A stretch of 64,000 nt of DNA, taken from NCBI GenBank assembly GCA_022599775.1, contig JAHZLQ010000068.1, positions 62,001 to 126,000 of the forward strand, read 5' to 3'. Under the pieces are notes generated by a model. The model saw only the letters and a program-made list of their open reading frames with translations. It made no database searches and was not told where the DNA came from. Source of the stretch: Gammaproteobacteria bacterium. Lineage in GTDB: Bacteria; Pseudomonadota; Gammaproteobacteria; Nevskiales; Nevskiaceae. Positions 1-64,000 of the stretch are shown in pieces; position 1 is the first letter of the stretch, and each line of letters starts with the position of its first letter. The position numbers and the translations under genes were made by a program.

Positions 1-133
1 CTGCGCAGCCTCCGTCGGACGCCAGCCTCGCTGGCGCCGGTTAGCTCAAGCGTTGAGGCTGTAGAAAAACCCCAAACTGGCCTATTTCTAGCGTCATTTG
101 CGGCATCACTGGTCGATTTTTCCGGATAGGCCC

Positions 134-1695
134 ATGGCCCGCTACAAGCCCCGCGATCCGTACGCTGCCTTGCTCTTGCCGGTGAGTCTCGCCGCACAGA
201 TCCACCCTGGGACTTGTGAGTACGCCGTGAATTGGATCGTCGATCACGACATCGATTTGTCGGTGTTCGATGCGCGTTATTGCAACGACGACACGGGGGC
301 TTCGGCCTATCACCCTGGGATTCCGTTGAAGGTGGTGCTGCTGGGCTATTCCCGCGGTTTGACGTCCAGCCGGACCATTGCCCAGGCCTGCGAGGAAAAT
401 GTGCTGTTCATGGCCTTGGCCGGTGATGTGCGTCCGCATTTCACGACCCTTGCGGCGTTCATTCGCCAGATGCCGGATCAGATTCTTCCGGTGTTTCGCG
501 ATGTGTTGTTGGTCTGTGATGAGGAAGGCTTGATCGGCAAGGCCTTGTTTGCCGTGGACGGCTGCAAGCTGCCTTCGAATGCCTCACGAGAGTGGAGCGG
601 CACACCGAAGGAATTGGAAAGAAGGTCGAAAAAATGGAAGCGGCTGTGGCCGGCCTGCTGCTTCACCACCGAGTGGAAGACGAACTGCCGCATCCCCCGC
701 CGTCAGATCGGCGGACCCGGGAGGAAAAGCACATCGAGACTTTGAGCCAGCGCAGCCGCAAGCTGCGAGAAGCGCTGGCGAGTCTACCCGCTCGCAAAGG
801 CGCCAAAGGCCAGGATCTCAAAGTGAATGTGACCGATCCGGATTCGGCGACGATGCGAACGTCTCACGGTACGGTACAAGGCTATACCGGCGTGGCGGTG
901 GTGGATGATAAAAGCCAGGTCGTGGTGAATGCCGAAGCGTTTGGAACCGGTACCGAAAACGCCTTACTTCCACCGGTACTGGACAGCACCCGGGAACACT
1001 TTGCGGCGATCGGCGGCGATGATCCCTTGAACAAGGCTGTGGTAACGGCCGATTCCGGCTATCACAGCGAAGCGACGCTGAAAGCCTTGAAGGAGGCGGG
1101 CGTCACCGCTCTGGTGGCCGATGTCGGCATGCGCGCGCGTGATCCTCGCTTTTCCGATGCCCAGCGTCACAAGCCATCGAAACCAAAACCGAAAGCTCGG
1201 TTGTTTGTCCCACACGATTTCCATCACGATCCCTTGGCCAACACCTGCGTCTGCCCGGCTGGGCAGTCGCTGAAATGCAGCACGCGACGCGCCGTGATCA
1301 AAGGCTATGCCGGACCGGTCTTTGAAGGCAGGCCAGAACAATGCCGTGCCTGCCCGCTCAGACAACAATGCCTGAGAAAGCCCAAGACCACGCCGTATCG
1401 CCAGGTCGCTTTTCTCACCAAGATTCAGGACACCCATCCGCACACGGCGGCGATGAGAAAACACATCGATCATCCGGATGGGCGATCGATCTACGGTCGC
1501 CGCATGGCGGTGGTCGAACCGGTCTTCGGCAACCTGCACAATCACCGACTGCGACGATTCACGCTCCGAGGCCGAGACAAGGTCAACGCGCAGTGGACTC
1601 TTTTCTGTCTGGTGCACAATCTGCAAAAGCTGCAGCCGAGGATTGTCCGAAGGCAACACAACGCGGCATCAAGAAGGAAACAGGAGGGCCGATGA
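134..1695 (+). pseudogene. IS1182-type transposase, split by a frameshift
   Basis: DDE-type transposase of the IS1182 group, read in two frames. The first part starts at ATG 134 and carries the N-terminal DUF772-like region (HPGIPLKVVLLGYSRGL, then FAVDGCKLPSNASREWSGT). The second part, in the -1 frame, carries the DDE core (VVTADSGYHSE), a Cys cluster (CVCPAG, then CRACPLRQQC) and the C-terminal block GRRMAVVEPVFGNL with RFTLRGRDKVNAQWTL. The frames must switch near 615-640, where a run of six A lies at 629-634. Either this is a disabled copy or it is expressed by frameshifting; IS1182 elements normally have a single frame. A candidate left terminal repeat begins near 53 (ttgaggctgtagaaaaac). 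I found no matching right end. Confidence 0.85.
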
Positions 1696-1786
1696 ACGAA
1701 AAGAGGCGTGCAAAGCGGCATCGGACGCTCGAAATCAGCGACCGGTGGTCATCGACGCCATCGCATCGAGCCACCAAGCGATCGAC

Positions 1787-1996
1787 ATGACGGCCAGCCA
1801 AACGATGCTCAACGACATCGCCCGGCTTCTCAACGGCCGTCCGCGCAAGACTTTGGATTGGAGAACGCCCGAAGAGGCTATGGCCGAAGAAATCGCTAAT
1901 TTATCAAATCGTGTTGCACTTGACTCTCGAGTCCAAGCGGCACCTATTAACTTTAGGCTAGACCAAGAGCGATACGCGCCGGCATTAAACTGCTGA
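1787..1996 (+). pseudogene. C-terminal remnant of an IS30-type transposase
   Basis: Only the last 50 or so residues of a transposase remain. The block LNGRPRKTLDWRTPEEAM followed by VALDS is the characteristic end of IS30-family transposases. Nothing upstream in this frame resembles the rest of the IS30 protein, and the frame runs past the usual end to a stop near 1996. The remnant directly follows the IS1182-type transposase, so the site looks like an accumulation point for insertion sequences where one element was truncated by another or by deletion. Confidence 0.75.
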
Positions 1997-2040
1997 AATG
2001 AAGGAGCCGTATAACCATCGGTTAACCCGCGTGCGCACCG

Positions 2041-2631
2041 ATGGCCCCGACTGATCGCGATCCCTCAAACGGCTATGAGGCCGTTGCTTCCGAATACATG
2101 AGGCGACGCGAGCAGTCCGGCATTGGTATCACAACGGTCCAGACCTGGGCTCGATCGCTCAAGTCCGGCGCGGCGATTCTCGATCTGGGCTGCGGACATG
2201 GCCTGCCGATCTCGGCGGCATTGATGGACGAGGGATTCATCGTTTATGGCATCGATGCCTCGCCGAGCCTGACTGCCGCGTTTCGCAGCCGCTTTCCTCG
2301 GGCACAGGTGGCTTGTGAGACGGTCGAAGATTCGAATTTCTTCGGCCGCAAATTTGACGCAGTGATTGCGGTGGGATTGATGTTTCTGCTGTCCGCCGAC
2401 ATGCAGGACCAGCTCATTCAACGGGTCGCGCAGACATTGAACTCGGATGGCCGCTTTCTGTTCACCTCGCCAACCGAAGCTTGCACTTGGGACGATGTAT
2501 TGACCGGGCAGCAGTCACGATCCTTGGGCGCACAGGCCTACGAGGCCATCCTTTCGAAGGCTGGACTCGCCTTGGTCGACGAGTGCTTGGATGAGGGAGA
2601 CAACCACTACTACGTCAGCTGCAAGCGATGA
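2041..2631 (+). CDS. class I SAM-dependent methyltransferase
   Basis: A 196-residue cytoplasmic protein with the Rossmann-type SAM-binding fold. Motif I is ILDLGCGHG at residues 46-54, the acidic residue after strand 2 is in YGIDAS, and FDAVIAVG is the usual motif after strand 4. Size and motifs fit small stand-alone methyltransferases of the UbiE/Tam type; the substrate cannot be deduced. The gene stands alone between the insertion-sequence scar and the oppositely oriented amidase, and is followed by a hairpin with a T-run. Confidence 0.8.
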   Translation: MAPTDRDPSNGYEAVASEYMRRREQSGIGITTVQTWARSLKSGAAILDLGCGHGLPISAALMDEGFIVYGIDASPSLTAAFRSRFPRAQVACETVEDSNFFGRKFDAVIAVGLMFLLSADMQDQLIQRVAQTLNSDGRFLFTSPTEACTWDDVLTGQQSRSLGAQAYEAILSKAGLALVDECLDEGDNHYYVSCKR

Positions 2632-2652
2632 GGTCTAGTCCCTGCAGCGCTT

Positions 2653-2691
2653 AGTGCTGGACATGTAGCTGAATACCGCCGGCACTTTTTT
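2653..2691 (+). terminator. terminator after the methyltransferase
   Basis: Arms agtgctgg (2653-2660) and ccggcact (2679-2686) pair over eight bases with one G-U pair, followed by six T. It lies 22 bases after the methyltransferase stop and before the convergent amidase gene. The loop is long (18 bases), so strength is uncertain. Confidence 0.5.
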
Positions 2692-2708
2692 ACCAGGATT
2701 GCGTAGTG

Positions 2709-4571
2709 CTACGGCGCCACGCCGAGCAGTTCCTGCAAGGCCTGCAGATAGACGTCCAGCGGCAGGTCTTCCGGCGCCACCGACCCGGCTTGCATCAGGG
2801 CCAGCTGCTGGCGTTCGTTGAATTCCGCCAGCAAGGGAATCTCGCTGAGCGTGGAAGGCACGATGTCCGGCGGTGCGCGGTGCTGCGTGGCTTGCTCGTA
2901 GTCATAGGCGATGCCGATGCCATTGCCTTCGTCGAATCGGCGCACGAAGATTTCCATGCCACGCGGTACGCCGACGCTGTCGTCGATACCCACCGGCACC
3001 ACGATCGAGCCCATATGCGTGGTCGAGCCCAGATCACAGGTGCGCCCGCCGGTTGGACCCGGTGACAGCAGGAAGGCGTCCAGCCGCACCGGATTGCCCT
3101 GCCCGTCCAGAACCGGTGCGCCAGCCTCGTCGACCAGTGCGTCCATGATGCCTTCGACATAGGCACGCTCCGCATCCATCGCCGCCAACTCTTCCTCGGT
3201 GCCGGGCTGATCCGGATCGCCAAGAGCGGCTGAAATCACCAGGGCCACCGAACGCAGGCCGACGCGTCCGGTCTCCAGGATGCCGTCGATTCCGACACAG
3301 GCCTCGCGCCCGTTCGAGCTTCCGGAGTTGAGGCTGCTCAGACAGTGCCGGGCACTGCTGCCGCCTTCGAGTTCGAAGGTATTGAAGTAGTCGCCGACAT
3401 CGTAGTTCTGGTTGCCGGCGCCGCGACTGGTGAAGTCCGGCAGGTAGACGTCGTAGATATTGGCGCCCATCTCGGCCATCTTCTGCGCTGCCGCCTCGAT
3501 CAGTTCACCCTGGGCGCCGGTGCCATAGGGTTCGATGTTGCTGCCAAGCTGGCGCAGCACGCCGATGTTGCGGCCGGCCACGCCGTAGACTTCGCGATCC
3601 AGGAACTGCGTGTAGCTCTGTGGGCGTGCACTCTCCGGAAATTCTAGGGTGCGGGCGTCGCGTGGATCGACACTGGCCATTGCGGAGAGCATCAGCGCGG
3701 AATCGCGCACGCTGCGCGTCATTGGCCCGCCGGTGTCACGCGCATGCGACAGCGGAAAGATGCCGTGCTGGCTGACCACGCCGAGGCTAGGTCGGATGCC
3801 GACCAGACCTTCCACCGAGGAGGGATGCCGAATCGACTGACAGGTGTCCGAACCGGTGCCGCCCAGGGCGAAATTGGCGGCCAGCGAGGCGCCGGTGCCG
3901 GACGACGAACCCGCCGGACTTTGCGTGGTGTTGTACGGGTTGCTGACCTGAATGCCGCGATTGGAAATGCCGGTGGTGAAGTAGGCGAACTCGTCCTGGT
4001 TGGCCTTGCCGAGTATCAGCGCGCCGGCGGCACGCAGACCGCGCACGCTTTCGGCATCGATTCCGGCGCGGTGTCCCAGCATCGAATACGAGCCGGAGGT
4101 GGACGGTGCATCGAAGGTGTCGTAGTTGTCCTTGAGCAGGACCGGCATGCAGTGCAGATAGCGCTCGCCGATTCCGCCGTCGCGCTCATAAAGCGCGTCC
4201 AGCGCTTCGGCCTGATCGATGGCGTTGTCGTTGATGTAGAGCACGCCGCGTATCGGCAGCAGTCCGCTGGGCTGCAGCGCGTTGTTGTAGGCGAGTATCC
4301 GGTCGATATATCGCTGGGTCAGCTCCACACAGGTGAGCGGATCGCCGTCTTCGGTGACTTGTTCGCCGGCAAGGGCGGCATGCACATCCGCCATGGTGGC
4401 TTCGATCAGTTCGAAAAGCGGTGCTTCCGAACCGCTGCCCGGAGGATGTCCCGGCGTGCCGGGTTCACCCAGCGGGCCATCCGGCGAACTGGAACCGCAG
4501 GCGGCCAAGGCCAGCACAGACAGTGCAATCAGGCCGCTGATCAGCCATTGCCTCGAATTTTGGTACGCCAT
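2709..4571 (-). CDS. lipoprotein amidase (amidase signature family)
   Basis: A 620-residue enzyme of the amidase signature family, which hydrolyses amide bonds with a Ser-cisSer-Lys triad. The Lys is in PVLLKDN (Lys147), the cis-Ser lies in the GSSSG block (221-225) and the nucleophile is the Ser of CQSIRHP (Ser246). The N-terminus is a lipoprotein signal ending LALAACGSS with lipid-anchor Cys25, so the enzyme should sit in the periplasm on a membrane. It is longer than typical amidases (450-500) because of an acidic spacer between residues 26 and 50 and insertions in the C-terminal half. Substrate unknown; peptide amidase-like enzymes have this architecture. Monocistronic. Confidence 0.88.
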   Translation of the reverse strand: MAYQNSRQWLISGLIALSVLALAACGSSSPDGPLGEPGTPGHPPGSGSEAPLFELIEATMADVHAALAGEQVTEDGDPLTCVELTQRYIDRILAYNNALQPSGLLPIRGVLYINDNAIDQAEALDALYERDGGIGERYLHCMPVLLKDNYDTFDAPSTSGSYSMLGHRAGIDAESVRGLRAAGALILGKANQDEFAYFTTGISNRGIQVSNPYNTTQSPAGSSSGTGASLAANFALGGTGSDTCQSIRHPSSVEGLVGIRPSLGVVSQHGIFPLSHARDTGGPMTRSVRDSALMLSAMASVDPRDARTLEFPESARPQSYTQFLDREVYGVAGRNIGVLRQLGSNIEPYGTGAQGELIEAAAQKMAEMGANIYDVYLPDFTSRGAGNQNYDVGDYFNTFELEGGSSARHCLSSLNSGSSNGREACVGIDGILETGRVGLRSVALVISAALGDPDQPGTEEELAAMDAERAYVEGIMDALVDEAGAPVLDGQGNPVRLDAFLLSPGPTGGRTCDLGSTTHMGSIVVPVGIDDSVGVPRGMEIFVRRFDEGNGIGIAYDYEQATQHRAPPDIVPSTLSEIPLLAEFNERQQLALMQAGSVAPEDLPLDVYLQALQELLGVAP

Positions 4572-4699
4572 CCCGGTCGTTCCCAGCCACGCGGCGTGCG
4601 CGCTTATCGTCCTTGTTTGAGAACTGACAGCAGCAAATGCAATGCCAGAGTATGTACAACAGCTGCGAAGGGCAGCGGCGAAGGGCAGCGGCGAAGGGA

Positions 4700-5785
4700 C
4701 TATTGCTTGCGCGTAAAGCGGTTACGGCCGACCGACGATGATTCCGCCGTTTCCGTGCCAGGCTTGGTCTCGGGGAACGCGTCCCAGGTGCCGGCTTCGA
4801 CACGATCCCGGCCGTTGGCCTTGGCGCGATACAGCGCACTGTCGACGAGAGCCAGCAGTTGTTCCGGCGAGTATCGCTCGAAGTGGCGTTCGTCGACCGT
4901 GGCCACACCGATGGACACCGTGACCCTGCGACCGGGGCCGTTCGGGTGTGCCGGGTGCTCGATCTCGGCGGCAGCCACATTGGCACGAATCGACTGCGCC
5001 ATCAGCAACGCGCTTTCGATGTCGGTCGAGGGCAGGATCACCGCGAACTCCTCGCCACCGAAACGGCAGGCGAAATCACCGGCACGGCGGACACGCTGCG
5101 TGATCGCGCAGGCAACCCGCCTCAGGGCATTGTCCCCGGCGATGTGTCCGGCGGCATCGTTGAATGCCTTGAATTCGTCGATATCCAGAATCAGCAGGCT
5201 CATCGGCGAGCGGTCGCGCAGGCTACGCCGCCATTCGACCTCGATCTGCTGATCGAAGGTTCTGCGATTGTAGAGACCCGTCAGACCGTCGTGCATGGCG
5301 TCACGACGCATGCCCATGGAATCTTCGACCAGGCGCACGCAGTCGTTGAGGATGGTCTTGATGGTAGGCGCATCCAGGTCGGAGAGAATCCGCGAACGCG
5401 CGACGCACAGGGCTCCTACCACCTTCTTGCCGGCGTCATAGACCGGCACCGCGGCGACACTGCCGATCTCCAGCAGATCGCTTGAAATATCCGGCTCGCT
5501 CCGCCTGATCACACCCGACGGACTGGCGGCGAACACGGCCTGCCCGGTCCGCTGCACGACCTGGCACGACGACAACATCGACAAGTCGACTTCGTCCGGA
5601 TTGACGTTATAGGCGACCACCGGCAGCGTTCCGCTGGGCGCGAACATCGTGATTACGGAATAACGGCTGGACGTGCCCAGCGCCGCGAGGCGCGCGATAC
5701 GGTAAAGGTTGTAGTCGGTCGTCCCTGGCTGGATGCCGAAAAGGTCGAAAACCTCCTGCTCCAGCCGCTCTCGCTTGTCCGTCAT
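4700..5785 (-). CDS. GAF-GGDEF diguanylate cyclase
   Basis: A 361-residue cytoplasmic signalling protein. Residues 20-155 look like a GAF sensor domain and residues 165-335 form a GGDEF domain that makes cyclic di-GMP. The active-site motif is intact (RFGGEEF, GGEEF at 243-247) and an inhibitory I-site RAGD lies at 234-237, so product inhibition is expected. I chose ATG 5785 (MTDKRERLEQ) because the upstream extension in the same frame is low-complexity and unlike any domain; there is no strong Shine-Dalgarno. The ligand sensed by the GAF domain is unknown. Monocistronic, with an AT-rich stretch upstream that may hold its promoter. Confidence 0.9.
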   Translation of the reverse strand: MTDKRERLEQEVFDLFGIQPGTTDYNLYRIARLAALGTSSRYSVITMFAPSGTLPVVAYNVNPDEVDLSMLSSCQVVQRTGQAVFAASPSGVIRRSEPDISSDLLEIGSVAAVPVYDAGKKVVGALCVARSRILSDLDAPTIKTILNDCVRLVEDSMGMRRDAMHDGLTGLYNRRTFDQQIEVEWRRSLRDRSPMSLLILDIDEFKAFNDAAGHIAGDNALRRVACAITQRVRRAGDFACRFGGEEFAVILPSTDIESALLMAQSIRANVAAAEIEHPAHPNGPGRRVTVSIGVATVDERHFERYSPEQLLALVDSALYRAKANGRDRVEAGTWDAFPETKPGTETAESSSVGRNRFTRKQ

Positions 5786-6101
5786 GCTCAATGACACCCT
5801 TGCGCTCCCTGCATCTAGTCCGGCCACGTTCAGCGGTTGGCAGACCATCGAACGTCCGCAACTCGCCCCGTTACACCACCAAAGTAAGGGGTACGACGGG
5901 GTACGACGCTGGGCCACTCTAACCGACCCGCCGAGGACTCATTCCTATTTTTTACACCCATTTACCACAAAGTAAACCGTAGTGACAATTTCGCCAAATT
6001 CGAAGAAATTCCACATAGTTTACCGAACTTTTCCAGCGCTTAATCTTGAATCTGCCCGAGCCGGGCAGAGGCCTGAGACCTCTGCAGTGTCTCGTCTATT
6101 G
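5786..6101. other. AT-rich intergenic stretch
   Basis: No convincing gene. Bases 5940-6060 are clearly richer in A and T than the surroundings, which suits a promoter for the diguanylate cyclase gene on the minus strand, but I cannot name defined -35 and -10 boxes. Confidence 0.4.
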
Positions 6102-6317
6102 TCATAGGACCTCCGACAATTCGAAAAATCGGCGTAACGCGGGCAAGCGCGGGCCTCTTGCGCACTTCAATTGATACAGGGCCCGGCTGAAATTTGCCTG
6201 ATTTCCGATCTCAAGCCGCTTTGGGCGGCCGACCTCGACCAGTTCCCGGGTGACCGCCTCCGGCGGCGCCGCGACGCCAACACCATTGACCGCTGCGCGC
6301 GCACAGCATCGGAGCAA
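6102..6317 (-). pseudogene. probable C-terminal remnant of a LysR-type regulator
   Basis: A 71-codon frame whose end (RELVEVGRPKRLEI, then CARGPRLPALRRFFELSE) resembles the last 50 residues of LysR-family effector-binding domains of the YeiE/CbbR sort. Its orientation, divergent from the decayed yeiH next door, is the usual arrangement of such a regulator with its transporter gene. The DNA-binding domain and most of the effector domain are missing. The assignment rests on weak C-terminal similarity and context. Confidence 0.35.
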
Positions 6318-6331
6318 CGAGTCTAGCCATC

Positions 6332-6848
6332 ATGCTCGGCATCACGATCGGCAACAGCGTCTATCCGCGACTCGCCCACTCTGCGAGTGCTGGCGTTGAT
6401 CTTTCTCGCGGACAACGGCTGCGGCTCGGGATCGTCCTCTACCGCTTTCTCGTGCAGTTTCGGGACATTCTGGGCATGGGCCTGGCGGACATCGCCATCG
6501 CCGCCGTGGCGGTCGGCTCGGTCTTCGGTCTGGCGGTGCTCGCCACCGAACCGGTGGTTCGCGGGCAGGCCCACAGAGTATCTGTCGCCGTGGCCACGTT
6601 GCCGGTGTTCGGCATACTCGGCATGTTCATATGCCCGCTGCTCTTTCCGTATCTCGGGCTGAGCGAACACGCTTTCGGGCTGTCCGCGGGCGCAACGATT
6701 CACGAAGTGCAGGTCCTGGCGGTCACTCGGGCGGTCAGCGCGCACGGCGATGGCCGCGCTGGGGTTGAATACCCAGATCGGTACGATCCGACAGGCCGGC
6801 ATCGGCCCCTTGCTGCTGGCCATGACGCTGTATGCGGCGCTGCGGCCG
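6332..6848 (+). pseudogene. decayed YeiH/UPF0324-type membrane transporter gene
   Basis: Pieces of the YeiH (UPF0324) family, putative sulfate exporters, are recognisable in two frames. Frame one gives LGITIGNSVYPRLA, LRLGIVLYRFLVQFRDI and FPYLGLSEHAFGL followed by AGATIHEV. Frame two, from 6750, gives MAALGLNTQIGTIRQAG, the typical C-terminal segment. The N-terminal helices, the central part (between FGLAVLA and TEPVVRGQAH) and about 80 residues after AGATIHEV are deleted. No full-length protein can be made. The neighbouring LysR-like remnant suggests a regulator-transporter pair was lost together. Confidence 0.75.
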
Positions 6849-6892
6849 GCTGCTCGCGACGCGGGCCTCGTTCAGCCCAGCCCCGAACGCGC

Positions 6893-7867
6893 TCAGCCGC
6901 AGAGCGCCCGGCGCGCAGCCTGGTACTCGCATAACAGGCGTTCCACCCGCTGACCGACCGGCTCGATCGCCTTGATCGCTCCAATCCCCTGCCCACAACC
7001 CCAGATGTCCTTCCAGGCCTTGGGGCCGACCGTACCGTCGCTCACTTCGGCTGTACCGAAGTCAATTGCGCTGGCGTCACCATCGGCCAGGTTATCCGGG
7101 TCCATCCCGGCGCGGGCGATCGAAGGTTTCAGGTAGTTGCCGTTCACTCCGCTGAATTGGCTCGTGTAGACGATGTCCGCTGCGTGGCTATCGACCACCA
7201 TCTGCTTGTAGTCACCGATCGCGTTGGCCTCGTCGGTCGCGATGAAGGCCGAGCCGATATAGGCCAGATCGGCCCCCATGGCCTGCGCCGCCAGCACGGA
7301 ACGGCCGTTGGCAATGCAACCGGACAGCAGCAGCGGACCGTCGAACCATTCGCGGATTTCCTGCACCAGCGCGAATGGCGAAGTCGTTCCCGCGTGCCCA
7401 CCGGCGCCGGCAGCGACGGCAATCAGGCCATCGGCCCCCTTCTCGATCGCCTTGCGCGCGAAACGGTCGTTGATGATGTCGTGCAGCACGATTCCGCCGT
7501 AACTGTGAATCGCCTCGTTGACGTCACTGCGCGCACCGAGCGAGGTGATGACGATCGGCACCTTGTACTTCACACATAGCTCGAGATCATGCTGCAGACG
7601 GTCGTTGGACCGATGCACGATCAGGTTGACGGCGAACGGCGCGGTGGGCTGCTCCGGATGTGCCTGACTGTGCGCCTCGAGCTCGGCGCTGATGCGTTGC
7701 AGCCACTGCTCGAACATCGCGGCGGGGCGTGCGTTGAGCGACGGAAACGAACCGACGACGCCGGCCTTGCACTGCGCGATCACCAAGTCCGGGTTGGACA
7801 CGATGAACATCGGCGAACACACCACCGGCAGGCTGAGCCGGCCTTCCAGAATCTTGGGCAAGGCCAT
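6893..7867 (-). CDS. nitronate monooxygenase-like flavoprotein
   Basis: A 324-residue FMN-dependent TIM-barrel protein of the nitronate monooxygenase/2-nitropropane dioxygenase family. Seen are the N-terminal LPVVCSPMFIVSNP block, the phosphate-binding loop region around AAGAGGHAG, LLSGCIANGRSVLAAQAMGA and AYIGSAFIATDE. Family members oxidise alkyl nitronates or act as NAD(P)H:quinone or enoyl-type reductases, so the substrate is open. ATG 7867 is chosen because aggagt lies seven bases upstream; the longer reading frame has no such site. The gene follows icd on the same strand after about 70 bases and could be co-transcribed. Confidence 0.82.
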   Translation of the reverse strand: MALPKILEGRLSLPVVCSPMFIVSNPDLVIAQCKAGVVGSFPSLNARPAAMFEQWLQRISAELEAHSQAHPEQPTAPFAVNLIVHRSNDRLQHDLELCVKYKVPIVITSLGARSDVNEAIHSYGGIVLHDIINDRFARKAIEKGADGLIAVAAGAGGHAGTTSPFALVQEIREWFDGPLLLSGCIANGRSVLAAQAMGADLAYIGSAFIATDEANAIGDYKQMVVDSHAADIVYTSQFSGVNGNYLKPSIARAGMDPDNLADGDASAIDFGTAEVSDGTVGPKAWKDIWGCGQGIGAIKAIEPVGQRVERLLCEYQAARRALCG

Positions 7868-7936
7868 CTGACACTCCTGAGTACGAGAATATTCTTGTTT
7901 TGCGCGCCCGAGGTGGCCACGCAGTGGCGACACCGC

Positions 7937-9694
<1,758 letters not shown>

Positions 9695-9788
9695 CGTCTT
9701 TATCTCCTTGCGGGATTCGGGATCGGCCTAGCGTGATGCGCAGATGGCTATTGTATACCCAGCCCCTTGCAGAACCGGACATTCACGC

Positions 9789-10847
9789 ATGCAGACCGAC
9801 CACCGATCCCGATCGGAATCCGCCCTTCGCCGCCGATCGGTGACCCCCGAAGCGTTCCGTGTGTCCGCCGAATTGATGGGCACCGCGCTGGCGAAACCTT
9901 CGCGGCGCGCGCTGGCCCTGGCGGTCGACGGCGCGCTGGTGGCCACGGTCTCGCACGGCAGCGGCCTGCTGCTGGCCGGTGGCGCCGCGGCGGCCGTCTA
10001 CGTCCTGGGTGGACGGCGGCTCGGCAAGGGACGCGGGTCCAAGCTGGCCGGCAAAGGCGCGCTCGCGGTTTGCGCGGTCATCGTATTCGCTCTTACCGTC
10101 TCGATCCTCAACCCGATCTGGCAGGACGCCAACTCCGATACGCGTTCGCGCGAAGCCCGCCCGAGCGCGGAAGGACTCGCCATCGGCGGCGCCGTCGCCA
10201 GCATCGATCTATGTCGCGACACCGACTGCCGAGAGGCCGCCGTGGTGAACTTTGCGACCGCGCTGCGCGACGCCGGCGAATCTGCCGACGACACCATCGA
10301 ATCGGTCGAGGGGCTGGCTCAGGGCGCCGTCAGCGACGACACGGAGCGCGAGCGCCTGATCGATACCGCACGGGCAGCCATCGCCGGGCATCCGGGATCA
10401 CCCGGTGAAACCGAGGATTCCGGGCCGGAGCCAGAAGCTGATGCCCAATCCGTCCCGTTCGGCGAGCGGATTCGCGATTTCAGCGTGGTGGCTGCGCTGC
10501 GTACGCTGATCAGCGACCTCGGCCTGGGCGTCGGTTGGGGCGCGCTCTATTTCACCTTGCTGCCGGTCTGGTGGAACGGCCGCACCCCCGGCAAGCACCT
10601 GCTCGGCATACGCATCGTGCACCTCAGCGGACGACCGCTGAGCTACTGGGACGCATTCTCGCGCTACGGCGGCTACGCGGCGGGGCTGGCCACCGGGCTG
10701 CTGGGATTTCTGCAGGTGTATTGGGATGACAACCGCCAGGCGATTCACGACAAGATCGGATTCACGGCGGTCATCGTCGATGGCAAGCCGACGGCGGCGA
10801 CGGCGACGGCGACGCACGATCACGATCAACCGCCGCTGTCGGATTGA
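9789..10847 (+). CDS. RDD-family membrane protein with a large soluble insertion
   Basis: About 352 residues. The N-terminal part (RRALALAVDGALVATV) and C-terminal part (TPGKHLLGIRIVHLSG, then AFSRYGGYAAGLATGL and DDNRQAIHDKIGFTAVIVD) match the RDD family of membrane proteins of unclear function, some of which are ion antiporters. Between the first two hydrophobic segments and the RDD end lies a soluble acidic stretch of roughly 130 residues containing two Cys (CRDTDCRE), probably extracytoplasmic. ATG 9789 (MQTDH) is preferred to the codon at 9744; neither has a strong ribosome site. The gene diverges from icd. The last codons contain a gcgac-type simple repeat. Confidence 0.7.
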   Translation: MQTDHRSRSESALRRRSVTPEAFRVSAELMGTALAKPSRRALALAVDGALVATVSHGSGLLLAGGAAAAVYVLGGRRLGKGRGSKLAGKGALAVCAVIVFALTVSILNPIWQDANSDTRSREARPSAEGLAIGGAVASIDLCRDTDCREAAVVNFATALRDAGESADDTIESVEGLAQGAVSDDTERERLIDTARAAIAGHPGSPGETEDSGPEPEADAQSVPFGERIRDFSVVAALRTLISDLGLGVGWGALYFTLLPVWWNGRTPGKHLLGIRIVHLSGRPLSYWDAFSRYGGYAAGLATGLLGFLQVYWDDNRQAIHDKIGFTAVIVDGKPTAATATATHDHDQPPLSD

Positions 10848-10856
10848 GAGAAGCAC

Positions 10857-10888
10857 AAAAAAGGCGGCCTGTCCGCAAACAGGCCGCC
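10857..10888 (-). terminator. bidirectional-type terminator between RDD gene and grxD
   Basis: Perfect ten-base arms ggcggcctgt (10863-10872) and acaggccgcc (10879-10888) with a six-base loop. Six A precede the stem, giving a T-run on the minus strand, so it terminates grxD; it may also stop the convergent RDD transcript. Confidence 0.85.
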
Positions 10889-10923
10889 GATCTGGTACAT
10901 CTCATGCACTTGCTCTCAGGGGA

Positions 10924-11247
10924 TCAGGCTTTGATGCCTGCGGCCTCCTCCAGCATCTTCTTCAACTCGCCGGACTCGTTGAGATCCAGCGTGATGTCGC
11001 AGCCGCCGACCAGTTCGCCCTTGACGAACAATTGCGGAAATGTCGGCCAATTCGCATATTTCGGAAGCGCGCGGTAAATCTCCTCGTCTTCATAAATATT
11101 GACGTAGGCGAACTCCACCCCGCAGGACTTCAGAACCTGCACAACTCGTGCGGAGAATCCACACTGGGGAAAATCCGGACTGCCCTTCATGTAGACGATG
11201 ATGGGATTTTCGGAAACCTGCTTTTCAATGCGCTCGAGCGCGTCCAT
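10924..11247 (-). CDS. grxD: monothiol glutaredoxin (Grx4/GrxD type)
   Basis: A 107-residue cytoplasmic monothiol glutaredoxin with the signature CGFS active site at residues 29-32, preceded by YMKGSPDFPQ and followed by WPTFPQLFVKGELVGGCDI, the glutathione-binding part. These proteins bind a [2Fe-2S] cluster with glutathione and pass clusters on, usually together with BolA-type partners; an IbaG/BolA gene is present elsewhere in this window. Length is normal for the family. It is a single gene ending at a strong hairpin. Confidence 0.96.
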   Translation of the reverse strand: MDALERIEKQVSENPIIVYMKGSPDFPQCGFSARVVQVLKSCGVEFAYVNIYEDEEIYRALPKYANWPTFPQLFVKGELVGGCDITLDLNESGELKKMLEEAAGIKA

Positions 11248-11530
11248 AGGCCACCTCTAGGGCACGTGGGCTATTGCGGCCGCCGATTATAGGCGTTTGC
11301 CCCGTCAATTCCGAATCCGCCGCCAAACTGAGCCTCGTGCGGGCAACCGAACACCCGCTGAACGCCCGTCTGTCAACGCATTGGCAGGCGCTCGGCGACT
11401 TGGCGATCGATCGCGAATTCGCTTGAAAATGTCATGGTCGTGGCCTAAGGTTTTCGGCAGTTGCCACTGGCGACCCCCAAAGCAAGGCCGCGTACCCCGC
11501 GCCGGCCCCAGCCAACCAAGAGGAAATGAT
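11248..11530. other. intergenic region between divergent grxD and sodB
   Basis: About 280 bases with no gene that I can support. It must contain the promoters of the divergent grxD and sodB genes. An open frame continues upstream of sodB but has no family resemblance, and the true sodB start is at 11531. Confidence 0.5.
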
Positions 11531-12106
11531 ATGGCCCTGACGTTGCCCGAGCTGCCGTACCCCCGCGATGCACTCGCGCCACATATGTCGGCCGAGACGC
11601 TCGACTTTCACTACGGCAAGCATCACAAGAAGTATCTCGATACTGCCAATGAGATCATTCCTGGTACCGAATACGAAAGCATGGCGCTGGAAGACATCAT
11701 CATGAAGTCGTCCGGCAAGCTGTTCAATCAGGTTGCGCAGGTCTGGAATCACACGTTTTTCTGGAACTGCCTGACGCCGAATTCCGGTGAGCCCGGCGAG
11801 AAGCTCGCCGATGCGCTGATCAAGAATTTCGGTGGCATCGAGGACTTCAAGAAGAAGTTTTCCGATGTGGCCGCCGGCACCTTCGGCTCCGGCTGGGCCT
11901 GGCTGGTCAAGAACAGCGACGGTTCCCTGGAGATCATGAGCACGGCCAACGCCGGCACCCCGATGACCGAGGGCAAGACCGCACTGCTGACCTGCGATGT
12001 CTGGGAACACGCCTACTACATCGACTACCGCAATGCACGCCCGAGCTATCTCGAACACTTCTGGGCACTGGTGAACTGGGATTTCGTGGAGCAGAATCTC
12101 GGGTAA
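11531..12106 (+). CDS. sodB: iron superoxide dismutase
   Basis: A 191-residue cytoplasmic Fe-type superoxide dismutase. The four metal ligands are His27, His74 (in WNHTFFW), Asp156 and His160 (DVWEHAYY). Fe-type rather than Mn-type is indicated by the GSGWAWLV and ANAGTPMT segments and by the short length. ATG 11531 is preceded by agaggaa at a good distance. It is monocistronic, ended by a hairpin with T-run. Confidence 0.96.
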   Translation: MALTLPELPYPRDALAPHMSAETLDFHYGKHHKKYLDTANEIIPGTEYESMALEDIIMKSSGKLFNQVAQVWNHTFFWNCLTPNSGEPGEKLADALIKNFGGIEDFKKKFSDVAAGTFGSGWAWLVKNSDGSLEIMSTANAGTPMTEGKTALLTCDVWEHAYYIDYRNARPSYLEHFWALVNWDFVEQNLG

Positions 12107-12136
12107 GCTGTCCGCTAAACAAGGCTTGAAGCTCAG

Positions 12137-12158
12137 GGCCGCCGCGAGGCGGCCTTTT
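12137..12158 (+). terminator. terminator after sodB
   Basis: Arms ggccgcc (12137-12143) and ggcggcc (12148-12154) with loop gcga, followed by four T. Placed 30 bases after the sodB stop. Confidence 0.8.
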
Positions 12159-12223
12159 GCTTTCGGGCTGTGGCCTGGTTGCGCCGTGCTGCGTCACGGC
12201 GCAACTTTTCGGGGACTCACACC

Positions 12224-13120
12224 GTGACGCGTCATTTTCGACTTCTTTCGGACCTCGCGGCGTCCGAACTGCACGCATTGATTGACCGGGCCATCGTGCT
12301 CAAGGCCACGCGCTACGAGCATGCGCGGCCTTTGGCCGGCCGCTGCTTGGCGATGGTTTTCCAGAAAAGCTCGACCCGAACGCGCGTCTCGTTCGAGGTG
12401 GCGATGTCGCAACTGGGCGGCCACGCGCTGTTTCTGTCGCCGCGCGACACGCAGCTTGGCCGCGGCGAACCGCTGGCCGACACCGCCCGCGTGCTGTCGT
12501 CGATGTGCGACGGGATCATGGTGCGTAACGATTCCCAGGCGGAGCTTGAGGAGATCGCGCAGCATTCGCGCGTTCCAGTCATCAATGGCCTCACCGACAG
12601 GACCCACCCCTGCCAGCTGCTGGCCGATATCCAGACCTTCGTCGAACTGCGCGGGCCGATCGCGGGACGACGCATCGCCTGGATCGGTGATGGCAACAAT
12701 GTCTGCAATTCGTTTCTGGAAGCGGCGCGCCTGCTCGACTTCCAGCTCGCCGTGGCCTGCCCCAAGGGCTTCGAACCGGACCCGGACTGGCTGGCCTTCG
12801 CCGGCAGCCACGCCGAGATCGACGAGGACCCTGCTGTTGCCGCGCGCGACGCCGATCTGATCGTCACTGACGTCTGGGCCAGCATGGGCCAGGAAGACGA
12901 GCAGGCCGATCGACTGTCGGCCTTCGACGGTTATCAGGTCAACGAGGCGCTGATGAAGCTGGCGAAGGCGGACGCCCTGTTCATGCACTGCCTGCCGGCG
13001 CATCGGGGTGAGGAAGTCACCGCCGAGGTCATCGACGGCCCGCAGAGTGTGGTCTGGGTCGAAGCCGAGAACCGGATGCATGCCCAGAAGGCACTGCTGG
13101 AATTGCTGCTGTCGCCCTGA
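12224..13120 (+). CDS. argF: ornithine carbamoyltransferase
   Basis: A 298-residue enzyme that makes citrulline from ornithine and carbamoyl phosphate in arginine synthesis. Carbamoyl phosphate site SSTRTRVSFE (residues 49-58), HPCQLLADIQT, ornithine-loop region DVWASMGQE and the C-terminal HCLPAHRGEEV are intact. GTG 12224 is chosen because VTRHFRLLSDL matches the normal family N-terminus and gggga lies about ten bases upstream; the open frame to 12170 is an extension without similarity. A separate downstream gene is nadC. Confidence 0.95.
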   Translation: MTRHFRLLSDLAASELHALIDRAIVLKATRYEHARPLAGRCLAMVFQKSSTRTRVSFEVAMSQLGGHALFLSPRDTQLGRGEPLADTARVLSSMCDGIMVRNDSQAELEEIAQHSRVPVINGLTDRTHPCQLLADIQTFVELRGPIAGRRIAWIGDGNNVCNSFLEAARLLDFQLAVACPKGFEPDPDWLAFAGSHAEIDEDPAVAARDADLIVTDVWASMGQEDEQADRLSAFDGYQVNEALMKLAKADALFMHCLPAHRGEEVTAEVIDGPQSVVWVEAENRMHAQKALLELLLSP

Positions 13121-13227
13121 GCTGCAGGTGGCGCGCGCCACATTCGCCGCGCGCCACGGCGCGACGTACCATATGACATCACCGTGAATCGCGGTTGACG
13201 CTTGAAAATAGCCCACAGGACCGATAG

Positions 13228-14151
13228 ATGGGGCAAAACAGCTTGCCGGACGAAGTACAGAAGGATGTCACCGCCCTCGTTACGCGTGCACTCGCCGAGG
13301 ACGTGGGCAGCGGTGATGTGACCGCCAAACTGATCGCTGCGGACGCGACGGCAGTGGGCTACGTGGTCGCCAGAGAAAGTGCCGTGTTCTGCGGACGCCC
13401 GTGGTTCGACGAGGTGTTCCGCCAGATCGACCCCCGCGTCGAGATCGCCTGGGACGTCGAGGATGGCGCCAGCATCCGCGCGGATGGTCGCCTGTGTGTC
13501 CTGCGCGGTCCCGCCCGCTCGATCCTGACCGGCGAACGCACCGGCCTGAACTTTCTGCAGACGCTGTCGGGTACCGCCACGGTGGTGCGTCGCTATGTCG
13601 AGCGGATTCGTGGCACCCAGGCACGCATCGTCGACACCCGCAAGACACTGCCGGGGCTGCGCGCGGCGCAAAAGTATGCGGTGGTGGCAGGCGGCGGCGA
13701 CAATCACCGCTTCGGCCTCTACGACGGCATCCTGATCAAGGAGAACCACATCGTCGCGGCCGGCGGCATCAAGGAAGCGATACGTGCGGCCCGCGCGCTC
13801 GGCTCGGACGTGCCGCTGATGTGCGAGGCGGAGAACCTGAGCGAGGTGCAGGCCGCGCTGGAAGAGCGCGTCGACCTGCTGCTGCTGGATGATTTTCCGA
13901 CCCACATTCTCGCCAAGGCGGTCAACATGGGGCGTGATTTCCGCCGCTACAACCGCGGCGACAGCGTACTGGAAGCCTCGGGCGGCATCAGCCTCAACAA
14001 TGTGCGCTCGATCGCCGATACCGGCGTGGACCGGATTTCGATTGGCGGGCTGACCAAGCACGTGCAGGCGGTGGATCTGTCGATGCGCCTGCTGGTGCCG
14101 GGTGCCGCACTGCCGGACGTCAACGCCGCCCTGCGCGTCGCCCTCAGATAG
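13228..14151 (+). CDS. nadC: nicotinate-nucleotide pyrophosphorylase (carboxylating)
   Basis: A 307-residue quinolinate phosphoribosyltransferase, which makes nicotinate mononucleotide from quinolinate and PRPP in de novo NAD synthesis. Key blocks are ALAEDVGSGDVTAKL, GPARSILTGERTGLNF, DTRKTLPGLRAAQKYAV, GGGDNHRFGLYDGILIKENH and EASGGISLNNV. Length and order are normal for the family. Its 3' end overlaps the convergent alpha/beta hydrolase gene by eight bases. Confidence 0.96.
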   Translation: MGQNSLPDEVQKDVTALVTRALAEDVGSGDVTAKLIAADATAVGYVVARESAVFCGRPWFDEVFRQIDPRVEIAWDVEDGASIRADGRLCVLRGPARSILTGERTGLNFLQTLSGTATVVRRYVERIRGTQARIVDTRKTLPGLRAAQKYAVVAGGGDNHRFGLYDGILIKENHIVAAGGIKEAIRAARALGSDVPLMCEAENLSEVQAALEERVDLLLLDDFPTHILAKAVNMGRDFRRYNRGDSVLEASGGISLNNVRSIADTGVDRISIGGLTKHVQAVDLSMRLLVPGAALPDVNAALRVALR

Positions 14152-14974
14152 TCTCGGCCGCCGCCTTGCGCCGACGCCTGGCGACGGCGCGGGGCTTGCG
14201 CAACAGAAATCCCAGCACCGCCTTGTTGAACGCTTCCGGCACTTCCAGCGGCAGACCATGGCGGGTGCCCGGGAATGCCTGAAGCTCGCCCAGCGGAAGC
14301 TCCGAGGCGAACTGCCTGACGTCCTCGAACGGGAAGTAGTCCTTCTCCGCGGCGATCACCAGCGTCGGAATCCGCAGCTTGGGCAGATCCGCGCGCACCG
14401 ACCAGCGCGCCAGCGCCAGCAGGCTCACCAGATAGGTATGGCGGTGATTGTGCTTGCTGCGTGCGATCGAACGTTCGCGCTGCGCGGTCTGGTCGGCACG
14501 CGGAAACATCCGGCGCGACATGAACGTGGCGAGCAGACGCGGCCCGAACACCGTCATCAGCCCCATGCGCAGCGCGAATTCCCGATACTCCTCGAAATTG
14601 CGCGGCGTGAAGGTTGGAACACTGTTGGCGATGACCATGCGCTCGACCCGATCAGGCGCATCCACGGCCATCTGCAACGCCGTGGCGCCGCCCATGGAGT
14701 GCCCGACGATGCTGATCTGCTCCAGACCCAGACGATCACACAGCTGCCACATCAGCTGCGCGAAATACGGCACCGAGTACAGGCGCAAGGGTTTGGCGCT
14801 GTCGCCGTAGCCCGGAAGATCCGGGGCGATCACCCGGTAGTGCTTGGAGAACTCCGGAATCTGCGAATCCCAGTCGCTGCGATTGGCGCCGAGGCCATGA
14901 ATCAGCAACAGCGGTGGACCGGAGCCCGCAGCCGTATAGCAAATGCGCATTCCATCGACGACCAGCGTATCCAT
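14144..14974 (-). CDS. alpha/beta-fold hydrolase
   Basis: A 276-residue cytoplasmic alpha/beta hydrolase. The oxyanion part is LLLIHGLGANRSDW, the nucleophile Ser93 lies in GHSMGG, the acidic residue is probably Asp in AAEKDYF and the His is in GTRHGLPLE. The MhpC/BphD-like layout fits esterases and C-C hydrolases, but the substrate cannot be told. Because the window's meta-cleavage cluster lacks its own hydrolase (dmpD), this enzyme is worth keeping in mind, though it is 40 kb away and next to sppA. The start lies two bases after the sppA stop, so the two are probably an operon. Confidence 0.8.
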   Translation of the reverse strand: MDTLVVDGMRICYTAAGSGPPLLLIHGLGANRSDWDSQIPEFSKHYRVIAPDLPGYGDSAKPLRLYSVPYFAQLMWQLCDRLGLEQISIVGHSMGGATALQMAVDAPDRVERMVIANSVPTFTPRNFEEYREFALRMGLMTVFGPRLLATFMSRRMFPRADQTAQRERSIARSKHNHRHTYLVSLLALARWSVRADLPKLRIPTLVIAAEKDYFPFEDVRQFASELPLGELQAFPGTRHGLPLEVPEAFNKAVLGFLLRKPRAVARRRRKAAAETI

Positions 14975-14975
14975 G

Positions 14976-16826
14976 TCAACGCATCGCGTCGCGGGTATCG
15001 CAGAAGCAGTAGGCGTACTGGTGCTGCGGATCGTTGACCCAGGCCAGCCGCCGGCTCCAGTCCACTTGCGCGGCCATCTTCTCCAGTGCCGAGCCGAGGC
15101 CCGGCAGCATCGACAGGCTCACGCGCGGACGCAGTTGCTGCAGCAGATCTCCCGGGAAACCCCAGTCGGGTTCGCGCCGGTCGATTTGATAGTCCCCTTC
15201 GCTCAGACCCGCCAGTTCCGCAGCGGCCTGCACCGCGTCGTCGAAGCTGCCGAGCGCATCGACCAAGCCCAGTTCCTGGGCGTCCTGGCCGCTCCAGACG
15301 CGACCGCGCGCGATCTCGTCAACACGCTCCACCGGCATTTCGCGGCCCTGGGCGACGCCATTGATGAAGGTCTGATAGCCGTGTTCGATGCTCGCCTGGA
15401 TGATGCGCGAGACATCGGGCGACAGCGGACGGTCGCCGCGGAACGCACCGGCCAAGGAGGTCGTGCCGACGCCATCGACACTGATGCCGAGCTTCGAGAA
15501 CGTGTCCTCGGTAGTCAGCAACAGGCCGAAGATGCCGATCGAGCCGGTGATGGTGCTGGGATAGGCGTAGATCTTGTCAGTCGACATCGACACCCAGTAG
15601 CCGCCGGACGCGGCCACCGAGGACATCGAGGCCACCACCGGCTTGCCATCGTCACGCAGCGCAATCACGGCGCGACGGATGCGCTCGGACGCGGTCACGC
15701 TGCCGCCGGGTGAATCGACACGCAGGACGACGGCATCAACCTCGTCGTCGCGGCGTGCCTCATCGAGCAGACTGGCGATCAGGTCGCCGCCGGCCTGTCC
15801 GGACTCACCGAATCCATCGACGATGGCGCCCTGCACCGTGACCACGGCAACCTTGCGCGCGGCGGTGCTCGGCTGGTGGTGACGCACCGACTTCAGATAG
15901 GCCAGGTCGCGCACCTGACGGAAGCTGCCATGTCCTTCCTCGTCGATGCCCACGGTCTGGCCCATACGGGCACGGTATTCGCCGAGTGTTTCCAGGCGCG
16001 TGACCAAGCCGGCATCCAGCGCGACGCTGGCCGAATCGCCCCCGCTGCGTTCCATCTCGTCGGCCAGGCTCTGCACGTAATTGGTCACCGTCTGGGCATC
16101 GGGACCACGCTGCGCGGCGATCTCATCACCATAGACGCCCCAGAGATCACCCAGCCAGTCGCGATTCGCCGTCTTGGCCGCCTCCGACATGTCGTTGCGC
16201 AGGAACGGCTCGACCGCCGACTTGTACTCGCCCACCCGGAACACATGGACATTGAGCCCGAGCTTGTCGAGTCCGTCCTTGAAGAAATAGCCGTAGCTGG
16301 AGAACCCTTCGATCAGCACCGAACCCATCGGGTCCAGAGAAATATCGCTGGCGTGGGAAGCCAGCAGATACTGCGACTGACCGAAGAACTGGCCGTAGAC
16401 CGTGACCGGCTTGCCGCTGGCCTTGAAACGGTCCAGCGCCATGCCGACCTCCTCGACCTGCGCCATGCCCGCGGCCGTCATTTCATCCAGCTTCAGCGCG
16501 ATCATGCTGATGCGATCGTCCTCGGCCGCGCGATCGATCGCCTCGACCAGATCGCCGACCTGGGTCTGCGACGGGCCTTCCCCGCTGAGTTCCTCGAAGA
16601 AGCGCTGCGCGGGATCCTGATCGCTGGCGTCGACCAGGGTACCCGCCGGGGCCACCACCAGCGCGATGTTGTCTTCGATGGCTGGCGGCTGCCCGCCGGT
16701 GAACATCATGTACAGGATCAGCAGCGACAGCAGCAGGCTGATCACCACGATCGCCCGATACACCAGAACGACGGCGCCCCAGATGAATCCGAAAACGCGA
16801 CGGATCAGGGATTTTTCTTTAGTCAT
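14976..16826 (-). CDS. sppA: signal peptide peptidase SppA, 67K type
   Basis: A 616-residue inner-membrane serine protease that degrades cleaved signal peptides. It has one N-terminal membrane segment (about 20-42) and two ClpP-like halves. The catalytic Lys202 (GEYKSAVEPF) and Ser407 (SVAASGGYW) match the E. coli Lys209/Ser409 pair. ATG 16826 (MTKEKS) is preferred over GTG 16835; no clear ribosome site separates them. The downstream alpha/beta hydrolase starts two bases later, indicating an operon. Confidence 0.93.
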   Translation of the reverse strand: MTKEKSLIRRVFGFIWGAVVLVYRAIVVISLLLSLLILYMMFTGGQPPAIEDNIALVVAPAGTLVDASDQDPAQRFFEELSGEGPSQTQVGDLVEAIDRAAEDDRISMIALKLDEMTAAGMAQVEEVGMALDRFKASGKPVTVYGQFFGQSQYLLASHASDISLDPMGSVLIEGFSSYGYFFKDGLDKLGLNVHVFRVGEYKSAVEPFLRNDMSEAAKTANRDWLGDLWGVYGDEIAAQRGPDAQTVTNYVQSLADEMERSGGDSASVALDAGLVTRLETLGEYRARMGQTVGIDEEGHGSFRQVRDLAYLKSVRHHQPSTAARKVAVVTVQGAIVDGFGESGQAGGDLIASLLDEARRDDEVDAVVLRVDSPGGSVTASERIRRAVIALRDDGKPVVASMSSVAASGGYWVSMSTDKIYAYPSTITGSIGIFGLLLTTEDTFSKLGISVDGVGTTSLAGAFRGDRPLSPDVSRIIQASIEHGYQTFINGVAQGREMPVERVDEIARGRVWSGQDAQELGLVDALGSFDDAVQAAAELAGLSEGDYQIDRREPDWGFPGDLLQQLRPRVSLSMLPGLGSALEKMAAQVDWSRRLAWVNDPQHQYAYCFCDTRDAMR

Positions 16827-16964
16827 TGACGGCACGTGTAAGCCCGCAGCGGCGGGACTGTAAGGACAAAAAGTCTGAAGCCGTCATTATGAACGACTTG
16901 CCTGAATGGGATGTCCGACGCAAGCTCACGCTCGCACGGAACCCGAACCGGCGTCGAGCTCGCA

Positions 16965-18107
16965 TTACTCGCCGGTATACCGGACCCGATAGATCCGCCC
17001 CTGCGCATCGTCCGAAACCAGCATCGAGCCGTCCGGTTGCACCAGCAGATCAACCGGTCGGCCGCGCACTCGCTCACCGTCCAGCCAGCCGGTCACGAAC
17101 GGCACGTACTCGACACCCTTGCCGTCGTCATCCAGCCTGACCCGCGTGACGCGATAGCCGATGCGCTCGGAGCGATTCCATGAGCCGTGCTCGGCGATGA
17201 AGACCTGCCCGCGCATCGCCGCCGGAAACTGGCTGCCGGTGTAGAACTTCACGCCCAGCGGCGCCACGTGCGGCCCCAGCGCCTGCGCCGGCGCCACGAA
17301 CTCGTCACAGTCCTTGCCCTTGCCGAATTCCGGGTCCGGCACGGTACCGCCGTGACAGTACGGATAGCCGAAGTGTTCACCCGGACCGCTCGCGTGATTG
17401 AGTTCGCCCGGCGGCAGATCGTCTCCGAGCCAGTCCCTGCCGTTGTCGGTGAACCAGAGTTCACCCTCGTCGTCCCAGGTGAAGCCCACCGAATTGCGGA
17501 TACCGCGCGCGTAGACTTCCCACTCCGAGCCGTCCGGATTCATGCGCGTGATCGAGCCGAATTGCAGGCTGCGGTCATCCCGGACGAAGTCGTCCGGTTC
17601 GCAGATATTGCAGGGTGCACCGATCGCCACGTAGAGCTTGCCGTCCGGTCCGAACGCGATGTAGCGCCAACCATGGTGAGTGGCGTCCGGCAGGTCATCA
17701 CGCACCGATTCGCGCTGCGGCGAATCGAGATGCTTGGCGATGTCCGGATAGCGCCAGATGTGGTCGATTTCCGCCACGTACAGATCGCCGTCATGCCAGG
17801 CGATGCCGGTCGGCTGGGTCATGCCCTGCGCGAGCACGCGGCGTCGGTCGGGCGTGCCATCACCATCTTCGTCGCTCAGCGCGTAGACGGACCCGACTTC
17901 ACGGGTGGAGACATAGATCGTTCCATCGTCGCCCCGGGCGAGTGCCCGGGCACCCGGTACATCGTCATAAAAGGTCTCGATACTGAAACCGTCGGGCACC
18001 CTCAGTTCGGGCGGTGCGGCGGCGGCCGCCTCGATCGGGGCATTCGACATGATCACGAAGATCGCGCAGACGCCGACGTACTTGAAGAACTGCATCGCAA
18101 ACCCCAT
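16965..18107 (-). CDS. secreted sorbosone/glucose dehydrogenase-like beta-propeller
   Basis: About 380 residues with an N-terminal signal peptide (hydrophobic VGVCAIFVIMSNAP, Ala-rich cleavage area), so periplasmic. The mature part is a six-bladed propeller of the L-sorbosone dehydrogenase/GSDH family: VPDGFSIETFYDDVPGARAL, QPTGIAWHDGDLYVAE, GPDGKLYVAIGAPCNIC, ARGIRNSVGFTW, FTDNGRDWLGDDLPPGELN, FIAEHGSWNRSERIGYRV. These proteins oxidise sugars with PQQ, but the natural substrate here is unknown. ATG 18107 is chosen because ggaga lies about seven bases upstream; a TTG at 18113 is the alternative. Confidence 0.82.
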   Translation of the reverse strand: MGFAMQFFKYVGVCAIFVIMSNAPIEAAAAAPPELRVPDGFSIETFYDDVPGARALARGDDGTIYVSTREVGSVYALSDEDGDGTPDRRRVLAQGMTQPTGIAWHDGDLYVAEIDHIWRYPDIAKHLDSPQRESVRDDLPDATHHGWRYIAFGPDGKLYVAIGAPCNICEPDDFVRDDRSLQFGSITRMNPDGSEWEVYARGIRNSVGFTWDDEGELWFTDNGRDWLGDDLPPGELNHASGPGEHFGYPYCHGGTVPDPEFGKGKDCDEFVAPAQALGPHVAPLGVKFYTGSQFPAAMRGQVFIAEHGSWNRSERIGYRVTRVRLDDDGKGVEYVPFVTGWLDGERVRGRPVDLLVQPDGSMLVSDDAQGRIYRVRYTGE

Positions 18108-18183
18108 CGTCAAGTCTCCAGCGACGATACCATGACGACACCTTCAATTAGTAAATTCTATTGATTTTATCCAAACGTTTGCA

Positions 18184-18212
18184 TTGACCTATTGTCCGGT
18201 ATTTTCTATCCT
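18184..18212 (+). promoter_or_regulatory. candidate sigma-70 promoter of the peroxiredoxin gene
   Basis: ttgacc (18184-18189), a 17-base spacer and tatcct (18207-18212) in an AT-rich patch about 60 bases upstream of the peroxiredoxin start. The -35 matches five of six consensus bases and the -10 four of six. Confidence 0.5.
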
Positions 18213-18273
18213 TCCGCGCCATGATGCGGCGAAGCTGCATCCGTAGTGCTGAAACCATCTAGGAGCATCAAGC

Positions 18274-18876
18274 ATGAGCGTACTGGTTGGGCGTACCGCC
18301 CCTGATTTCACTGCCGCGGCCGTACTCGGCGACGGCTCGATCACCGAGAGCTTCAAACTGTCCGAACTGCGTGGCCAATATGTCGTGCTGTTCTTCTGGC
18401 CGCTGGACTTCACTTTCGTGTGCCCGTCCGAGATCATCGCGCACGAGCATCGCCGCAAGGCCTTCGAAGAGCGTGGCGTGCAGCTCGTCGGCGTGTCGAT
18501 CGATTCGCAGTTCACCCATTTCGCCTGGCGCCAGACGCCGATCAACAAGGGCGGCATCGGTGAAGTCGGATTCCCGATGGTGGCCGATGTGACCCATGAG
18601 ATCGCGCAGGCCTATGGCATCGAGGCCCCGGGCGCCGGCGTCGCGTTCCGCGCCTCGTTCCTGATCGACAAGGAGGGCACGGTGCAGCACCAGACCGTCA
18701 ACAACCTGCCGCTGGGCCGCAACGTCGACGATATGCTGCGCGTGGTCGATGCGCTGCAGTTCCACGAGGAGCATGGCGAAGTCTGTCCGGCCGGCTGGCA
18801 GAAGGGCCAGAGCGGGATGAAGGCGGACACCGCCGGCGTGGCCGAATATCTCGCGCAGCACGGCGAGTCGCTGTAA
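18274..18876 (+). CDS. 2-Cys peroxiredoxin (AhpC type)
   Basis: A 200-residue cytoplasmic peroxidase that reduces hydrogen peroxide and organic peroxides. The peroxidatic Cys50 is in FTFVCPSE and the resolving Cys171 in HGEVCPAGW, making a typical 2-Cys enzyme; WPLDFTFVCP and GVSIDSQFTHFAW are family hallmarks. It is followed after 74 bases by trxB, the likely source of electrons through thioredoxin. An AT-rich promoter region lies upstream; I could not confirm an OxyR site. Confidence 0.94.
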   Translation: MSVLVGRTAPDFTAAAVLGDGSITESFKLSELRGQYVVLFFWPLDFTFVCPSEIIAHEHRRKAFEERGVQLVGVSIDSQFTHFAWRQTPINKGGIGEVGFPMVADVTHEIAQAYGIEAPGAGVAFRASFLIDKEGTVQHQTVNNLPLGRNVDDMLRVVDALQFHEEHGEVCPAGWQKGQSGMKADTAGVAEYLAQHGESL

Positions 18877-18897
18877 ACCCGCACGGCCGCCTCAACG

Positions 18898-18924
18898 CCC
18901 GTCCTCCGGTTCGCGGAGGGCGGG
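18898..18924 (+). other. hairpin between the peroxiredoxin gene and trxB
   Basis: Eleven-base arms cccgtcctccg (18898-18908) and cggagggcggg (18914-18924) pair with one T-G wobble around loop gttcg. No T-run follows, so it is more likely an mRNA-stabilising or attenuating hairpin than a full terminator. Confidence 0.6.
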
Positions 18925-18938
18925 ACCTTACGGTCTGA

Positions 18939-19910
<972 letters not shown>

Positions 19911-19929
19911 TCCGTACAACGGCGGTCAA

Positions 19930-19964
19930 CAATGGCCCGCATCGGAATCCGGTGCGGGCCATTG
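19930..19964 (+). terminator. terminator-like hairpin after trxB
   Basis: Perfect twelve-base arms caatggcccgca (19930-19941) and tgcgggccattg (19953-19964) with an 11-base loop, followed by tcttgt. The T-run is weak but the stem is strong and placed 20 bases after the trxB stop. Confidence 0.7.
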
Positions 19965-20016
19965 TCTTGTCGGCAAGCCTGAATCCGGCCGTTGTTTCCG
20001 GTCAGGGGCTCGACGC

Positions 20017-21312
20017 TCAGCTACGATCCCTGGCACTCGCGGCGTGAGCCTGCAGGCCCTCGGCGTCCGCCAGCTGTCCGGCGATCGGCGCCAGCACCCT
20101 GGCGCCTTCGGGGCTGCAACGGATCAGGCTGCTGCGTTTCTGGAATTCATAGACGCCCAGCGGATTGGCATAGCGCGCCGCGCGCGACGTGGGCAACACG
20201 TGATTGGGCCCGGCGCAATAGTCGCCGAAGGCCTCGGGCGTGTGCCGCCCCAGGAAGACCGCGCCCGCGTGGCGCACCTCGTCGAGCAGGGCATCCGGAT
20301 CGGCCACGGACAGCTCCAGATGCTCCGGCGCAATGTGGTTCGAAACCCCGACGGCTTCGCTCAGATCGCGCACCAGGATCAGGGCGCCGCGCGCGCGCAG
20401 CGAGGCACGCACGATCTCGGCACGTGGCAGTTCTGCGAGCCGCTCGTCCATCGCCGCCTGCACCGCGTCGAGATAGGCTGCGTCCGGCGAGATCAGAATG
20501 GACTGGGCTTCCTCGTCATGCTCGGCCTGGGAGAACAGGTCCATCGCGGTCCAGCGCGGGTCGGTCTGGCCATCGCAGATCACCACGATTTCGGACGGGC
20601 CGGCGATCGAATCGATCCCGACCATGCCGAAGACCTGACGCTTGGCCTCGGCGACATAGGCATTGCCGGGGCCGACGATCTTGTCGACCTGGGCAATCGT
20701 CTGGGTACCGCAGGCCATCGCCGCCACGGCCTGGGCGCCGCCGATCGTGAACACACGGTCGACGCCGCTCAAGTGGATCGCCGCCAGCACGGTCTCGTTG
20801 ACGATGCCGTCGGGCGTCGGCACGCACATCACCAGCTCACGCACGCCGGCCACCTTGGCAGGCACGGCGTTCATCAGCACGGACGACGGGTACGCCGCCT
20901 TGCCGCCCGGCGCATACAGCCCTACGCGGTCCATCGCGGTGACGCGCTGACCGAGTTCGTTGCCGTGCGCATCGATAAAGCTGAAACCCTGCAGGCCCTG
21001 CCGTTCGGCATAGTCACGGATGCGCCGATGTGCTGTCGACAGGGCCTCGCGCAGCGCCGTCGGCAGCCCATCCCAGGCCGCCTTCAATCGCTCGCGCGGA
21101 ATCTCGAGGGCCTTCAGACTGGTGGCATCCAAGCGGTCGAAGCGTCGCGTGTATTCGAGCACCGCGGCATCACCGCGTACACGCACGTCCGCGATGATGC
21201 CGGCGACCACGCTCTGCACCTGGGAGTCGCGCTCGGGCAAACGGTCGAGCAGCGCATCAAGACGCGCCCCGAAATCCGCGTTCGTGCTGTCGAGGCGATT
21301 GATCTCAGGCAT
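20017..21312 (-). CDS. hisD: histidinol dehydrogenase
   Basis: A 431-residue zinc enzyme carrying out the last two steps of histidine synthesis. Clear blocks are [77 protein letters not shown] (zinc and catalytic residues) and [13 protein letters not shown] 21312 (MPEINRLD) is chosen because it overlaps the hisG end by eight bases, as translationally coupled genes do; the longer frame adds unrelated residues. Confidence 0.95.
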
Positions 21313-21940
21313 GGGCAGTCTCCGTGGCCTCCCGGAAACGGTCGAGCCAGTAGCGCAGTGCGGCATGTTTGGTCTTCATCGCAGCCTTGTTGACGACCAG
21401 ACGCGAGGATACGTCCGCGATGTGCTCCAGTTCGACCAGGCCGTTGGCCTTGAGCGTCTTGCCGGTGGCGACGAGATCGACGATTACGTCCGCCAGTTCC
21501 ACCAGCGGCGCCAGTTCCATCGAGCCATACAGCTTGATGATCTCGACCTGCTTGCCCTGCTGCGCGAAGTAGCGCCGCGTGATCTCGGGATATTTGGTCG
21601 CCACGCGCAGACGACGGTGGCGCAGGGGTTTGGTTCCGGGCAAGCCGGCCACCATCAGCCGGCATTGTGCGATGCCGAGATCCAGCGGCTCGTAGAGCGA
21701 TCCACTGCCGTGCTCCATCAGTATGTCCTTGCCGACGATGCCAAAATCGGCAGCGCCGTATTCCACATAGGTCGGCACATCCGTGGGGCGGATGATCAGA
21801 TGCTGGACCTGGGGATGACGTGAAGGCACGCGCAGCAGCCGATCGATATCGCCAGCCGGCTGCAGACCGATCGCCTGAAGTGTCGGCAGGGTTTCCTCGA
21901 GTATGCGGCCCTTCGAGAGAGCCAGCGTCAGCATGGTCAT
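21305..21940 (-). CDS. hisG: ATP phosphoribosyltransferase, short form
   Basis: A 211-residue HisG, catalysing the first step of histidine synthesis. [64 protein letters not shown] and [16 protein letters not shown] are characteristic. It lacks the C-terminal regulatory domain, so this is the short form that needs a HisZ subunit; hisZ is not in the window. ATG 21940 or 21934 are both possible. It overlaps hisD. Confidence 0.94.
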
Positions 21941-22475
21941 GGCCGCCGTGGTCGTTTGGCTTGGGGTTGGGCGCGCGATTGTACCGAGCCCCGGCAATCG
22001 CCGCCGAAACCCCGCGGCGGCTACCGGGGCGGTACCACCCGATGAATCATCAGCGTCCCACCATCGGCGGACCACCGCCCGCCCCCGCGTCCACGATCAG
22101 CTTGCCACCGGTGAGGAAGGCATAGCGCGTATCCGCCGCTACCCCGTCGGATTCGCTGACAACCCAGACCGAACCGGCGAGCGCGGGCGACGCATCGGGC
22201 GACCCGGGGCGGCAGGCACCGAGCAGACTCAGGTCGACGATGACGACTGCGACTTCTGGGAATTGCGGCAATGCACTTCTCCCGGCCGGGGGCGGTGAAT
22301 CAACTTGAGCCATCTCAACGAATCACGCAACACGGAGCGGCGGTCCCGGCCGCCGATCGCTCAATCGGCGCCGTTCAGTCTGCATCGCCGGACAATCCGC
22401 GCTGGCAGCCACGAATATTGCTGTAGAGAAAATGCACTACGGCGGCATGGATGCCCACCAGATATCGGGGTCAAC
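21941..22475. other. intergenic region between hisG and the NTF2/Rossmann-like gene
   Basis: About 535 bases that must contain the promoters of the divergent flanking genes. The only open frame with any resemblance to a protein is a lipobox-bearing frame on the minus strand (22050-22313, listed separately). Confidence 0.5.
22050..22313 (-). pseudogene. doubtful small lipoprotein fragment
   Basis: An 87-codon frame with a lipobox-like LLGAC at its centre and a C-terminal stretch ([17 protein letters not shown], then PPMVGR) that reads like the start of a small secreted beta-barrel-type lipoprotein and stops abruptly. There is no convincing ribosome site and the signal segment contains an Asp. 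It could be a truncated gene or chance. Confidence 0.25.
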
Positions 22476-24101
22476 ATGTCGAATACGTTTGCACAGAATT
22501 GGGTCGAACACGTCAACCTGCTGCTGCGGGGAAACTCACTTGAGACGGAGTTGCTGCCGGAAGCCAGCCGGCTGATCGACATGGTCAGCGGTTACGAATA
22601 CGCCGGTCGCCAGGCGATTCGCGGCTTCGTGTTCGGCTTGCGCAAACTCGGTCTGCACGAAATCCGTCTGGCGGCCGCGCACCGCTGCCGTCATTCGACG
22701 ATCATCGAATTCGTCTGGGAAACGGACTGGACGCACACGGAACTGCGCCACGGTGACCGGCCACGCCATTCGCGCACCCCGGCGGTAATGGTGATCGACT
22801 TCGGCGATTCGGCCTGCCCTACGATTCGCTTCTTCTGGAGCCCGGAAGCGCTGCTCAGTCATGCACTGGATATCGATCGCGTGCCCGATGGCTACGCCGA
22901 GCCAAGCGCTTCCCCGCCCGCACCGAATGCGGAACGTGCACCCGATGCGACCCCGTTCAGGCCAACGCTGGAGACATCGGAACGGGTGAAGCAGCGGGTG
23001 ACAGAACGTGTCGAGGAGACCGCGCCATTACCGAACGCGCAGACGCGGCACTCGACCGTCATCGGCACTCCGGGCAGCCTCACGCAAGCACTCGTCGCAG
23101 CGCTGACCCGACGCGGCGAGCAAGTGCGCAGACTCGAAGCGATACCCAGCTACGAACGCTTCGTCGGCGGCTTGGCGCCGGTCAGCGAGCGCGCCTCGAT
23201 TTTCGTGATGCTGCAGCGTGGCGCACTCTCAAAACGCTACGACAATCTCCCGGCGCTGCGCTTGGCAATGACCAGCCTGGCGGCGGCCATCATCGGCAGC
23301 GGCGTGCGGCACGTCAGCCTGGTCACCGACTTTTCCTTGGGCGAGGTGCTGGACCCGACACGCAAACTCGCACAGCTCGGCATCTGGGACGAGGACCGTG
23401 CAATGCGGCGCGCGCTGCAAATGCCGCGCGAAACCGGTTGCTTGGTGTTGGCCTACAACACCCTGATGCGGGAGCTGCACAAAGCTCGTCGTGCACCGGC
23501 CCGCGTCCACACCGGCTTGGTCTTGGGCGATTCCCGCAGCGGCAGCTACGAACACAATCCGAATCTGGTCTCTCTGCTGGAACGCGTGCGTATGCGCAGC
23601 CTCAAGGTGATGCCGGCTTCGGACCTGGAATGGCTGCCGGCCATCAGCGCCGACTTCGCGGCCGAGCTGCTCGCGAGCCTGCCGCAGCACTGGGATCTGG
23701 CAGACGAGCCGCTGTGGCTGTTCGACCCGCGCATCCCGCCGCTGCGATCGGTACTGCGCGACCTCTCGAAACGGTTTGGCGTACGGCCACCGCCGTTGTC
23801 GCTGGCCACCTGGCTGATCCAGGAATTCAAATGGCTGGGTCTGCCACGCGCGCTGGGCGTCGAGCAAAACGGCAACCGGGTGCTGCGTCGCCGCTATGCC
23901 AATCCGCGCGTGCGTGAACTGGCGAGCCGCGCCGGCGTCAACTGGCCCGACATCGCCGAGGTGCTGGCGCGCACCGCCGATTTCCACATGCTGGGGCACC
24001 AGCAGCACAGCGTTCAGCTGCCCCCGATCCCTCGTCGGGGTTCACCGGCGGCGCGACGCGAACGCAGTGATGCCGGAAGCGGACCGCTGCTCAGTTTCTG
24101 A
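22476..24101 (+). CDS. unrecognised protein: NTF2-like domain plus Rossmann-like domain
   Basis: A 541-residue protein I do not recognise as a whole. Residues 1-135 have the look of an NTF2/SnoaL-like fold (GRQAIRGFVFGL, GLHEIRLAA, IIEFVWETDW, VMVIDFGDSACPTIRFFW). After a Pro/Glu-rich linker (140-190), residues 192-541 begin HSTVIGTPGSLTQALVAAL, a degenerate version of the glycine-rich nucleotide loop of extended SDR/epimerase proteins, with later segments such as HVSLVTDFSLGEV, VHTGLVLGDSR and LKVMPASDLEWLP. No YxxxK catalytic pair was found, so it may bind rather than turn over a nucleotide. ATG 22476 is preferred over the upstream codons (gggg upstream). It lies on the plus strand between murA and hisG, both on the minus strand. 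Confidence 0.7.
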   Translation: MSNTFAQNWVEHVNLLLRGNSLETELLPEASRLIDMVSGYEYAGRQAIRGFVFGLRKLGLHEIRLAAAHRCRHSTIIEFVWETDWTHTELRHGDRPRHSRTPAVMVIDFGDSACPTIRFFWSPEALLSHALDIDRVPDGYAEPSASPPAPNAERAPDATPFRPTLETSERVKQRVTERVEETAPLPNAQTRHSTVIGTPGSLTQALVAALTRRGEQVRRLEAIPSYERFVGGLAPVSERASIFVMLQRGALSKRYDNLPALRLAMTSLAAAIIGSGVRHVSLVTDFSLGEVLDPTRKLAQLGIWDEDRAMRRALQMPRETGCLVLAYNTLMRELHKARRAPARVHTGLVLGDSRSGSYEHNPNLVSLLERVRMRSLKVMPASDLEWLPAISADFAAELLASLPQHWDLADEPLWLFDPRIPPLRSVLRDLSKRFGVRPPPLSLATWLIQEFKWLGLPRALGVEQNGNRVLRRRYANPRVRELASRAGVNWPDIAEVLARTADFHMLGHQQHSVQLPPIPRRGSPAARRERSDAGSGPLLSF

Positions 24102-24116
24102 AGCCCGAAGCCGCCT

Positions 24117-25605
<1,489 letters not shown>

Positions 25606-25665
25606 TTGACTCGTACCCTGCTTGATTGGTTGAGTGGAGCTTAACGCCCGTTGGACCCGCGCGGC

Positions 25666-26430
25666 TCAGCGGCGCAGCTTGTAGCCGGTGATCAGCATCC
25701 ACAGCGCGACGCTGGCCACGATCGTGAATCCGGCCGCGGTCCAGCACAGGCTCTGCCAGGCCGGCACGTCGGCATGGCCGAAGAAGCCGTAGCGGAATCC
25801 GTCGATCATGTAGAAAAACGGATTGAAGCGCGAGGCGGTGTAGGCCAGCGGCGGCAGGGCATGCACCGAATAGAACACACCCGACAGGAACGACAACGGG
25901 GTGATGATGAAATTGGTGAACGAGGCGATGTGATCGAACTTGGTCGAGACGATACCGGCAATGATGCCGAGGCTCGCCAGCGTACCGGCCGTCAGCAGGA
26001 ACATCGCCATCAGCACCAGCGGCGAATGAAACGTCAGACCCACGAACGGAATCGTCACGATCAACATCGCGGCGGCCACCAGGAAGGCGCGCAGCACCGA
26101 CGCCACCACATAGGCGGCGAACCATTCGAAGGCGCCCAGCGGCGCCATCATCAGGAACACCAGACTGCCCATGATCTTGGATTGCGTGAGACTGGACGCG
26201 CTATTGGCAAACGCGTTCTGGATGACCGTCATCATCACCAGCCCGGGCACCAGGAATTCGGTGTACTCCACGCCTGGATAAACCGGCGCGCGACCTTTCA
26301 TCGCCTGCGCGAACACCAGCAGATACAGCAGCGCGGTCACCACCGGTGCGGTCACGGTCTGGCCGAGTACCGACCAGAATCGCTGGACCTCTTTCTTGAG
26401 CAGTGTCCGGAAACCGATACGGTCGTTCAT
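25666..26430 (-). CDS. yadH: ABC-2 type exporter permease (YadH-like)
   Basis: A 254-residue inner-membrane permease with about six membrane segments; MNDRIGFRTLLKKEVQRFW at the start and the ABC-2 signature area around IIAGIVSTKFDHIASFTNFI and PLSFLSGVFYSV. It pairs with the ATPase whose last codons overlap its ATG (26427-26430). YadGH-type exporters have no settled substrate. Start chosen for the ATGA overlap. Confidence 0.88.
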   Translation of the reverse strand: MNDRIGFRTLLKKEVQRFWSVLGQTVTAPVVTALLYLLVFAQAMKGRAPVYPGVEYTEFLVPGLVMMTVIQNAFANSASSLTQSKIMGSLVFLMMAPLGAFEWFAAYVVASVLRAFLVAAAMLIVTIPFVGLTFHSPLVLMAMFLLTAGTLASLGIIAGIVSTKFDHIASFTNFIITPLSFLSGVFYSVHALPPLAYTASRFNPFFYMIDGFRYGFFGHADVPAWQSLCWTAAGFTIVASVALWMLITGYKLRR

Positions 26431-27356
26431 GAGTGGGTCCCCGGGTAGGTCAGCTCCAGAAAGACGTCTTCGAGATCGGGGTCGCGCGTCTGCACATCGC
26501 CGATTTCGAGCCCGGCGCTGCTCAGTGCCTGAAATACACCGCCGATCGGATGCGCCTCCCGTTCGAGCTTGAGTTCCAGCACGCCGTCCTTCTCCGAGGT
26601 CACCAGCGGACGCAGCGATTCCGGCAGCACGCCCCCACCGGCAAGCTGCAGTCTCAGAAACCGGTAGGGGTGCCGGCCCAACAGTTGTTTCGTGGTCTCG
26701 ACCACACGCACCAGCCCCTTGTCGACGATCGCGATGCGCTCGCACAGGTCCTGAGCTTCTTCCAGATAGTGCGTTGTCAGTACCACCGTCGTGCCCTTGG
26801 CGTGCAGGTCGCGGACGAAGGTCCACAGCGTGCGCCGCAGCTCGACATCCACGCCGGCGGTCGGCTCGTCGAGGATCACCAACGGAGGTTTGTGCACCAG
26901 CGCCTGCGCGATCAGCACGCGCCGCTTCATACCGCCGGACAGGGAGCGCAACGACTGGTCGCGCTTGCCGGCCAGATCGAGTCGTTCCAGCAACTCGTCG
27001 ATCCACGGCCACACTTCCTTGCCGCAACCGTAGTAGCCAGCCTGGATACGCAGCATGTCGAGCACCTTGAAGAAGGGGTCGAACACCAGTTCCTGCGGCA
27101 CCACGCCGAGATTGCGCCGGGCCGCCCGCCAGTCGCGCACGGTATCGTGGCCGAGCACCGCGACGCTGCCGGTATCGGCGCGCACCAGTCCGGCAACGAC
27201 GCTGATCAGCGTGGACTTGCCGGCGCCGTTCGGGCCGAGCAGTCCGAAAAACTCGCCGCGTTCGACGCGCAGATCCACGCCCTTGAGCGCGTGCACCGAA
27301 CCATAGTGTTTCTGCAGCCCCGATATTTCGAGCGCCGCTGCTTGGGATTTGCTCAT
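26427..27356 (-). CDS. yadG: ABC exporter ATP-binding protein (YadG-like)
   Basis: A 309-residue ATPase with Walker A GPNGAGKST (41-49), signature LRSLSGGMKRRVLIAQAL, Walker B PLVILDEPTAGVD and the switch His in LTTHYLEEA. The C-terminal 80 residues are typical of drug- and polysaccharide-exporter ATPases. It forms a two-gene operon with the permease gene. Here this exporter sits where many gammaproteobacteria have mla lipid-transport genes next to ibaG-murA. Confidence 0.92.
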   Translation of the reverse strand: MSKSQAAALEISGLQKHYGSVHALKGVDLRVERGEFFGLLGPNGAGKSTLISVVAGLVRADTGSVAVLGHDTVRDWRAARRNLGVVPQELVFDPFFKVLDMLRIQAGYYGCGKEVWPWIDELLERLDLAGKRDQSLRSLSGGMKRRVLIAQALVHKPPLVILDEPTAGVDVELRRTLWTFVRDLHAKGTTVVLTTHYLEEAQDLCERIAIVDKGLVRVVETTKQLLGRHPYRFLRLQLAGGGVLPESLRPLVTSEKDGVLELKLEREAHPIGGVFQALSSAGLEIGDVQTRDPDLEDVFLELTYPGTHS

Positions 27357-27524
27357 AAGGCGGCGGATTCTAGCGCCGCTTCGACGGCTCTGCGCGCACT
27401 CGCCAATGTTTCGACAATCCGCTGCAAGGTCGTCTGTTCACCGAGCCGACGATTGACGGTGCGCATAATCAGGCGCTCGCCTCGATTAGAGCCCCGCGAC
27501 CGACATAGGGATTGCCGTGCACCC

Positions 27525-28964
27525 GTGAAGACCGCCATCGTCTGGTTCCGCCGTGACCTGCGGCTGAGCGACAACCCCGCCCTGCGACAGGCCGTGGAAA
27601 CGGCTGAGCGCGTCCTGCCGGTCTATATCTGGGCACCCGACGAGGAAGCGCCCTGGCAGCCCGGCGCCGCCTCGCGCTGGTGGCTGCACCACAGTCTGCA
27701 GGCCCTGGGCGATGCCCTGCGCCACGCGGGAGCGCCCTTGCTGCTGCGACGCGGCGACAGCCTGTCGGTACTGCGCGCACTGATCAGGGAAACCGGCGCC
27801 GAGGGACTCTATTGGAATCGCCTGTATGAACCGGCTGCGATTCGCCGCGATGCGCACATCAAACGCGTGCTGGGCGACGATGGAATCGAGCTTGAGAGCT
27901 TCAACGCAGCCCTGCTCCAAGAGCCCTGGACGGTCCGCAGCGGCAGCGGAGACCCGTATCGCGTGTTCACGCCGTTCTGGCGCAGCTGCCAGCGCCTGCC
28001 AGGCGCTCGGCCGGAGCCGGCCGTCCGCAAGGTCACCGGGCTGGCCACGCCGCCGACCGGTGATGATCTGGCATCTCTGCATCTGCTGCCGACGATCGAA
28101 TGGACTGGCGGTCTTGAAAAGACCTGGGCGCCCGGTGAGCGCGGCGCGCAAGCGGCGCTGCGCGCGTTCGGCAAGGAGGCGATGTTCGGCTACACAGACG
28201 CGCGTGACCAACCGGCTCTGGCCGGTACCTCGCGACTGTCGCCTTACCTGCACTTCGGGGAAATCGGGCCAAGGCAGGTCGTCGCCGCCCTGGAACAGGC
28301 TGCGCAGCAGACCACACGCAGTGGTGCCATCACCGCCAGCGAGCAATTCACGCGGCAACTCGGCTGGCGCGAGTTCGCTCATCATCTGCTGTTCCACTAT
28401 CCCCAGACGCCGGAGCGGCCGCTCAACGCGCGTTTCGAGCAGTTCCCGTGGCGGCACGGGAAGCACGCAGCGCTGGACCTCACGGCCTGGCAAGGCGGAA
28501 ACACCGGCATTCCGATCGTCGATGCCGGCATGCGCGAACTCTGGGCACACGGCTGGATGCACAACCGCGTCCGTATGATCGTGGCAAGCTTTCTCACCAA
28601 AAATCTGCTGCTGCCCTGGCAGGACGGCGCCCGCTGGTTCTGGGACACGCTGGTAGACGCCGATCTCGCCAACAACACCCTGGGCTGGCAGTGGGTCGCC
28701 GGTTGCGGCGCGGACGCGGCGCCTTACTTTCGCATCTTCAATCCGGTGCGCCAGGCCGAAAAGTTCGATGCGAACGCCGACTACGTGCGGCGCTGGGTGC
28801 CGGAATTGGCGCCGCTGCCCGCCAAGGCGGCGCTGGCCCCGTTCGATGCGAAGCCCGACCAGTTCGCCGGCTTCGAGCGCGGCCGCGACTACGCGCCGCC
28901 GCTGGCCGACCTGGGCGCCTCGCGCCAGCGTGCGCTGGACGCCTACGCCAGCATCAAGCGATGA
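27525..28964 (+). CDS. phrB: deoxyribodipyrimidine photolyase
   Basis: A 479-residue light-dependent DNA repair enzyme of the CPD photolyase class I type. N-terminal antenna domain starts KTAIVWFRRDLRLSDNPAL; the FAD domain has TSRLSPYLHFGEIGPRQV, QLGWREFAHHLLFHYP, GIPIVDAGMRELWAHGWMHN, ASFLTKNLLLPWQDGARWF and NNTLGWQWVAGCGADAAPYF, all typical. GTG 27525 is chosen because VKTAIVWFRRDL matches the family N-terminus; the open frame extends much further upstream only as a shadow of the ATPase gene on the other strand. Confidence 0.95.
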   Translation: MKTAIVWFRRDLRLSDNPALRQAVETAERVLPVYIWAPDEEAPWQPGAASRWWLHHSLQALGDALRHAGAPLLLRRGDSLSVLRALIRETGAEGLYWNRLYEPAAIRRDAHIKRVLGDDGIELESFNAALLQEPWTVRSGSGDPYRVFTPFWRSCQRLPGARPEPAVRKVTGLATPPTGDDLASLHLLPTIEWTGGLEKTWAPGERGAQAALRAFGKEAMFGYTDARDQPALAGTSRLSPYLHFGEIGPRQVVAALEQAAQQTTRSGAITASEQFTRQLGWREFAHHLLFHYPQTPERPLNARFEQFPWRHGKHAALDLTAWQGGNTGIPIVDAGMRELWAHGWMHNRVRMIVASFLTKNLLLPWQDGARWFWDTLVDADLANNTLGWQWVAGCGADAAPYFRIFNPVRQAEKFDANADYVRRWVPELAPLPAKAALAPFDAKPDQFAGFERGRDYAPPLADLGASRQRALDAYASIKR

Positions 28965-29046
28965 GTGCTTGGGCGATGAGCGTTTGGGTTTGGGCACCGG
29001 CCATCGGCTAAACTCCGCATCCGCCCATTTTCGCGCACCCGAGACG

Positions 29047-30018
29047 ATGGACCATCCCGAGCTGATTCGCCTGGGCCGAAAGGTACTGGAGATCGAGCGC
29101 GACGCCATCGAGGCGCTGTTCACGCGTGTCGACGACAGCTTTGTGCAGGCCTGCGAACTGATGCTGGCCTGCCAGGGACGCGTGGTCGTTACCGGAATGG
29201 GCAAGTCCGGACATATCGGCAACAAGATCGCGGCAACACTGGCCTCCACCGGCACACCGGCGTTCTACGTGCATCCCGGTGAAGCCAGCCACGGCGACCT
29301 CGGCATGATCACGCGCCAGGACGTGGTACTGGCGATTTCGTATTCCGGCGAAACCTCCGAGATCGTCACCATCCTGCCGCTGCTCAAGCGCCTGGGCGTG
29401 CCGCTGATCGCGATGACCGGCAAGCCGGCCTCGACACTGGCGCAGCAGGCCAGTGTGCATATCGACGTCTCGGTGGCACTGGAAGCCTGCCCGATGAACC
29501 TGGCGCCCACGTCCAGCACCACCGTGACGCTGGCGATGGGCGACGCGCTCGCGATCGCACTGCTCGAAGCCCGCGGCTTCACCGAAGCCGATTTTGCGCT
29601 GACCCATCCGGGCGGCTCGCTCGGACGCCGCCTGCTGCTCAAGGTCGGCGAGATCATGAACACCGGTGAACGCATCCCCAGGGTCGGCAGCGAAGTCACG
29701 CTGTCCGCCGCGCTGCTGGAAATGTCGCGCAAGGGCCTGGGCATCACCGCCATCGTCGATGATGATGATCATGCCATCGGTGTATTCACCGACGGTGACC
29801 TGCGCCGAGTGCTCGACAGCGGCGTCGACATTCATCGCACACCGATCGAACAGGTGATGACGCGCGGCGGCCGTTCCGTCTGCGCCGAGCAGCTCGCCGC
29901 CGAAGCCGTCAACCTGATGGAACGCCACAAGATCACGGTGCTGCTGGTGCTGGACGCGGACCAACGGATTCAGGGCGTGCTGCACATGCACGACCTGCTG
30001 CGTGCGGGTGTCGTATGA
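29047..30018 (+). CDS. kdsD: arabinose-5-phosphate isomerase
   Basis: A 323-residue enzyme that makes arabinose 5-phosphate from ribulose 5-phosphate for Kdo of lipopolysaccharide. The SIS domain (VVVTGMGKSGHIGNKIAATL, SYSGETSEIV, LALTHPGGSLGRRLL-like segment) occupies residues 30-200, followed by two CBS domains (MNTGERIPRVG, AIGVFTDGDLRR, VLHMHDLLRAGV). It starts an operon with kdsC-lptC-lptA-lptB, kdsC overlapping by four bases. Confidence 0.95.
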   Translation: MDHPELIRLGRKVLEIERDAIEALFTRVDDSFVQACELMLACQGRVVVTGMGKSGHIGNKIAATLASTGTPAFYVHPGEASHGDLGMITRQDVVLAISYSGETSEIVTILPLLKRLGVPLIAMTGKPASTLAQQASVHIDVSVALEACPMNLAPTSSTTVTLAMGDALAIALLEARGFTEADFALTHPGGSLGRRLLLKVGEIMNTGERIPRVGSEVTLSAALLEMSRKGLGITAIVDDDDHAIGVFTDGDLRRVLDSGVDIHRTPIEQVMTRGGRSVCAEQLAAEAVNLMERHKITVLLVLDADQRIQGVLHMHDLLRAGVV

Positions 30019-30554
30019 ACCAGCTCGACGCTGCCGAACTGCAACGCCGCGCGGCCCGCATCCGCTGCCTGTTCCTGGACATCGACGGTGTGCTGACCGA
30101 CTGCAAGCTGTATCTCGGACCGGATGGCCTCGAACTCAAGGCCGTGGATGTCAAGGACGGACTCGGCATCAAGCTGGCGATGAAGGCCGGCATCGAAGTG
30201 GCGATCATCTCGGGACGGCCCTCGCCCGCAATGCGGCGCCGCTTCGAATCGCTGGGCGTTCGCTACCTGCGTTTGTCCACCGAAGACAAGCTTCCCGCGT
30301 TCGAAGAGATTCGAACCCAACTCGGACTCGAAGCCGACCAATGCGCTGCCATGGGCGATGATCTGCCGGACCTGCCGCTGCTACAACGCTGCGGCCTCGC
30401 GCTGACGGTGGCCGATGCGCATCGTTCAGCGCTGGCGGCCGCCCATTGGGTCAGCACACGGCGCGGCGGTGACGGCGCCGTGCGCGAAGCCTGCGACCTG
30501 CTGATGGACGCGCGCGGCCAATCGGACGCGGCCGGCACCGTGGGTGCCGGTTGA
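30015..30554 (+). CDS. kdsC: 3-deoxy-manno-octulosonate-8-phosphate phosphatase
   Basis: A 179-residue HAD phosphatase that removes phosphate from Kdo 8-phosphate. Nucleophile motif FLDIDGVLTD (Asp22, Asp24), IISGRPSPAM and MGDDLPDLPLL as motif III; no cap domain, as usual for KdsC tetramers. Start overlaps kdsD stop (ATGA), end overlaps lptC start. Confidence 0.95.
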   Translation: MNQLDAAELQRRAARIRCLFLDIDGVLTDCKLYLGPDGLELKAVDVKDGLGIKLAMKAGIEVAIISGRPSPAMRRRFESLGVRYLRLSTEDKLPAFEEIRTQLGLEADQCAAMGDDLPDLPLLQRCGLALTVADAHRSALAAAHWVSTRRGGDGAVREACDLLMDARGQSDAAGTVGAG

Positions 30555-31111
30555 TGCCGAAGCGTCCTGCCCCACTGTTCGCGTTCGCCATCGCCGTCGC
30601 CTTGCTGGGCCTGACCTGGGTATCGGTGAAGCGACCGGCTGCGCAGAGCGCAGCGCTCGACACCGATCGCCCACGCTACTATCTCGACGATACCGAATGG
30701 GTGCGCTACGACGCCAACGGCAACCCGGAACAGCGCGTACGCACCCAGCGCATCGAAATGCTTGCCGACGATTCGGCGCGCCTCACCGAACTCACCGTGG
30801 ACCAGCTTGGCGGCGAGCAGGGGCCGTGGGTACTGCGCGCGCCCAAAGGCTATGCGCCACCGGATTCGCGGCGCCTGCTGCTGGAAAACACGGTGACGAT
30901 CGAGGGACATTGGCCAGGCGATCCGCCGCTGAAACTGGAGACGCAGCAGATGTGGGTTGACCCGGAGGTGCATCAGATCTACACCGAAACCCCGGTATCC
31001 ATCGCCGGCGTGGCCCGCTCCGCCGACGCCAACGGCATGCGCGCGGATTGGGACGCCGATCGGGTTCAACTGCAGGGCAACGTCAAGGTGCGCTATGACC
31101 CGAGCGAGTAG
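30554..31111 (+). CDS. lptC: LPS export protein LptC
   Basis: A 185-residue inner-membrane-anchored periplasmic protein of the Lpt bridge. One N-terminal membrane segment (about residues 8-25, FAFAIAVALLGLTWV), then a beta-jellyroll part with QRIEMLADDSARLTEL, WVLRAPKGYAPPDSRRLLL and VHQIYTETPVSI. ATG 30554 shares its A with the kdsC TGA; the codon at 30551 (TTG) is a less likely start. Its end overlaps lptA by 17 bases. Confidence 0.9.
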   Translation: MPKRPAPLFAFAIAVALLGLTWVSVKRPAAQSAALDTDRPRYYLDDTEWVRYDANGNPEQRVRTQRIEMLADDSARLTELTVDQLGGEQGPWVLRAPKGYAPPDSRRLLLENTVTIEGHWPGDPPLKLETQQMWVDPEVHQIYTETPVSIAGVARSADANGMRADWDADRVQLQGNVKVRYDPSE

Positions 31112-31682
31112 ATTCGGACCCTTGTTGCTGCTGGCGCTGCCGCTGGGCGGCATCGCTCCGGTTTGTTGGGCACAGCAAGCTGCCGAGACGCCGGTCAGCG
31201 CCGCTGCCGCGCCCGCGCCCGCGCCAGGCTATCAGCGCCCGACCGGGCCGATCGACATCGAAGCGCAAAGCGCAGACATCCTGCGCGACGGCCGGGCCAT
31301 CTACCGAGGGGACGTCAAGGTCAGCGCACGGGACTTCAATCTGTCCGGCGACGAACTGGAACTACGCCAGCTCGACAATCGCCAGTTCGTGATCGTGATC
31401 ACCGGTGCACCGGCTCACTTCGCGCACAACGGCGGCGTCGGCAAGGAGGCGCCGCCGGTGGACGCCAACGCGCAACGCATCGAGTACGACTCGCGCAACG
31501 GCGTTCTGCAACTGACCGGCGAGGTGCGCCTGTTGCGCGGCCGCGACCGCCTGACCACGGATACCCTGCGGTACGACCTCAACGAACGTCGAATCCAGGC
31601 CAGCGGCGGCACCAGCGGTCAGGTGCGGATCACCCTGGACCCGGCGGCGCTCGAACAAGACACCAAGGACAAACAGCCGTGA
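31095..31682 (+). CDS. lptA: LPS transport periplasmic protein LptA
   Basis: A 195-residue periplasmic protein with a signal peptide ([20 protein letters not shown], ending around CWAQ). The mature part has the LptA beta-jellyroll: [58 protein letters not shown] and [20 protein letters not shown]. It bridges LptC to the outer-membrane LptD. Alanine/proline-rich start of the mature chain is unusual but harmless. Overlaps lptC and, by one base, lptB. Confidence 0.93.
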
Positions 31683-32449
31683 TGCAAGCCGAGCCCTCAC
31701 CTGCCGACGCCGCTGCCCGGAGCGGCTCCTTGCTCGAAGCTCATCACCTGCTCAAGCGCTTCAAGAAGCGCACGGTGGTTCGCGATGTATCAATGAGTGT
31801 GCGCGCCGGTGAAATCGTCGGCCTGCTCGGCCCCAACGGCGCCGGCAAGACGACCTCGTTCTACATGATGGTGGGCCTGATCGCGGCCGACGGCGGGCGC
31901 ATCGAGCTCGACGGCGAAGACATCACCCATCTGCCGATGCACACCCGCGCGCGCCGCGGCCTGGGCTATCTGCCGCAGGAAGCCAGCGTGTTCCGCAAGC
32001 TGAGTACCGCTGACAACATTCGTGCCGTGCTAGAGGTCCGCAAGGATCTCGACGCGGCGGGACGCAAGGACGAGCTCGAACGCCTGCTGCAGGAATTTCG
32101 CATCGAACATATCCGCGACGGATTGGGTCAGTCGCTGTCGGGCGGTGAGCGCCGCCGGGTCGAGATCGCCAGGGCACTGGCGGCGAATCCCCGCTTCATC
32201 CTGCTCGACGAACCGTTCGCGGGCGTGGACCCGATCGCGGTCAAGGACATCCACTCGATCATCACGCAGCTGCAGGGCCGCGGTATCGGCGTGCTGGTAA
32301 CCGATCACAATGTGCGTGAAATGCTGGGCATCTGCTCGCGCGCGTACATATTGGCTGAAGGCGAAGTCATCGCCGAAGGCGATCCCGCCACGATCGAGCG
32401 TGATGAGCGGGTGCGACGCGTCTATCTGGGAGAAGACTTCAGGCTCTGA
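31682..32449 (+). CDS. lptB: LPS export ATPase LptB
   Basis: A 255-residue ATPase of the LptB2FG complex that pulls LPS out of the inner membrane. Walker [10 protein letters not shown] (50-58), [12 protein letters not shown], signature [16 protein letters not shown], Walker [14 protein letters not shown], switch [10 protein letters not shown]. The N-terminus is about 15 residues longer than in E. coli. TGATG overlap with lptA. Confidence 0.96.
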
Positions 32450-32542
32450 AGCCGGCCTGAAGACGCGCTCGACGCCGTAGGCGTCCGTTCATGCGCAGTT
32501 AATATCCGGGCGACGTTACCACAACCACCCAGGGCTCCCGCA

Positions 32543-32565
32543 AGCCCGATCGGGCTGCGTACAAT
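32543..32565 (+). promoter_or_regulatory. palindrome and -10-like box upstream of rpoN
   Basis: agcccgatcgggct (32543-32556) is a perfect 14-base palindrome followed three bases later by tacaat (32560-32565), a good -10 match, about 20 bases before the rpoN start. No clear -35 was seen, so a protein bound at the palindrome may activate or repress here. Confidence 0.35.
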
Positions 32566-32583
32566 GCGCGTTATGCAAAAAGC

Positions 32584-34038
32584 ATGCGCGGCACGAAACC
32601 ACTCGTGAGACAGAACCTTTCGCTCCGAATGGGTCAGACCCTGGCGATGACGCCTGCACTGCAGCAGGCCATTCGCCTGTTGCAGCTGTCGACGCTCGAC
32701 CTGCAGACCGAAATCCAGCAGGCGCTGGACTCCAACCTGATGCTTGAACGCATCGAGGAAGAAGGCGCCGCACCGATCGACGAGGTCGCGCTGCGCGACG
32801 AGAACGCGGCCGAAAAGCCGGCCAGTGAGGAAACACCGGTCAGCGGCGAGCTGGACCTGGAGATCTGGTCGGACAGCTACGACGGCGCGCCGCACCGTGA
32901 TGCCGAGGCCGAAGCCGAACTCTACGAGTACCGCCAGGCCAGCCTGCACGCCAACGGCACCCTGCGTGACCATCTGCTGTGGCAGGCCGGGCTGTGTTCG
33001 TTCAATGAACGGGACGCCGAGATCGCCGCCCATCTCGTCGACGCGGTCAACGAAGATGGCTATCTCGATGATTGGGAAGGCGTGTCCGCCCGTCTGCTGG
33101 AAATGCCCGGCATCGACGCGGACGACATCGACCGGGTGCTGGCACTGGTGCAGGACTTCGATCCGCCCGGCGTCGCCGCGCGCGATCTCTCCGAATGCCT
33201 GCGCTTGCAACTGCAGCAGCACGATTGCGACGACGTGATCTGCAGCGCCGCGCTCCGGATCGTCGACAAGCACATGGCCGAACTGGCCCGGCAGGACGAA
33301 AATCTGCTGTGCCGCGTTACCGGGCTGGATCGGGAACGCCTGCAACAGGCCGTCGCCGTGATCCAGTCACTGCAACCGCATCCCGGCCGCCCCTACGCCG
33401 GCACCGAGCCCGAATACATCGTTCCGGACGTCTTTGTGGTCAAGAAGTCCGGTCGCTGGCAGGTGTCGCTGAATCCGGAAATCGCGCCACGCGTGCGCAT
33501 CAATCGCCACTACATGGGGCTGATCCGCCGCGCCGACAATTCCAGCGACCAGCAAACGCTCAAGCAGCACCTGCAGGAAGCCCGTTACTTCCTGAATTCA
33601 TTGAAAAGTCGCAATGAAACGCTGTTGCGCGTCGCAACCCGGATCATCGAGGAACAGCGGGCCTTTCTGGACTATGGCGACGAAGCGATGCGGCCGCTGG
33701 TGCTGCGCGACGTGGCCGAGAATCTGGGCATCCACGAGTCCACGGTTTCGCGCGCGACCGCAAACAAATATATGCTGACCCCGAGAGGTTTGTACGAACT
33801 CAAGTACTTCTTCTCAAGCCACGTTCGAACCACACAAGGAGGCACCTGCTCTGCGACCGCGATCCAGGCCATGATCAAGCGCCTGGTCGGCCAGGAAACT
33901 CCTGACAAACCGCTCTCCGATGCGACACTGTCGACCCTGCTGCTGAAGGATGGCATCCAGGTCGCCCGACGGACGGTCGCGAAGTATCGGGAAGCACTCG
34001 GGATTCCGGCCGCCCACGAGCGCCGCCGCATGGCCTAA
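32584..34038 (+). CDS. rpoN: RNA polymerase sigma-54 factor
   Basis: A 484-residue sigma-54. Region I is Gln/Leu-rich (LRMGQTLAMTPALQQAIRLL), followed by an acidic region II, the core-binding region, the helix-turn-helix (LRDVAENLGIHESTVSR) and the RpoN box ARRTVAKYR at about 461-469 near the C-terminus. It directs activator-dependent transcription from -24/-12 promoters. Its place after lptB and before hpf-ptsN is the standard order. Confidence 0.97.
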   Translation: MRGTKPLVRQNLSLRMGQTLAMTPALQQAIRLLQLSTLDLQTEIQQALDSNLMLERIEEEGAAPIDEVALRDENAAEKPASEETPVSGELDLEIWSDSYDGAPHRDAEAEAELYEYRQASLHANGTLRDHLLWQAGLCSFNERDAEIAAHLVDAVNEDGYLDDWEGVSARLLEMPGIDADDIDRVLALVQDFDPPGVAARDLSECLRLQLQQHDCDDVICSAALRIVDKHMAELARQDENLLCRVTGLDRERLQQAVAVIQSLQPHPGRPYAGTEPEYIVPDVFVVKKSGRWQVSLNPEIAPRVRINRHYMGLIRRADNSSDQQTLKQHLQEARYFLNSLKSRNETLLRVATRIIEEQRAFLDYGDEAMRPLVLRDVAENLGIHESTVSRATANKYMLTPRGLYELKYFFSSHVRTTQGGTCSATAIQAMIKRLVGQETPDKPLSDATLSTLLLKDGIQVARRTVAKYREALGIPAAHERRRMA

Positions 34039-34136
34039 CCGGAACCACGTTGCCGCGGCTAAGCGGCATGCAATGACGCACCCGGCCACGGGGTTCCCTC
34101 TGGGTCCTGCCGACCCATTTCGTTAGGAGTCATTGC

Positions 34137-34460
34137 ATGAACTTGAACATCTCCGGACATCACCTTGACCTGACCGCCCCGTTGCGCGACTACGTCCAGC
34201 TGAAAATGCAGCGCGTCGAACGACATTTCGACAAGATGCTCGACGCCCATGTCGTGCTGACGGTCGAAAAGCAGCGACACAAGGCCGAAGCGACGGTGCA
34301 CGCATGCGGCGGCAATCTGCACGCCGAAGCGGTGGAAGGCGACATGTACGCGGCGATCGATCAATTGATCGACCGTCTCGACCGTCAGACCCGCAAGTTC
34401 AAGGAGCAGTCCCGGGATCATCACGCCAAGGAAGCGCAGAAGCACGTTTTCGAGCAGTAA
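34137..34460 (+). CDS. hpf: ribosome hibernation promoting factor, short form
   Basis: A 107-residue HPF/YfiA-type protein that binds between ribosomal subunits and helps make inactive dimers. MNLNISGHHLDLTAPLRDYV, VERHFDKMLDAHVVL and AAIDQLIDRLDRQTRKFKEQ are typical. It lacks the C-terminal dimerisation domain of long HPF, so it is the short form. A terminator separates it from ptsN. Confidence 0.95.
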   Translation: MNLNISGHHLDLTAPLRDYVQLKMQRVERHFDKMLDAHVVLTVEKQRHKAEATVHACGGNLHAEAVEGDMYAAIDQLIDRLDRQTRKFKEQSRDHHAKEAQKHVFEQ

Positions 34461-34467
34461 ACTGAGG

Positions 34468-34501
34468 AAGGCCCGGCCGCCTGGGAGCGGCTGGGCCTTT
34501 T
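34468..34501 (+). terminator. terminator between hpf and ptsN
   Basis: Arms aaggcccggccgc (34468-34480) and gcggctgggcctt (34487-34499) pair with one mismatch around loop ctggga, followed by tttt-like tail (34498-34501). It may cause partial termination and lower expression of the PTS genes downstream. Confidence 0.75.
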
Positions 34502-34547
34502 GCTTTTGCGCAACGACCCAACCGTCCCACATCTGGGAGCCGTCTCA

Positions 34548-34994
34548 ATGAAACTCAAAGAAGTACTGGCTGCGGACCGGATCGCCAGCGGCGTCACGGT
34601 GACCAGCAAGAAGCGCGCGCTGGAGGAACTGTCCAAGCTGTTGTCGCAGGGAACCCCCGCGCTGGGTGAAAGCGATATTCTCTCCGCGCTGAGCGGACGC
34701 GAGAAGCTGGGCAGCACCGGCCTCGGCCACGGCGTGGCGATTCCGCATGGGCGCATGGCCGGCATCGAGCAGGCGGTCGGCGCCTTCGTCCGGCTCAAAC
34801 ACCCGGTGGACTACGACGCGCACGACGGGCAGGCGGTCGACCTGATGTTCGGCCTGCTGGTGCCGCAGGCCGCCACCGAGCAGCATCTCAAGATACTGGC
34901 GGCAATCGCCGAATCCTTCTCCGACGAGGCGTTCTGCGCCAGCCTGCGCGAAACCGGCGACGCAGGCGCCCTGCTCGAACTGTTCGGGCAATAG
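34548..34994 (+). CDS. ptsN: nitrogen-regulatory PTS enzyme IIA
   Basis: A 148-residue EIIA-Ntr. The phosphorylated His67 lies in GHGVAIPHGR. It receives phosphate from HPr/EI-type proteins and regulates potassium transport and other targets by protein contact. ATG 34548 (MKLKEVLAADRI) is chosen over the upstream open frame, which overlaps the terminator. Confidence 0.95.
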   Translation: MKLKEVLAADRIASGVTVTSKKRALEELSKLLSQGTPALGESDILSALSGREKLGSTGLGHGVAIPHGRMAGIEQAVGAFVRLKHPVDYDAHDGQAVDLMFGLLVPQAATEQHLKILAAIAESFSDEAFCASLRETGDAGALLELFGQ

Positions 34995-35034
34995 CCCCCA
35001 TCGCCTGAGCGAACGCCAATCCCGGCCCGGGCGC

Positions 35035-35973
35035 ATGGACGCCGAAGTACCGATCGAACCGGCCTCAGGGCGTCGCGCCGATCCCGAGCTGCGCAGTCTT
35101 GTTGAGACTCTGCCGGATACACATTGGCTTTGCGACCCGAATCCGGCACAAGCAGTCTCCACCCTCGGCTATTTCCATCCGAGTCTGTCGCGCGGACTGG
35201 CGATTGTCGGAGACGCCGCCTCAGCGTGGTGGCAGCGCAGCGATCCCGCCACCCGCACGCGCTGCTTCGGCACGCTGGCGAAGGCGGGCTTGCACAGCCT
35301 GCTGCTGACGCCGGGCGCCGTCATCGACACCGCCGATTCCGCGCTCCGGCATTTCAGCCTGGCTTCAACCCCGCTGCCTGCGCATCAGGCCGTAGCACGC
35401 TTGCGTCAAGCGCTTGAAGCGTTGCGCGCGCCGCGGGTAACCGTCCACGGCGTGCTCTTGAATGTGTTTGGCCTGGGCGTGCTGTTGACCGGCGAGTCCG
35501 GAATCGGCAAGAGCGAACTGGCGCTGGAATTGCTGTCGCGCGGGCACCGCCTGGTCGCCGACGACGCCGTGGAACTGCGGCGCCTGCCAGGTCCAGTGCT
35601 CGAAGGCCGCAGCCCGAGCCTGCTCAACGGCATGCTGGAGGTTCGTGGTCTGGGCATACTGGACGCGCGATCGATGTACGGAACGGTGGCCATACGCGAC
35701 ACTGTCGGAATCGATCTGGCGCTGCATCTGAAGCGCGCCTCGACCACCGACCCGGAAGCCTATCTGCAGCGCCTTCAAGGCCAGCGCGGAAGCCGGGCCT
35801 GGCTCGACATCGACATTCCCCAGATCACGATGCCGGTCACCATCGGGCATAATCTGGCGACACTGGTGGAAGCCGCCTGTCGCGATTTCTGGCTGCGGCT
35901 GTACGGCCAGCGCGCCGACCTCGAATTCGCCGAACGGCAACAGGCCGCCATCAACCGCCCCCGGACGCAATAG
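35035..35973 (+). CDS. hprK: HPr kinase/phosphorylase
   Basis: A 312-residue bifunctional enzyme that phosphorylates HPr on Ser and removes the phosphate. Walker A GESGIGKS at 153-160, HRLVADDAVELRR, and the HprK signature EVRGLGILDARSMYG are intact; the first 125 residues are the less conserved N-terminal domain. In proteobacteria it works in regulatory PTS sets without sugar uptake. Downstream HPr retains the target Ser. Confidence 0.94.
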   Translation: MDAEVPIEPASGRRADPELRSLVETLPDTHWLCDPNPAQAVSTLGYFHPSLSRGLAIVGDAASAWWQRSDPATRTRCFGTLAKAGLHSLLLTPGAVIDTADSALRHFSLASTPLPAHQAVARLRQALEALRAPRVTVHGVLLNVFGLGVLLTGESGIGKSELALELLSRGHRLVADDAVELRRLPGPVLEGRSPSLLNGMLEVRGLGILDARSMYGTVAIRDTVGIDLALHLKRASTTDPEAYLQRLQGQRGSRAWLDIDIPQITMPVTIGHNLATLVEAACRDFWLRLYGQRADLEFAERQQAAINRPRTQ

Positions 35974-35988
35974 GATCCGATCGCAGCA

Positions 35989-36846
35989 ATGGAACTGGTC
36001 ATCGTCAGCGGACTGTCCGGCGCCGGCAAGAGCGTCGCGCTGCGCCAGTACGAGGATATGGGGCACTTCTGCATCGACAATCTGCCCCTGGCGCTGGTGG
36101 CGCACCTTTCGCAGCACACCGCGGTAACGCTGCGCGACCGTTACGAGCGCCTGGCGATCGGCATTGACGCACGTGAGAGTCCCGAGGAAATCGCACAGTT
36201 CCCGGTCTATCTGGACCAGCTGCGCGGCATCGACATCGAAGCCCAGGTGATCTTTCTGACAGCGTCGGACGAAAGTCTGAGACGACGCTACAACGAAACC
36301 CGGCGGCGGCATCCGCTGTCTGGCGCCGATACACCGCTCAACGAAGCGATCCGACTGGAACGCCGCCTGCTCAGCCCGATCGCCAACCTCGCCCATCTCA
36401 CGCTCGACACCACGGACATGAACGTGCACCAGCTGCGCGAAATGATCCAGTTGCGCAGCCCCGGCGTACCGGGCCGGATGGTCTTGACCTTCGAATCCTT
36501 CGGCTTCAAGAACGGCGTGCCCGACGGCCTCGATTTCGTGTTCGATGTGCGCTGCCTGCCGAATCCGCACTGGGAGCCTGGCCTGCGCGCACTGAGCGGC
36601 CGTGACCAACCGGTGGCTGACTATCTGGCGGCGCAGGGCGAAGTCCAGCGCATGCTCGGCGACATTCAGGGCTTTCTCGAATCCTGGCTGCCCTCATTCG
36701 ACGCGCAGGACCGCTCCTACCTCACCGTGGGCATTGGCTGCACCGGGGGGCAGCATCGCTCCGTATTCATTGTGGAGCGCCTCGCGCAGCTCATGCGCGA
36801 CCGCTTCGATCCGATCATCGTGCGCCATCGCGAGATACACCAATGA
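35989..36846 (+). CDS. rapZ: RNase adapter protein RapZ
   Basis: A 285-residue P-loop protein. Walker A GLSGAGKS at residues 8-15, ALRQYEDMGHFCIDNLPLAL, GIDARE, RRRHPL and C-terminal GCTGGQHRSVFIVERLA are diagnostic. In E. coli it delivers the small RNA GlmZ to RNase E and so controls GlcN6P synthase. No GlmZ-like RNA was seen in this window. Start lies 15 bases after hprK. Confidence 0.95.
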   Translation: MELVIVSGLSGAGKSVALRQYEDMGHFCIDNLPLALVAHLSQHTAVTLRDRYERLAIGIDARESPEEIAQFPVYLDQLRGIDIEAQVIFLTASDESLRRRYNETRRRHPLSGADTPLNEAIRLERRLLSPIANLAHLTLDTTDMNVHQLREMIQLRSPGVPGRMVLTFESFGFKNGVPDGLDFVFDVRCLPNPHWEPGLRALSGRDQPVADYLAAQGEVQRMLGDIQGFLESWLPSFDAQDRSYLTVGIGCTGGQHRSVFIVERLAQLMRDRFDPIIVRHREIHQ

Positions 36847-37256
36847 TGCAGGCGGCCGCACCGGTCGGCCTGCTGCTGGTCACGCATGGCAAGCTCGGTC
36901 ACTTCCTGTTGGAAACCCTGGCGGACATGCTCGGCCCACTGCCCTTGCCCTGTGATGTACTCGAAGTACGGCGCATCCAGGATCCGAACATGCTGCAGCG
37001 TCAGGGCCGGCGCATGATCGACCGGCTCGATCGCGGCAGCGGGGTTCTGTTACTGACCGATGCCTACGGATCCACCCCCAGCAACATCGCCAACCAGCTC
37101 AACACCGACGAGCGCACCACCGTCGTCGCGGGCGTCAACCTGCCGATGATGGTGCGCATCTTCAACTATCCGCAGTTGGAACTCGCCGAGATGGCCCGAA
37201 ATGCCGTCGAAGGCGGACAACGCGGCATCGTGATCTGCTCCCGCCCCTCCACCTGA
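36843..37256 (+). CDS. mannose-type PTS enzyme IIA component
   Basis: A 137-residue EIIA of the mannose/fructose family. The phosphorylation His is His15 in LLVTHGKLG; GVLLLTDAYGSTPSNIANQ and VVAGVNLPMMVRIF are typical. It starts within the end of rapZ (ATGA) and is followed by HPr and EI. There is no IIB, IIC or IID here, so it is most likely a phosphate-carrying regulator. Confidence 0.93.
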   Translation: MMQAAAPVGLLLVTHGKLGHFLLETLADMLGPLPLPCDVLEVRRIQDPNMLQRQGRRMIDRLDRGSGVLLLTDAYGSTPSNIANQLNTDERTTVVAGVNLPMMVRIFNYPQLELAEMARNAVEGGQRGIVICSRPST

Positions 37257-37278
37257 ACCCGCCCGATCCGTCGTAGCC

Positions 37279-37554
37279 ATGAAAACCGTCGAGCGCACCG
37301 TCGAAATCGTCAACCGCCTGGGTCTGCATGCGCGTGCCGCCGCGAAGCTGGTGACCACCGCCGCCGGCTTCGAAGCCGACGTTCGCGTGCGCAAGGACGG
37401 CCGCGAAGTCAGTGGCAAGAGCATCATGGGCGTGATGATGCTGGCCGCCGCACGTGGCAGCCGGATCACCTTGGTCGCGGACGGCGAAGACGCCGGCGCC
37501 GCCATCGAGGCACTCGTGACATTGGTGGCGGACCGGTTTGGAGAAGAGGCGTGA
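37279..37554 (+). CDS. ptsH: phosphocarrier protein HPr
   Basis: A 91-residue HPr. The PEP-dependent site is His17 in RLGLHARAA, and the HprK-dependent Ser48 is in GKSIMGVMML, so both controls can work. It links EI with the EIIA proteins. It lies between the EIIA-Man-type gene and EI. Confidence 0.96.
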   Translation: MKTVERTVEIVNRLGLHARAAAKLVTTAAGFEADVRVRKDGREVSGKSIMGVMMLAAARGSRITLVADGEDAGAAIEALVTLVADRFGEEA

Positions 37555-37588
37555 GCGTTTGGTGCATCAGGGCCCGGCCACCCCAACC

Positions 37589-39325
37589 ATGAGCCTTTGG
37601 TACTCCGGTCTCGGCGTTTCCCGCGGCATCGCCATCGGCCGCGTGCAGAAGCTGTCCGGCGGCGATCTGGATATTCCGGAATATTCACTGGCCGCCAACG
37701 AGATCGAACACGAGATCACGCGCTTCTACGGCGCGCAGCGCCGCGCGGCCGAACAGCTGCGCGAGGTCCGCGCGCAAATTCCGGCGAACACGCCACAGGA
37801 CATCGCGGCGTTCATCGATACCCATCTGCTGATGATCGATGACCGCTCCATCACCGAGTCCACCGTCACCCATATTCGCAATGGCGGCGTCAACGCCGAG
37901 GCCGCGCTGCGCCGCACCGGCGACGCGCTGGCAGCGGTGTTCGAGCAGATGGACGATCCCTATCTGCGCACGCGGCGGGACGATGTCGAGCATGTCGTCG
38001 CGCGAATCATGCGTGTACTGCTGAAGAACGACCGCCAGGTTTCCGCACACGCCGACCGCGACGGCGTACCGGCGGTCATCGTCGCCGACGACATCACCCC
38101 CGCCGACATCATCCTGCTCGCACAGCAATCCACTGCTGCGTTCGTGACCGAATACGGTGGCCCGTTATCGCACACGGCGATTCTGGCACGCAGCCTGGGC
38201 ATTCCCGCGGTGGTGGGCGTCAACAACGCACGACGCTGGCTGCGGGAAGGCGAGCACATCATCGTCGACGGCCAGGCCGGACATCTGGTGGCCGCGCCGG
38301 ACGAACGCGCGCTGACGTTCTATCGCCGCCGTCAGGAGCGCGACGAGCGCTATCGGCGCATGCTGATCCGGCACAAGGACGATCCCGCGATCTCACGCGA
38401 CGGCGTCAAAGTGCGGCTGTTGGCGAATATCGAGCTGAGCGAGGACAGTAAGGAAGCCAAGCGTGTCGGCGCCGAAGGCGTTGGTCTGTACCGCACCGAA
38501 TTTCTGTTCATGAATCGCAAGACGCTGCCCGACGAGGACGAGCAGTTCGAGGCGTACTCCAGCGTCGTTTCCGCGGTGAACGGTCCGATCACGATCCGGA
38601 CACTCGACCTCGGCGCCGACAAACAGGTCGATTCCGCAAACCGTCCCGGTCCGATGCCCAGCAATCCCGCCCTGGGTTTGCGTGCGATCCGCCTGTGCCT
38701 GAAGGATCTGGATCTGTTTCGCACCCAGATTCGCGCCCTGCTGCGCGCCTCCGCGCTCGGCCAGGTCCAGATCATGCTTCCGATGATCTCCAGCACTGCG
38801 GAGTTCAGGCAGGCGCGGCGCCTGATCGAGGATGAACGGGTTCAGCTGCACCGTGAAGGCGTGGCAATGGGCGCCCAGGTGCCGGTCGGTGCGATGATCG
38901 AGGTGCCGGCCGCAGCCCTCGCCGCTCCGATGCTGGCGCGACACGCGCAGTTCTTCTCAATCGGCACCAACGACCTGATCCAGTACACACTGGCGATCGA
39001 TCGCGGTGACGACGAGGTCAACTACCTGTACGACCCCTTGCATCCCGCCGTGCTGCGATTGATCCGGATGACGATCGAAGCCGGTGACCAGGCCGGTATT
39101 CCCGTTGCGATGTGTGGCGAAATGGCTGGCGACCCGCAGTATGCGCGGCTGCTACTGGGGCTCGGTCTGACCGAATTCTCGATGCATCCCTCCAGCGTGC
39201 TGGAGGTCAAGCGCATCATTCTGGACGCCGACATCGCGGCACTGCGTCAAGCCGTGGATCACGCGCTGAACACCACGGATATTCATGAGCTGCAGGATCG
39301 GCTGCACCAGATCGGAATCGGCTGA
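37589..39325 (+). CDS. ptsI: PTS enzyme I
   Basis: A 578-residue phosphoenolpyruvate-protein phosphotransferase. The phosphohistidine His195 is in YGGPLSHTAILARSLG; the PEP-binding half has GVGLYRTEFLFMNR, MLPMISS, GAMIEVPAAAL, FFSIGTNDLIQYTLAIDR and VAMCGEMAGD. No N-terminal GAF domain, so it is EI rather than EI-Ntr in layout. ATG 37589 (MSLWYSGLGVSRG) chosen over the upstream in-frame codons; it follows ptsH after 34 bases. Confidence 0.95.
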   Translation: MSLWYSGLGVSRGIAIGRVQKLSGGDLDIPEYSLAANEIEHEITRFYGAQRRAAEQLREVRAQIPANTPQDIAAFIDTHLLMIDDRSITESTVTHIRNGGVNAEAALRRTGDALAAVFEQMDDPYLRTRRDDVEHVVARIMRVLLKNDRQVSAHADRDGVPAVIVADDITPADIILLAQQSTAAFVTEYGGPLSHTAILARSLGIPAVVGVNNARRWLREGEHIIVDGQAGHLVAAPDERALTFYRRRQERDERYRRMLIRHKDDPAISRDGVKVRLLANIELSEDSKEAKRVGAEGVGLYRTEFLFMNRKTLPDEDEQFEAYSSVVSAVNGPITIRTLDLGADKQVDSANRPGPMPSNPALGLRAIRLCLKDLDLFRTQIRALLRASALGQVQIMLPMISSTAEFRQARRLIEDERVQLHREGVAMGAQVPVGAMIEVPAAALAAPMLARHAQFFSIGTNDLIQYTLAIDRGDDEVNYLYDPLHPAVLRLIRMTIEAGDQAGIPVAMCGEMAGDPQYARLLLGLGLTEFSMHPSSVLEVKRIILDADIAALRQAVDHALNTTDIHELQDRLHQIGIG

Positions 39326-39349
39326 CGTACTCGGCGGTGCTCGATCGGC

Positions 39350-39466
39350 CTACATAAGCACGGCGATCAGAAGTCCCAGTGCAATGCCCGTGGCGAACCC
39401 GTAGGCCGCGAAGCTGTATCGTCGTTTGAACCGGTATCGGCCCAAGGCTGAATCGTAGTACCGCAT
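39350..39466 (-). CDS. small membrane protein, 38 residues
   Basis: A short frame of 38 codons from ATG 39466, with ggag eight bases upstream. The N-terminal half is basic and aromatic (RYYDSALGRYRFKRRYSF) and the C-terminal half is one hydrophobic segment (AAYGFATGIALGLLIAVLM), so it should be a single-pass inner-membrane protein with its N-terminus inside. I do not recognise it. The longer reading frame (to 39559) lacks a better start. Confidence 0.5.
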   Translation of the reverse strand: MRYYDSALGRYRFKRRYSFAAYGFATGIALGLLIAVLM

Positions 39467-39657
39467 GTAGATGCTCCGGCAGACTTCAAATTGACAAAAT
39501 TGCGCTTGCGTCGCCGCCACACCCCCTGGCGACGCAACTGGGCACAAAATCCTTCTCATTGAAGCGGGGCATCCAGCACAGCGGCTGAATCATCACCACG
39601 TCAAAGCCCCCGAAGACTTCCCTGTCACAATGACCATCGCGTCGAACCCAGGGGCGC

Positions 39658-39675
39658 ATCCCCCATATGGGGGAT
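39658..39675. promoter_or_regulatory. 18-base perfect palindrome, operator candidate
   Basis: atcccccatatgggggat reads identically on both strands. It lies about 190 bases upstream of the small membrane protein gene and about 150 bases past the LpxH-like gene. G/C blocks around an AT centre resemble sites of dimeric response regulators of the LuxR/NarL type; the partner is unknown. Confidence 0.45.
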
Positions 39676-39825
39676 TGAATTAAGCACCAAGGAGCTCGCC
39701 TGTTGGAGCAATTTTAAGCTGATTCGACGCACAGAAGTAAAGCGGAAATAAATATTTCCGCCGGCCGACATTTTTTTCGGAAGAACGAACGGTGCTGAGA
39801 CTGGGTTGCGCGCCGCAGGGGGCGC

Positions 39826-40641
39826 TCAGCTTCCGGTGCGTGCGCTCAATGCGGTCACGTTGTCGCGCTGATCGAGGCGAGCGATATCGATCCAGCGCAG
39901 AATCTCGATACTGCCGTTGCGATCCTCCGCGAGCGCGGTACAGGATTCGACCCAATCACCACAATTGAGGTAGGTCACGCCATTGATGTCGCGGATTTCG
40001 GCATGATGGATGTGGCCGCAGACCACCCCATCGAGACCACGGCGCCGACACTCCCGCGCCACCGCCTCCTCGAATTCCGAAATGATGTTGACGGCGTTTT
40101 TCACCTTCTGCTTGGCATACGCAGACAGCGACCAGTACGGCATGTTGAGCCGTCGCCGCGCACGGTTGAAATAATGATTGGCCTTCATCATGCCGTTGTA
40201 GGCGGCATCACCCACCAGCGCCAGCCACTTGTGATATCGCGTGATCACGTCGAAGGCATCACCATGCGTCACCAGCAACCGACGCCCGTCGGCGGTGATG
40301 TGCACGTGCTCGTTGACGACCTGGATATTGCCCATCGCCAGACCGAAACCGACAAAGCGGCGCAGGAACTCGTCATGATTGCCGGTGACGTAGTACACCT
40401 TGGTGTCGCGCTTGGCCTTGGTCAGTACCTTGCGCACGACATTGGTGTGCTCCTGCGGCCAGTACCAACCACCGCTGAGCTTCCAGCCGTCGATGATGTC
40501 GCCGACCAGATAGAGCGTGTCGCAATGATTGTGCTTGAGGAAATCGACCAGATACTCGGCCTGGCAACCCGGCGTGCCGAGATGCACGTCCGAGATCCAG
40601 ATCGTTCGATAGCGTGGTGCAGTGTCGGTCGCAGTGGTCAT
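39826..40641 (-). CDS. UDP-2,3-diacylglucosamine diphosphatase-like metallophosphatase
   Basis: A 271-residue cytoplasmic calcineurin-like phosphatase. Metal motifs: SDVHLGTPG, LVGDIIDGW, TGNHDEFL, VTHGDAFD and GHIHHAEI. The family includes LpxH-like enzymes that hydrolyse UDP-2,3-diacylglucosamine in lipid A synthesis, but many members of this longer subfamily have other substrates, so I do not assign lpxH. ATG 40641 is chosen since agga upstream is better spaced to it than to the adjacent ATG 40644. It follows the DUF4097 gene after 64 bases and may belong to that operon. Confidence 0.82.
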   Translation of the reverse strand: MTTATDTAPRYRTIWISDVHLGTPGCQAEYLVDFLKHNHCDTLYLVGDIIDGWKLSGGWYWPQEHTNVVRKVLTKAKRDTKVYYVTGNHDEFLRRFVGFGLAMGNIQVVNEHVHITADGRRLLVTHGDAFDVITRYHKWLALVGDAAYNGMMKANHYFNRARRRLNMPYWSLSAYAKQKVKNAVNIISEFEEAVARECRRRGLDGVVCGHIHHAEIRDINGVTYLNCGDWVESCTALAEDRNGSIEILRWIDIARLDQRDNVTALSARTGS

Positions 40642-40704
40642 CATGATCCTCGCGGGCGAGTATCGGAGCCCGCGGTGACAGTTCGATGACGGCTGGCCGC
40701 TGGA

Positions 40705-41580
40705 CTACTGCCTGGCGCGCAGCTCGATATCGCCGCTGAAGCTCTCCAGATCGATGCCGCCGCCGCCCTTGCCCAGGTTGAAGCGAACATCCTTGGCATC
40801 GTCATCGAGCACCGTGCCGAGTTCGGAAACCAGGGAACCCGAAAAGCTGTGCATCGCCACCGATGCATCGGTCCCGGACGGAAGACTCAGACGAACCTCG
40901 CCGGACAGCGTTTCCACGTCGACTTCCGCACCCGGGCTCAGCTCGATATCCAGATCGACATCGCCCGAGACCGACTGCGCATCGACCTCCCGGAACGGGC
41001 CGCCCACCAGTTCGATGTCCCCGGACACCGTTTCGGCATGAAAGTCGTCCGAGGCGCCCGTGACCGTGACATCGCCACTGACCGACTCCAGCTTGCTGCG
41101 GCGGGCCGGGCCACGCAGGCTCACATCGCCGCTGACCGAACTCAGCTCGACCTCCTCACTGTCGACTTGCGCCGAGACCTCACCGCTGACGCTTTGCGCC
41201 TGCAGGCGACCCGAGATGCCACGTACCTCGATATCCGCGCTGACCGCCTCCAGTTCCAGAGCCGCGCCGCGCGGCACCTTGAGTTCCAGTTCGGTTTCGT
41301 CGGCATTGCGCAGGCTGCGTGGATAGCGCACTTCGATGCTCAGCTGCGATGCACGGCCTTCGATCTCGAGCGCCTCGACGTTATCGCCGAGCCGCCCGGT
41401 CAGCCGAACCTCCTCGCGATCCCAGGCCTCCACATGGATGAAACCCGCCACATTGCTGACCGAGACGCGACCGTCGGCATCCAGCGGGCGTGTTTCGTCG
41501 ATCGGACGCGGGGCGGCGAACGCGCTTGCGCTCGCGACCATCGCGAGCATCAGCACAGCGGATCGATAGTATTTGTACAT
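40705..41580 (-). CDS. secreted DUF4097 beta-strand-repeat protein
   Basis: A 291-residue protein with a signal peptide (MYKYYRSAVLMLAMVASASAF, cleavage near FAAP). The rest is made of about ten short repeats around V-S-G-D-V/I (SVSGEVSAQVD, SVSGDVSLRG, SVSGDVTVTG, TVSGDIELVG, SVSGDVDLDI, TLSGEVRLSL), giving a right-handed beta-helix-like fold, DUF4097/adhesin type. Function unknown; such proteins often sit in sigma/anti-sigma operons, as here, and may sense or respond to envelope stress. Confidence 0.85.
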   Translation of the reverse strand: MYKYYRSAVLMLAMVASASAFAAPRPIDETRPLDADGRVSVSNVAGFIHVEAWDREEVRLTGRLGDNVEALEIEGRASQLSIEVRYPRSLRNADETELELKVPRGAALELEAVSADIEVRGISGRLQAQSVSGEVSAQVDSEEVELSSVSGDVSLRGPARRSKLESVSGDVTVTGASDDFHAETVSGDIELVGGPFREVDAQSVSGDVDLDIELSPGAEVDVETLSGEVRLSLPSGTDASVAMHSFSGSLVSELGTVLDDDAKDVRFNLGKGGGGIDLESFSGDIELRARQ

Positions 41581-41592
41581 GCCTGGGTGCTC

Positions 41593-42054
41593 CTAGAGTT
41601 TGATCTGAGCGTGCTCGTCCGAAGCGAGCATCGCCTGCAACTGCTGTTCACGACCGCGATTGGCGCTGCGGATGCGCAGCAGCGACGCCGAACTGCCACC
41701 GGACTGCAAGGCCTGTTCGATTTGCCGGTCGCTCTGCCGAAGCATCTGCAGATGCGCCTCGACGATGGCGCGACTGTCCACCGTCAGCGGCAGACGGGTA
41801 CGCGCGATGTCAGGTGCCGCCGCGGGCACGACCTCGGGGCCACCGACACGCAGCCACAGGCTCAGTGCCAACGCGGCCAGCAGGCTCGCCGCCAGCGCAT
41901 AGGGCCACGAACGGCGCCGCCACGGCGTCCGTCTCGGCTGCAGACGCGTCTCGATTCCCGGCCACAGATCGCGCTCAGGCATCCGCGGCTCGCGCAGGCC
42001 GCTCAGTTCCGGCATCGGCGGAATTTCATCGTCTTCGAACGACGGGGGATTCAT
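41593..42054 (-). CDS. membrane protein, probable anti-sigma factor
   Basis: A 153-residue single-pass membrane protein (segment about 50-69, WPYALAASLLAALALSLWL). The N-terminal cytoplasmic part is short and acidic; the outside part is alpha-helical and rich in Gln/Arg. No family hit is apparent, but it starts within the end of the ECF sigma gene (overlap 42051-42054), the usual place of an anti-sigma factor. It lacks the zinc-binding HxxxCxxC motif of ZAS anti-sigmas. Confidence 0.6.
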   Translation of the reverse strand: MNPPSFEDDEIPPMPELSGLREPRMPERDLWPGIETRLQPRRTPWRRRSWPYALAASLLAALALSLWLRVGGPEVVPAAAPDIARTRLPLTVDSRAIVEAHLQMLRQSDRQIEQALQSGGSSASLLRIRSANRGREQQLQAMLASDEHAQIKL

Positions 42055-42617
42055 TGCAGTTGCTCCTTCATCAGTTTTCGGGCGCGGTGCAGTTGCGCCT
42101 TCGAGGTGCCCACCGCGATCCCCGTCAGTTCCGCGATCTCTTCATGCTTGTAGCCTTCGACGTCGTGCAGGATCAACACCGCGCGGGCGCCCTTGGGCAG
42201 GCGCGCCAGCGCCGCCTCGAGATCGCACCGCAGGTCACTGCGTTCGGCGTCGCCGACGCGCGGCGCCGGCTCAGGCGGCGCGTCTTCAAAGCTCGTCCAG
42301 CGTCGCAACAGGCGGTACTCACCGAGTACCTGATTGACCGCGATCCGATGCAACCAGGTCCCGAACTTCGAGTCAGCTCGGAACCCCGGCAGCTTCTCCC
42401 AGGCCTTGATGAAACTGTCCTGCGTGGCCTGGTCCGCGCGCCGTGCGTCACCGTCACACAGACGCCAACACAGTCCATAGAGCGGCCGCAGGTGCAGGCG
42501 GTACAGGGTCTCGAAAGCCTGGACCTCGCCCGACCGGGCGCGCGCCACCAGCCTCGCCTCACGCGCGGCAAGCTCGTCGGTCTGCGCGGGTTCATCGCGC
42601 GCTGGGCTGGAGGTCAT
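42051..42617 (-). CDS. ECF-type RNA polymerase sigma factor
   Basis: A 188-residue extracytoplasmic-function sigma factor. Region 2 is FETLYRLHLRPLYGLCWRL through TQDSFIKAWEKLPGFR and TWLHRIAVNQ; region 4 is ALARLPKGARAVLILHDVEG with helix-turn-helix HEEIAELTGIAVGTSKAQLH. ATG 42617 is chosen; 42623 is possible. It heads an operon with the putative anti-sigma and DUF4097 genes, which it probably controls. Confidence 0.9.
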   Translation of the reverse strand: MTSSPARDEPAQTDELAAREARLVARARSGEVQAFETLYRLHLRPLYGLCWRLCDGDARRADQATQDSFIKAWEKLPGFRADSKFGTWLHRIAVNQVLGEYRLLRRWTSFEDAPPEPAPRVGDAERSDLRCDLEAALARLPKGARAVLILHDVEGYKHEEIAELTGIAVGTSKAQLHRARKLMKEQLQ

Positions 42618-42763
42618 GACCATGCTCATCGACACTGTGACGCGGCACGATGGCGAATGGTTTGAAGCACGGCCCGAAACCACTCGCAGACGCGCCGTTC
42701 GCGAGCGGCCGGTTCAGCCATTATCCTTCGCGCCGATCCTGACATGGTGGATACCCGATTCCG

Positions 42764-43336
42764 GTGCTGACGACGATCACGACATGGTCGCTGCAAATGC
42801 TGCGGGCCGAGATGCTGATCCCGGCGCCGCGCCCACCGTCGACTGCAGCACCGGGCCTGGCATTCGAACGCGTCATCGCACCGACACCGGCGTTTGCCCG
42901 CTATCTGTATACCGCCGTGGGCGGTGATTGGCACTGGCATGACCGGCTGTCGTGGACGCATGCGCGCTGGCAGCGATGGCTGGATCGCGAGCAGGTTTCG
43001 ATCTGGCTGGCCTGGCAAGGCGGCGCACCCAGCGGCTACATCGAGCTGGAGCAACAATCGCAAGGCGCTGTCGAAATCGTCTATTTCGGCCTGCTGCCGC
43101 AGGCCATCGGCACGGGTCTTGGCGCCTGGCTGCTCTATACCGGCTCCGCGCGGGCCTGGGCGCTGCCCGGCACACGTCGCGTTTGGGTCCATACCTGCTC
43201 GCTGGACCATCCGCGCGCACTCGACAACTATCGCCGCCGCGGCTTCGAGGTGTTTCGCACCGAGCAGGCCGAACGTGTGCTGCCGCCGATAAGCGGGCCC
43301 TGGCCGGGTGCATACCGACAGGACGGCGACCGCTGA
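42764..43336 (+). CDS. GNAT-family N-acetyltransferase
   Basis: A 190-residue acetyltransferase. The acetyl-CoA loop region is YFGLLPQAIGTGLGAWLL, with WVHTCSLDHPRALDNYRRRGF as the usual end of the GNAT core. N-terminal AFARYLYTAVGGDWHWHDR also fits this subgroup. GTG 42764 is used because the start resembles relatives; ATG 42797 is possible. Its stop overlaps the start of the LysE-type gene. Substrate unknown. Confidence 0.8.
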   Translation: MLTTITTWSLQMLRAEMLIPAPRPPSTAAPGLAFERVIAPTPAFARYLYTAVGGDWHWHDRLSWTHARWQRWLDREQVSIWLAWQGGAPSGYIELEQQSQGAVEIVYFGLLPQAIGTGLGAWLLYTGSARAWALPGTRRVWVHTCSLDHPRALDNYRRRGFEVFRTEQAERVLPPISGPWPGAYRQDGDR

Positions 43337-43971
43337 TGTCGCAGGCCGACTGGTCGATGTTCGTCAGCGTGATGCTGGCGCACGCGCTGGGCGTGATCAG
43401 CCCCGGGCCCGATTTCGCCGTCGTGATCCGCCAGTCGCTGGCCTATGGCCGCGCCGCCGGCGTGTGGACCGCCGCCGGCATCGGCAGTGGCATCCTGTTC
43501 CATGTGGCTTACGGTCTGTTCGGCCTGGGCTGGGCGGTACAAGCGTTTCCGCCGTTGCTGGACGTCGCCGCCGTACTCGGCGCCGCGGTACTGATCTGGA
43601 TCGGCCTCAAGTCGCTGCGCGCCCCGCCGATGAGCACACAGACGGCGGAGCCGGACGCGGTCGTCGCCTCACGCAAGAGCTACGGCCTGGGCCTTGCGAC
43701 CAACATCCTCAATCCCAAGGCGGCACTGTTCTTCGTCGCCCTGTTCTCCGCCGTCGCCACCGGAACCCAGAATTGGGCCTTGCGGCTGACGATCGGCTTG
43801 TGGCTGCCGCTGGCGACCTTCGCCTGGTTCGCGGCGCTGGCACTGATGCTCTCGCACGCGGGCCTGCGACGGCGACTACAGGCCCGAGCGCACCTGATCG
43901 ACCGGGCGATGGGCGTGGTCCTGCTCGTACTGGGTGCCGCGGTACTGTTCGAATGGGCTCGTTCCTTGTAG
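43336..43971 (+). CDS. LysE/RhtB-family amino acid exporter
   Basis: A 211-residue inner-membrane protein with about six hydrophobic segments. LysE-family hallmarks are MLAHALGVISPGPDFAVVI near the start and GLGLATNILNPKAALFFVAL in the middle. Such proteins export amino acids such as threonine or homoserine lactone; the substrate is not known. Translationally coupled to the GNAT gene (TGATG), which may acetylate a shared substrate. Confidence 0.88.
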   Translation: MSQADWSMFVSVMLAHALGVISPGPDFAVVIRQSLAYGRAAGVWTAAGIGSGILFHVAYGLFGLGWAVQAFPPLLDVAAVLGAAVLIWIGLKSLRAPPMSTQTAEPDAVVASRKSYGLGLATNILNPKAALFFVALFSAVATGTQNWALRLTIGLWLPLATFAWFAALALMLSHAGLRRRLQARAHLIDRAMGVVLLVLGAAVLFEWARSL

Positions 43972-44050
43972 CCGTCCCAGTCCGGTCGTCACAGAAACGC
44001 CACGCATTTTTGGGAGTCTGCCGGGCTAGGCTTCCCAAGCTCAACAAGAC

Positions 44051-45556
44051 ATGTTCAAGGACGATATTTCGCCGGGTCTGCTTCCGGACCCGGTTCGCCG
44101 CCGGCTGCTGCGCGCCGGAGCCGGCGCCCTCGCTCTTCCGCTGCTGCAGGCCTGCGGTGGCTCAGGTGGCGGCGATGGCAGCACGCCGGGCCCGGACCCC
44201 ACACCGCCACCGCCGCAGCCCGTCGGCACGCATCCTCCTCGGGGCCTGCATGTCAGCTTCAGCGACGATCCATACAGCACGCGGACGCTGACCTGGTTCA
44301 CTGACAGTTCGGACGCACCGGCCAGCGCGGTCGAATACGGTCCGGTGGAACCGGACATGGACGAGGCCGAGATTGCCGGTGCGGCGTTCCCGATGCGCGC
44401 CGAAGCCTCGGCGGAGGCGGTCTACGACGTGGACGCCTTGTGCCAGTCCGCCGTCGCCGGCGGCATCTCAAGCGAGAGACCGCTGCGCTACCGTGTCGGC
44501 TCCGACGAGGGCGGCTGGTCACCGACTTACCTCCTGGCACCGACACCCATGGCCGACGCCGGCTTCCGCTTCTGCCACTACGGCGACCAGAGCACCAGCG
44601 AAGCCGCTCAGGCCGTCACGACCGCGGTAACCGAACGCGCGCCGGACTTCCTGATGATCGTCGGCGACCTGTCCTACGCCAACGGCGAGCAGTCGGTCTG
44701 GGACACGTATTTCGACATGCTCGAACCCTTGGCGGCACGCATTCCGGTGATGACCACGCCCGGCAATCACGAAGCCAAGGACGGCGGCGGTGATGGCTAT
44801 GACTCGCGAATCCGCCAGCCGGGTCAGAACTTCTACTACGGATTCGACTACGGCCGCGTGCACTTCTTCTGCAGCACGGCCGGCTGCCTGCTGGACGGTG
44901 TGATCTCGGCGGCCAGCCTGGCGACCGAATTGCTGGCGATGGAGGCCGACCTTGCGCAGGCCGCGCTGCGGCGCGCGCGCGGAGAAATCGACTTCATCGC
45001 CGTCGCCCAGCACTACACCATCTGGACCAACGAGGATGGCCGCAATCCGGCGAACCTGAGCCTGGTCCTGCTCGAAGAACAGATCTTGCTGCGCTACGGC
45101 GTCGACCTGCTGCTGGTCGGCCACGATCACATCTACGAGCGCAGCAAGCCGATGGCTTTCGGACGCGCCAGCGACGGCGGCTACGTCCAGGTCACCCAGG
45201 GCGGCGGCGGACAGTCGCTGTACGAATTGCTGGAAACACCGGCCGACTGGTCTGCGTACAACACCCTGCGCCACGGTTTCACCGAATACTGGGTCGAAGG
45301 CGGCGTGATACGCGCTACCAGCTATGCCGTGGACCGCGCCGACAACAGCCTGCCCGGCGACGGCAGTCTGGAGGTGATCGACAGCTTCGAACTGACCGCG
45401 CGCAACGCCGCCGCGCGCGCGGCATTTGCCCAGCCGGCACGCTCGCAAGCCGAAGTTCTGGGGCGTGACTGGAGCGCCGTGGTGCAACACACGCTCAAGC
45501 GCAACGCCGTACACGATGCCGAGGAGGTCCAGGCGATCGGCGGCGCAGCCTACTGA
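44051..45556 (+). CDS. secreted metallophosphoesterase, purple acid phosphatase-like
   Basis: A 501-residue protein with a twin-arginine-like lipoprotein leader (RRRLLRAGAGALALPLLQACGG), a Gly/Pro-rich spacer, an N-terminal fibronectin-like domain (residues 65-165) and a calcineurin-like phosphatase domain. Metal motifs: HYGDQS, IVGDLSYANG, TPGNHEAKD, AQHYTIW and LVGHDHIYER. This is the layout of purple acid phosphatases. Tat export would fit a folded metal enzyme. Ends seven bases inside the convergent TetR gene. Confidence 0.85.
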   Translation: MFKDDISPGLLPDPVRRRLLRAGAGALALPLLQACGGSGGGDGSTPGPDPTPPPPQPVGTHPPRGLHVSFSDDPYSTRTLTWFTDSSDAPASAVEYGPVEPDMDEAEIAGAAFPMRAEASAEAVYDVDALCQSAVAGGISSERPLRYRVGSDEGGWSPTYLLAPTPMADAGFRFCHYGDQSTSEAAQAVTTAVTERAPDFLMIVGDLSYANGEQSVWDTYFDMLEPLAARIPVMTTPGNHEAKDGGGDGYDSRIRQPGQNFYYGFDYGRVHFFCSTAGCLLDGVISAASLATELLAMEADLAQAALRRARGEIDFIAVAQHYTIWTNEDGRNPANLSLVLLEEQILLRYGVDLLLVGHDHIYERSKPMAFGRASDGGYVQVTQGGGGQSLYELLETPADWSAYNTLRHGFTEYWVEGGVIRATSYAVDRADNSLPGDGSLEVIDSFELTARNAAARAAFAQPARSQAEVLGRDWSAVVQHTLKRNAVHDAEEVQAIGGAAY

Positions 45557-46179
45557 GGCTGCGTCGGCTTGCTGATCGCGCGCCACACCATTTCGAAAAG
45601 CACGTTCGCCTGCGGCGTCAGCGGTTCGCGCATGCCGCGCTGCACGTACATCTGTACCAGACGGACCAGCACACCGAGCATGTAGTCGAGCAGGATCTTC
45701 TCGTCGACGGCGTCGGTGAGCACGCCCTTGGCGCGGCCCTCGGCCAAGACCTTCATGAAGGCACCGAACAGTTCCGGATTCTGATAGTTGCGGGTCTGCT
45801 GCCAGGTATTGATGTAGACCGAACTGAGGATGATCTGCACGACCTTGGGATTCTTCTCGAAGAAATCCAGAGTCACCCAGAACACCTTGCGCAGACGCTC
45901 CTTGTAGTCCTCGATACCCTGCAGATGGTCGAGCATGCGCAGCGTCAGCCGATCGAGCCAGGTATCCAGACTGGAGAACAGCAGCGCTTCCTTGCTGCCG
46001 TAGTACTTGTAGATCGTCTGCAACGACACATTCGCGCCGCGCGCGATCTCGATCAGACCCACGCGGTGGAATTCGCGTTCCGAAAAGATGTCGAGCACCG
46101 CCTGTTCGATGCGTTGCCGGGTCTGCGGGTCCAAGCGCCCGAGTTCCGGCGGGATGACAATCGGCTCATTGCTGCTCAT
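45550..46179 (-). CDS. TetR-family transcriptional regulator
   Basis: A 209-residue repressor-type protein. The N-terminal HTH is RIEQAVLDIFSEREFHRVGL followed by IARGANVSLQTIYKYYGSKEALL; the rest is a ligand-binding helical domain (residues 70-205). ATG 46179 has aagga upstream at good spacing. It diverges from the fadE-like gene, and a candidate operator lies between them, so it probably controls fatty-acid genes. Confidence 0.9.
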   Translation of the reverse strand: MSSNEPIVIPPELGRLDPQTRQRIEQAVLDIFSEREFHRVGLIEIARGANVSLQTIYKYYGSKEALLFSSLDTWLDRLTLRMLDHLQGIEDYKERLRKVFWVTLDFFEKNPKVVQIILSSVYINTWQQTRNYQNPELFGAFMKVLAEGRAKGVLTDAVDEKILLDYMLGVLVRLVQMYVQRGMREPLTPQANVLFEMVWRAISKPTQPQ

Positions 46180-46224
46180 CGCGTATTCCTTCGGAAGGGA
46201 CTGATTCCTGAACCTTTTATTAAC

Positions 46225-46238
46225 ATACGGCACCGTAT
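46225..46238. promoter_or_regulatory. candidate TetR-regulator operator
   Basis: atacggcaccgtat is an inverted repeat, six-base arms atacgg and ccgtat around ca. It lies 46 bases upstream of the TetR regulator's start, in the region shared with the divergent acyl-CoA dehydrogenase gene. Size and position suit a TetR-type dimer. Confidence 0.5.
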
Positions 46239-46501
46239 TGCGGCTGTCACCAATGGCGGCGTATAGTCTGATGCAATGCAGCATCCGAGACGCGGCCATC
46301 GGCGACGCACGATTCAGGGCTGCGGCTCGCCACCGGGTGGCGACACCCAAGGAGCTTGAGGATGCATCTTCAAACGCCCGCTGCCGTTCCGGGGCTGAGC
46401 CCCGAATCACGCAAGCGCCGCGCCGGATCGGCTCATTCCGTGGTCAGGCCGCAAGGTCCAGGCGCGAGTCTGCGGCGATCGCCCAATGTCACGAGGTTCC
46501 C

Positions 46502-48772
46502 ATGTTCAAAGCTCTGATGCACTGGATGAAGGCGGCCAAGATCCTGCCGCGCATTTCCGAAACCGAAAAGATGGCGCTGGAAGCGGGTGACGTCTGGATC
46601 GACGGCCAGTTGTTCTCCGGCAAGCTGGATTTCAAGGACATTCTGAAGCAGCCCTACGCCACGCTGCCGCCCGAGGAGCAGGCGTTCGTCGACGGCCCCT
46701 GCAACGAGCTGTTGCGGATGTGTGACTTCTATGAGATCGCGAAGACTCGCAAGGTGCCCGACGAAGTCATGGACTTCATCAAGTCCAAGGGCTTCATGGG
46801 CCTGCTGATTCCCAAGCAATACGGCGGGCTCGATTTCTCCACCCAGGGCATCTCCTCGGTGTTGCTCAAGCTGCAGACCGCCTCGCAGCCGGTCGGCACC
46901 ATGGTGGTGATTCCGAACTCGCTCGGGGCCGCCGAGCTGATCAAGCACTACGGCAGCCAGGAACAGAAGGAGCACTATCTGCCGCGCCTGGCGACGGGCG
47001 AATACGTGCCCTGCTTCGGGCTGACCGAACCCACCGCCGGCTCCGATGCCGCCTCGATCAAGGCCGAAGGCATCCTGTTCAAGGATGCGGATGGCGACAT
47101 CAAGATTCGCCTGAACTTCCGCAAGCGCTACATCACGCTGGCACCGATCGCCACGCTGGTGACCCTGGCCTGCCGCCTGCGCGATCCCGAAGGTTTGCTC
47201 GGTGGAAACGAGGACTGCGGCATCAATACCGTATTGATCCACAAGGACACGCCGGGCTTCGAAAACGGCAAGCACCATTTACCGATCGGCGAGACCTTCT
47301 ACAACGGCCCGCTGGTCGGCAAGGACGTGGTCATCCCGATCGACAACATCATCGGCGGGCGCGAGAAGATCGGCCAGGGCTGGGGCATGTTGATGACCCA
47401 GCTCGCCGGCGGCCGCGCGATTTCGCTGCCGGCCGGCGCGGTCGGCGGCATGATCGCCACTTCCGCCGCCACTGGTGCCTACTCGATGGTGCGCCAGCAG
47501 TTCAACCTGCCGATCGGCCGCATGGAAGGCGTCGAGGACAAGGTCGGCAAGATCGCCGCCATCGCCTACATGTGCGAAGGCGCGCGCGTATTCACCTGCT
47601 CGGCCATCGACAACGGCACCAGCCCGCCGGTCGCCGCCGCGGCACTCAAGGCCTACACCACCGACCTCGCCCGCGAACTGATCAGTGACGGCATGGATGT
47701 CTTCTCGGGCGCCGGCGTCATCCAGGGGCCGAACAACATTCTCGGTCGCGCCTATACCAGCGTGCCGGTGGGCATCACCGTGGAAGGCGCCAACATCATG
47801 ACGCGCACCCTGCTGGTGTTCGGCCAGGGTGCCACGCGCTGTCACCCGTATGCGCTCAAGATCGTGCACGCGGTGGACAATGATGACGGTGCCGCCTTCC
47901 GCAACAATCTGCTGGCCTGGATCGCTTCGTTCTTCGTCGGCATCGGACGCGCCGGGCTCTATGGCATCACCCGCGGCTGGCTGGCCGGATCGCCAGTGTC
48001 GGGTCCGACCGCGCGCTACTACCGCCGCTTCGCCTGGAGTGCGGCGCGCTTCTCGATGCTGGCCAACATCGCGCTGTTCGCCCTGGGCGCCAAACTCAAG
48101 GCGCGCGGCAAACTGTCGGGCCGGTTCGCCGACGTCATCGCCTACTCGCTGCTCGGCATTGCCGCGCTGCGCCGCTACGAGGCCGAGGGCCGGCGCGAGG
48201 AGGATCTACCCCTGGTCCAGTACAGCTGCGAGTTCGCGCTGGCGCAGATCCAAAGCGCCTACGAGGGCATCTTCGAAAACTTCGACGGCCTCATCGGTAC
48301 GCTGATGCGGGTGTTTCTGCTGCCGTGGGCACGCATCAATCCGATGGGCAAGCACCCGTCCGATGCGCGGTCCCACGCCGCCGCACTGACGATCCAGACC
48401 TACAACGACCAGTACCAGCGGCTCGCCAAGGGCGTGTTCCTGTCGGACGATGAAAGCCTCGGCGTCGGGCGGCTCCTCAAGGCCTTCCGTCTGGTCAGCC
48501 GCGCCCATGCTGCCGCCGAGAAGATCATCAAGGCACAGAAGGCCAAGAAGCTCCCACGCGGTCCGCTGCCAGCCGATCTGGCGGAGGAAGCGGCCAAGGC
48601 CGGGATCATCGATGCCAGCGAAGTCAGCCACCTGAAGTCCGCGCTCGACGCACGGCTCGATGCCATCGAAGTCGACGAATTCACGCCGGAGCAGTATTTC
48701 ATCAAGCTCGACGAACAGGGTCATCAGCTGGCCGAGGAGCCGCCTCCCCTGAAACGGGCCGCTGGCGTCTGA
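46502..48772 (+). CDS. fadE: acyl-CoA dehydrogenase (FadE type)
   Basis: A 756-residue enzyme of the FadE type, much longer than ordinary acyl-CoA dehydrogenases (about 380). The core has GLTEPTAGSDAASIKAEG, NFRKRYITLAPIATLVTLAC, GREKIGQGWGMLMTQLAGGR and SGAGVIQGPNNILGRAY. The C-terminal 250 residues form the extra domain (DUF1974) of FadE proteins. It does the first oxidation step of fatty-acid degradation and is probably membrane associated. ATG 46502 has gagg upstream; the open frame to 46238 is only an extension. Confidence 0.93.
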   Translation: MFKALMHWMKAAKILPRISETEKMALEAGDVWIDGQLFSGKLDFKDILKQPYATLPPEEQAFVDGPCNELLRMCDFYEIAKTRKVPDEVMDFIKSKGFMGLLIPKQYGGLDFSTQGISSVLLKLQTASQPVGTMVVIPNSLGAAELIKHYGSQEQKEHYLPRLATGEYVPCFGLTEPTAGSDAASIKAEGILFKDADGDIKIRLNFRKRYITLAPIATLVTLACRLRDPEGLLGGNEDCGINTVLIHKDTPGFENGKHHLPIGETFYNGPLVGKDVVIPIDNIIGGREKIGQGWGMLMTQLAGGRAISLPAGAVGGMIATSAATGAYSMVRQQFNLPIGRMEGVEDKVGKIAAIAYMCEGARVFTCSAIDNGTSPPVAAAALKAYTTDLARELISDGMDVFSGAGVIQGPNNILGRAYTSVPVGITVEGANIMTRTLLVFGQGATRCHPYALKIVHAVDNDDGAAFRNNLLAWIASFFVGIGRAGLYGITRGWLAGSPVSGPTARYYRRFAWSAARFSMLANIALFALGAKLKARGKLSGRFADVIAYSLLGIAALRRYEAEGRREEDLPLVQYSCEFALAQIQSAYEGIFENFDGLIGTLMRVFLLPWARINPMGKHPSDARSHAAALTIQTYNDQYQRLAKGVFLSDDESLGVGRLLKAFRLVSRAHAAAEKIIKAQKAKKLPRGPLPADLAEEAAKAGIIDASEVSHLKSALDARLDAIEVDEFTPEQYFIKLDEQGHQLAEEPPPLKRAAGV

Positions 48773-48802
48773 GCGGAGCCGGATCACATCCGAGGTTTCA
48801 CC

Positions 48803-48826
48803 AACCACCCGCCCCGGCGGGTGGTT
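48803..48826 (+). terminator. terminator-like hairpin after fadE
   Basis: Arms aaccacccgcc (48803-48813) and ggcgggtggtt (48816-48826) pair perfectly around a very short loop, followed by tcctttgg. It lies 31 bases after the fadE stop, before the CoA transferase gene. Confidence 0.65.
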
Positions 48827-48880
48827 TCCTTTGGCGGCTACGCAAGCTTCAATACCGCACCACCGACACCGGAACTCCCG

Positions 48881-49945
48881 ATGAGCAACCCACTTCTGGA
48901 AGGCGTGCGCGTACTCGACCTGACGCGCCTGTTGCCTGGCCCGTTCTGCACCCTGTATCTGGCGCAGCTCGGCGCCGAGGTCACGAAGATCGAAGACCCG
49001 AACGGCGGCGACAGCCTGCGCGGCATGTCCGCCGAGTTGTTCGAACTCGTGAACCGCGGCAAACGATCGCTGACGCTGGACCTGCGCCGCGCCGAGCACA
49101 TCGACGACTTCCTCGAAAGAATCATGCACGCCGATGTCGTGATCGAATCGTTCCGGCCGGGCGTGCTGGCGCGGGCCGGCCTGGACGCGAAGCGGCTGCG
49201 CGAACGCAATCCACGCCTGGTGGTGGCTTCGCTCACCGGCTACGGCCAGACCGGCCCCTACGCGGCACAGGCAGGACATGATCTGAACTACTGCGCCTAC
49301 GCCGGCGTCATCAATGAGTGCGGAACTGGCGCCGAACAGATGCCGGCGATTCCGAACCTGCAGATCGCCGACCTGGCCGGCGGCGCGCTGACCAGTGCGC
49401 TCGCCATCGTGGCCGCCGTGTACGGTGCGCGACAGAGCGGCATCGGCGCGACGCTTGACGCGGCCATGCTTGATGGCACCCTGGCTCTGCAGACGATGTC
49501 GTTGGCACTTGTGCGTTCGGGAACACCGGCGCGGCGCGGCGGCGCCATGCTCAATGGCGGGCTGCCGAACTACGCCGTATATCGCTGTGCCGACGGCCGG
49601 GATCTCGCCCTGGGCGCGCTCGAACCCAAGTTTTTCGAACGCTTCTGCAAGGCCGTGGAGCATCCCGAGTGGCTGGACCTCCCGCCGAAGCAGCAGGCCG
49701 AGGCGATACGGCAGTTGCTGCTCACACGCACGCGCGATGGCTGGATCGAACGGCTCCATGCCGCGGACTGCTGTGTCAGCCCGGTGCTGGAACTCGAGGA
49801 ATCGCTGCGCGACCCGCAAGTGCGAGCACGCGGCCTGGTCGACGATGTCGGCGGCAAGCCCGCCTTTCACTTCCCGGTGCGCTTCGACGACGCCTGGCCC
49901 CCCTCACTGGCGCCAGCGCCAAGGCTCGGACAACCACAACCCTGA
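48881..49945 (+). CDS. CaiB/BaiF family CoA transferase or acyl-CoA racemase
   Basis: A 354-residue class III CoA transferase/alpha-methylacyl-CoA racemase-like protein. GVRVLDLTRLLPGPFCTLYL, GAEVTKIEDPNGGD, RGKRSLTLDLR, VIESFRPGVL, GYGQTGPYAAQAGHDLNY and LQIADLAGGALT are typical; Asp in the GHDLNY block is the usual catalytic Asp. Racemase (branched-chain acyl-CoA) is somewhat likelier than a transferase given the short length and neighbouring fadE. ATG 48881 starts the conserved part. Confidence 0.88.
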   Translation: MSNPLLEGVRVLDLTRLLPGPFCTLYLAQLGAEVTKIEDPNGGDSLRGMSAELFELVNRGKRSLTLDLRRAEHIDDFLERIMHADVVIESFRPGVLARAGLDAKRLRERNPRLVVASLTGYGQTGPYAAQAGHDLNYCAYAGVINECGTGAEQMPAIPNLQIADLAGGALTSALAIVAAVYGARQSGIGATLDAAMLDGTLALQTMSLALVRSGTPARRGGAMLNGGLPNYAVYRCADGRDLALGALEPKFFERFCKAVEHPEWLDLPPKQQAEAIRQLLLTRTRDGWIERLHAADCCVSPVLELEESLRDPQVRARGLVDDVGGKPAFHFPVRFDDAWPPSLAPAPRLGQPQP

Positions 49946-49973
49946 ACACCGGAACACCGGAACACCGGAACAC
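49945..49973. repeat. tandem repeat of an eight-base unit
   Basis: aacaccgg is repeated three times exactly (49945-49952, 49953-49960, 49961-49968) followed by aacac. It starts at the last base of the CoA transferase stop and ends just before the stop of the convergent pseudokinase gene. Likely a slippage-prone spacer; it lies in no coding frame. Confidence 0.85.
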
Positions 49974-49976
49974 AAT

Positions 49977-51791
49977 TCAACGCGCTGGACGCACTCGCGC
50001 GCAGCCCCCTCGATCGATCTCCACAATGGCTTTGCGTCCATCGTCGGTGTCGATTGGCGGCGTCCGCAGGCGACCATTCGGCAAAGTCTGGACATCGTCC
50101 ATCGCGGCCAAATCCTCGTACAGAAAGTCGGCATTGTTGAATACATCGGTGATGTGAACGGCGCATTGGGCTTTCTCACGCGCGATACGAGCCTGCCGCG
50201 CGGCCAATGCCGCTTCGCGTGCCTGTCGCTCCCGATTCGCGATCTCGGCCTGGCGTTGCGCCTCGGCTTCGCGCTGGCGCTGAAATTCGGCTTCACGCAC
50301 GGCGACCGGATCCGGCGAAGCCGTGGCCCCCTGAGCCTGCTCCTGGATTTGGGCCTGGCGTTGGCGTTCCAGCGCCAGCGCATTTTCCCGCGCGTTGCGC
50401 AGACGTTCCGCCTCCTCTTCGATCTCCGCCTGCCGCGCCCTGGCTTGCGCCTCACGTCGTGCGCTTTCCTCGGCCTCGCGTTGCTGATCGATCAAGGCCT
50501 GCTGCTCGGCCTCGCGCTGCTGTTGCTCCTCATCCAGAGCCTGGGTCGCGATACGATCCAGCGCCGAACCCTGCAACACCAGCCTGGCTTTTGGCGCCAC
50601 GAGTGCTCTTGGTGGTGAAGCGCTGGATTCCGGCGCAGCATCGCTCGGTTGAACCGTCGGGACGGCGGGCTCGGCCGCCACCACGACGGCATCCGCGCCC
50701 CGGTCGGGTTCGCGGCTGGACGGGCGCAGCGTCCAGCCCAGTGCCAGCACCGACATCAGCACCAATGCCACGAGCGGCAGCAGCCAGGGACGACGCGGAC
50801 GGCGGGACGGGACCACCGTCGGCGGCGCGATCGTTGCCGGCACCGCCGGTTCCGGCACGACCGGCGATGCCGCCTGAGCCGAGGATTGCGCCGGCTGCAG
50901 TTCGAAGTCCGGAACCGGAAGCTGGCCACGCCACGCCGCCTGCCATTGTTCGACCGTCTGCGGACGCTGCGCCGGCTCCAGCGCCAGGGCCCAGTCGACG
51001 GCCTGCCGCAAGGCCAACGGGAACGCTTCGGACGCGGTCGTCTCACAGGGCAGCAGCACCGAACCGGCCTGACGCTCCGCGCTGGAGGGCGGACGCTGCC
51101 CGGTCATCGCCCGGTAGGCGATGGCGCCGAGGCCGTAGACGTCGGTCCAGGGGCCGCGCCGCCCGGTCACGCTGTACTCTTCGATCGGCGCGTATCCGCT
51201 GGCCGCGCTCGTTCCCAGTGCGCCGTGGCGAAGCCGGACGACATTGCGCGCGGCACCGAAGTCCACGAGCACCGGCTCGCCGTCACGGCGCAGCATCACG
51301 TTGCCGGGCTCGATGTTGTAATGCACCAGGCCGTTGGCATGTGCCACACGCAAGCCGTCCATCAGCGGTTCGATCAAATGCCCCAGCTCGGCAGCATCGA
51401 AACCACCACCTTGCAGACGCGCAGTCAGGGCTTCGCCTTCGATGTATTCGATCACGGCGTAGGCGGTGCCAGCCGATTCGAAGCAGCGACGAACAGCCAC
51501 GACATTGGGATGGCGTATCCGTATCAGCGCCTCCATGTCTCCGATGAAGGCGCGCAGGGCCCAGCGAAACACCCCGTCCCCCTGCTCCCCGCGCGGCAGC
51601 ACCTGGCCATCGATGCGCTGCGCCACACCCAAGGGCAGAAATTCACGCAGGACCACAAGCCCTTCGGCGCTGTCGTAGGCCAGATAGTTGATGCCGTACT
51701 CGCTGGGTGCGCCGACCACGCGTTCGATCACGCAGCCTTCCACGCTGGCGCCTGCCGCGAGCACACCACTCCCGATGACTTTCGAATCCAT
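49977..51791 (-). CDS. transmembrane protein kinase-like protein, probable pseudokinase
   Basis: A 604-residue protein. Residues 18-290 have the Ser/Thr kinase fold (RCFESAGTAYAVIEYIEGE, VHYNIEPGNVML, VLVDFGAARN, GYAPIEEYS, GPWTDVYGLGAIAYRAMTG). Several catalytic residues are altered: the glycine loop is GAPSEYG, the beta-3 Lys is Arg49, the HRD Asp is Asn159 (HYN) and the following Lys is Glu161; only the DFG Asp177 remains. A membrane segment follows at about 336-354 and a long Gln/Glu/Arg-rich coiled coil (about 420-555), then a 60-residue end. It is probably a scaffold or nucleotide sensor rather than an active kinase. Monocistronic. Confidence 0.85.
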   Translation of the reverse strand: MDSKVIGSGVLAAGASVEGCVIERVVGAPSEYGINYLAYDSAEGLVVLREFLPLGVAQRIDGQVLPRGEQGDGVFRWALRAFIGDMEALIRIRHPNVVAVRRCFESAGTAYAVIEYIEGEALTARLQGGGFDAAELGHLIEPLMDGLRVAHANGLVHYNIEPGNVMLRRDGEPVLVDFGAARNVVRLRHGALGTSAASGYAPIEEYSVTGRRGPWTDVYGLGAIAYRAMTGQRPPSSAERQAGSVLLPCETTASEAFPLALRQAVDWALALEPAQRPQTVEQWQAAWRGQLPVPDFELQPAQSSAQAASPVVPEPAVPATIAPPTVVPSRRPRRPWLLPLVALVLMSVLALGWTLRPSSREPDRGADAVVVAAEPAVPTVQPSDAAPESSASPPRALVAPKARLVLQGSALDRIATQALDEEQQQREAEQQALIDQQREAEESARREAQARARQAEIEEEAERLRNARENALALERQRQAQIQEQAQGATASPDPVAVREAEFQRQREAEAQRQAEIANRERQAREAALAARQARIAREKAQCAVHITDVFNNADFLYEDLAAMDDVQTLPNGRLRTPPIDTDDGRKAIVEIDRGGCARVRPAR

Positions 51792-52014
51792 TTGATCGCC
51801 CCCGAATCCTCGTCCACCACGCGCCGAATGCTTTGCGCCCCGAACCTCGCTGCGCCATGGTGAAATTTAATGCAGTGAAAAAGCAGGATTCACGCCAGCG
51901 CAGCCCGCAAGCGACGCACACTGCGACAGTTCGTACCACGATAGGCTCGCAGTCAGCCACTTTTGGTTAAGATGCCGGCCATCTCGAAAAACGATGGCGG
52001 AGGAACACGCTTTT

Positions 52015-53664
52015 ATGAGCATCCACAGCCCGATTGATCTGCTGATGCAATGGGTCAAGGAACGTCCCAACGAACCGTACCTGCATCAGCCGGTCAACGG
52101 ACAATGGCGCAGCTATACCTGGAGCGAAGTCGCCGACCAGGCGCAGCGCATGGCCACCGCCCTCAAGGCATTGGATCTGGCGCCGGGCGCCCGTGTCGCG
52201 ATCTCCGGCATGAACACGGCACACTGGTACATGGCCGATGCGGCGATCACCATGGCCGGTTGCGTCACGGTTGGCCTGTACCCCAACCAAGCGCCGGAGC
52301 ATGTCAGCTACATCCTCGAGCATAGCGAAACGCAGGTGCTGTTCCTGGGCCCGATGCCCGACATCGACAGCTTCCTGAAGGCCGTTCCGCCGGGGATTCG
52401 CGTGGTGCAGATGCCCTATCCCGGCGTTCCGGAACAGGCACTCAAATGGAGTGTGCTGGTGCAGGAACACGCGCCACTCACCGAAATGCCGCAACCCAAA
52501 CCCGATCAGCTGATGACGCTGATCTACACCTCCGGCACCACCGGCCATCCGAAAGGGGTGATGGTCAGCTACGGCAACATGATGTTCGCCGCGGACGGTC
52601 TGATCGAAGCCATGCCATCCCGGGGGCGCGAGCGCCTGCTGTGCTATCTGCCGCTGGCGCATGCCTTCGAACGCGGCGCCGTCGAACTGACGTCCATGGT
52701 GCTCGGCGCGCAGGTCTACTTCATCGAAAGCGTGGACAAACTGCAGGCCGCGCTGCAATACGCGAGACCGACGCGATTCTTCGGCGTGCCGCTGGTCTAC
52801 AACCGCATTCAGTCCGGCGTGTTGCGGCTGCTGCCGCAGCATAAGATCGACCGGCTGATGCGCATCCCGATCCTGTCGGGCATCGTCAAGCGCAAGGTGC
52901 TCAAGGGGCTCGGTCTGGACAAGGCGCATCTGTGCATCGTCGGTGCCGCGCCGATGCCGATCCCGCTGCTCGAATGGTTCGACAAGATCGGGCTGACGGT
53001 GTTCCAGGGCTACGGCATGACCGAGAACGCGATCTATGCCACCACCAACCGGCCCGGCATGAACCGCATCGGCTCAGTCGGCAAGACCATGCCCGGCGCG
53101 CACATGAAGATTGCGGACGACGGAGAGATCCTGTTCCGTCATGGCGCGGTGATGCAGGGCTACTACAAGGAGCCCGAGAAGACCCGCGAAACCTTCACCG
53201 ACGATGGCTGGCTCAAGACCGGTGATGTCGGGCGTGTCGACGCCGACGGCTATCTGTTCATCACCGGCCGCGTCAAGGAAATCTTCAAGACGGCCAAGGG
53301 CAAATACGTGGCGCCGGCACCGATCGAAGGTCAGCTCGCACGTAACCACGATATCGATCAGGTCTGCTTCGTCGGCAGCAATCTGAAACAGCCGATCATG
53401 CTGGTGTCGCTCAACGAGGATGCGCGCAAGAAGTCCCGCGAAGAGGTCGAGGCCGGGCTGATCCGCGACATGGATGCCGTGAATGCGACGCTGGAGCCGC
53501 ATGAAGCGATCGCCAAGATGGTGGTCGTCAAGGACAGCTGGTCGGTCGACAACGGCCTCGCCACGCCGACCTTCAAGGTCCGTCGTGCGCAGGTCGAGCA
53601 GCGCTATGGCGAACTGCTGGAAGCCGAATCGCAGGTCCGCAACAAGCTCAGCTGGGAAGCCTGA
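52015..53664 (+). CDS. AMP-binding long-chain acyl-CoA synthetase-like enzyme
   Basis: A 549-residue ligase of the ANL superfamily, activating a carboxylate with ATP and CoA. The P-loop is LIYTSGTTGHPKGVMVSYGN; GYGMTENAIYAT, GWLKTGDVGRVDADGYLFITG and RVKEIFKTAKGKYVAPAPIE complete the A-motifs. The subgroup is close to fatty-acyl-CoA synthetases (FadD-like/FAA1) that have the long C-terminal part. ATG 52015 is chosen because ggagga lies ten bases upstream; 51994 is the other ATG. Near fadE and the CoA transferase, suggesting fatty-acid degradation. Confidence 0.88.
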   Translation: MSIHSPIDLLMQWVKERPNEPYLHQPVNGQWRSYTWSEVADQAQRMATALKALDLAPGARVAISGMNTAHWYMADAAITMAGCVTVGLYPNQAPEHVSYILEHSETQVLFLGPMPDIDSFLKAVPPGIRVVQMPYPGVPEQALKWSVLVQEHAPLTEMPQPKPDQLMTLIYTSGTTGHPKGVMVSYGNMMFAADGLIEAMPSRGRERLLCYLPLAHAFERGAVELTSMVLGAQVYFIESVDKLQAALQYARPTRFFGVPLVYNRIQSGVLRLLPQHKIDRLMRIPILSGIVKRKVLKGLGLDKAHLCIVGAAPMPIPLLEWFDKIGLTVFQGYGMTENAIYATTNRPGMNRIGSVGKTMPGAHMKIADDGEILFRHGAVMQGYYKEPEKTRETFTDDGWLKTGDVGRVDADGYLFITGRVKEIFKTAKGKYVAPAPIEGQLARNHDIDQVCFVGSNLKQPIMLVSLNEDARKKSREEVEAGLIRDMDAVNATLEPHEAIAKMVVVKDSWSVDNGLATPTFKVRRAQVEQRYGELLEAESQVRNKLSWEA

Positions 53665-53671
53665 CCGAGAC

Positions 53672-54541
53672 TCAGACGAACACCACGGTCTTGTTGCCGT
53701 CGACGATGATGCGGTCCTCGACATGCCAGCGCACCGCACGCGCGAGCACCTGTCTTTCGAGATCACGACCAAGCTGTTTCAGGTCCACGGTCTCGAAGCG
53801 GTGCGAAACGCGCGCGGTGTCCTGCTCGATGATCGGCCCCTGATCGAGGTCGGCGGTGACGTAGTGCGCCGTGGCGCCGATCAGCTTCACGCCGCGCTCG
53901 TAGGCCTGGCGATAGGGATCGGCGCCGACGAAGGCCGGCAGAAACGAGTGGTGAATGTTGATGATGCGTCCCGGCCACTGCGCCACCAAGCCGGGCGACA
54001 GAATCCGCATGAAGCGCGCCAGCACCACGAAGTCGGCCGCATCCGCCAGAATCGCCTGCATGCGCGCCTCGGCATCCGCCTGCGTATCAGCCGTGAACGG
54101 CACGTGCTCGAAACGTACGCCGAATCGTTCGACCTCGTCACGCAGGTCGGGGTGGTTGGAGATCACCAACGCCAGATCGACGCCCAGCTCCCCGGTGTTC
54201 CAGCGCCACAGCAGCTCCAGCAGCGCATGATCGTGGCGCGATACCAGTACCGCCATTCGGGGCCGGCGCGCGGCGTGCGAAATATGCCAATCCATTTCGA
54301 AGCGCGCCGCCACCTCATCGGCAAAGGCGTTTTCCAGCGCCCTTCCGCCCAGGTCCAGGCCCGGCGTCTGGAACTCCAGACGCATGAAGAAGCGGCCGCC
54401 GCTGGGATCGGTCGAGTGCTGATCCAGCTCGGTGATATTGGCGCCGTGACGAAACAGGAACGTGGTGACGGCCGACACGATTCCGGGTCGGTCCGGGCAG
54501 GTGATGAGCAGTCTGGCGGTGGTTTCGGTGGCTGTGGTCAT
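53672..54541 (-). CDS. purU: formyltetrahydrofolate deformylase
   Basis: A 289-residue enzyme that hydrolyses 10-formyl-tetrahydrofolate to formate and tetrahydrofolate. The N-terminal ACT domain ([19 protein letters not shown]) and the formyltransferase-like domain ([69 protein letters not shown]) are intact, with the catalytic Asp in the last segment. ATG 54541 (MTTATETT) or 54553 are both possible. Confidence 0.95.
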
Positions 54542-54606
54542 GCGTCGATTCATATCGGTTCGGGACTTGCGCTGCGCGGCCCGGCAACAATCAACCGACC
54601 CTGCGC

Positions 54607-55005
54607 TCAAGCGGCCACGGTGACGCCGGGTTCGCCAGGAATCGTCGGTGTCGGATCGATCCAATCCTCGGGCATCAGCGGCGGCAGGCTCCAGCGGGCG
54701 CGCGCGGAATCACAGCGCGGATTGTGCTGGCCATCTTCCCAGGACGGCACGAACTCGCGGCAAACCGACGAGCGGCGCGGATGAATGGTACAGCGAACCG
54801 ACTGGCCAATGTCGCCGAGCAGTGCGCAGCAACGCGGGCCGGGCTGGTCGGTTCCCTTCATCACGCGCAGGTGTGGCGTGAGCTGATCGGTGAGCCCGAC
54901 CGGCACTCCGTCGGGCGTGGCATCGTCGCCTTCGGCCCAGTAGAACGAAGCACGGAAATGGGCGCAGCAAGCGCCGCAGGACAGACAGGGATTCGGACTG
55001 GCCAT
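54607..55005 (-). CDS. YkgJ-family cysteine cluster protein
   Basis: A 132-residue protein of the YkgJ/UPF0153 zinc- or iron-binding family. The CLSCGACC motif starts at residue 7 and further Cys are in [23 protein letters not shown] and NPRCDSARA. Function in the family is unsettled. ATG 55005 is chosen as the codon just before the conserved Cys block. It lies at the downstream end of the dmp cluster but does not belong to the pathway in other species. Confidence 0.85.
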
Positions 55006-55054
55006 CGGGCAGCCCCTCGCTCGATCACGCACACCGGGAAATTCCGGTGGCGGA

Positions 55055-55453
55055 TTATCGGGCCGGTAATCGGCGCCGGCAATCCCCGGCTTGGCCGCCA
55101 CGGTCGTCTACCGGCGCGGTCCCGCCGACTGGTTGCGCATCGCCGCCTGCAGGCCGACATACGGCCTTGTGCAGCTTGCCGACCACGCGCAGCGCCAGTT
55201 CGCTGCGCGGCAACACGCGGCACGCCAGGACGATGCCGCTGGCCTGGTCCTCGACGCTGACGTGCTGGCGACTCATCACCCTGGCCTGATAGAGGCCGCT
55301 GAGGATCCGGACCCTGCACACGCCACAGCCGCCGCCGCGGCAGCCCAGTGGAATGCCGCGGCGGCCGAGACGCGCCATGCCTTCGAGGACCGACTCGCCT
55401 TCATCGCAGGCGTAGTGCTCGCCGCTGTCCTCGATCAGCACCTGATGTTTCAT
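55055..55453 (-). CDS. dmpQ: [2Fe-2S] ferredoxin, DmpQ/XylT type
   Basis: A 132-residue plant-type [2Fe-2S] ferredoxin. Cluster Cys are Cys38, Cys43, Cys46 (GCRGGGCGVCRVRIL) and Cys78 (VLACRV). DmpQ/XylT proteins reactivate catechol 2,3-dioxygenase by reducing its oxidised iron. The gene overlaps the start of the tautomerase-like gene upstream (ATGA at 55450-55453). Its presence implies a catechol 2,3-dioxygenase, although none lies in this window. The last 30 residues are an unusual extension. Confidence 0.88.
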   Translation of the reverse strand: MKHQVLIEDSGEHYACDEGESVLEGMARLGRRGIPLGCRGGGCGVCRVRILSGLYQARVMSRQHVSVEDQASGIVLACRVLPRSELALRVVGKLHKAVCRPAGGDAQPVGGTAPVDDRGGQAGDCRRRLPAR

Positions 55454-55887
55454 CGTGCCGTCGGAGCTGCGGCGGCGGCGCGTGCGCGCGCATCGATCTC
55501 GGCGGCGCGCAACACGCTGGCCGGAACGCCGCCGATCGACCAGTCCTGAGGATCGATACGGCGGCAACAGCCGCGAATCAGATCGCGTCGCGCGCCGAGT
55601 ATCCGAACCAGCAGATCGGTGAACCCGCCCATCAGGCGACTGCACTGATCGAAGGGGCGACCGTCCAGCACGAAGAACTCGAAATACGGCGCATCGGGTG
55701 CGTCGTCGCGGGCCAGCACGCCGGCCACGGCCACGCGTGTTTCGGGAAAACTGTGGATGTAGGCACGTACACGCTCCAGCGGCGATTGCAGCACCTGCGC
55801 GTAGAGCTGCGAAGCCTCCGTGAGCAGGCGCGCCTGCTGCTCCGGCTGACTGCGTCCTTCGGTCAAGTGAAAGCTGACGATCGGCAT
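55450..55887 (-). CDS. tautomerase-superfamily protein
   Basis: A 145-residue protein that starts MPIVSFHL, giving the Pro that is the catalytic base of the tautomerase superfamily once Met is removed. It is twice as long as 4-oxalocrotonate tautomerase, closer to the cis-CaaD/MSAD or bacterial tautomerase-domain proteins. The second half (FFVLDGRPFDQCSRLMGGFT, then RRIDPQDWSIGGVPAS) is conserved with proteins found in other meta-cleavage clusters as far as I recall. Reaction unknown; a hydratase or isomerase role in the pathway is possible. Confidence 0.65.
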   Translation of the reverse strand: MPIVSFHLTEGRSQPEQQARLLTEASQLYAQVLQSPLERVRAYIHSFPETRVAVAGVLARDDAPDAPYFEFFVLDGRPFDQCSRLMGGFTDLLVRILGARRDLIRGCCRRIDPQDWSIGGVPASVLRAAEIDARARAAAAAPTAR

Positions 55888-55982
55888 CTGGCTGCTCCGG
55901 CGCTCATCGAGCGCGAACGCCGCGGACGCGGCAAAGGTGTGAGCGGCCGGATCGCGGCCATTGGCGAAGGACCGGGCGGGGT

Positions 55983-56744
55983 CTACGGCAGGCCACGGCG
56001 CCGTCCCGAATCGAGCATCAGGCTGGAGCCGGTCATCGCCGCGGCCTCCGGCGCGAGCAGCAGCGCCACCGCCCAAGCCACCTGCTCGGCGGTGGTGAAC
56101 TCACCGGTGCTCGACTCCGCACGCATTTCGTCCATGACCGTCTGCAGCGCAACGCCGCGCATCACCGCCCGGTCGGCGGCGACGCGACGCAGCCGCTCGC
56201 TGTCGGCCGGCCCCGGTGCGATCACGTGGGCGCTGACGCCGCGCGGGCCGTAGGCAAGGCTGAGCTGACGCGACAGATTGACCAGGCCGGCGTTGGCAAC
56301 GCCCGCAGCCGCGGCGTAGGCGCTGGGTTCGAAGCCGTAATGCCCGCCGATCGCGACCAGCCTCGACCCGGGCCTGAGCCAGCCGTCGGCGGCACGCACC
56401 AGCCTGAGCATGCCGCCGACCTTGATATTGACGGCGTCGACCACGGCCGCGGTCGACGCGGCCAGCACCCCGCCGGCGACGGCAACGCCGGGGCCGTGCA
56501 CCAGCATTCGCACCGGAGCCTGCAGACAGGCGGCGATGCGCTCGGTCGCTTCGTCCCGGGCGATATCGGCGACGCATGGAATCACATCGTCGCAATCACC
56601 GAACAGCGTCTGCAGCACCGCCGGGCTGCGCGCCACCGCGACCACGCGCAGGCCGGACTGACGCAGGCGCGCGACGATCGCCTGGCCGAAGTGACCGCTG
56701 GCGCCGACCACCACCGCGCACTCTTGCGACCTCAGCGCATTCAT
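55983..56744 (-). CDS. SDR-family oxidoreductase with degenerate active site
   Basis: A 253-residue short-chain dehydrogenase-type protein. The cofactor loop VVVGASGHFGQAIVARL fits NAD(P), but the catalytic Ser is replaced (LVAIGGHYG), the usual YxxxK becomes AYAAAAGVANAG, and the Lys is absent. It is therefore either non-catalytic or uses an unusual mechanism. It lies at the end of the dmp gene row just after dmpG, separated by 16 bases, so it is likely co-transcribed. An SDR in this position is sometimes seen in meta-cleavage clusters. Confidence 0.8.
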   Translation of the reverse strand: MNALRSQECAVVVGASGHFGQAIVARLRQSGLRVVAVARSPAVLQTLFGDCDDVIPCVADIARDEATERIAACLQAPVRMLVHGPGVAVAGGVLAASTAAVVDAVNIKVGGMLRLVRAADGWLRPGSRLVAIGGHYGFEPSAYAAAAGVANAGLVNLSRQLSLAYGPRGVSAHVIAPGPADSERLRRVAADRAVMRGVALQTVMDEMRAESSTGEFTTAEQVAWAVALLLAPEAAAMTGSSLMLDSGRRRGLP

Positions 56745-56760
56745 GCCCGTCGGCGCCGGC

Positions 56761-57822
56761 TCAGGCCGCGACGTCCTTGAGCAGACCGCGCGCCTTGGCC
56801 ATCGTCATCGCGGTGTCCTCGATCATGTCCTCCTGCCCGCCGATCATCTTGCGGCGACCGAGTTCGACCAGGATCTCGCGCGCCGGCACGCCGAAGCGCT
56901 GCGCCGCGCGCTTGGCCGGCAGCAGAAAGGTCGAGTACACGCCGGCATAACCGAGCGTCAGCGATTCCCGATCGACGCGCACGATGTGGTCCATCATCGG
57001 CACGATGATGTCCTCGGCGACGTCCATCAGCTTGAACAGGTCGACGCCGGTGAGGATACCCATGCGTTCGCAGACCGCCGCGAATACCTCCAGCGGCGTG
57101 TTGCCGGCACCGGCGCCGAGGCCGGCGACCGAGCCATCGATGCGGCTGGCGCCGGCCTCGATCGCCGCCAGCGAATTGGCGATGCCCATGCCGAGATTGT
57201 GATGGCCATGGAAGCCGATTTCGGTCTCGGGATTGAGCGCATCGCGCAGTGCCGCGACCCGCGCCTTGACGTCATCCGGCAGCAGGTAGCCGGCCGAATC
57301 GGTGACGTAGACCGTGTTCGCGCCATAGGACTCCATCAGCCGCCCCTGTTCGGCGATCCCGGCCGCATCGTTGAGATGCGCCATCATCAGGAAGCCGGAG
57401 GTGTCCATGCCGAGCTTGCGCGCATAGGCGATATGCTGCGGCGCGGTATCGCCCTCGGTGCAGTGCGTGGCGACGTGCACGCTGCGCGCACCGGCCTCGT
57501 AGGCCGACTGCAGCTCGTTCATCGTGCCCAGGCCCGGAATCAGCAACACCGAGACCTTGGCCTGCTTCATCTGCGAGGCCACTGCCGAAATGTACTGCTC
57601 GTTGCTGGCCAGGGCGAAACCATGCTGCAGCGAGTTGCCGCCGAGACCGGCGCCGTGCGTGACCTGCAGATAGGGAATCCCGGCCTCGTCGAGCGCCGTG
57701 GCGACCTTGACCATCTGCTCAACGCTGATCTGTTCACGCTTGGCATGCATGCCGTCGCGCAGACACATGTCGTGCAGTATGACCTTGCGTCCCGCCAGCG
57801 GGCTTGTGCTGGATCCGTTCAT
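56761..57822 (-). CDS. dmpG: 4-hydroxy-2-oxovalerate aldolase
   Basis: A 353-residue metal-dependent aldolase that splits 4-hydroxy-2-oxovalerate to pyruvate and acetaldehyde in the meta-cleavage pathway. [88 protein letters not shown] and [15 protein letters not shown] are all typical. It channels acetaldehyde to DmpF, whose gene overlaps by one base. Confidence 0.96.
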
Positions 57823-58736
57823 CAGGCGGCCTCCACGGCTTTGAGTTCGATTCTGCGGGCGAGGATCTCCTCGGCGAACATCTCGGCGGTGCGTGTCGCC
57901 GCCGCCGTCATGATGTCGAGGTTGCCGGCATAACGCGGCAGGTAGTCGCCGAGCCCGGCCACCTCCATGAACACCGACACCTTGTTGCCGTCGTAGATCG
58001 GGCCGTTGACGAGCCTGTAGCCCGGCACATACTGCTGCACCTCGCCGATCATGCGCATGATCGATTCGGTGATGCGTGCCTGGTCGGGCGCCTCGTCGGT
58101 GAGACAGTAGATGGTGTTGCGCATGATCATCGGTGGCTCGGCCGGATTGATGATCGCCAGCGCCTTGCCCTTGCGCGCACCGCCGACGACTTCCAGCGCA
58201 TTCGAAGTGGTGTAGGTGAACTCGTCGAGGTTGGCGCGTGTACCGGGACCGACCGACTTCGACGACAGACTGGCGATGATCTCGGCGTAAGGCACCGCCT
58301 GCACGCGCGACACCGCATGCACGATCGGAATCGTCGCCTGCCCTGCGCACGAAATCATGTTGACGTTCATCTCGACCTTGTCGGCATGCTCGCGCAGGTT
58401 GACCGGCGGCACGCACAGCGGCCCGATCGCCGCCGGCGTCAGGTCGATCATCATCACGCCGAGCGCGTTGAGCTTGCGGCTGTTGTCGGCATGCACATAG
58501 GCGCTGGTGGCATCGAACGCAATCTGGATGCGATCCTCGGACACGTGTGGAAGCAGGCCGTCGACACCGTCGGCGGTGGTCTTCAGACCCAATTCACGGG
58601 CGCGGGCCAGCCCCTCGGACTGCGGATCGATGCCGACCATCCACACCGGCTCCAGCAGCTCGCTGCGCCGGATCTTGTAGATCAGATCGGTACCGATGTT
58701 GCCGGACCCGATCAGCGCACATCTGATCTTGCTCAT
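57822..58736 (-). CDS. dmpF: acetaldehyde dehydrogenase, CoA-acylating
   Basis: A 304-residue enzyme turning acetaldehyde, NAD and CoA into acetyl-CoA. [18 protein letters not shown] is the NAD site, [19 protein letters not shown] contains the reactive Cys, and [20 protein letters not shown]-type segment follows. It forms the complex with DmpG. It follows dmpI (overlap of four bases at 58733-58736). Confidence 0.96.
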
Positions 58737-58969
58737 GAACTTGGCTCCTCTATGATTGCGGCGGCGGTAGCCAGCCTCTGCTCGGCGCGGTGCGCCAGCG
58801 TCTGTCCGGCGACATAGAATTCCTCGCGCCGGTGTTCGGTGATCAGTATTCGGACGCTGTCGGCGGCAACGCCCAGACTACGGGTCACGGCCTCGGTGAC
58901 GGCGGCGGCGACACTGCGCTTCTGGTCGTCGCTCCGACCCTCCATCATGTGCATCTCGATAATCGGCAT
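58733..58969 (-). CDS. dmpI: 4-oxalocrotonate tautomerase
   Basis: A 78-residue tautomerase, converting the enol to the keto form of 4-oxalocrotonate. Pro1 after Met removal ([17 protein letters not shown]), Arg11 and Arg39 ([18 protein letters not shown]) are present as in characterised enzymes. It is slightly longer than the usual 62 residues. Confidence 0.93.
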
Positions 58970-58990
58970 AGACGGTCTCCGGTGCCTGCT

Positions 58991-59788
58991 TTATTCGGTG
59001 AAGCGCATCGACACGCTACCCAGCTCCTGAAAGCGCGCGATCACGCTGTCGCCGGGTCCGACGGCGATGGCCTCGGTGATACCGCCGCTCATGACGAAGC
59101 TGCCGGACGGCAGCGTCTCGTCGAGTTCGGCGAGGATATTGACAAGCATCGCGATGGCTTCGGCCGGATGGCCGAGCACCGCGGCAGCGGCCCCCATCGC
59201 CACCGCCTCGCCGTTCTTTTCGAGCACGGCGCCGAGCGTGCGCAGATCCAGTTCGTCGGCGTAGCGCGCGCGGCCGCCGGCGACGAAACGTGCCGCCGAA
59301 CCGTTGTCGGCGATCACGCTGGCGAGATCGAACTTGAACCCGGAAAAGCGCGAGTCGATGATCTCGACCGCCGGCAGCACGTAGTCGGTGGCGTCGAGCA
59401 CCTCGGCGGCGCTGCAATGCGGGCCGTGCAGGGGCTTGTTGGTGACGAAGGCGATTTCGCACTCGACACGCGGATGCACCAGATCCGAAGTCGATATCGC
59501 CGAACCCTCGGGCCGCGCCATGCGGTCGGTCAGAAAGCCGATCGACGGAACCTCGACGCCCATCTGCTTCATCTTCGCTTTCGACGTCAGTCCTGCCTTC
59601 CAGCCGATCTGGCGATGGCCGGCGGCGATGAACCGCCGACGCAGTTCCGCCTGCACCGCGTAACCGTCGGCGATGCCCATCCCGGGGTACTCGTCGGTCA
59701 GCTTCGGAATGGCGTAGGCGCGCGTCTGCGCGCCCTCGACACGCTCGCACAGACGTACGATGTCCTCACGCGAAAGGCTGATGCTCAT
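58991..59788 (-). CDS. dmpH: 4-oxalocrotonate decarboxylase
   Basis: A 265-residue enzyme of the hydratase/decarboxylase family, converting 2-oxo-3-hexenedioate to 2-oxopent-4-enoate. WKAGLTSKAKMKQMGVEVP, DLVHPRVECEIAFVTNKPL, LPAVEIIDSRFSGFKFDL, SVIADNGSAARFV and MLVNILAELDETLPSGSFV are typical of DmpH. It works in a complex with DmpE; the genes overlap by four bases (59785-59788). Confidence 0.92.
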   Translation of the reverse strand: MSISLSREDIVRLCERVEGAQTRAYAIPKLTDEYPGMGIADGYAVQAELRRRFIAAGHRQIGWKAGLTSKAKMKQMGVEVPSIGFLTDRMARPEGSAISTSDLVHPRVECEIAFVTNKPLHGPHCSAAEVLDATDYVLPAVEIIDSRFSGFKFDLASVIADNGSAARFVAGGRARYADELDLRTLGAVLEKNGEAVAMGAAAAVLGHPAEAIAMLVNILAELDETLPSGSFVMSGGITEAIAVGPGDSVIARFQELGSVSMRFTE

Positions 59789-60582
59789 GCCGCGCTCCGT
59801 CCGGAAAAACCGACGCGGCAGCGGCCGAGTCCGCCGATGCTGCACACCAGTTCATCGCCGTCGGCGACCGGCACCAGCGCCGACTGCGAGCCCGACAGGA
59901 TCACCTCGCCAGCGCGAAACGGAATGCCGAGCTCGCCGAGGGTGTTCGCCAGCCAGGCCACCGCGTTGGCCGGAGAACCCTGCACCGCGGCGCCCACGCC
60001 GGTCGAAAACACTTCGCCATTCTTGTCGAGCACCATGCCGGCGAGCGTCAGCTCGAGCCGCCGCGGATCGCCCTCGGCATCGCCGAGCACATAGACGCCG
60101 CAGGAGGCGTTGTCGGCCACCGTGTCCTGAATCTTGATGTTCCAGTCGGTGATTCTCGAATCGACGATCTCGAAACACGGCCGCACATGATCGGTCGCGC
60201 GAATCACATCGATCGCGGTCACGCCCGGCCCCTGCAGATCGGCCTTGAGCACGAAGGCCAGCTCCGCCTCGGCCTTGGGCTGGATCAGCGTGCCGAGGTC
60301 GATCGTGTCGCCGTCGCGATACGCCATGTTCGAGGTCAGCTGCCCGAAGTCCGGCTGGAACACGCCGAGAAAATCCTGCACTGGCCTGCTGGTCACCCCG
60401 ATCTTCTTGCCGACCACGGTTTCGCCGGCCTGCAGGCGGCGCTCGATGAAGCGCAGCTGGATGCGGTAGGCCTGCCCGAGGTCGATATCCGGCTCGCGCA
60501 GCAGCAGCGGCGCAACCGTGCGCCGCGCGACGAACGCCTCGTAGAGTTCGTCGCCGTAGCGTGTGATCTTGGCGGAGTCCAT
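59785..60582 (-). CDS. dmpE: 2-oxopent-4-enoate hydratase
   Basis: A 265-residue hydratase adding water to 2-oxopent-4-enoate. GKKIGVTSRPVQDFLGVFQP, AEAELAFVLKADLQGPGVT, VRPCFEIVDSRITDWNIKIQ and DTVADNASCGVYVLG are characteristic; the metal-binding Glu residues lie in the AEAELAF and CFEIVDSR blocks. It is a paralogue of the neighbouring DmpH. Start at ATG 60582 follows dmpC closely. Confidence 0.92.
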   Translation of the reverse strand: MDSAKITRYGDELYEAFVARRTVAPLLLREPDIDLGQAYRIQLRFIERRLQAGETVVGKKIGVTSRPVQDFLGVFQPDFGQLTSNMAYRDGDTIDLGTLIQPKAEAELAFVLKADLQGPGVTAIDVIRATDHVRPCFEIVDSRITDWNIKIQDTVADNASCGVYVLGDAEGDPRRLELTLAGMVLDKNGEVFSTGVGAAVQGSPANAVAWLANTLGELGIPFRAGEVILSGSQSALVPVADGDELVCSIGGLGRCRVGFSGRSAA

Positions 60583-60589
60583 GCGCACC

Positions 60590-62050
60590 TCAGAGCTTGA
60601 CGCAGACATTGCGGGTTTCGGTATAGAACTCGAGCGAATGCACTCCGCCTTCGCGGCCGATGCCGGACTGCTTGGAGCCGCCGAACGCCGTGCGCAGATC
60701 GCGCAGGAACCAGCTGTTGATCCAGGTGATGCCGACTTCGACGCGCGCCGCAAGGCGGTGCGCGCGGCTCAGATCGGACGTCCAGATCGTGGTCGACAGC
60801 CCGTAGACGGTGTCGTTGGCCAGCGCCACGACCTCGTCCTCGGCGTCGAACGGACGGATGTGGCAGCACGGGCCGAAGATCTCCTCGCGCACCACCGCGG
60901 CGGTTTCCGGCAGACCGGTCCAGATCGTCGGCTGCACCCAGGCGCCGTCGGCGAGTTCGCCCGGCACCTCCGGCACGCCGCCGCCGGTGACGACGGTGGC
61001 GCCCTCCTCGACCGCGCGGCGATAGTAGGACAGGACCTTCAGCCGATGCTCCTGGCTGATCAATGGTCCGTAGTTGGCGCCGGCATCGTCGGGACGACCG
61101 AAGCGCACGCTTTCGGCGCGCAGCTTCATCGCCTGCACGAAGCGCTCGAACAGCGGCCGTTCCACATAGATGCGTTCGGTCCCGAGGCAGACCTGCCCGG
61201 TGTTGAGGAAGGCCGCACGGAACAGCCCCTCGACCGCCGCGTCGAAATTGCAGTCGGCGAACACGATCGCGGCATTCTTGCCGCCGAGTTCGAAGGACAC
61301 GTCGCGCGTGCCCTCGGCGGCGGCCTGCATGATCGCGGTACCGGTGCGCGTCTCGCCGGTGAACGTGATCGCGTCGACGCCGCGATGGCGCGTCAACAGT
61401 TCGCCGGCGGAGTCCGCGCCGAAACCCTGGACGACGTTGTAGACGCCCTTGGGAATACCGACCGCGTTCATCACCTCGCCGAGCAGCGCCGCGGTCTGCG
61501 GCGACTCCTCCGACGGCTTGACCACCACGGTGTTGCCGCAGGCCAGCGCCGGGCCGAGCTTCCAGGTCATCAGCATGAACGGGGCGTTCCACGGACAGAT
61601 CACGCCGATCACGCCCTTGGGCACGCGCAAGGCATAGTTGAGCGCACCGCGCCCGTCCGGCGTCGCCATCTGAAACGATTCACAGGCGACGTTCTTGACG
61701 ACGTCGGCGAACACCTGGAAGTTGGCCGCGCCGCGCGGAATGAAGACATGCTCCATGACGTGGCGCGGCTGCCCGGTATCGGCCATTTCGGCTTCGACGA
61801 AATCGTCGAAACGCCGTGTGATCTCGCTGGCGACGCCGTACAGCAGCTCGACGCGCTGCTGCAGCGCCAGCGCGCCCCATTCGCCGCGAAGCGCGGCGCG
61901 CGCAGCCGTCACTGCGGCATCGACCTCGTCACGTCCGGCTTCGGCCACCTCTGCGATCACCCGATTGTCGAGCGGCGAACGCTTGTCGAAGCGCCGCCCG
62001 TCGCCGGCGGCGACGAACCGGCCATCGATGAAATTCTCTATCAGACGCAT
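60590..62050 (-). CDS. dmpC: 2-hydroxymuconic semialdehyde dehydrogenase
   Basis: A 486-residue aldehyde dehydrogenase oxidising 2-hydroxymuconic semialdehyde to 4-oxalocrotonate with NAD. VICPWNAPFMLMTWKLGPAL, GNTVVVKPSEESPQTAALL, DAITFTGETRTGTAIM, FELGGKNAAIVFADC (Glu) and NTGQVCLGTERI (Cys) are intact. ATG 62050 is chosen because gaggag lies four to nine bases upstream. It is the first gene of the lower-pathway row, and a possible LysR site lies upstream. Confidence 0.94.
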   Translation of the reverse strand: MRLIENFIDGRFVAAGDGRRFDKRSPLDNRVIAEVAEAGRDEVDAAVTAARAALRGEWGALALQQRVELLYGVASEITRRFDDFVEAEMADTGQPRHVMEHVFIPRGAANFQVFADVVKNVACESFQMATPDGRGALNYALRVPKGVIGVICPWNAPFMLMTWKLGPALACGNTVVVKPSEESPQTAALLGEVMNAVGIPKGVYNVVQGFGADSAGELLTRHRGVDAITFTGETRTGTAIMQAAAEGTRDVSFELGGKNAAIVFADCNFDAAVEGLFRAAFLNTGQVCLGTERIYVERPLFERFVQAMKLRAESVRFGRPDDAGANYGPLISQEHRLKVLSYYRRAVEEGATVVTGGGVPEVPGELADGAWVQPTIWTGLPETAAVVREEIFGPCCHIRPFDAEDEVVALANDTVYGLSTTIWTSDLSRAHRLAARVEVGITWINSWFLRDLRTAFGGSKQSGIGREGGVHSLEFYTETRNVCVKL

Positions 62051-62181
62051 ACGCTCCTCGCACATTGAATAGTCTGGCGGCGGCGCGCGGCGCACCGTCC
62101 CGGCTCGCCGATTTCACGGCTTATGAATGAAAGCCTAGGCACGCGCGGCAATACCGTCCAATACTTTGTATTTCAGTAATC

Positions 62182-62198
62182 GATACCTATCAGGTATC
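62182..62198 (-). promoter_or_regulatory. LysR-type operator (ATAC-N7-GTAT) upstream of dmpC
   Basis: gatacctatcaggtatc has perfect seven-base arms and contains atac-N7-gtat, the site used by the BenM/CatM group of LysR regulators of aromatic catabolism. It lies about 130 bases upstream of the dmpC start, within the 165-base gap between dmpC and dmpP. The matching regulator gene is not in this window. Confidence 0.55.
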
Positions 62199-62215
62199 AG
62201 ATAACTCACAGTCCT

Positions 62216-63277
62216 TCATATGCTCTTGAACAGCGGACTTCTCATCTGCTGTACGTCAGCGGCCGAAATGAACTTCTCGGTGTAGATGTCACGCTCGAAC
62301 AGGCGCCCCTGCATCAAACACGTGATGCAGGCGTCGATCATCAGCGGCGGCCCGCACAGATAGGCCTTGTGCCCCCGGAAATCGCCGCCGAAGCGGGCCT
62401 GCGCGGCTTCGTGGACGAAACCGCGAAAACCTTGCCACGGCGAGCTTTCGGGCTCGTGCGACAACGCTGGCACGTACTCGAAGTTGGAATGGCGCTCGGC
62501 GAGTTCGGTGAAGGCCTCGTGGTAGTACAGTTCGGCGCGCGTGCGCTGGCCGTAGACCAGGGTGATCGGCTGCGCGCAGCCTTCGTCGAGCAGGTCGAGA
62601 ATCATCGAGCGCGGACTGGACAGCCCGGAACCGCCGGCCATGAAGATCAGCGGCAGCTCGGCCCGCTTTCGGACGAAGAAGCGACCATAAGGTCCGGACA
62701 GCCGCACCCGCTGCCCGACCGCCAGTTGCTGGTGGACGTAGCCGGTGCCGCGACCGGCCGGCACCAGCCGGACATTGAGCTCGAGCATGCGCGGGCTCGC
62801 CGGCGCGTTGGCGATCGAGAAGGCCCGGCCACCGATGCCGTCCGGCAGTTCCAGATTCACGTACTGCCCGGCCTGAAATCGCATGCCCTCGGCGGCGTCG
62901 AGCTCGATCCACACGCCCTTGATCGTCGGCGTCAAGGCTTCGATGCGACGCACCACGCCGTCGAAGTCCTCGACCGGCAGGTCGAGCGCCTCCGGATCCT
63001 CCTCGATGTCGGCTTCGATCACGACGTCGCTCTCCAGCGTCGCGCAGCAGGCCAGGCATTTTTGCTCCTCGCGCTCGAAATCCATCAGCGCGAACGAGGA
63101 GGCCTCGCCGTGCTCGACTTCGCCGTCGACCACCTGCACCTTGCAGGTCGCGCACAACCCATGGCCGCAGGCATGCGGCAGATAGACGCCGGCGCGCAGC
63201 GCCGCGTCGAGCATCGTCTGTCCGTCCTCGACCTCAATCGTGCGGCCGATCGGTTCGATCGTCAGCGTGTGCGTCAT
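62216..63277 (-). CDS. dmpP: phenol hydroxylase reductase component (P5)
   Basis: A 353-residue electron-transfer subunit feeding the diiron hydroxylase. The N-terminal plant-type [2Fe-2S] domain has Cys37, Cys42, Cys45 (CGHGLCATC) and Cys77 (CLACC); then an FAD domain (GRAFSIANAP) and an NAD domain (LIFMAGGSGLSSPRSMI, AYLCGPPLMIDACI). Matches DmpP in length. It overlaps dmpO by four bases. Confidence 0.95.
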   Translation of the reverse strand: MTHTLTIEPIGRTIEVEDGQTMLDAALRAGVYLPHACGHGLCATCKVQVVDGEVEHGEASSFALMDFEREEQKCLACCATLESDVVIEADIEEDPEALDLPVEDFDGVVRRIEALTPTIKGVWIELDAAEGMRFQAGQYVNLELPDGIGGRAFSIANAPASPRMLELNVRLVPAGRGTGYVHQQLAVGQRVRLSGPYGRFFVRKRAELPLIFMAGGSGLSSPRSMILDLLDEGCAQPITLVYGQRTRAELYYHEAFTELAERHSNFEYVPALSHEPESSPWQGFRGFVHEAAQARFGGDFRGHKAYLCGPPLMIDACITCLMQGRLFERDIYTEKFISAADVQQMRSPLFKSI

Positions 63278-63627
63278 GCGCCCCCCGCCAGCGTGTTCAG
63301 ACCCGGCGTGCGCATGCGCAGATGATGCTTGTGGTCGATGCCGTTGTCGGCCAGGCTGCGCTCGAAATCCGGTGTCCAGGGCTGATTCGACTTGAGCCAC
63401 TCGACCTGCTGCCAGTCGATCGAAGCAGCGTCGGGATCGGCCTGCAGCAGCGGCTGCAGCGTCTCGATCAGCGAGTTGAAGCTCATCTGCGGGGGAACGC
63501 ACAGCAGCAGCGAGGCCGCGAACAGCAGGTGATGGTCCCAGCTGATGTAGATCAGCTGCTTGCCGTTGTAGTTGGCGACCGCGTCGCGCGGCACGCCGAC
63601 GTACTCTTGGGTTGCGGTAACAGGCAT
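63274..63627 (-). CDS. dmpO: phenol hydroxylase P4 subunit
   Basis: A 117-residue small subunit of the multicomponent phenol hydroxylase. ISWDHHLLFAASLLLCVPP, ETLQPLLQADPDAASIDWQQ and NGIDHKHHLRMRTPGLNTL match DmpO-type proteins. ATG 63627 has aggagt nearby. It sits between the dmpN large-subunit gene and dmpP, as in Pseudomonas clusters. Confidence 0.92.
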   Translation of the reverse strand: MPVTATQEYVGVPRDAVANYNGKQLIYISWDHHLLFAASLLLCVPPQMSFNSLIETLQPLLQADPDAASIDWQQVEWLKSNQPWTPDFERSLADNGIDHKHHLRMRTPGLNTLAGGA

Positions 63628-63737
63628 ATCGGTACTCCTGACTGGGCGGCAGGCGACTGCGGCAAACGGTCCCGCGGGCTGTTCGGGGACCGCTCGCCGT
63701 GCGCCTGCGCGCCACGGGGTTGCTGAAGGGACGCGGC

Positions 63738-64000
63738 TCAGTCGTTGGACGTCGCCAGCCCTCGCCATTGCTCGAAATTGCGCTGGTCACGGGAGCCGAC
63801 GAAGTCACCGTTGTCGCGCCCGTTGACGAGCCCTACCCAATCCATCCAGGCGGCGACATCGCCATTGAGCGGGGCTTGGAACAGCTGCGGCATCGGCAGC
63901 CAGGCCTGGACGTATTTTTCCGGCTCGTGCTCGAAGATCTCCTGGCAGTGATCCGAACAGAAGTGGTACTTGTCGCCCTTGTAGTCGAGCTCGCGATTGC
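63738..64000 (-). CDS. dmpN: phenol hydroxylase P3 large subunit, C-terminal end
   Basis: Only the last 87 residues lie in the window; the gene runs off the right edge (its start is beyond 64000). The frame reads KYHFCSDHCQEIFEHEPEKY, QAWLPMPQLFQAPLNGDVAA and NFEQWRGLATSND, then stops. The Cys-His segment is the zinc/iron-like knuckle at the end of DmpN-type diiron hydroxylases. The diiron-binding region is not in the window. Confidence 0.88.
   Translation of the reverse strand, partial: NRELDYKGDKYHFCSDHCQEIFEHEPEKYVQAWLPMPQLFQAPLNGDVAAWMDWVGLVNGRDNGDFVGSRDQRNFEQWRGLATSND

Follow-up and report, generated by a model that had tools for sequence, protein, structure and literature searches.

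According to our analysis, the gene at 49977 to 51791 on the minus strand of the window (the whole stretch of 64,000 nucleotides studied here) probably encodes a single-pass inner-membrane, receptor-like pseudokinase which acts through binding, as is proposed for EssB/YukC of type VII secretion. The protein is laid out as follows, with the basis of each assignment in parentheses.

49977 to 51791, minus strand: pseudokinase coding sequence, 604 aa, ATG at 51791 and stop at 49977 to 49979 (ORF, ortholog, purifying selection)
50922 to 51740, minus strand: Hanks-type kinase-like domain, residues about 18 to 290, presumed cytoplasmic (Pfam, PpkA, AlphaFold2)
51693 to 51713, minus strand: degenerate glycine loop GAPSEYG, residues 27 to 33 (alignment with relatives)
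51645 to 51647, minus strand: R49 at the beta-3 Lys position (alignment with relatives)
51537 to 51539, minus strand: D85 at the alpha-C Glu position (alignment with relatives, clade comparison)
51315 to 51323, minus strand: HYN, residues 157 to 159, at the HRD position (alignment; Asn159 is Asp in the sister genome G001)
51309 to 51311, minus strand: E161 at the catalytic-loop Lys position (alignment with relatives)
51255 to 51263, minus strand: DFG, kept, residues 177 to 179 (alignment with relatives)
50727 to 50783, minus strand: single transmembrane helix, residues 337 to 355, with RRPRRP just before it (hydrophobicity; model helix at 337 to 352)
50133 to 50567, minus strand: long A/E/Q/R-rich helices, residues 409 to 487 and 495 to 553 (AlphaFold2; lengths of about 12 and 9 nm when helical throughout)
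49980 to 50186, minus strand: two-cysteine C-terminal domain of about 60 aa, residues about 536 to 604 (C543, C597), presumed periplasmic (conservation, AlphaFold2)

The bilobal fold of a Hanks-type Ser/Thr kinase is present in the N-terminal domain, as the first-pass annotation had claimed, and Pfam, the alignment with PpkA, AlphaFold2, and Foldseek agree on it. Pfam Pkinase matches the domain with an E value of 5e-20, and among solved structures PpkA is nearest in sequence (5hnv, E 3e-39). The AlphaFold2 model, built from 45 alignment rows, has a pLDDT of about 92 to 98 over most of the domain and lower values around residues 181 to 200, and its top Foldseek match is again PpkA (E 2e-24, TM-score 0.85 by target). 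The ortholog in the sister species is 95% identical, and a chance ORF or a misread frame is ruled out by orthologs and selection.

The catalytic residues, by contrast with those of canonical relatives, are extensively altered. The substitutions named in the first-pass annotation, a changed glycine loop, Arg for the beta-3 Lys, Asn for the HRD Asp in HYN, and Glu for the downstream Lys, with DFG remaining, are all recovered by alignment with relatives (R49, N159, E161, and D177), and the alignment adds one change which that annotation did not name, D85 at the alpha-C Glu position. The glycine loop GAPSEYG keeps the first and last Gly of the G-x-G-G-F-G pattern, and the beta-3 stretch reads VVLREFLP instead of the canonical VAIKEYLP. 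In the set of five residues expected of an active Hanks-type kinase, R, D, and N replace K, E, and D, while catalytic Asn164 and DFG Asp177 are retained; in the catalytic triad, the loss of at least one residue of which marks a pseudokinase, the beta-3 Lys and the HRD Asp are changed and the DFG Asp is kept. No alternative alignment restoring the beta-3 Lys, the alpha-C Glu, or the HRD Asp was found. Since G001 reads HYD where the window genome (G000) reads HYN, the HRD loss is specific to the window genome.

This is more loss than usual among bacterial kinases, a point of the first-pass annotation which relatives, tree, and model back. The beta-3 Lys, alpha-C Glu, HRD Asp, catalytic Asn, and DFG Asp are all present in 79 of the 80 named relatives compared, the exception being a kinase of a Thioploca MAG (L154, 3932 to 5851), a separate pseudokinase outside the clade described below, with HQN, Ser for the catalytic-loop Asn, and NFG for DFG. 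Loss of the catalytic-loop Lys on its own is common in the same set, as in the Hyphomicrobium-type kinases L100, L107, L109, and their relatives, where the loop reads HRDIAPDN with Ala for Lys and the other motifs are intact. When 369 Gammaproteobacteria genomes were searched, the 29 best loci from genomes other than the window's own each had the canonical residue at the five key positions, with no similar pseudokinase among them. The window genome itself has eight Pkinase matches, and the catalytic loops of six others, read in frame (L188 left out), keep the Asp, the Lys, and DFG. Of these own-genome kinases, L189, L190, L191, L192, and L194 carry HKD and DFG motifs, and several of them show, by eye, an OmpR-type DNA-binding-like start, with the kinase next, then a hydrophobic stretch and an extended C-terminal region.

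Proteins of the pseudokinase kind are found in 11 of 58 Nevskiaceae genomes, and these 11 degenerate kinases, the window protein included, form a single clade. In trees computed without the ten catalytic columns, the clade has bootstrap/SH-aLRT support of 99/95 under the mixture model, where it is present in all 200 bootstrap trees examined, and 98 in the quick tree; the G076 and G021 proteins are long branches within it, and fast-evolving rows can attract one another. The alpha-C Glu and the catalytic-loop Lys are gone in all 11 members, whereas the beta-3 Lys is retained in 3 of 11 and the HRD Asp in 8 of 11; the DFG Asp survives only in the window protein's genus and is gone in the other 9. 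Parsimony on the mixture-model tree requires at least four changes for the beta-3 Lys, at least three for the HRD Asp, two for the catalytic Asn, and one each for the alpha-C Glu, the catalytic Lys, and the DFG Asp. A search for relatives with the same substitutions had been suggested earlier; those which exist carry similar, not identical, sets. Within the clade, catalytic residues have been lost to differing degrees and repeatedly, under continued selection on the fold. Since canonical relatives and a sister protein differing at the HRD position exist, the order and cost of losing catalysis are directly testable; few bacterial pseudokinases are understood.

Nucleotide binding or weak activity is conceivable, since the Mg-binding pair Asn164/Asp177 is kept and the sister species retains the HRD Asp. 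The protein could accordingly be an atypical nucleotide-binding switch or a weakly active kinase, in which R49 and D85 would replace the Lys-Glu pair, Asn164 and Asp177 would hold Mg-ATP, and a conformational change would be driven by ATP binding, transfer being slight or absent. The exchanges of Lys for Arg and of Glu for Asp are both conservative, and DYD pseudokinases, likewise with Arg at beta-3, have been modelled with their pocket occupied by ATP (PMC12599244). We regard this reading as unlikely, albeit worth serious consideration, in view of the altered glycine loop, the Asn at the HRD position, and the Glu in the catalytic loop; moreover, the DFG Asp is gone in most of the clade, and therefore the usual Mg-ATP binding does not characterise the entire clade.

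Selection preserves both the kinase fold and the C-terminal domain. Between G000 and G001, dN/dS is 0.20 for the kinase domain (12 synonymous and 7 non-synonymous changes, which are small counts, residue 159, Asn versus Asp, being one of the seven), about 0.75 to 1.0 for the linker and stalk, and 0.09 for the synthetase gene next door, while the last 64 residues have 4 synonymous changes and no non-synonymous one. In a second branch of the clade, the kinase dN/dS is 0.18 for G061 versus G068, and 0.13 and 0.16 for the pairs with G073. These values speak against a functionless kinase gene on its way to loss, which the patchy distribution and the repeated loss of catalytic residues might suggest, as might the stop-containing remnant which G022 has at the corresponding position. 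The kinase dN/dS lies well below 1 in two separate branches, even if the G000/G001 counts are small, the C-terminal domain is unchanged between G000 and G001, and the reading frame is open in 11 genomes, one copy ending at a contig end, so that we deem such decay very improbable for the window gene. Since the distribution is patchy and one remnant has decayed, the pseudokinase is dispensable in some lineages. In plasmid records, the matches were to the kinase domain only, and none reached 80% query coverage.

The description as a transmembrane pseudokinase is upheld by relatives, tree, and model: exactly one membrane helix follows the kinase in all 10 full-length clade members. Basic residues flanking the helix number 4 before and 3 after, and therefore the main ground for the orientation is the kinase domain, which is presumed to be cytoplasmic. 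Beyond the helix, a long Gln/Glu-rich coiled coil had been proposed; the long A/E/Q/R-rich helices are indeed predicted by AlphaFold2, whereas their 3.5-residue hydrophobic periodicity is not above that of shuffled sequences (0.25 and 0.69 of shuffles reach it for residues 409 to 487 and 495 to 553), and the label of coiled coil is unsupported for lack of a heptad pattern beyond shuffles.

The stalk is followed by a domain which the first-pass annotation did not report. It is conserved in seven clade members, in all of which exactly two Cys follow the membrane helix, 54 to 56 residues apart, and in the window protein C543 and C597 are probably disulfide-bonded. AlphaFold2 modelled the domain from the single sequence with a pLDDT of 79. 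The window protein's domain has no Pfam match and no PDB fold match with E below 0.001, and the domain was not detected at E 1e-5 in the 368 other Gammaproteobacteria genomes sampled; a search across the order gave a single weak match outside the family. Two further candidate carriers, L039 and L040, were rejected, the ORFs there being unrelated and the matches taken as chance.

Three other clade members (L042, L076, and L077) end in TonB_C instead (best E 5e-12). This raises the alternative of a TolA- or TonB-like mechanical linker, in which the kinase-like domain would be a mere cytoplasmic anchor and the periplasm-spanning stalk and tip would do the work. The helices would reach about 20 nm, and NCBIfam tolA_full matches the stalk with E 4e-5; that match, however, lies under the model's cut-off and is probably compositional. 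Constraint is stronger on the kinase domain than on the stalk, the window protein itself ends in neither a TonB_C nor a TolA domain, and a TolQ/ExbB-type gene is absent among the immediate neighbours. Taken with these points, a purely mechanical role appears improbable.

In G076, two more kinases (L182 and L183) share with the window protein the order of kinase, membrane helix, and two-cysteine domain, the last being the same domain, whereas their HRD, Lys, and DFG motifs are intact and their kinase domains are not of the FGITYLA/PpkA-like type. They lie on contigs C7 and C3 (L182, L183, L184, and L185), and C3 also carries a PP2C phosphatase with another kinase after it. Since most of the catalytic residues of the window protein are lost and its C-terminal domain also occurs on working kinases, the protein probably signals or scaffolds by binding; the role of scaffold or sensor put forward in the first-pass annotation is plausible, given purifying selection on both end domains and the sharing of the C-terminal domain with intact kinases. 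That sharing also provides a concrete hypothesis on what such proteins sense. More tentatively, and as a rather doubtful extension, the Nevskiaceae clade might consist of envelope-spanning receptor pseudokinases which exchange their tips, two-cysteine or TonB_C, and share a tip with active receptor kinases. If so, a dead receptor and a live one, alike in their ectodomain, could respond to a common signal or form a pair, a situation analogous to that of eukaryotic pseudokinase co-receptors.

Under the favoured reading, that of a receptor-like pseudokinase working by binding, the cytoplasmic domain would have kept the Hanks fold, given up phosphotransfer, and come to act as a binding module, connected through a single membrane helix and long helices in the periplasm to a two-cysteine domain which would read the cell envelope or anchor to it. 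Signals would be transmitted through conformation and through binding to a cytoplasmic partner, which, by analogy with EssB/YukC, we guess might be an active Ser/Thr kinase or an envelope machine; the nature of the signal is likewise a guess.

EssB/YukC, whose action through binding rather than catalysis has been proposed (PMC9600267, PMC12599244) and whose YukC reportedly does not bind ATP (PMC9600267), is nearest to the window protein in layout. Both have an N-terminal cytoplasmic pseudokinase, one membrane helix, and an extracytoplasmic part, the orientation of the window protein being inferred. EssB/YukC is a secretion component of Firmicutes in which the glycine loop is degraded and the activation loop markedly reduced, whereas the window protein is gammaproteobacterial, aligns along the whole PpkA kinase domain, carries a two-cysteine tip, and has no secretion genes nearby, its neighbours being fadE, a CoA-transferase gene, an acyl-CoA synthetase gene, and purU. 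PpkA, the Ser/Thr kinase of type VI secretion, is the closest solved kinase domain by both sequence and fold, and a periplasmic domain is ascribed to it (PMC13147305). It has GGFG, the beta-3 Lys (AIKEYMP), HRD, and DFG, with Ser at its catalytic-loop Lys position (HRDIS); the tail of the window protein differs from that of PpkA, and type VI genes are absent beside the window gene. The PpkA-like kinases of Solimonas and its neighbours (L006 to L009, and L094 from Solimonas fluminis) are among the nearest canonical kinases, being about 40% identical, and have all catalytic residues, a CAP-type C-terminal domain, and a different locus.

Seven bacterial pseudokinase families have been described together with EssB/YukC, SidJ, and SelO (PMC12599244), and, compared by the descriptions given there, the window protein lacks at least one defining feature of each of EssB/YukC, DYD, GLW, CP1, and DLHK. 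GLW pseudokinases are proteobacterial and have a membrane helix after the kinase, as does the window protein, but GLW replaces HRD and a poly-Leu stretch with Leu/Trp occupies the beta-3 Lys site, where the window protein has HYN and VVLR. DYD pseudokinases share the change of beta-3 Lys to Arg and the loss of the alpha-C Glu (R49 and D85 here), yet they come from actinobacteria and firmicutes and have DYD at the site where the window protein keeps DFG. CP1 and DLHK pseudokinases are without the membrane helix present here. ActPs1 to ActPs3 are actinobacterial, and in ActPs1 all three catalytic residues are changed, whereas the gammaproteobacterial window protein keeps the DFG Asp. The text of PMC12599244 has no mention of TonB, TolA, PpkA, 'coiled', or 'periplasm', and a search for literature on kinase-TonB fusions gave nothing relevant.

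In the window, the pseudokinase gene stands by itself, with a convergent gene on one side and a divergent one on the other, in the following surroundings.

46502 to 48772, plus strand: fadE-type acyl-CoA dehydrogenase, conserved neighbour (Pfam, synteny)
48881 to 49945, plus strand: CoA-transferase family III, convergent neighbour (Pfam, synteny)
51994 to 53664, plus strand: AMP-binding acyl-CoA synthetase-like gene, divergent neighbour (Pfam, synteny)
53672 to 54541, minus strand: formyltetrahydrofolate deformylase-like gene (purU), conserved neighbour (ACT and formyltransferase domains, synteny)

This locus is common to six genomes from three genus groups (G000, G001, G014, G021, G061, and G068), in the order fadE, with or without the CoA-transferase gene, pseudokinase, and acyl-CoA synthetase, with purU beyond in most; in G073, the pseudokinase gene adjoins the synthetase gene at a contig end. 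In G011, G075, and G079, which belong to one genus group, the pseudokinase gene lies instead between ttcA (identified by reading the sequence by eye) and mdoG (identified by Pfam), on the mdoG strand, and the G076 copy is at another place than either locus type. No partner gene is common to both locus types, genes of fatty-acid metabolism flanking one and ttcA and mdoG the other. The G022 remnant, a stop-containing piece of the C-terminal domain, lies between ttcA and mdoG (L035, 1501 to 1704; G022:C2:423396-423599), where sister genomes have the whole gene. In G001 (L045, G001:C10), the CoA-transferase gene by the pseudokinase gene is apparently absent or disrupted, and its best match is on a different contig. 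At 49945 to 49975 of the window, a short tandem CCGGAACA-type repeat lies between the convergent CoA-transferase and pseudokinase genes.
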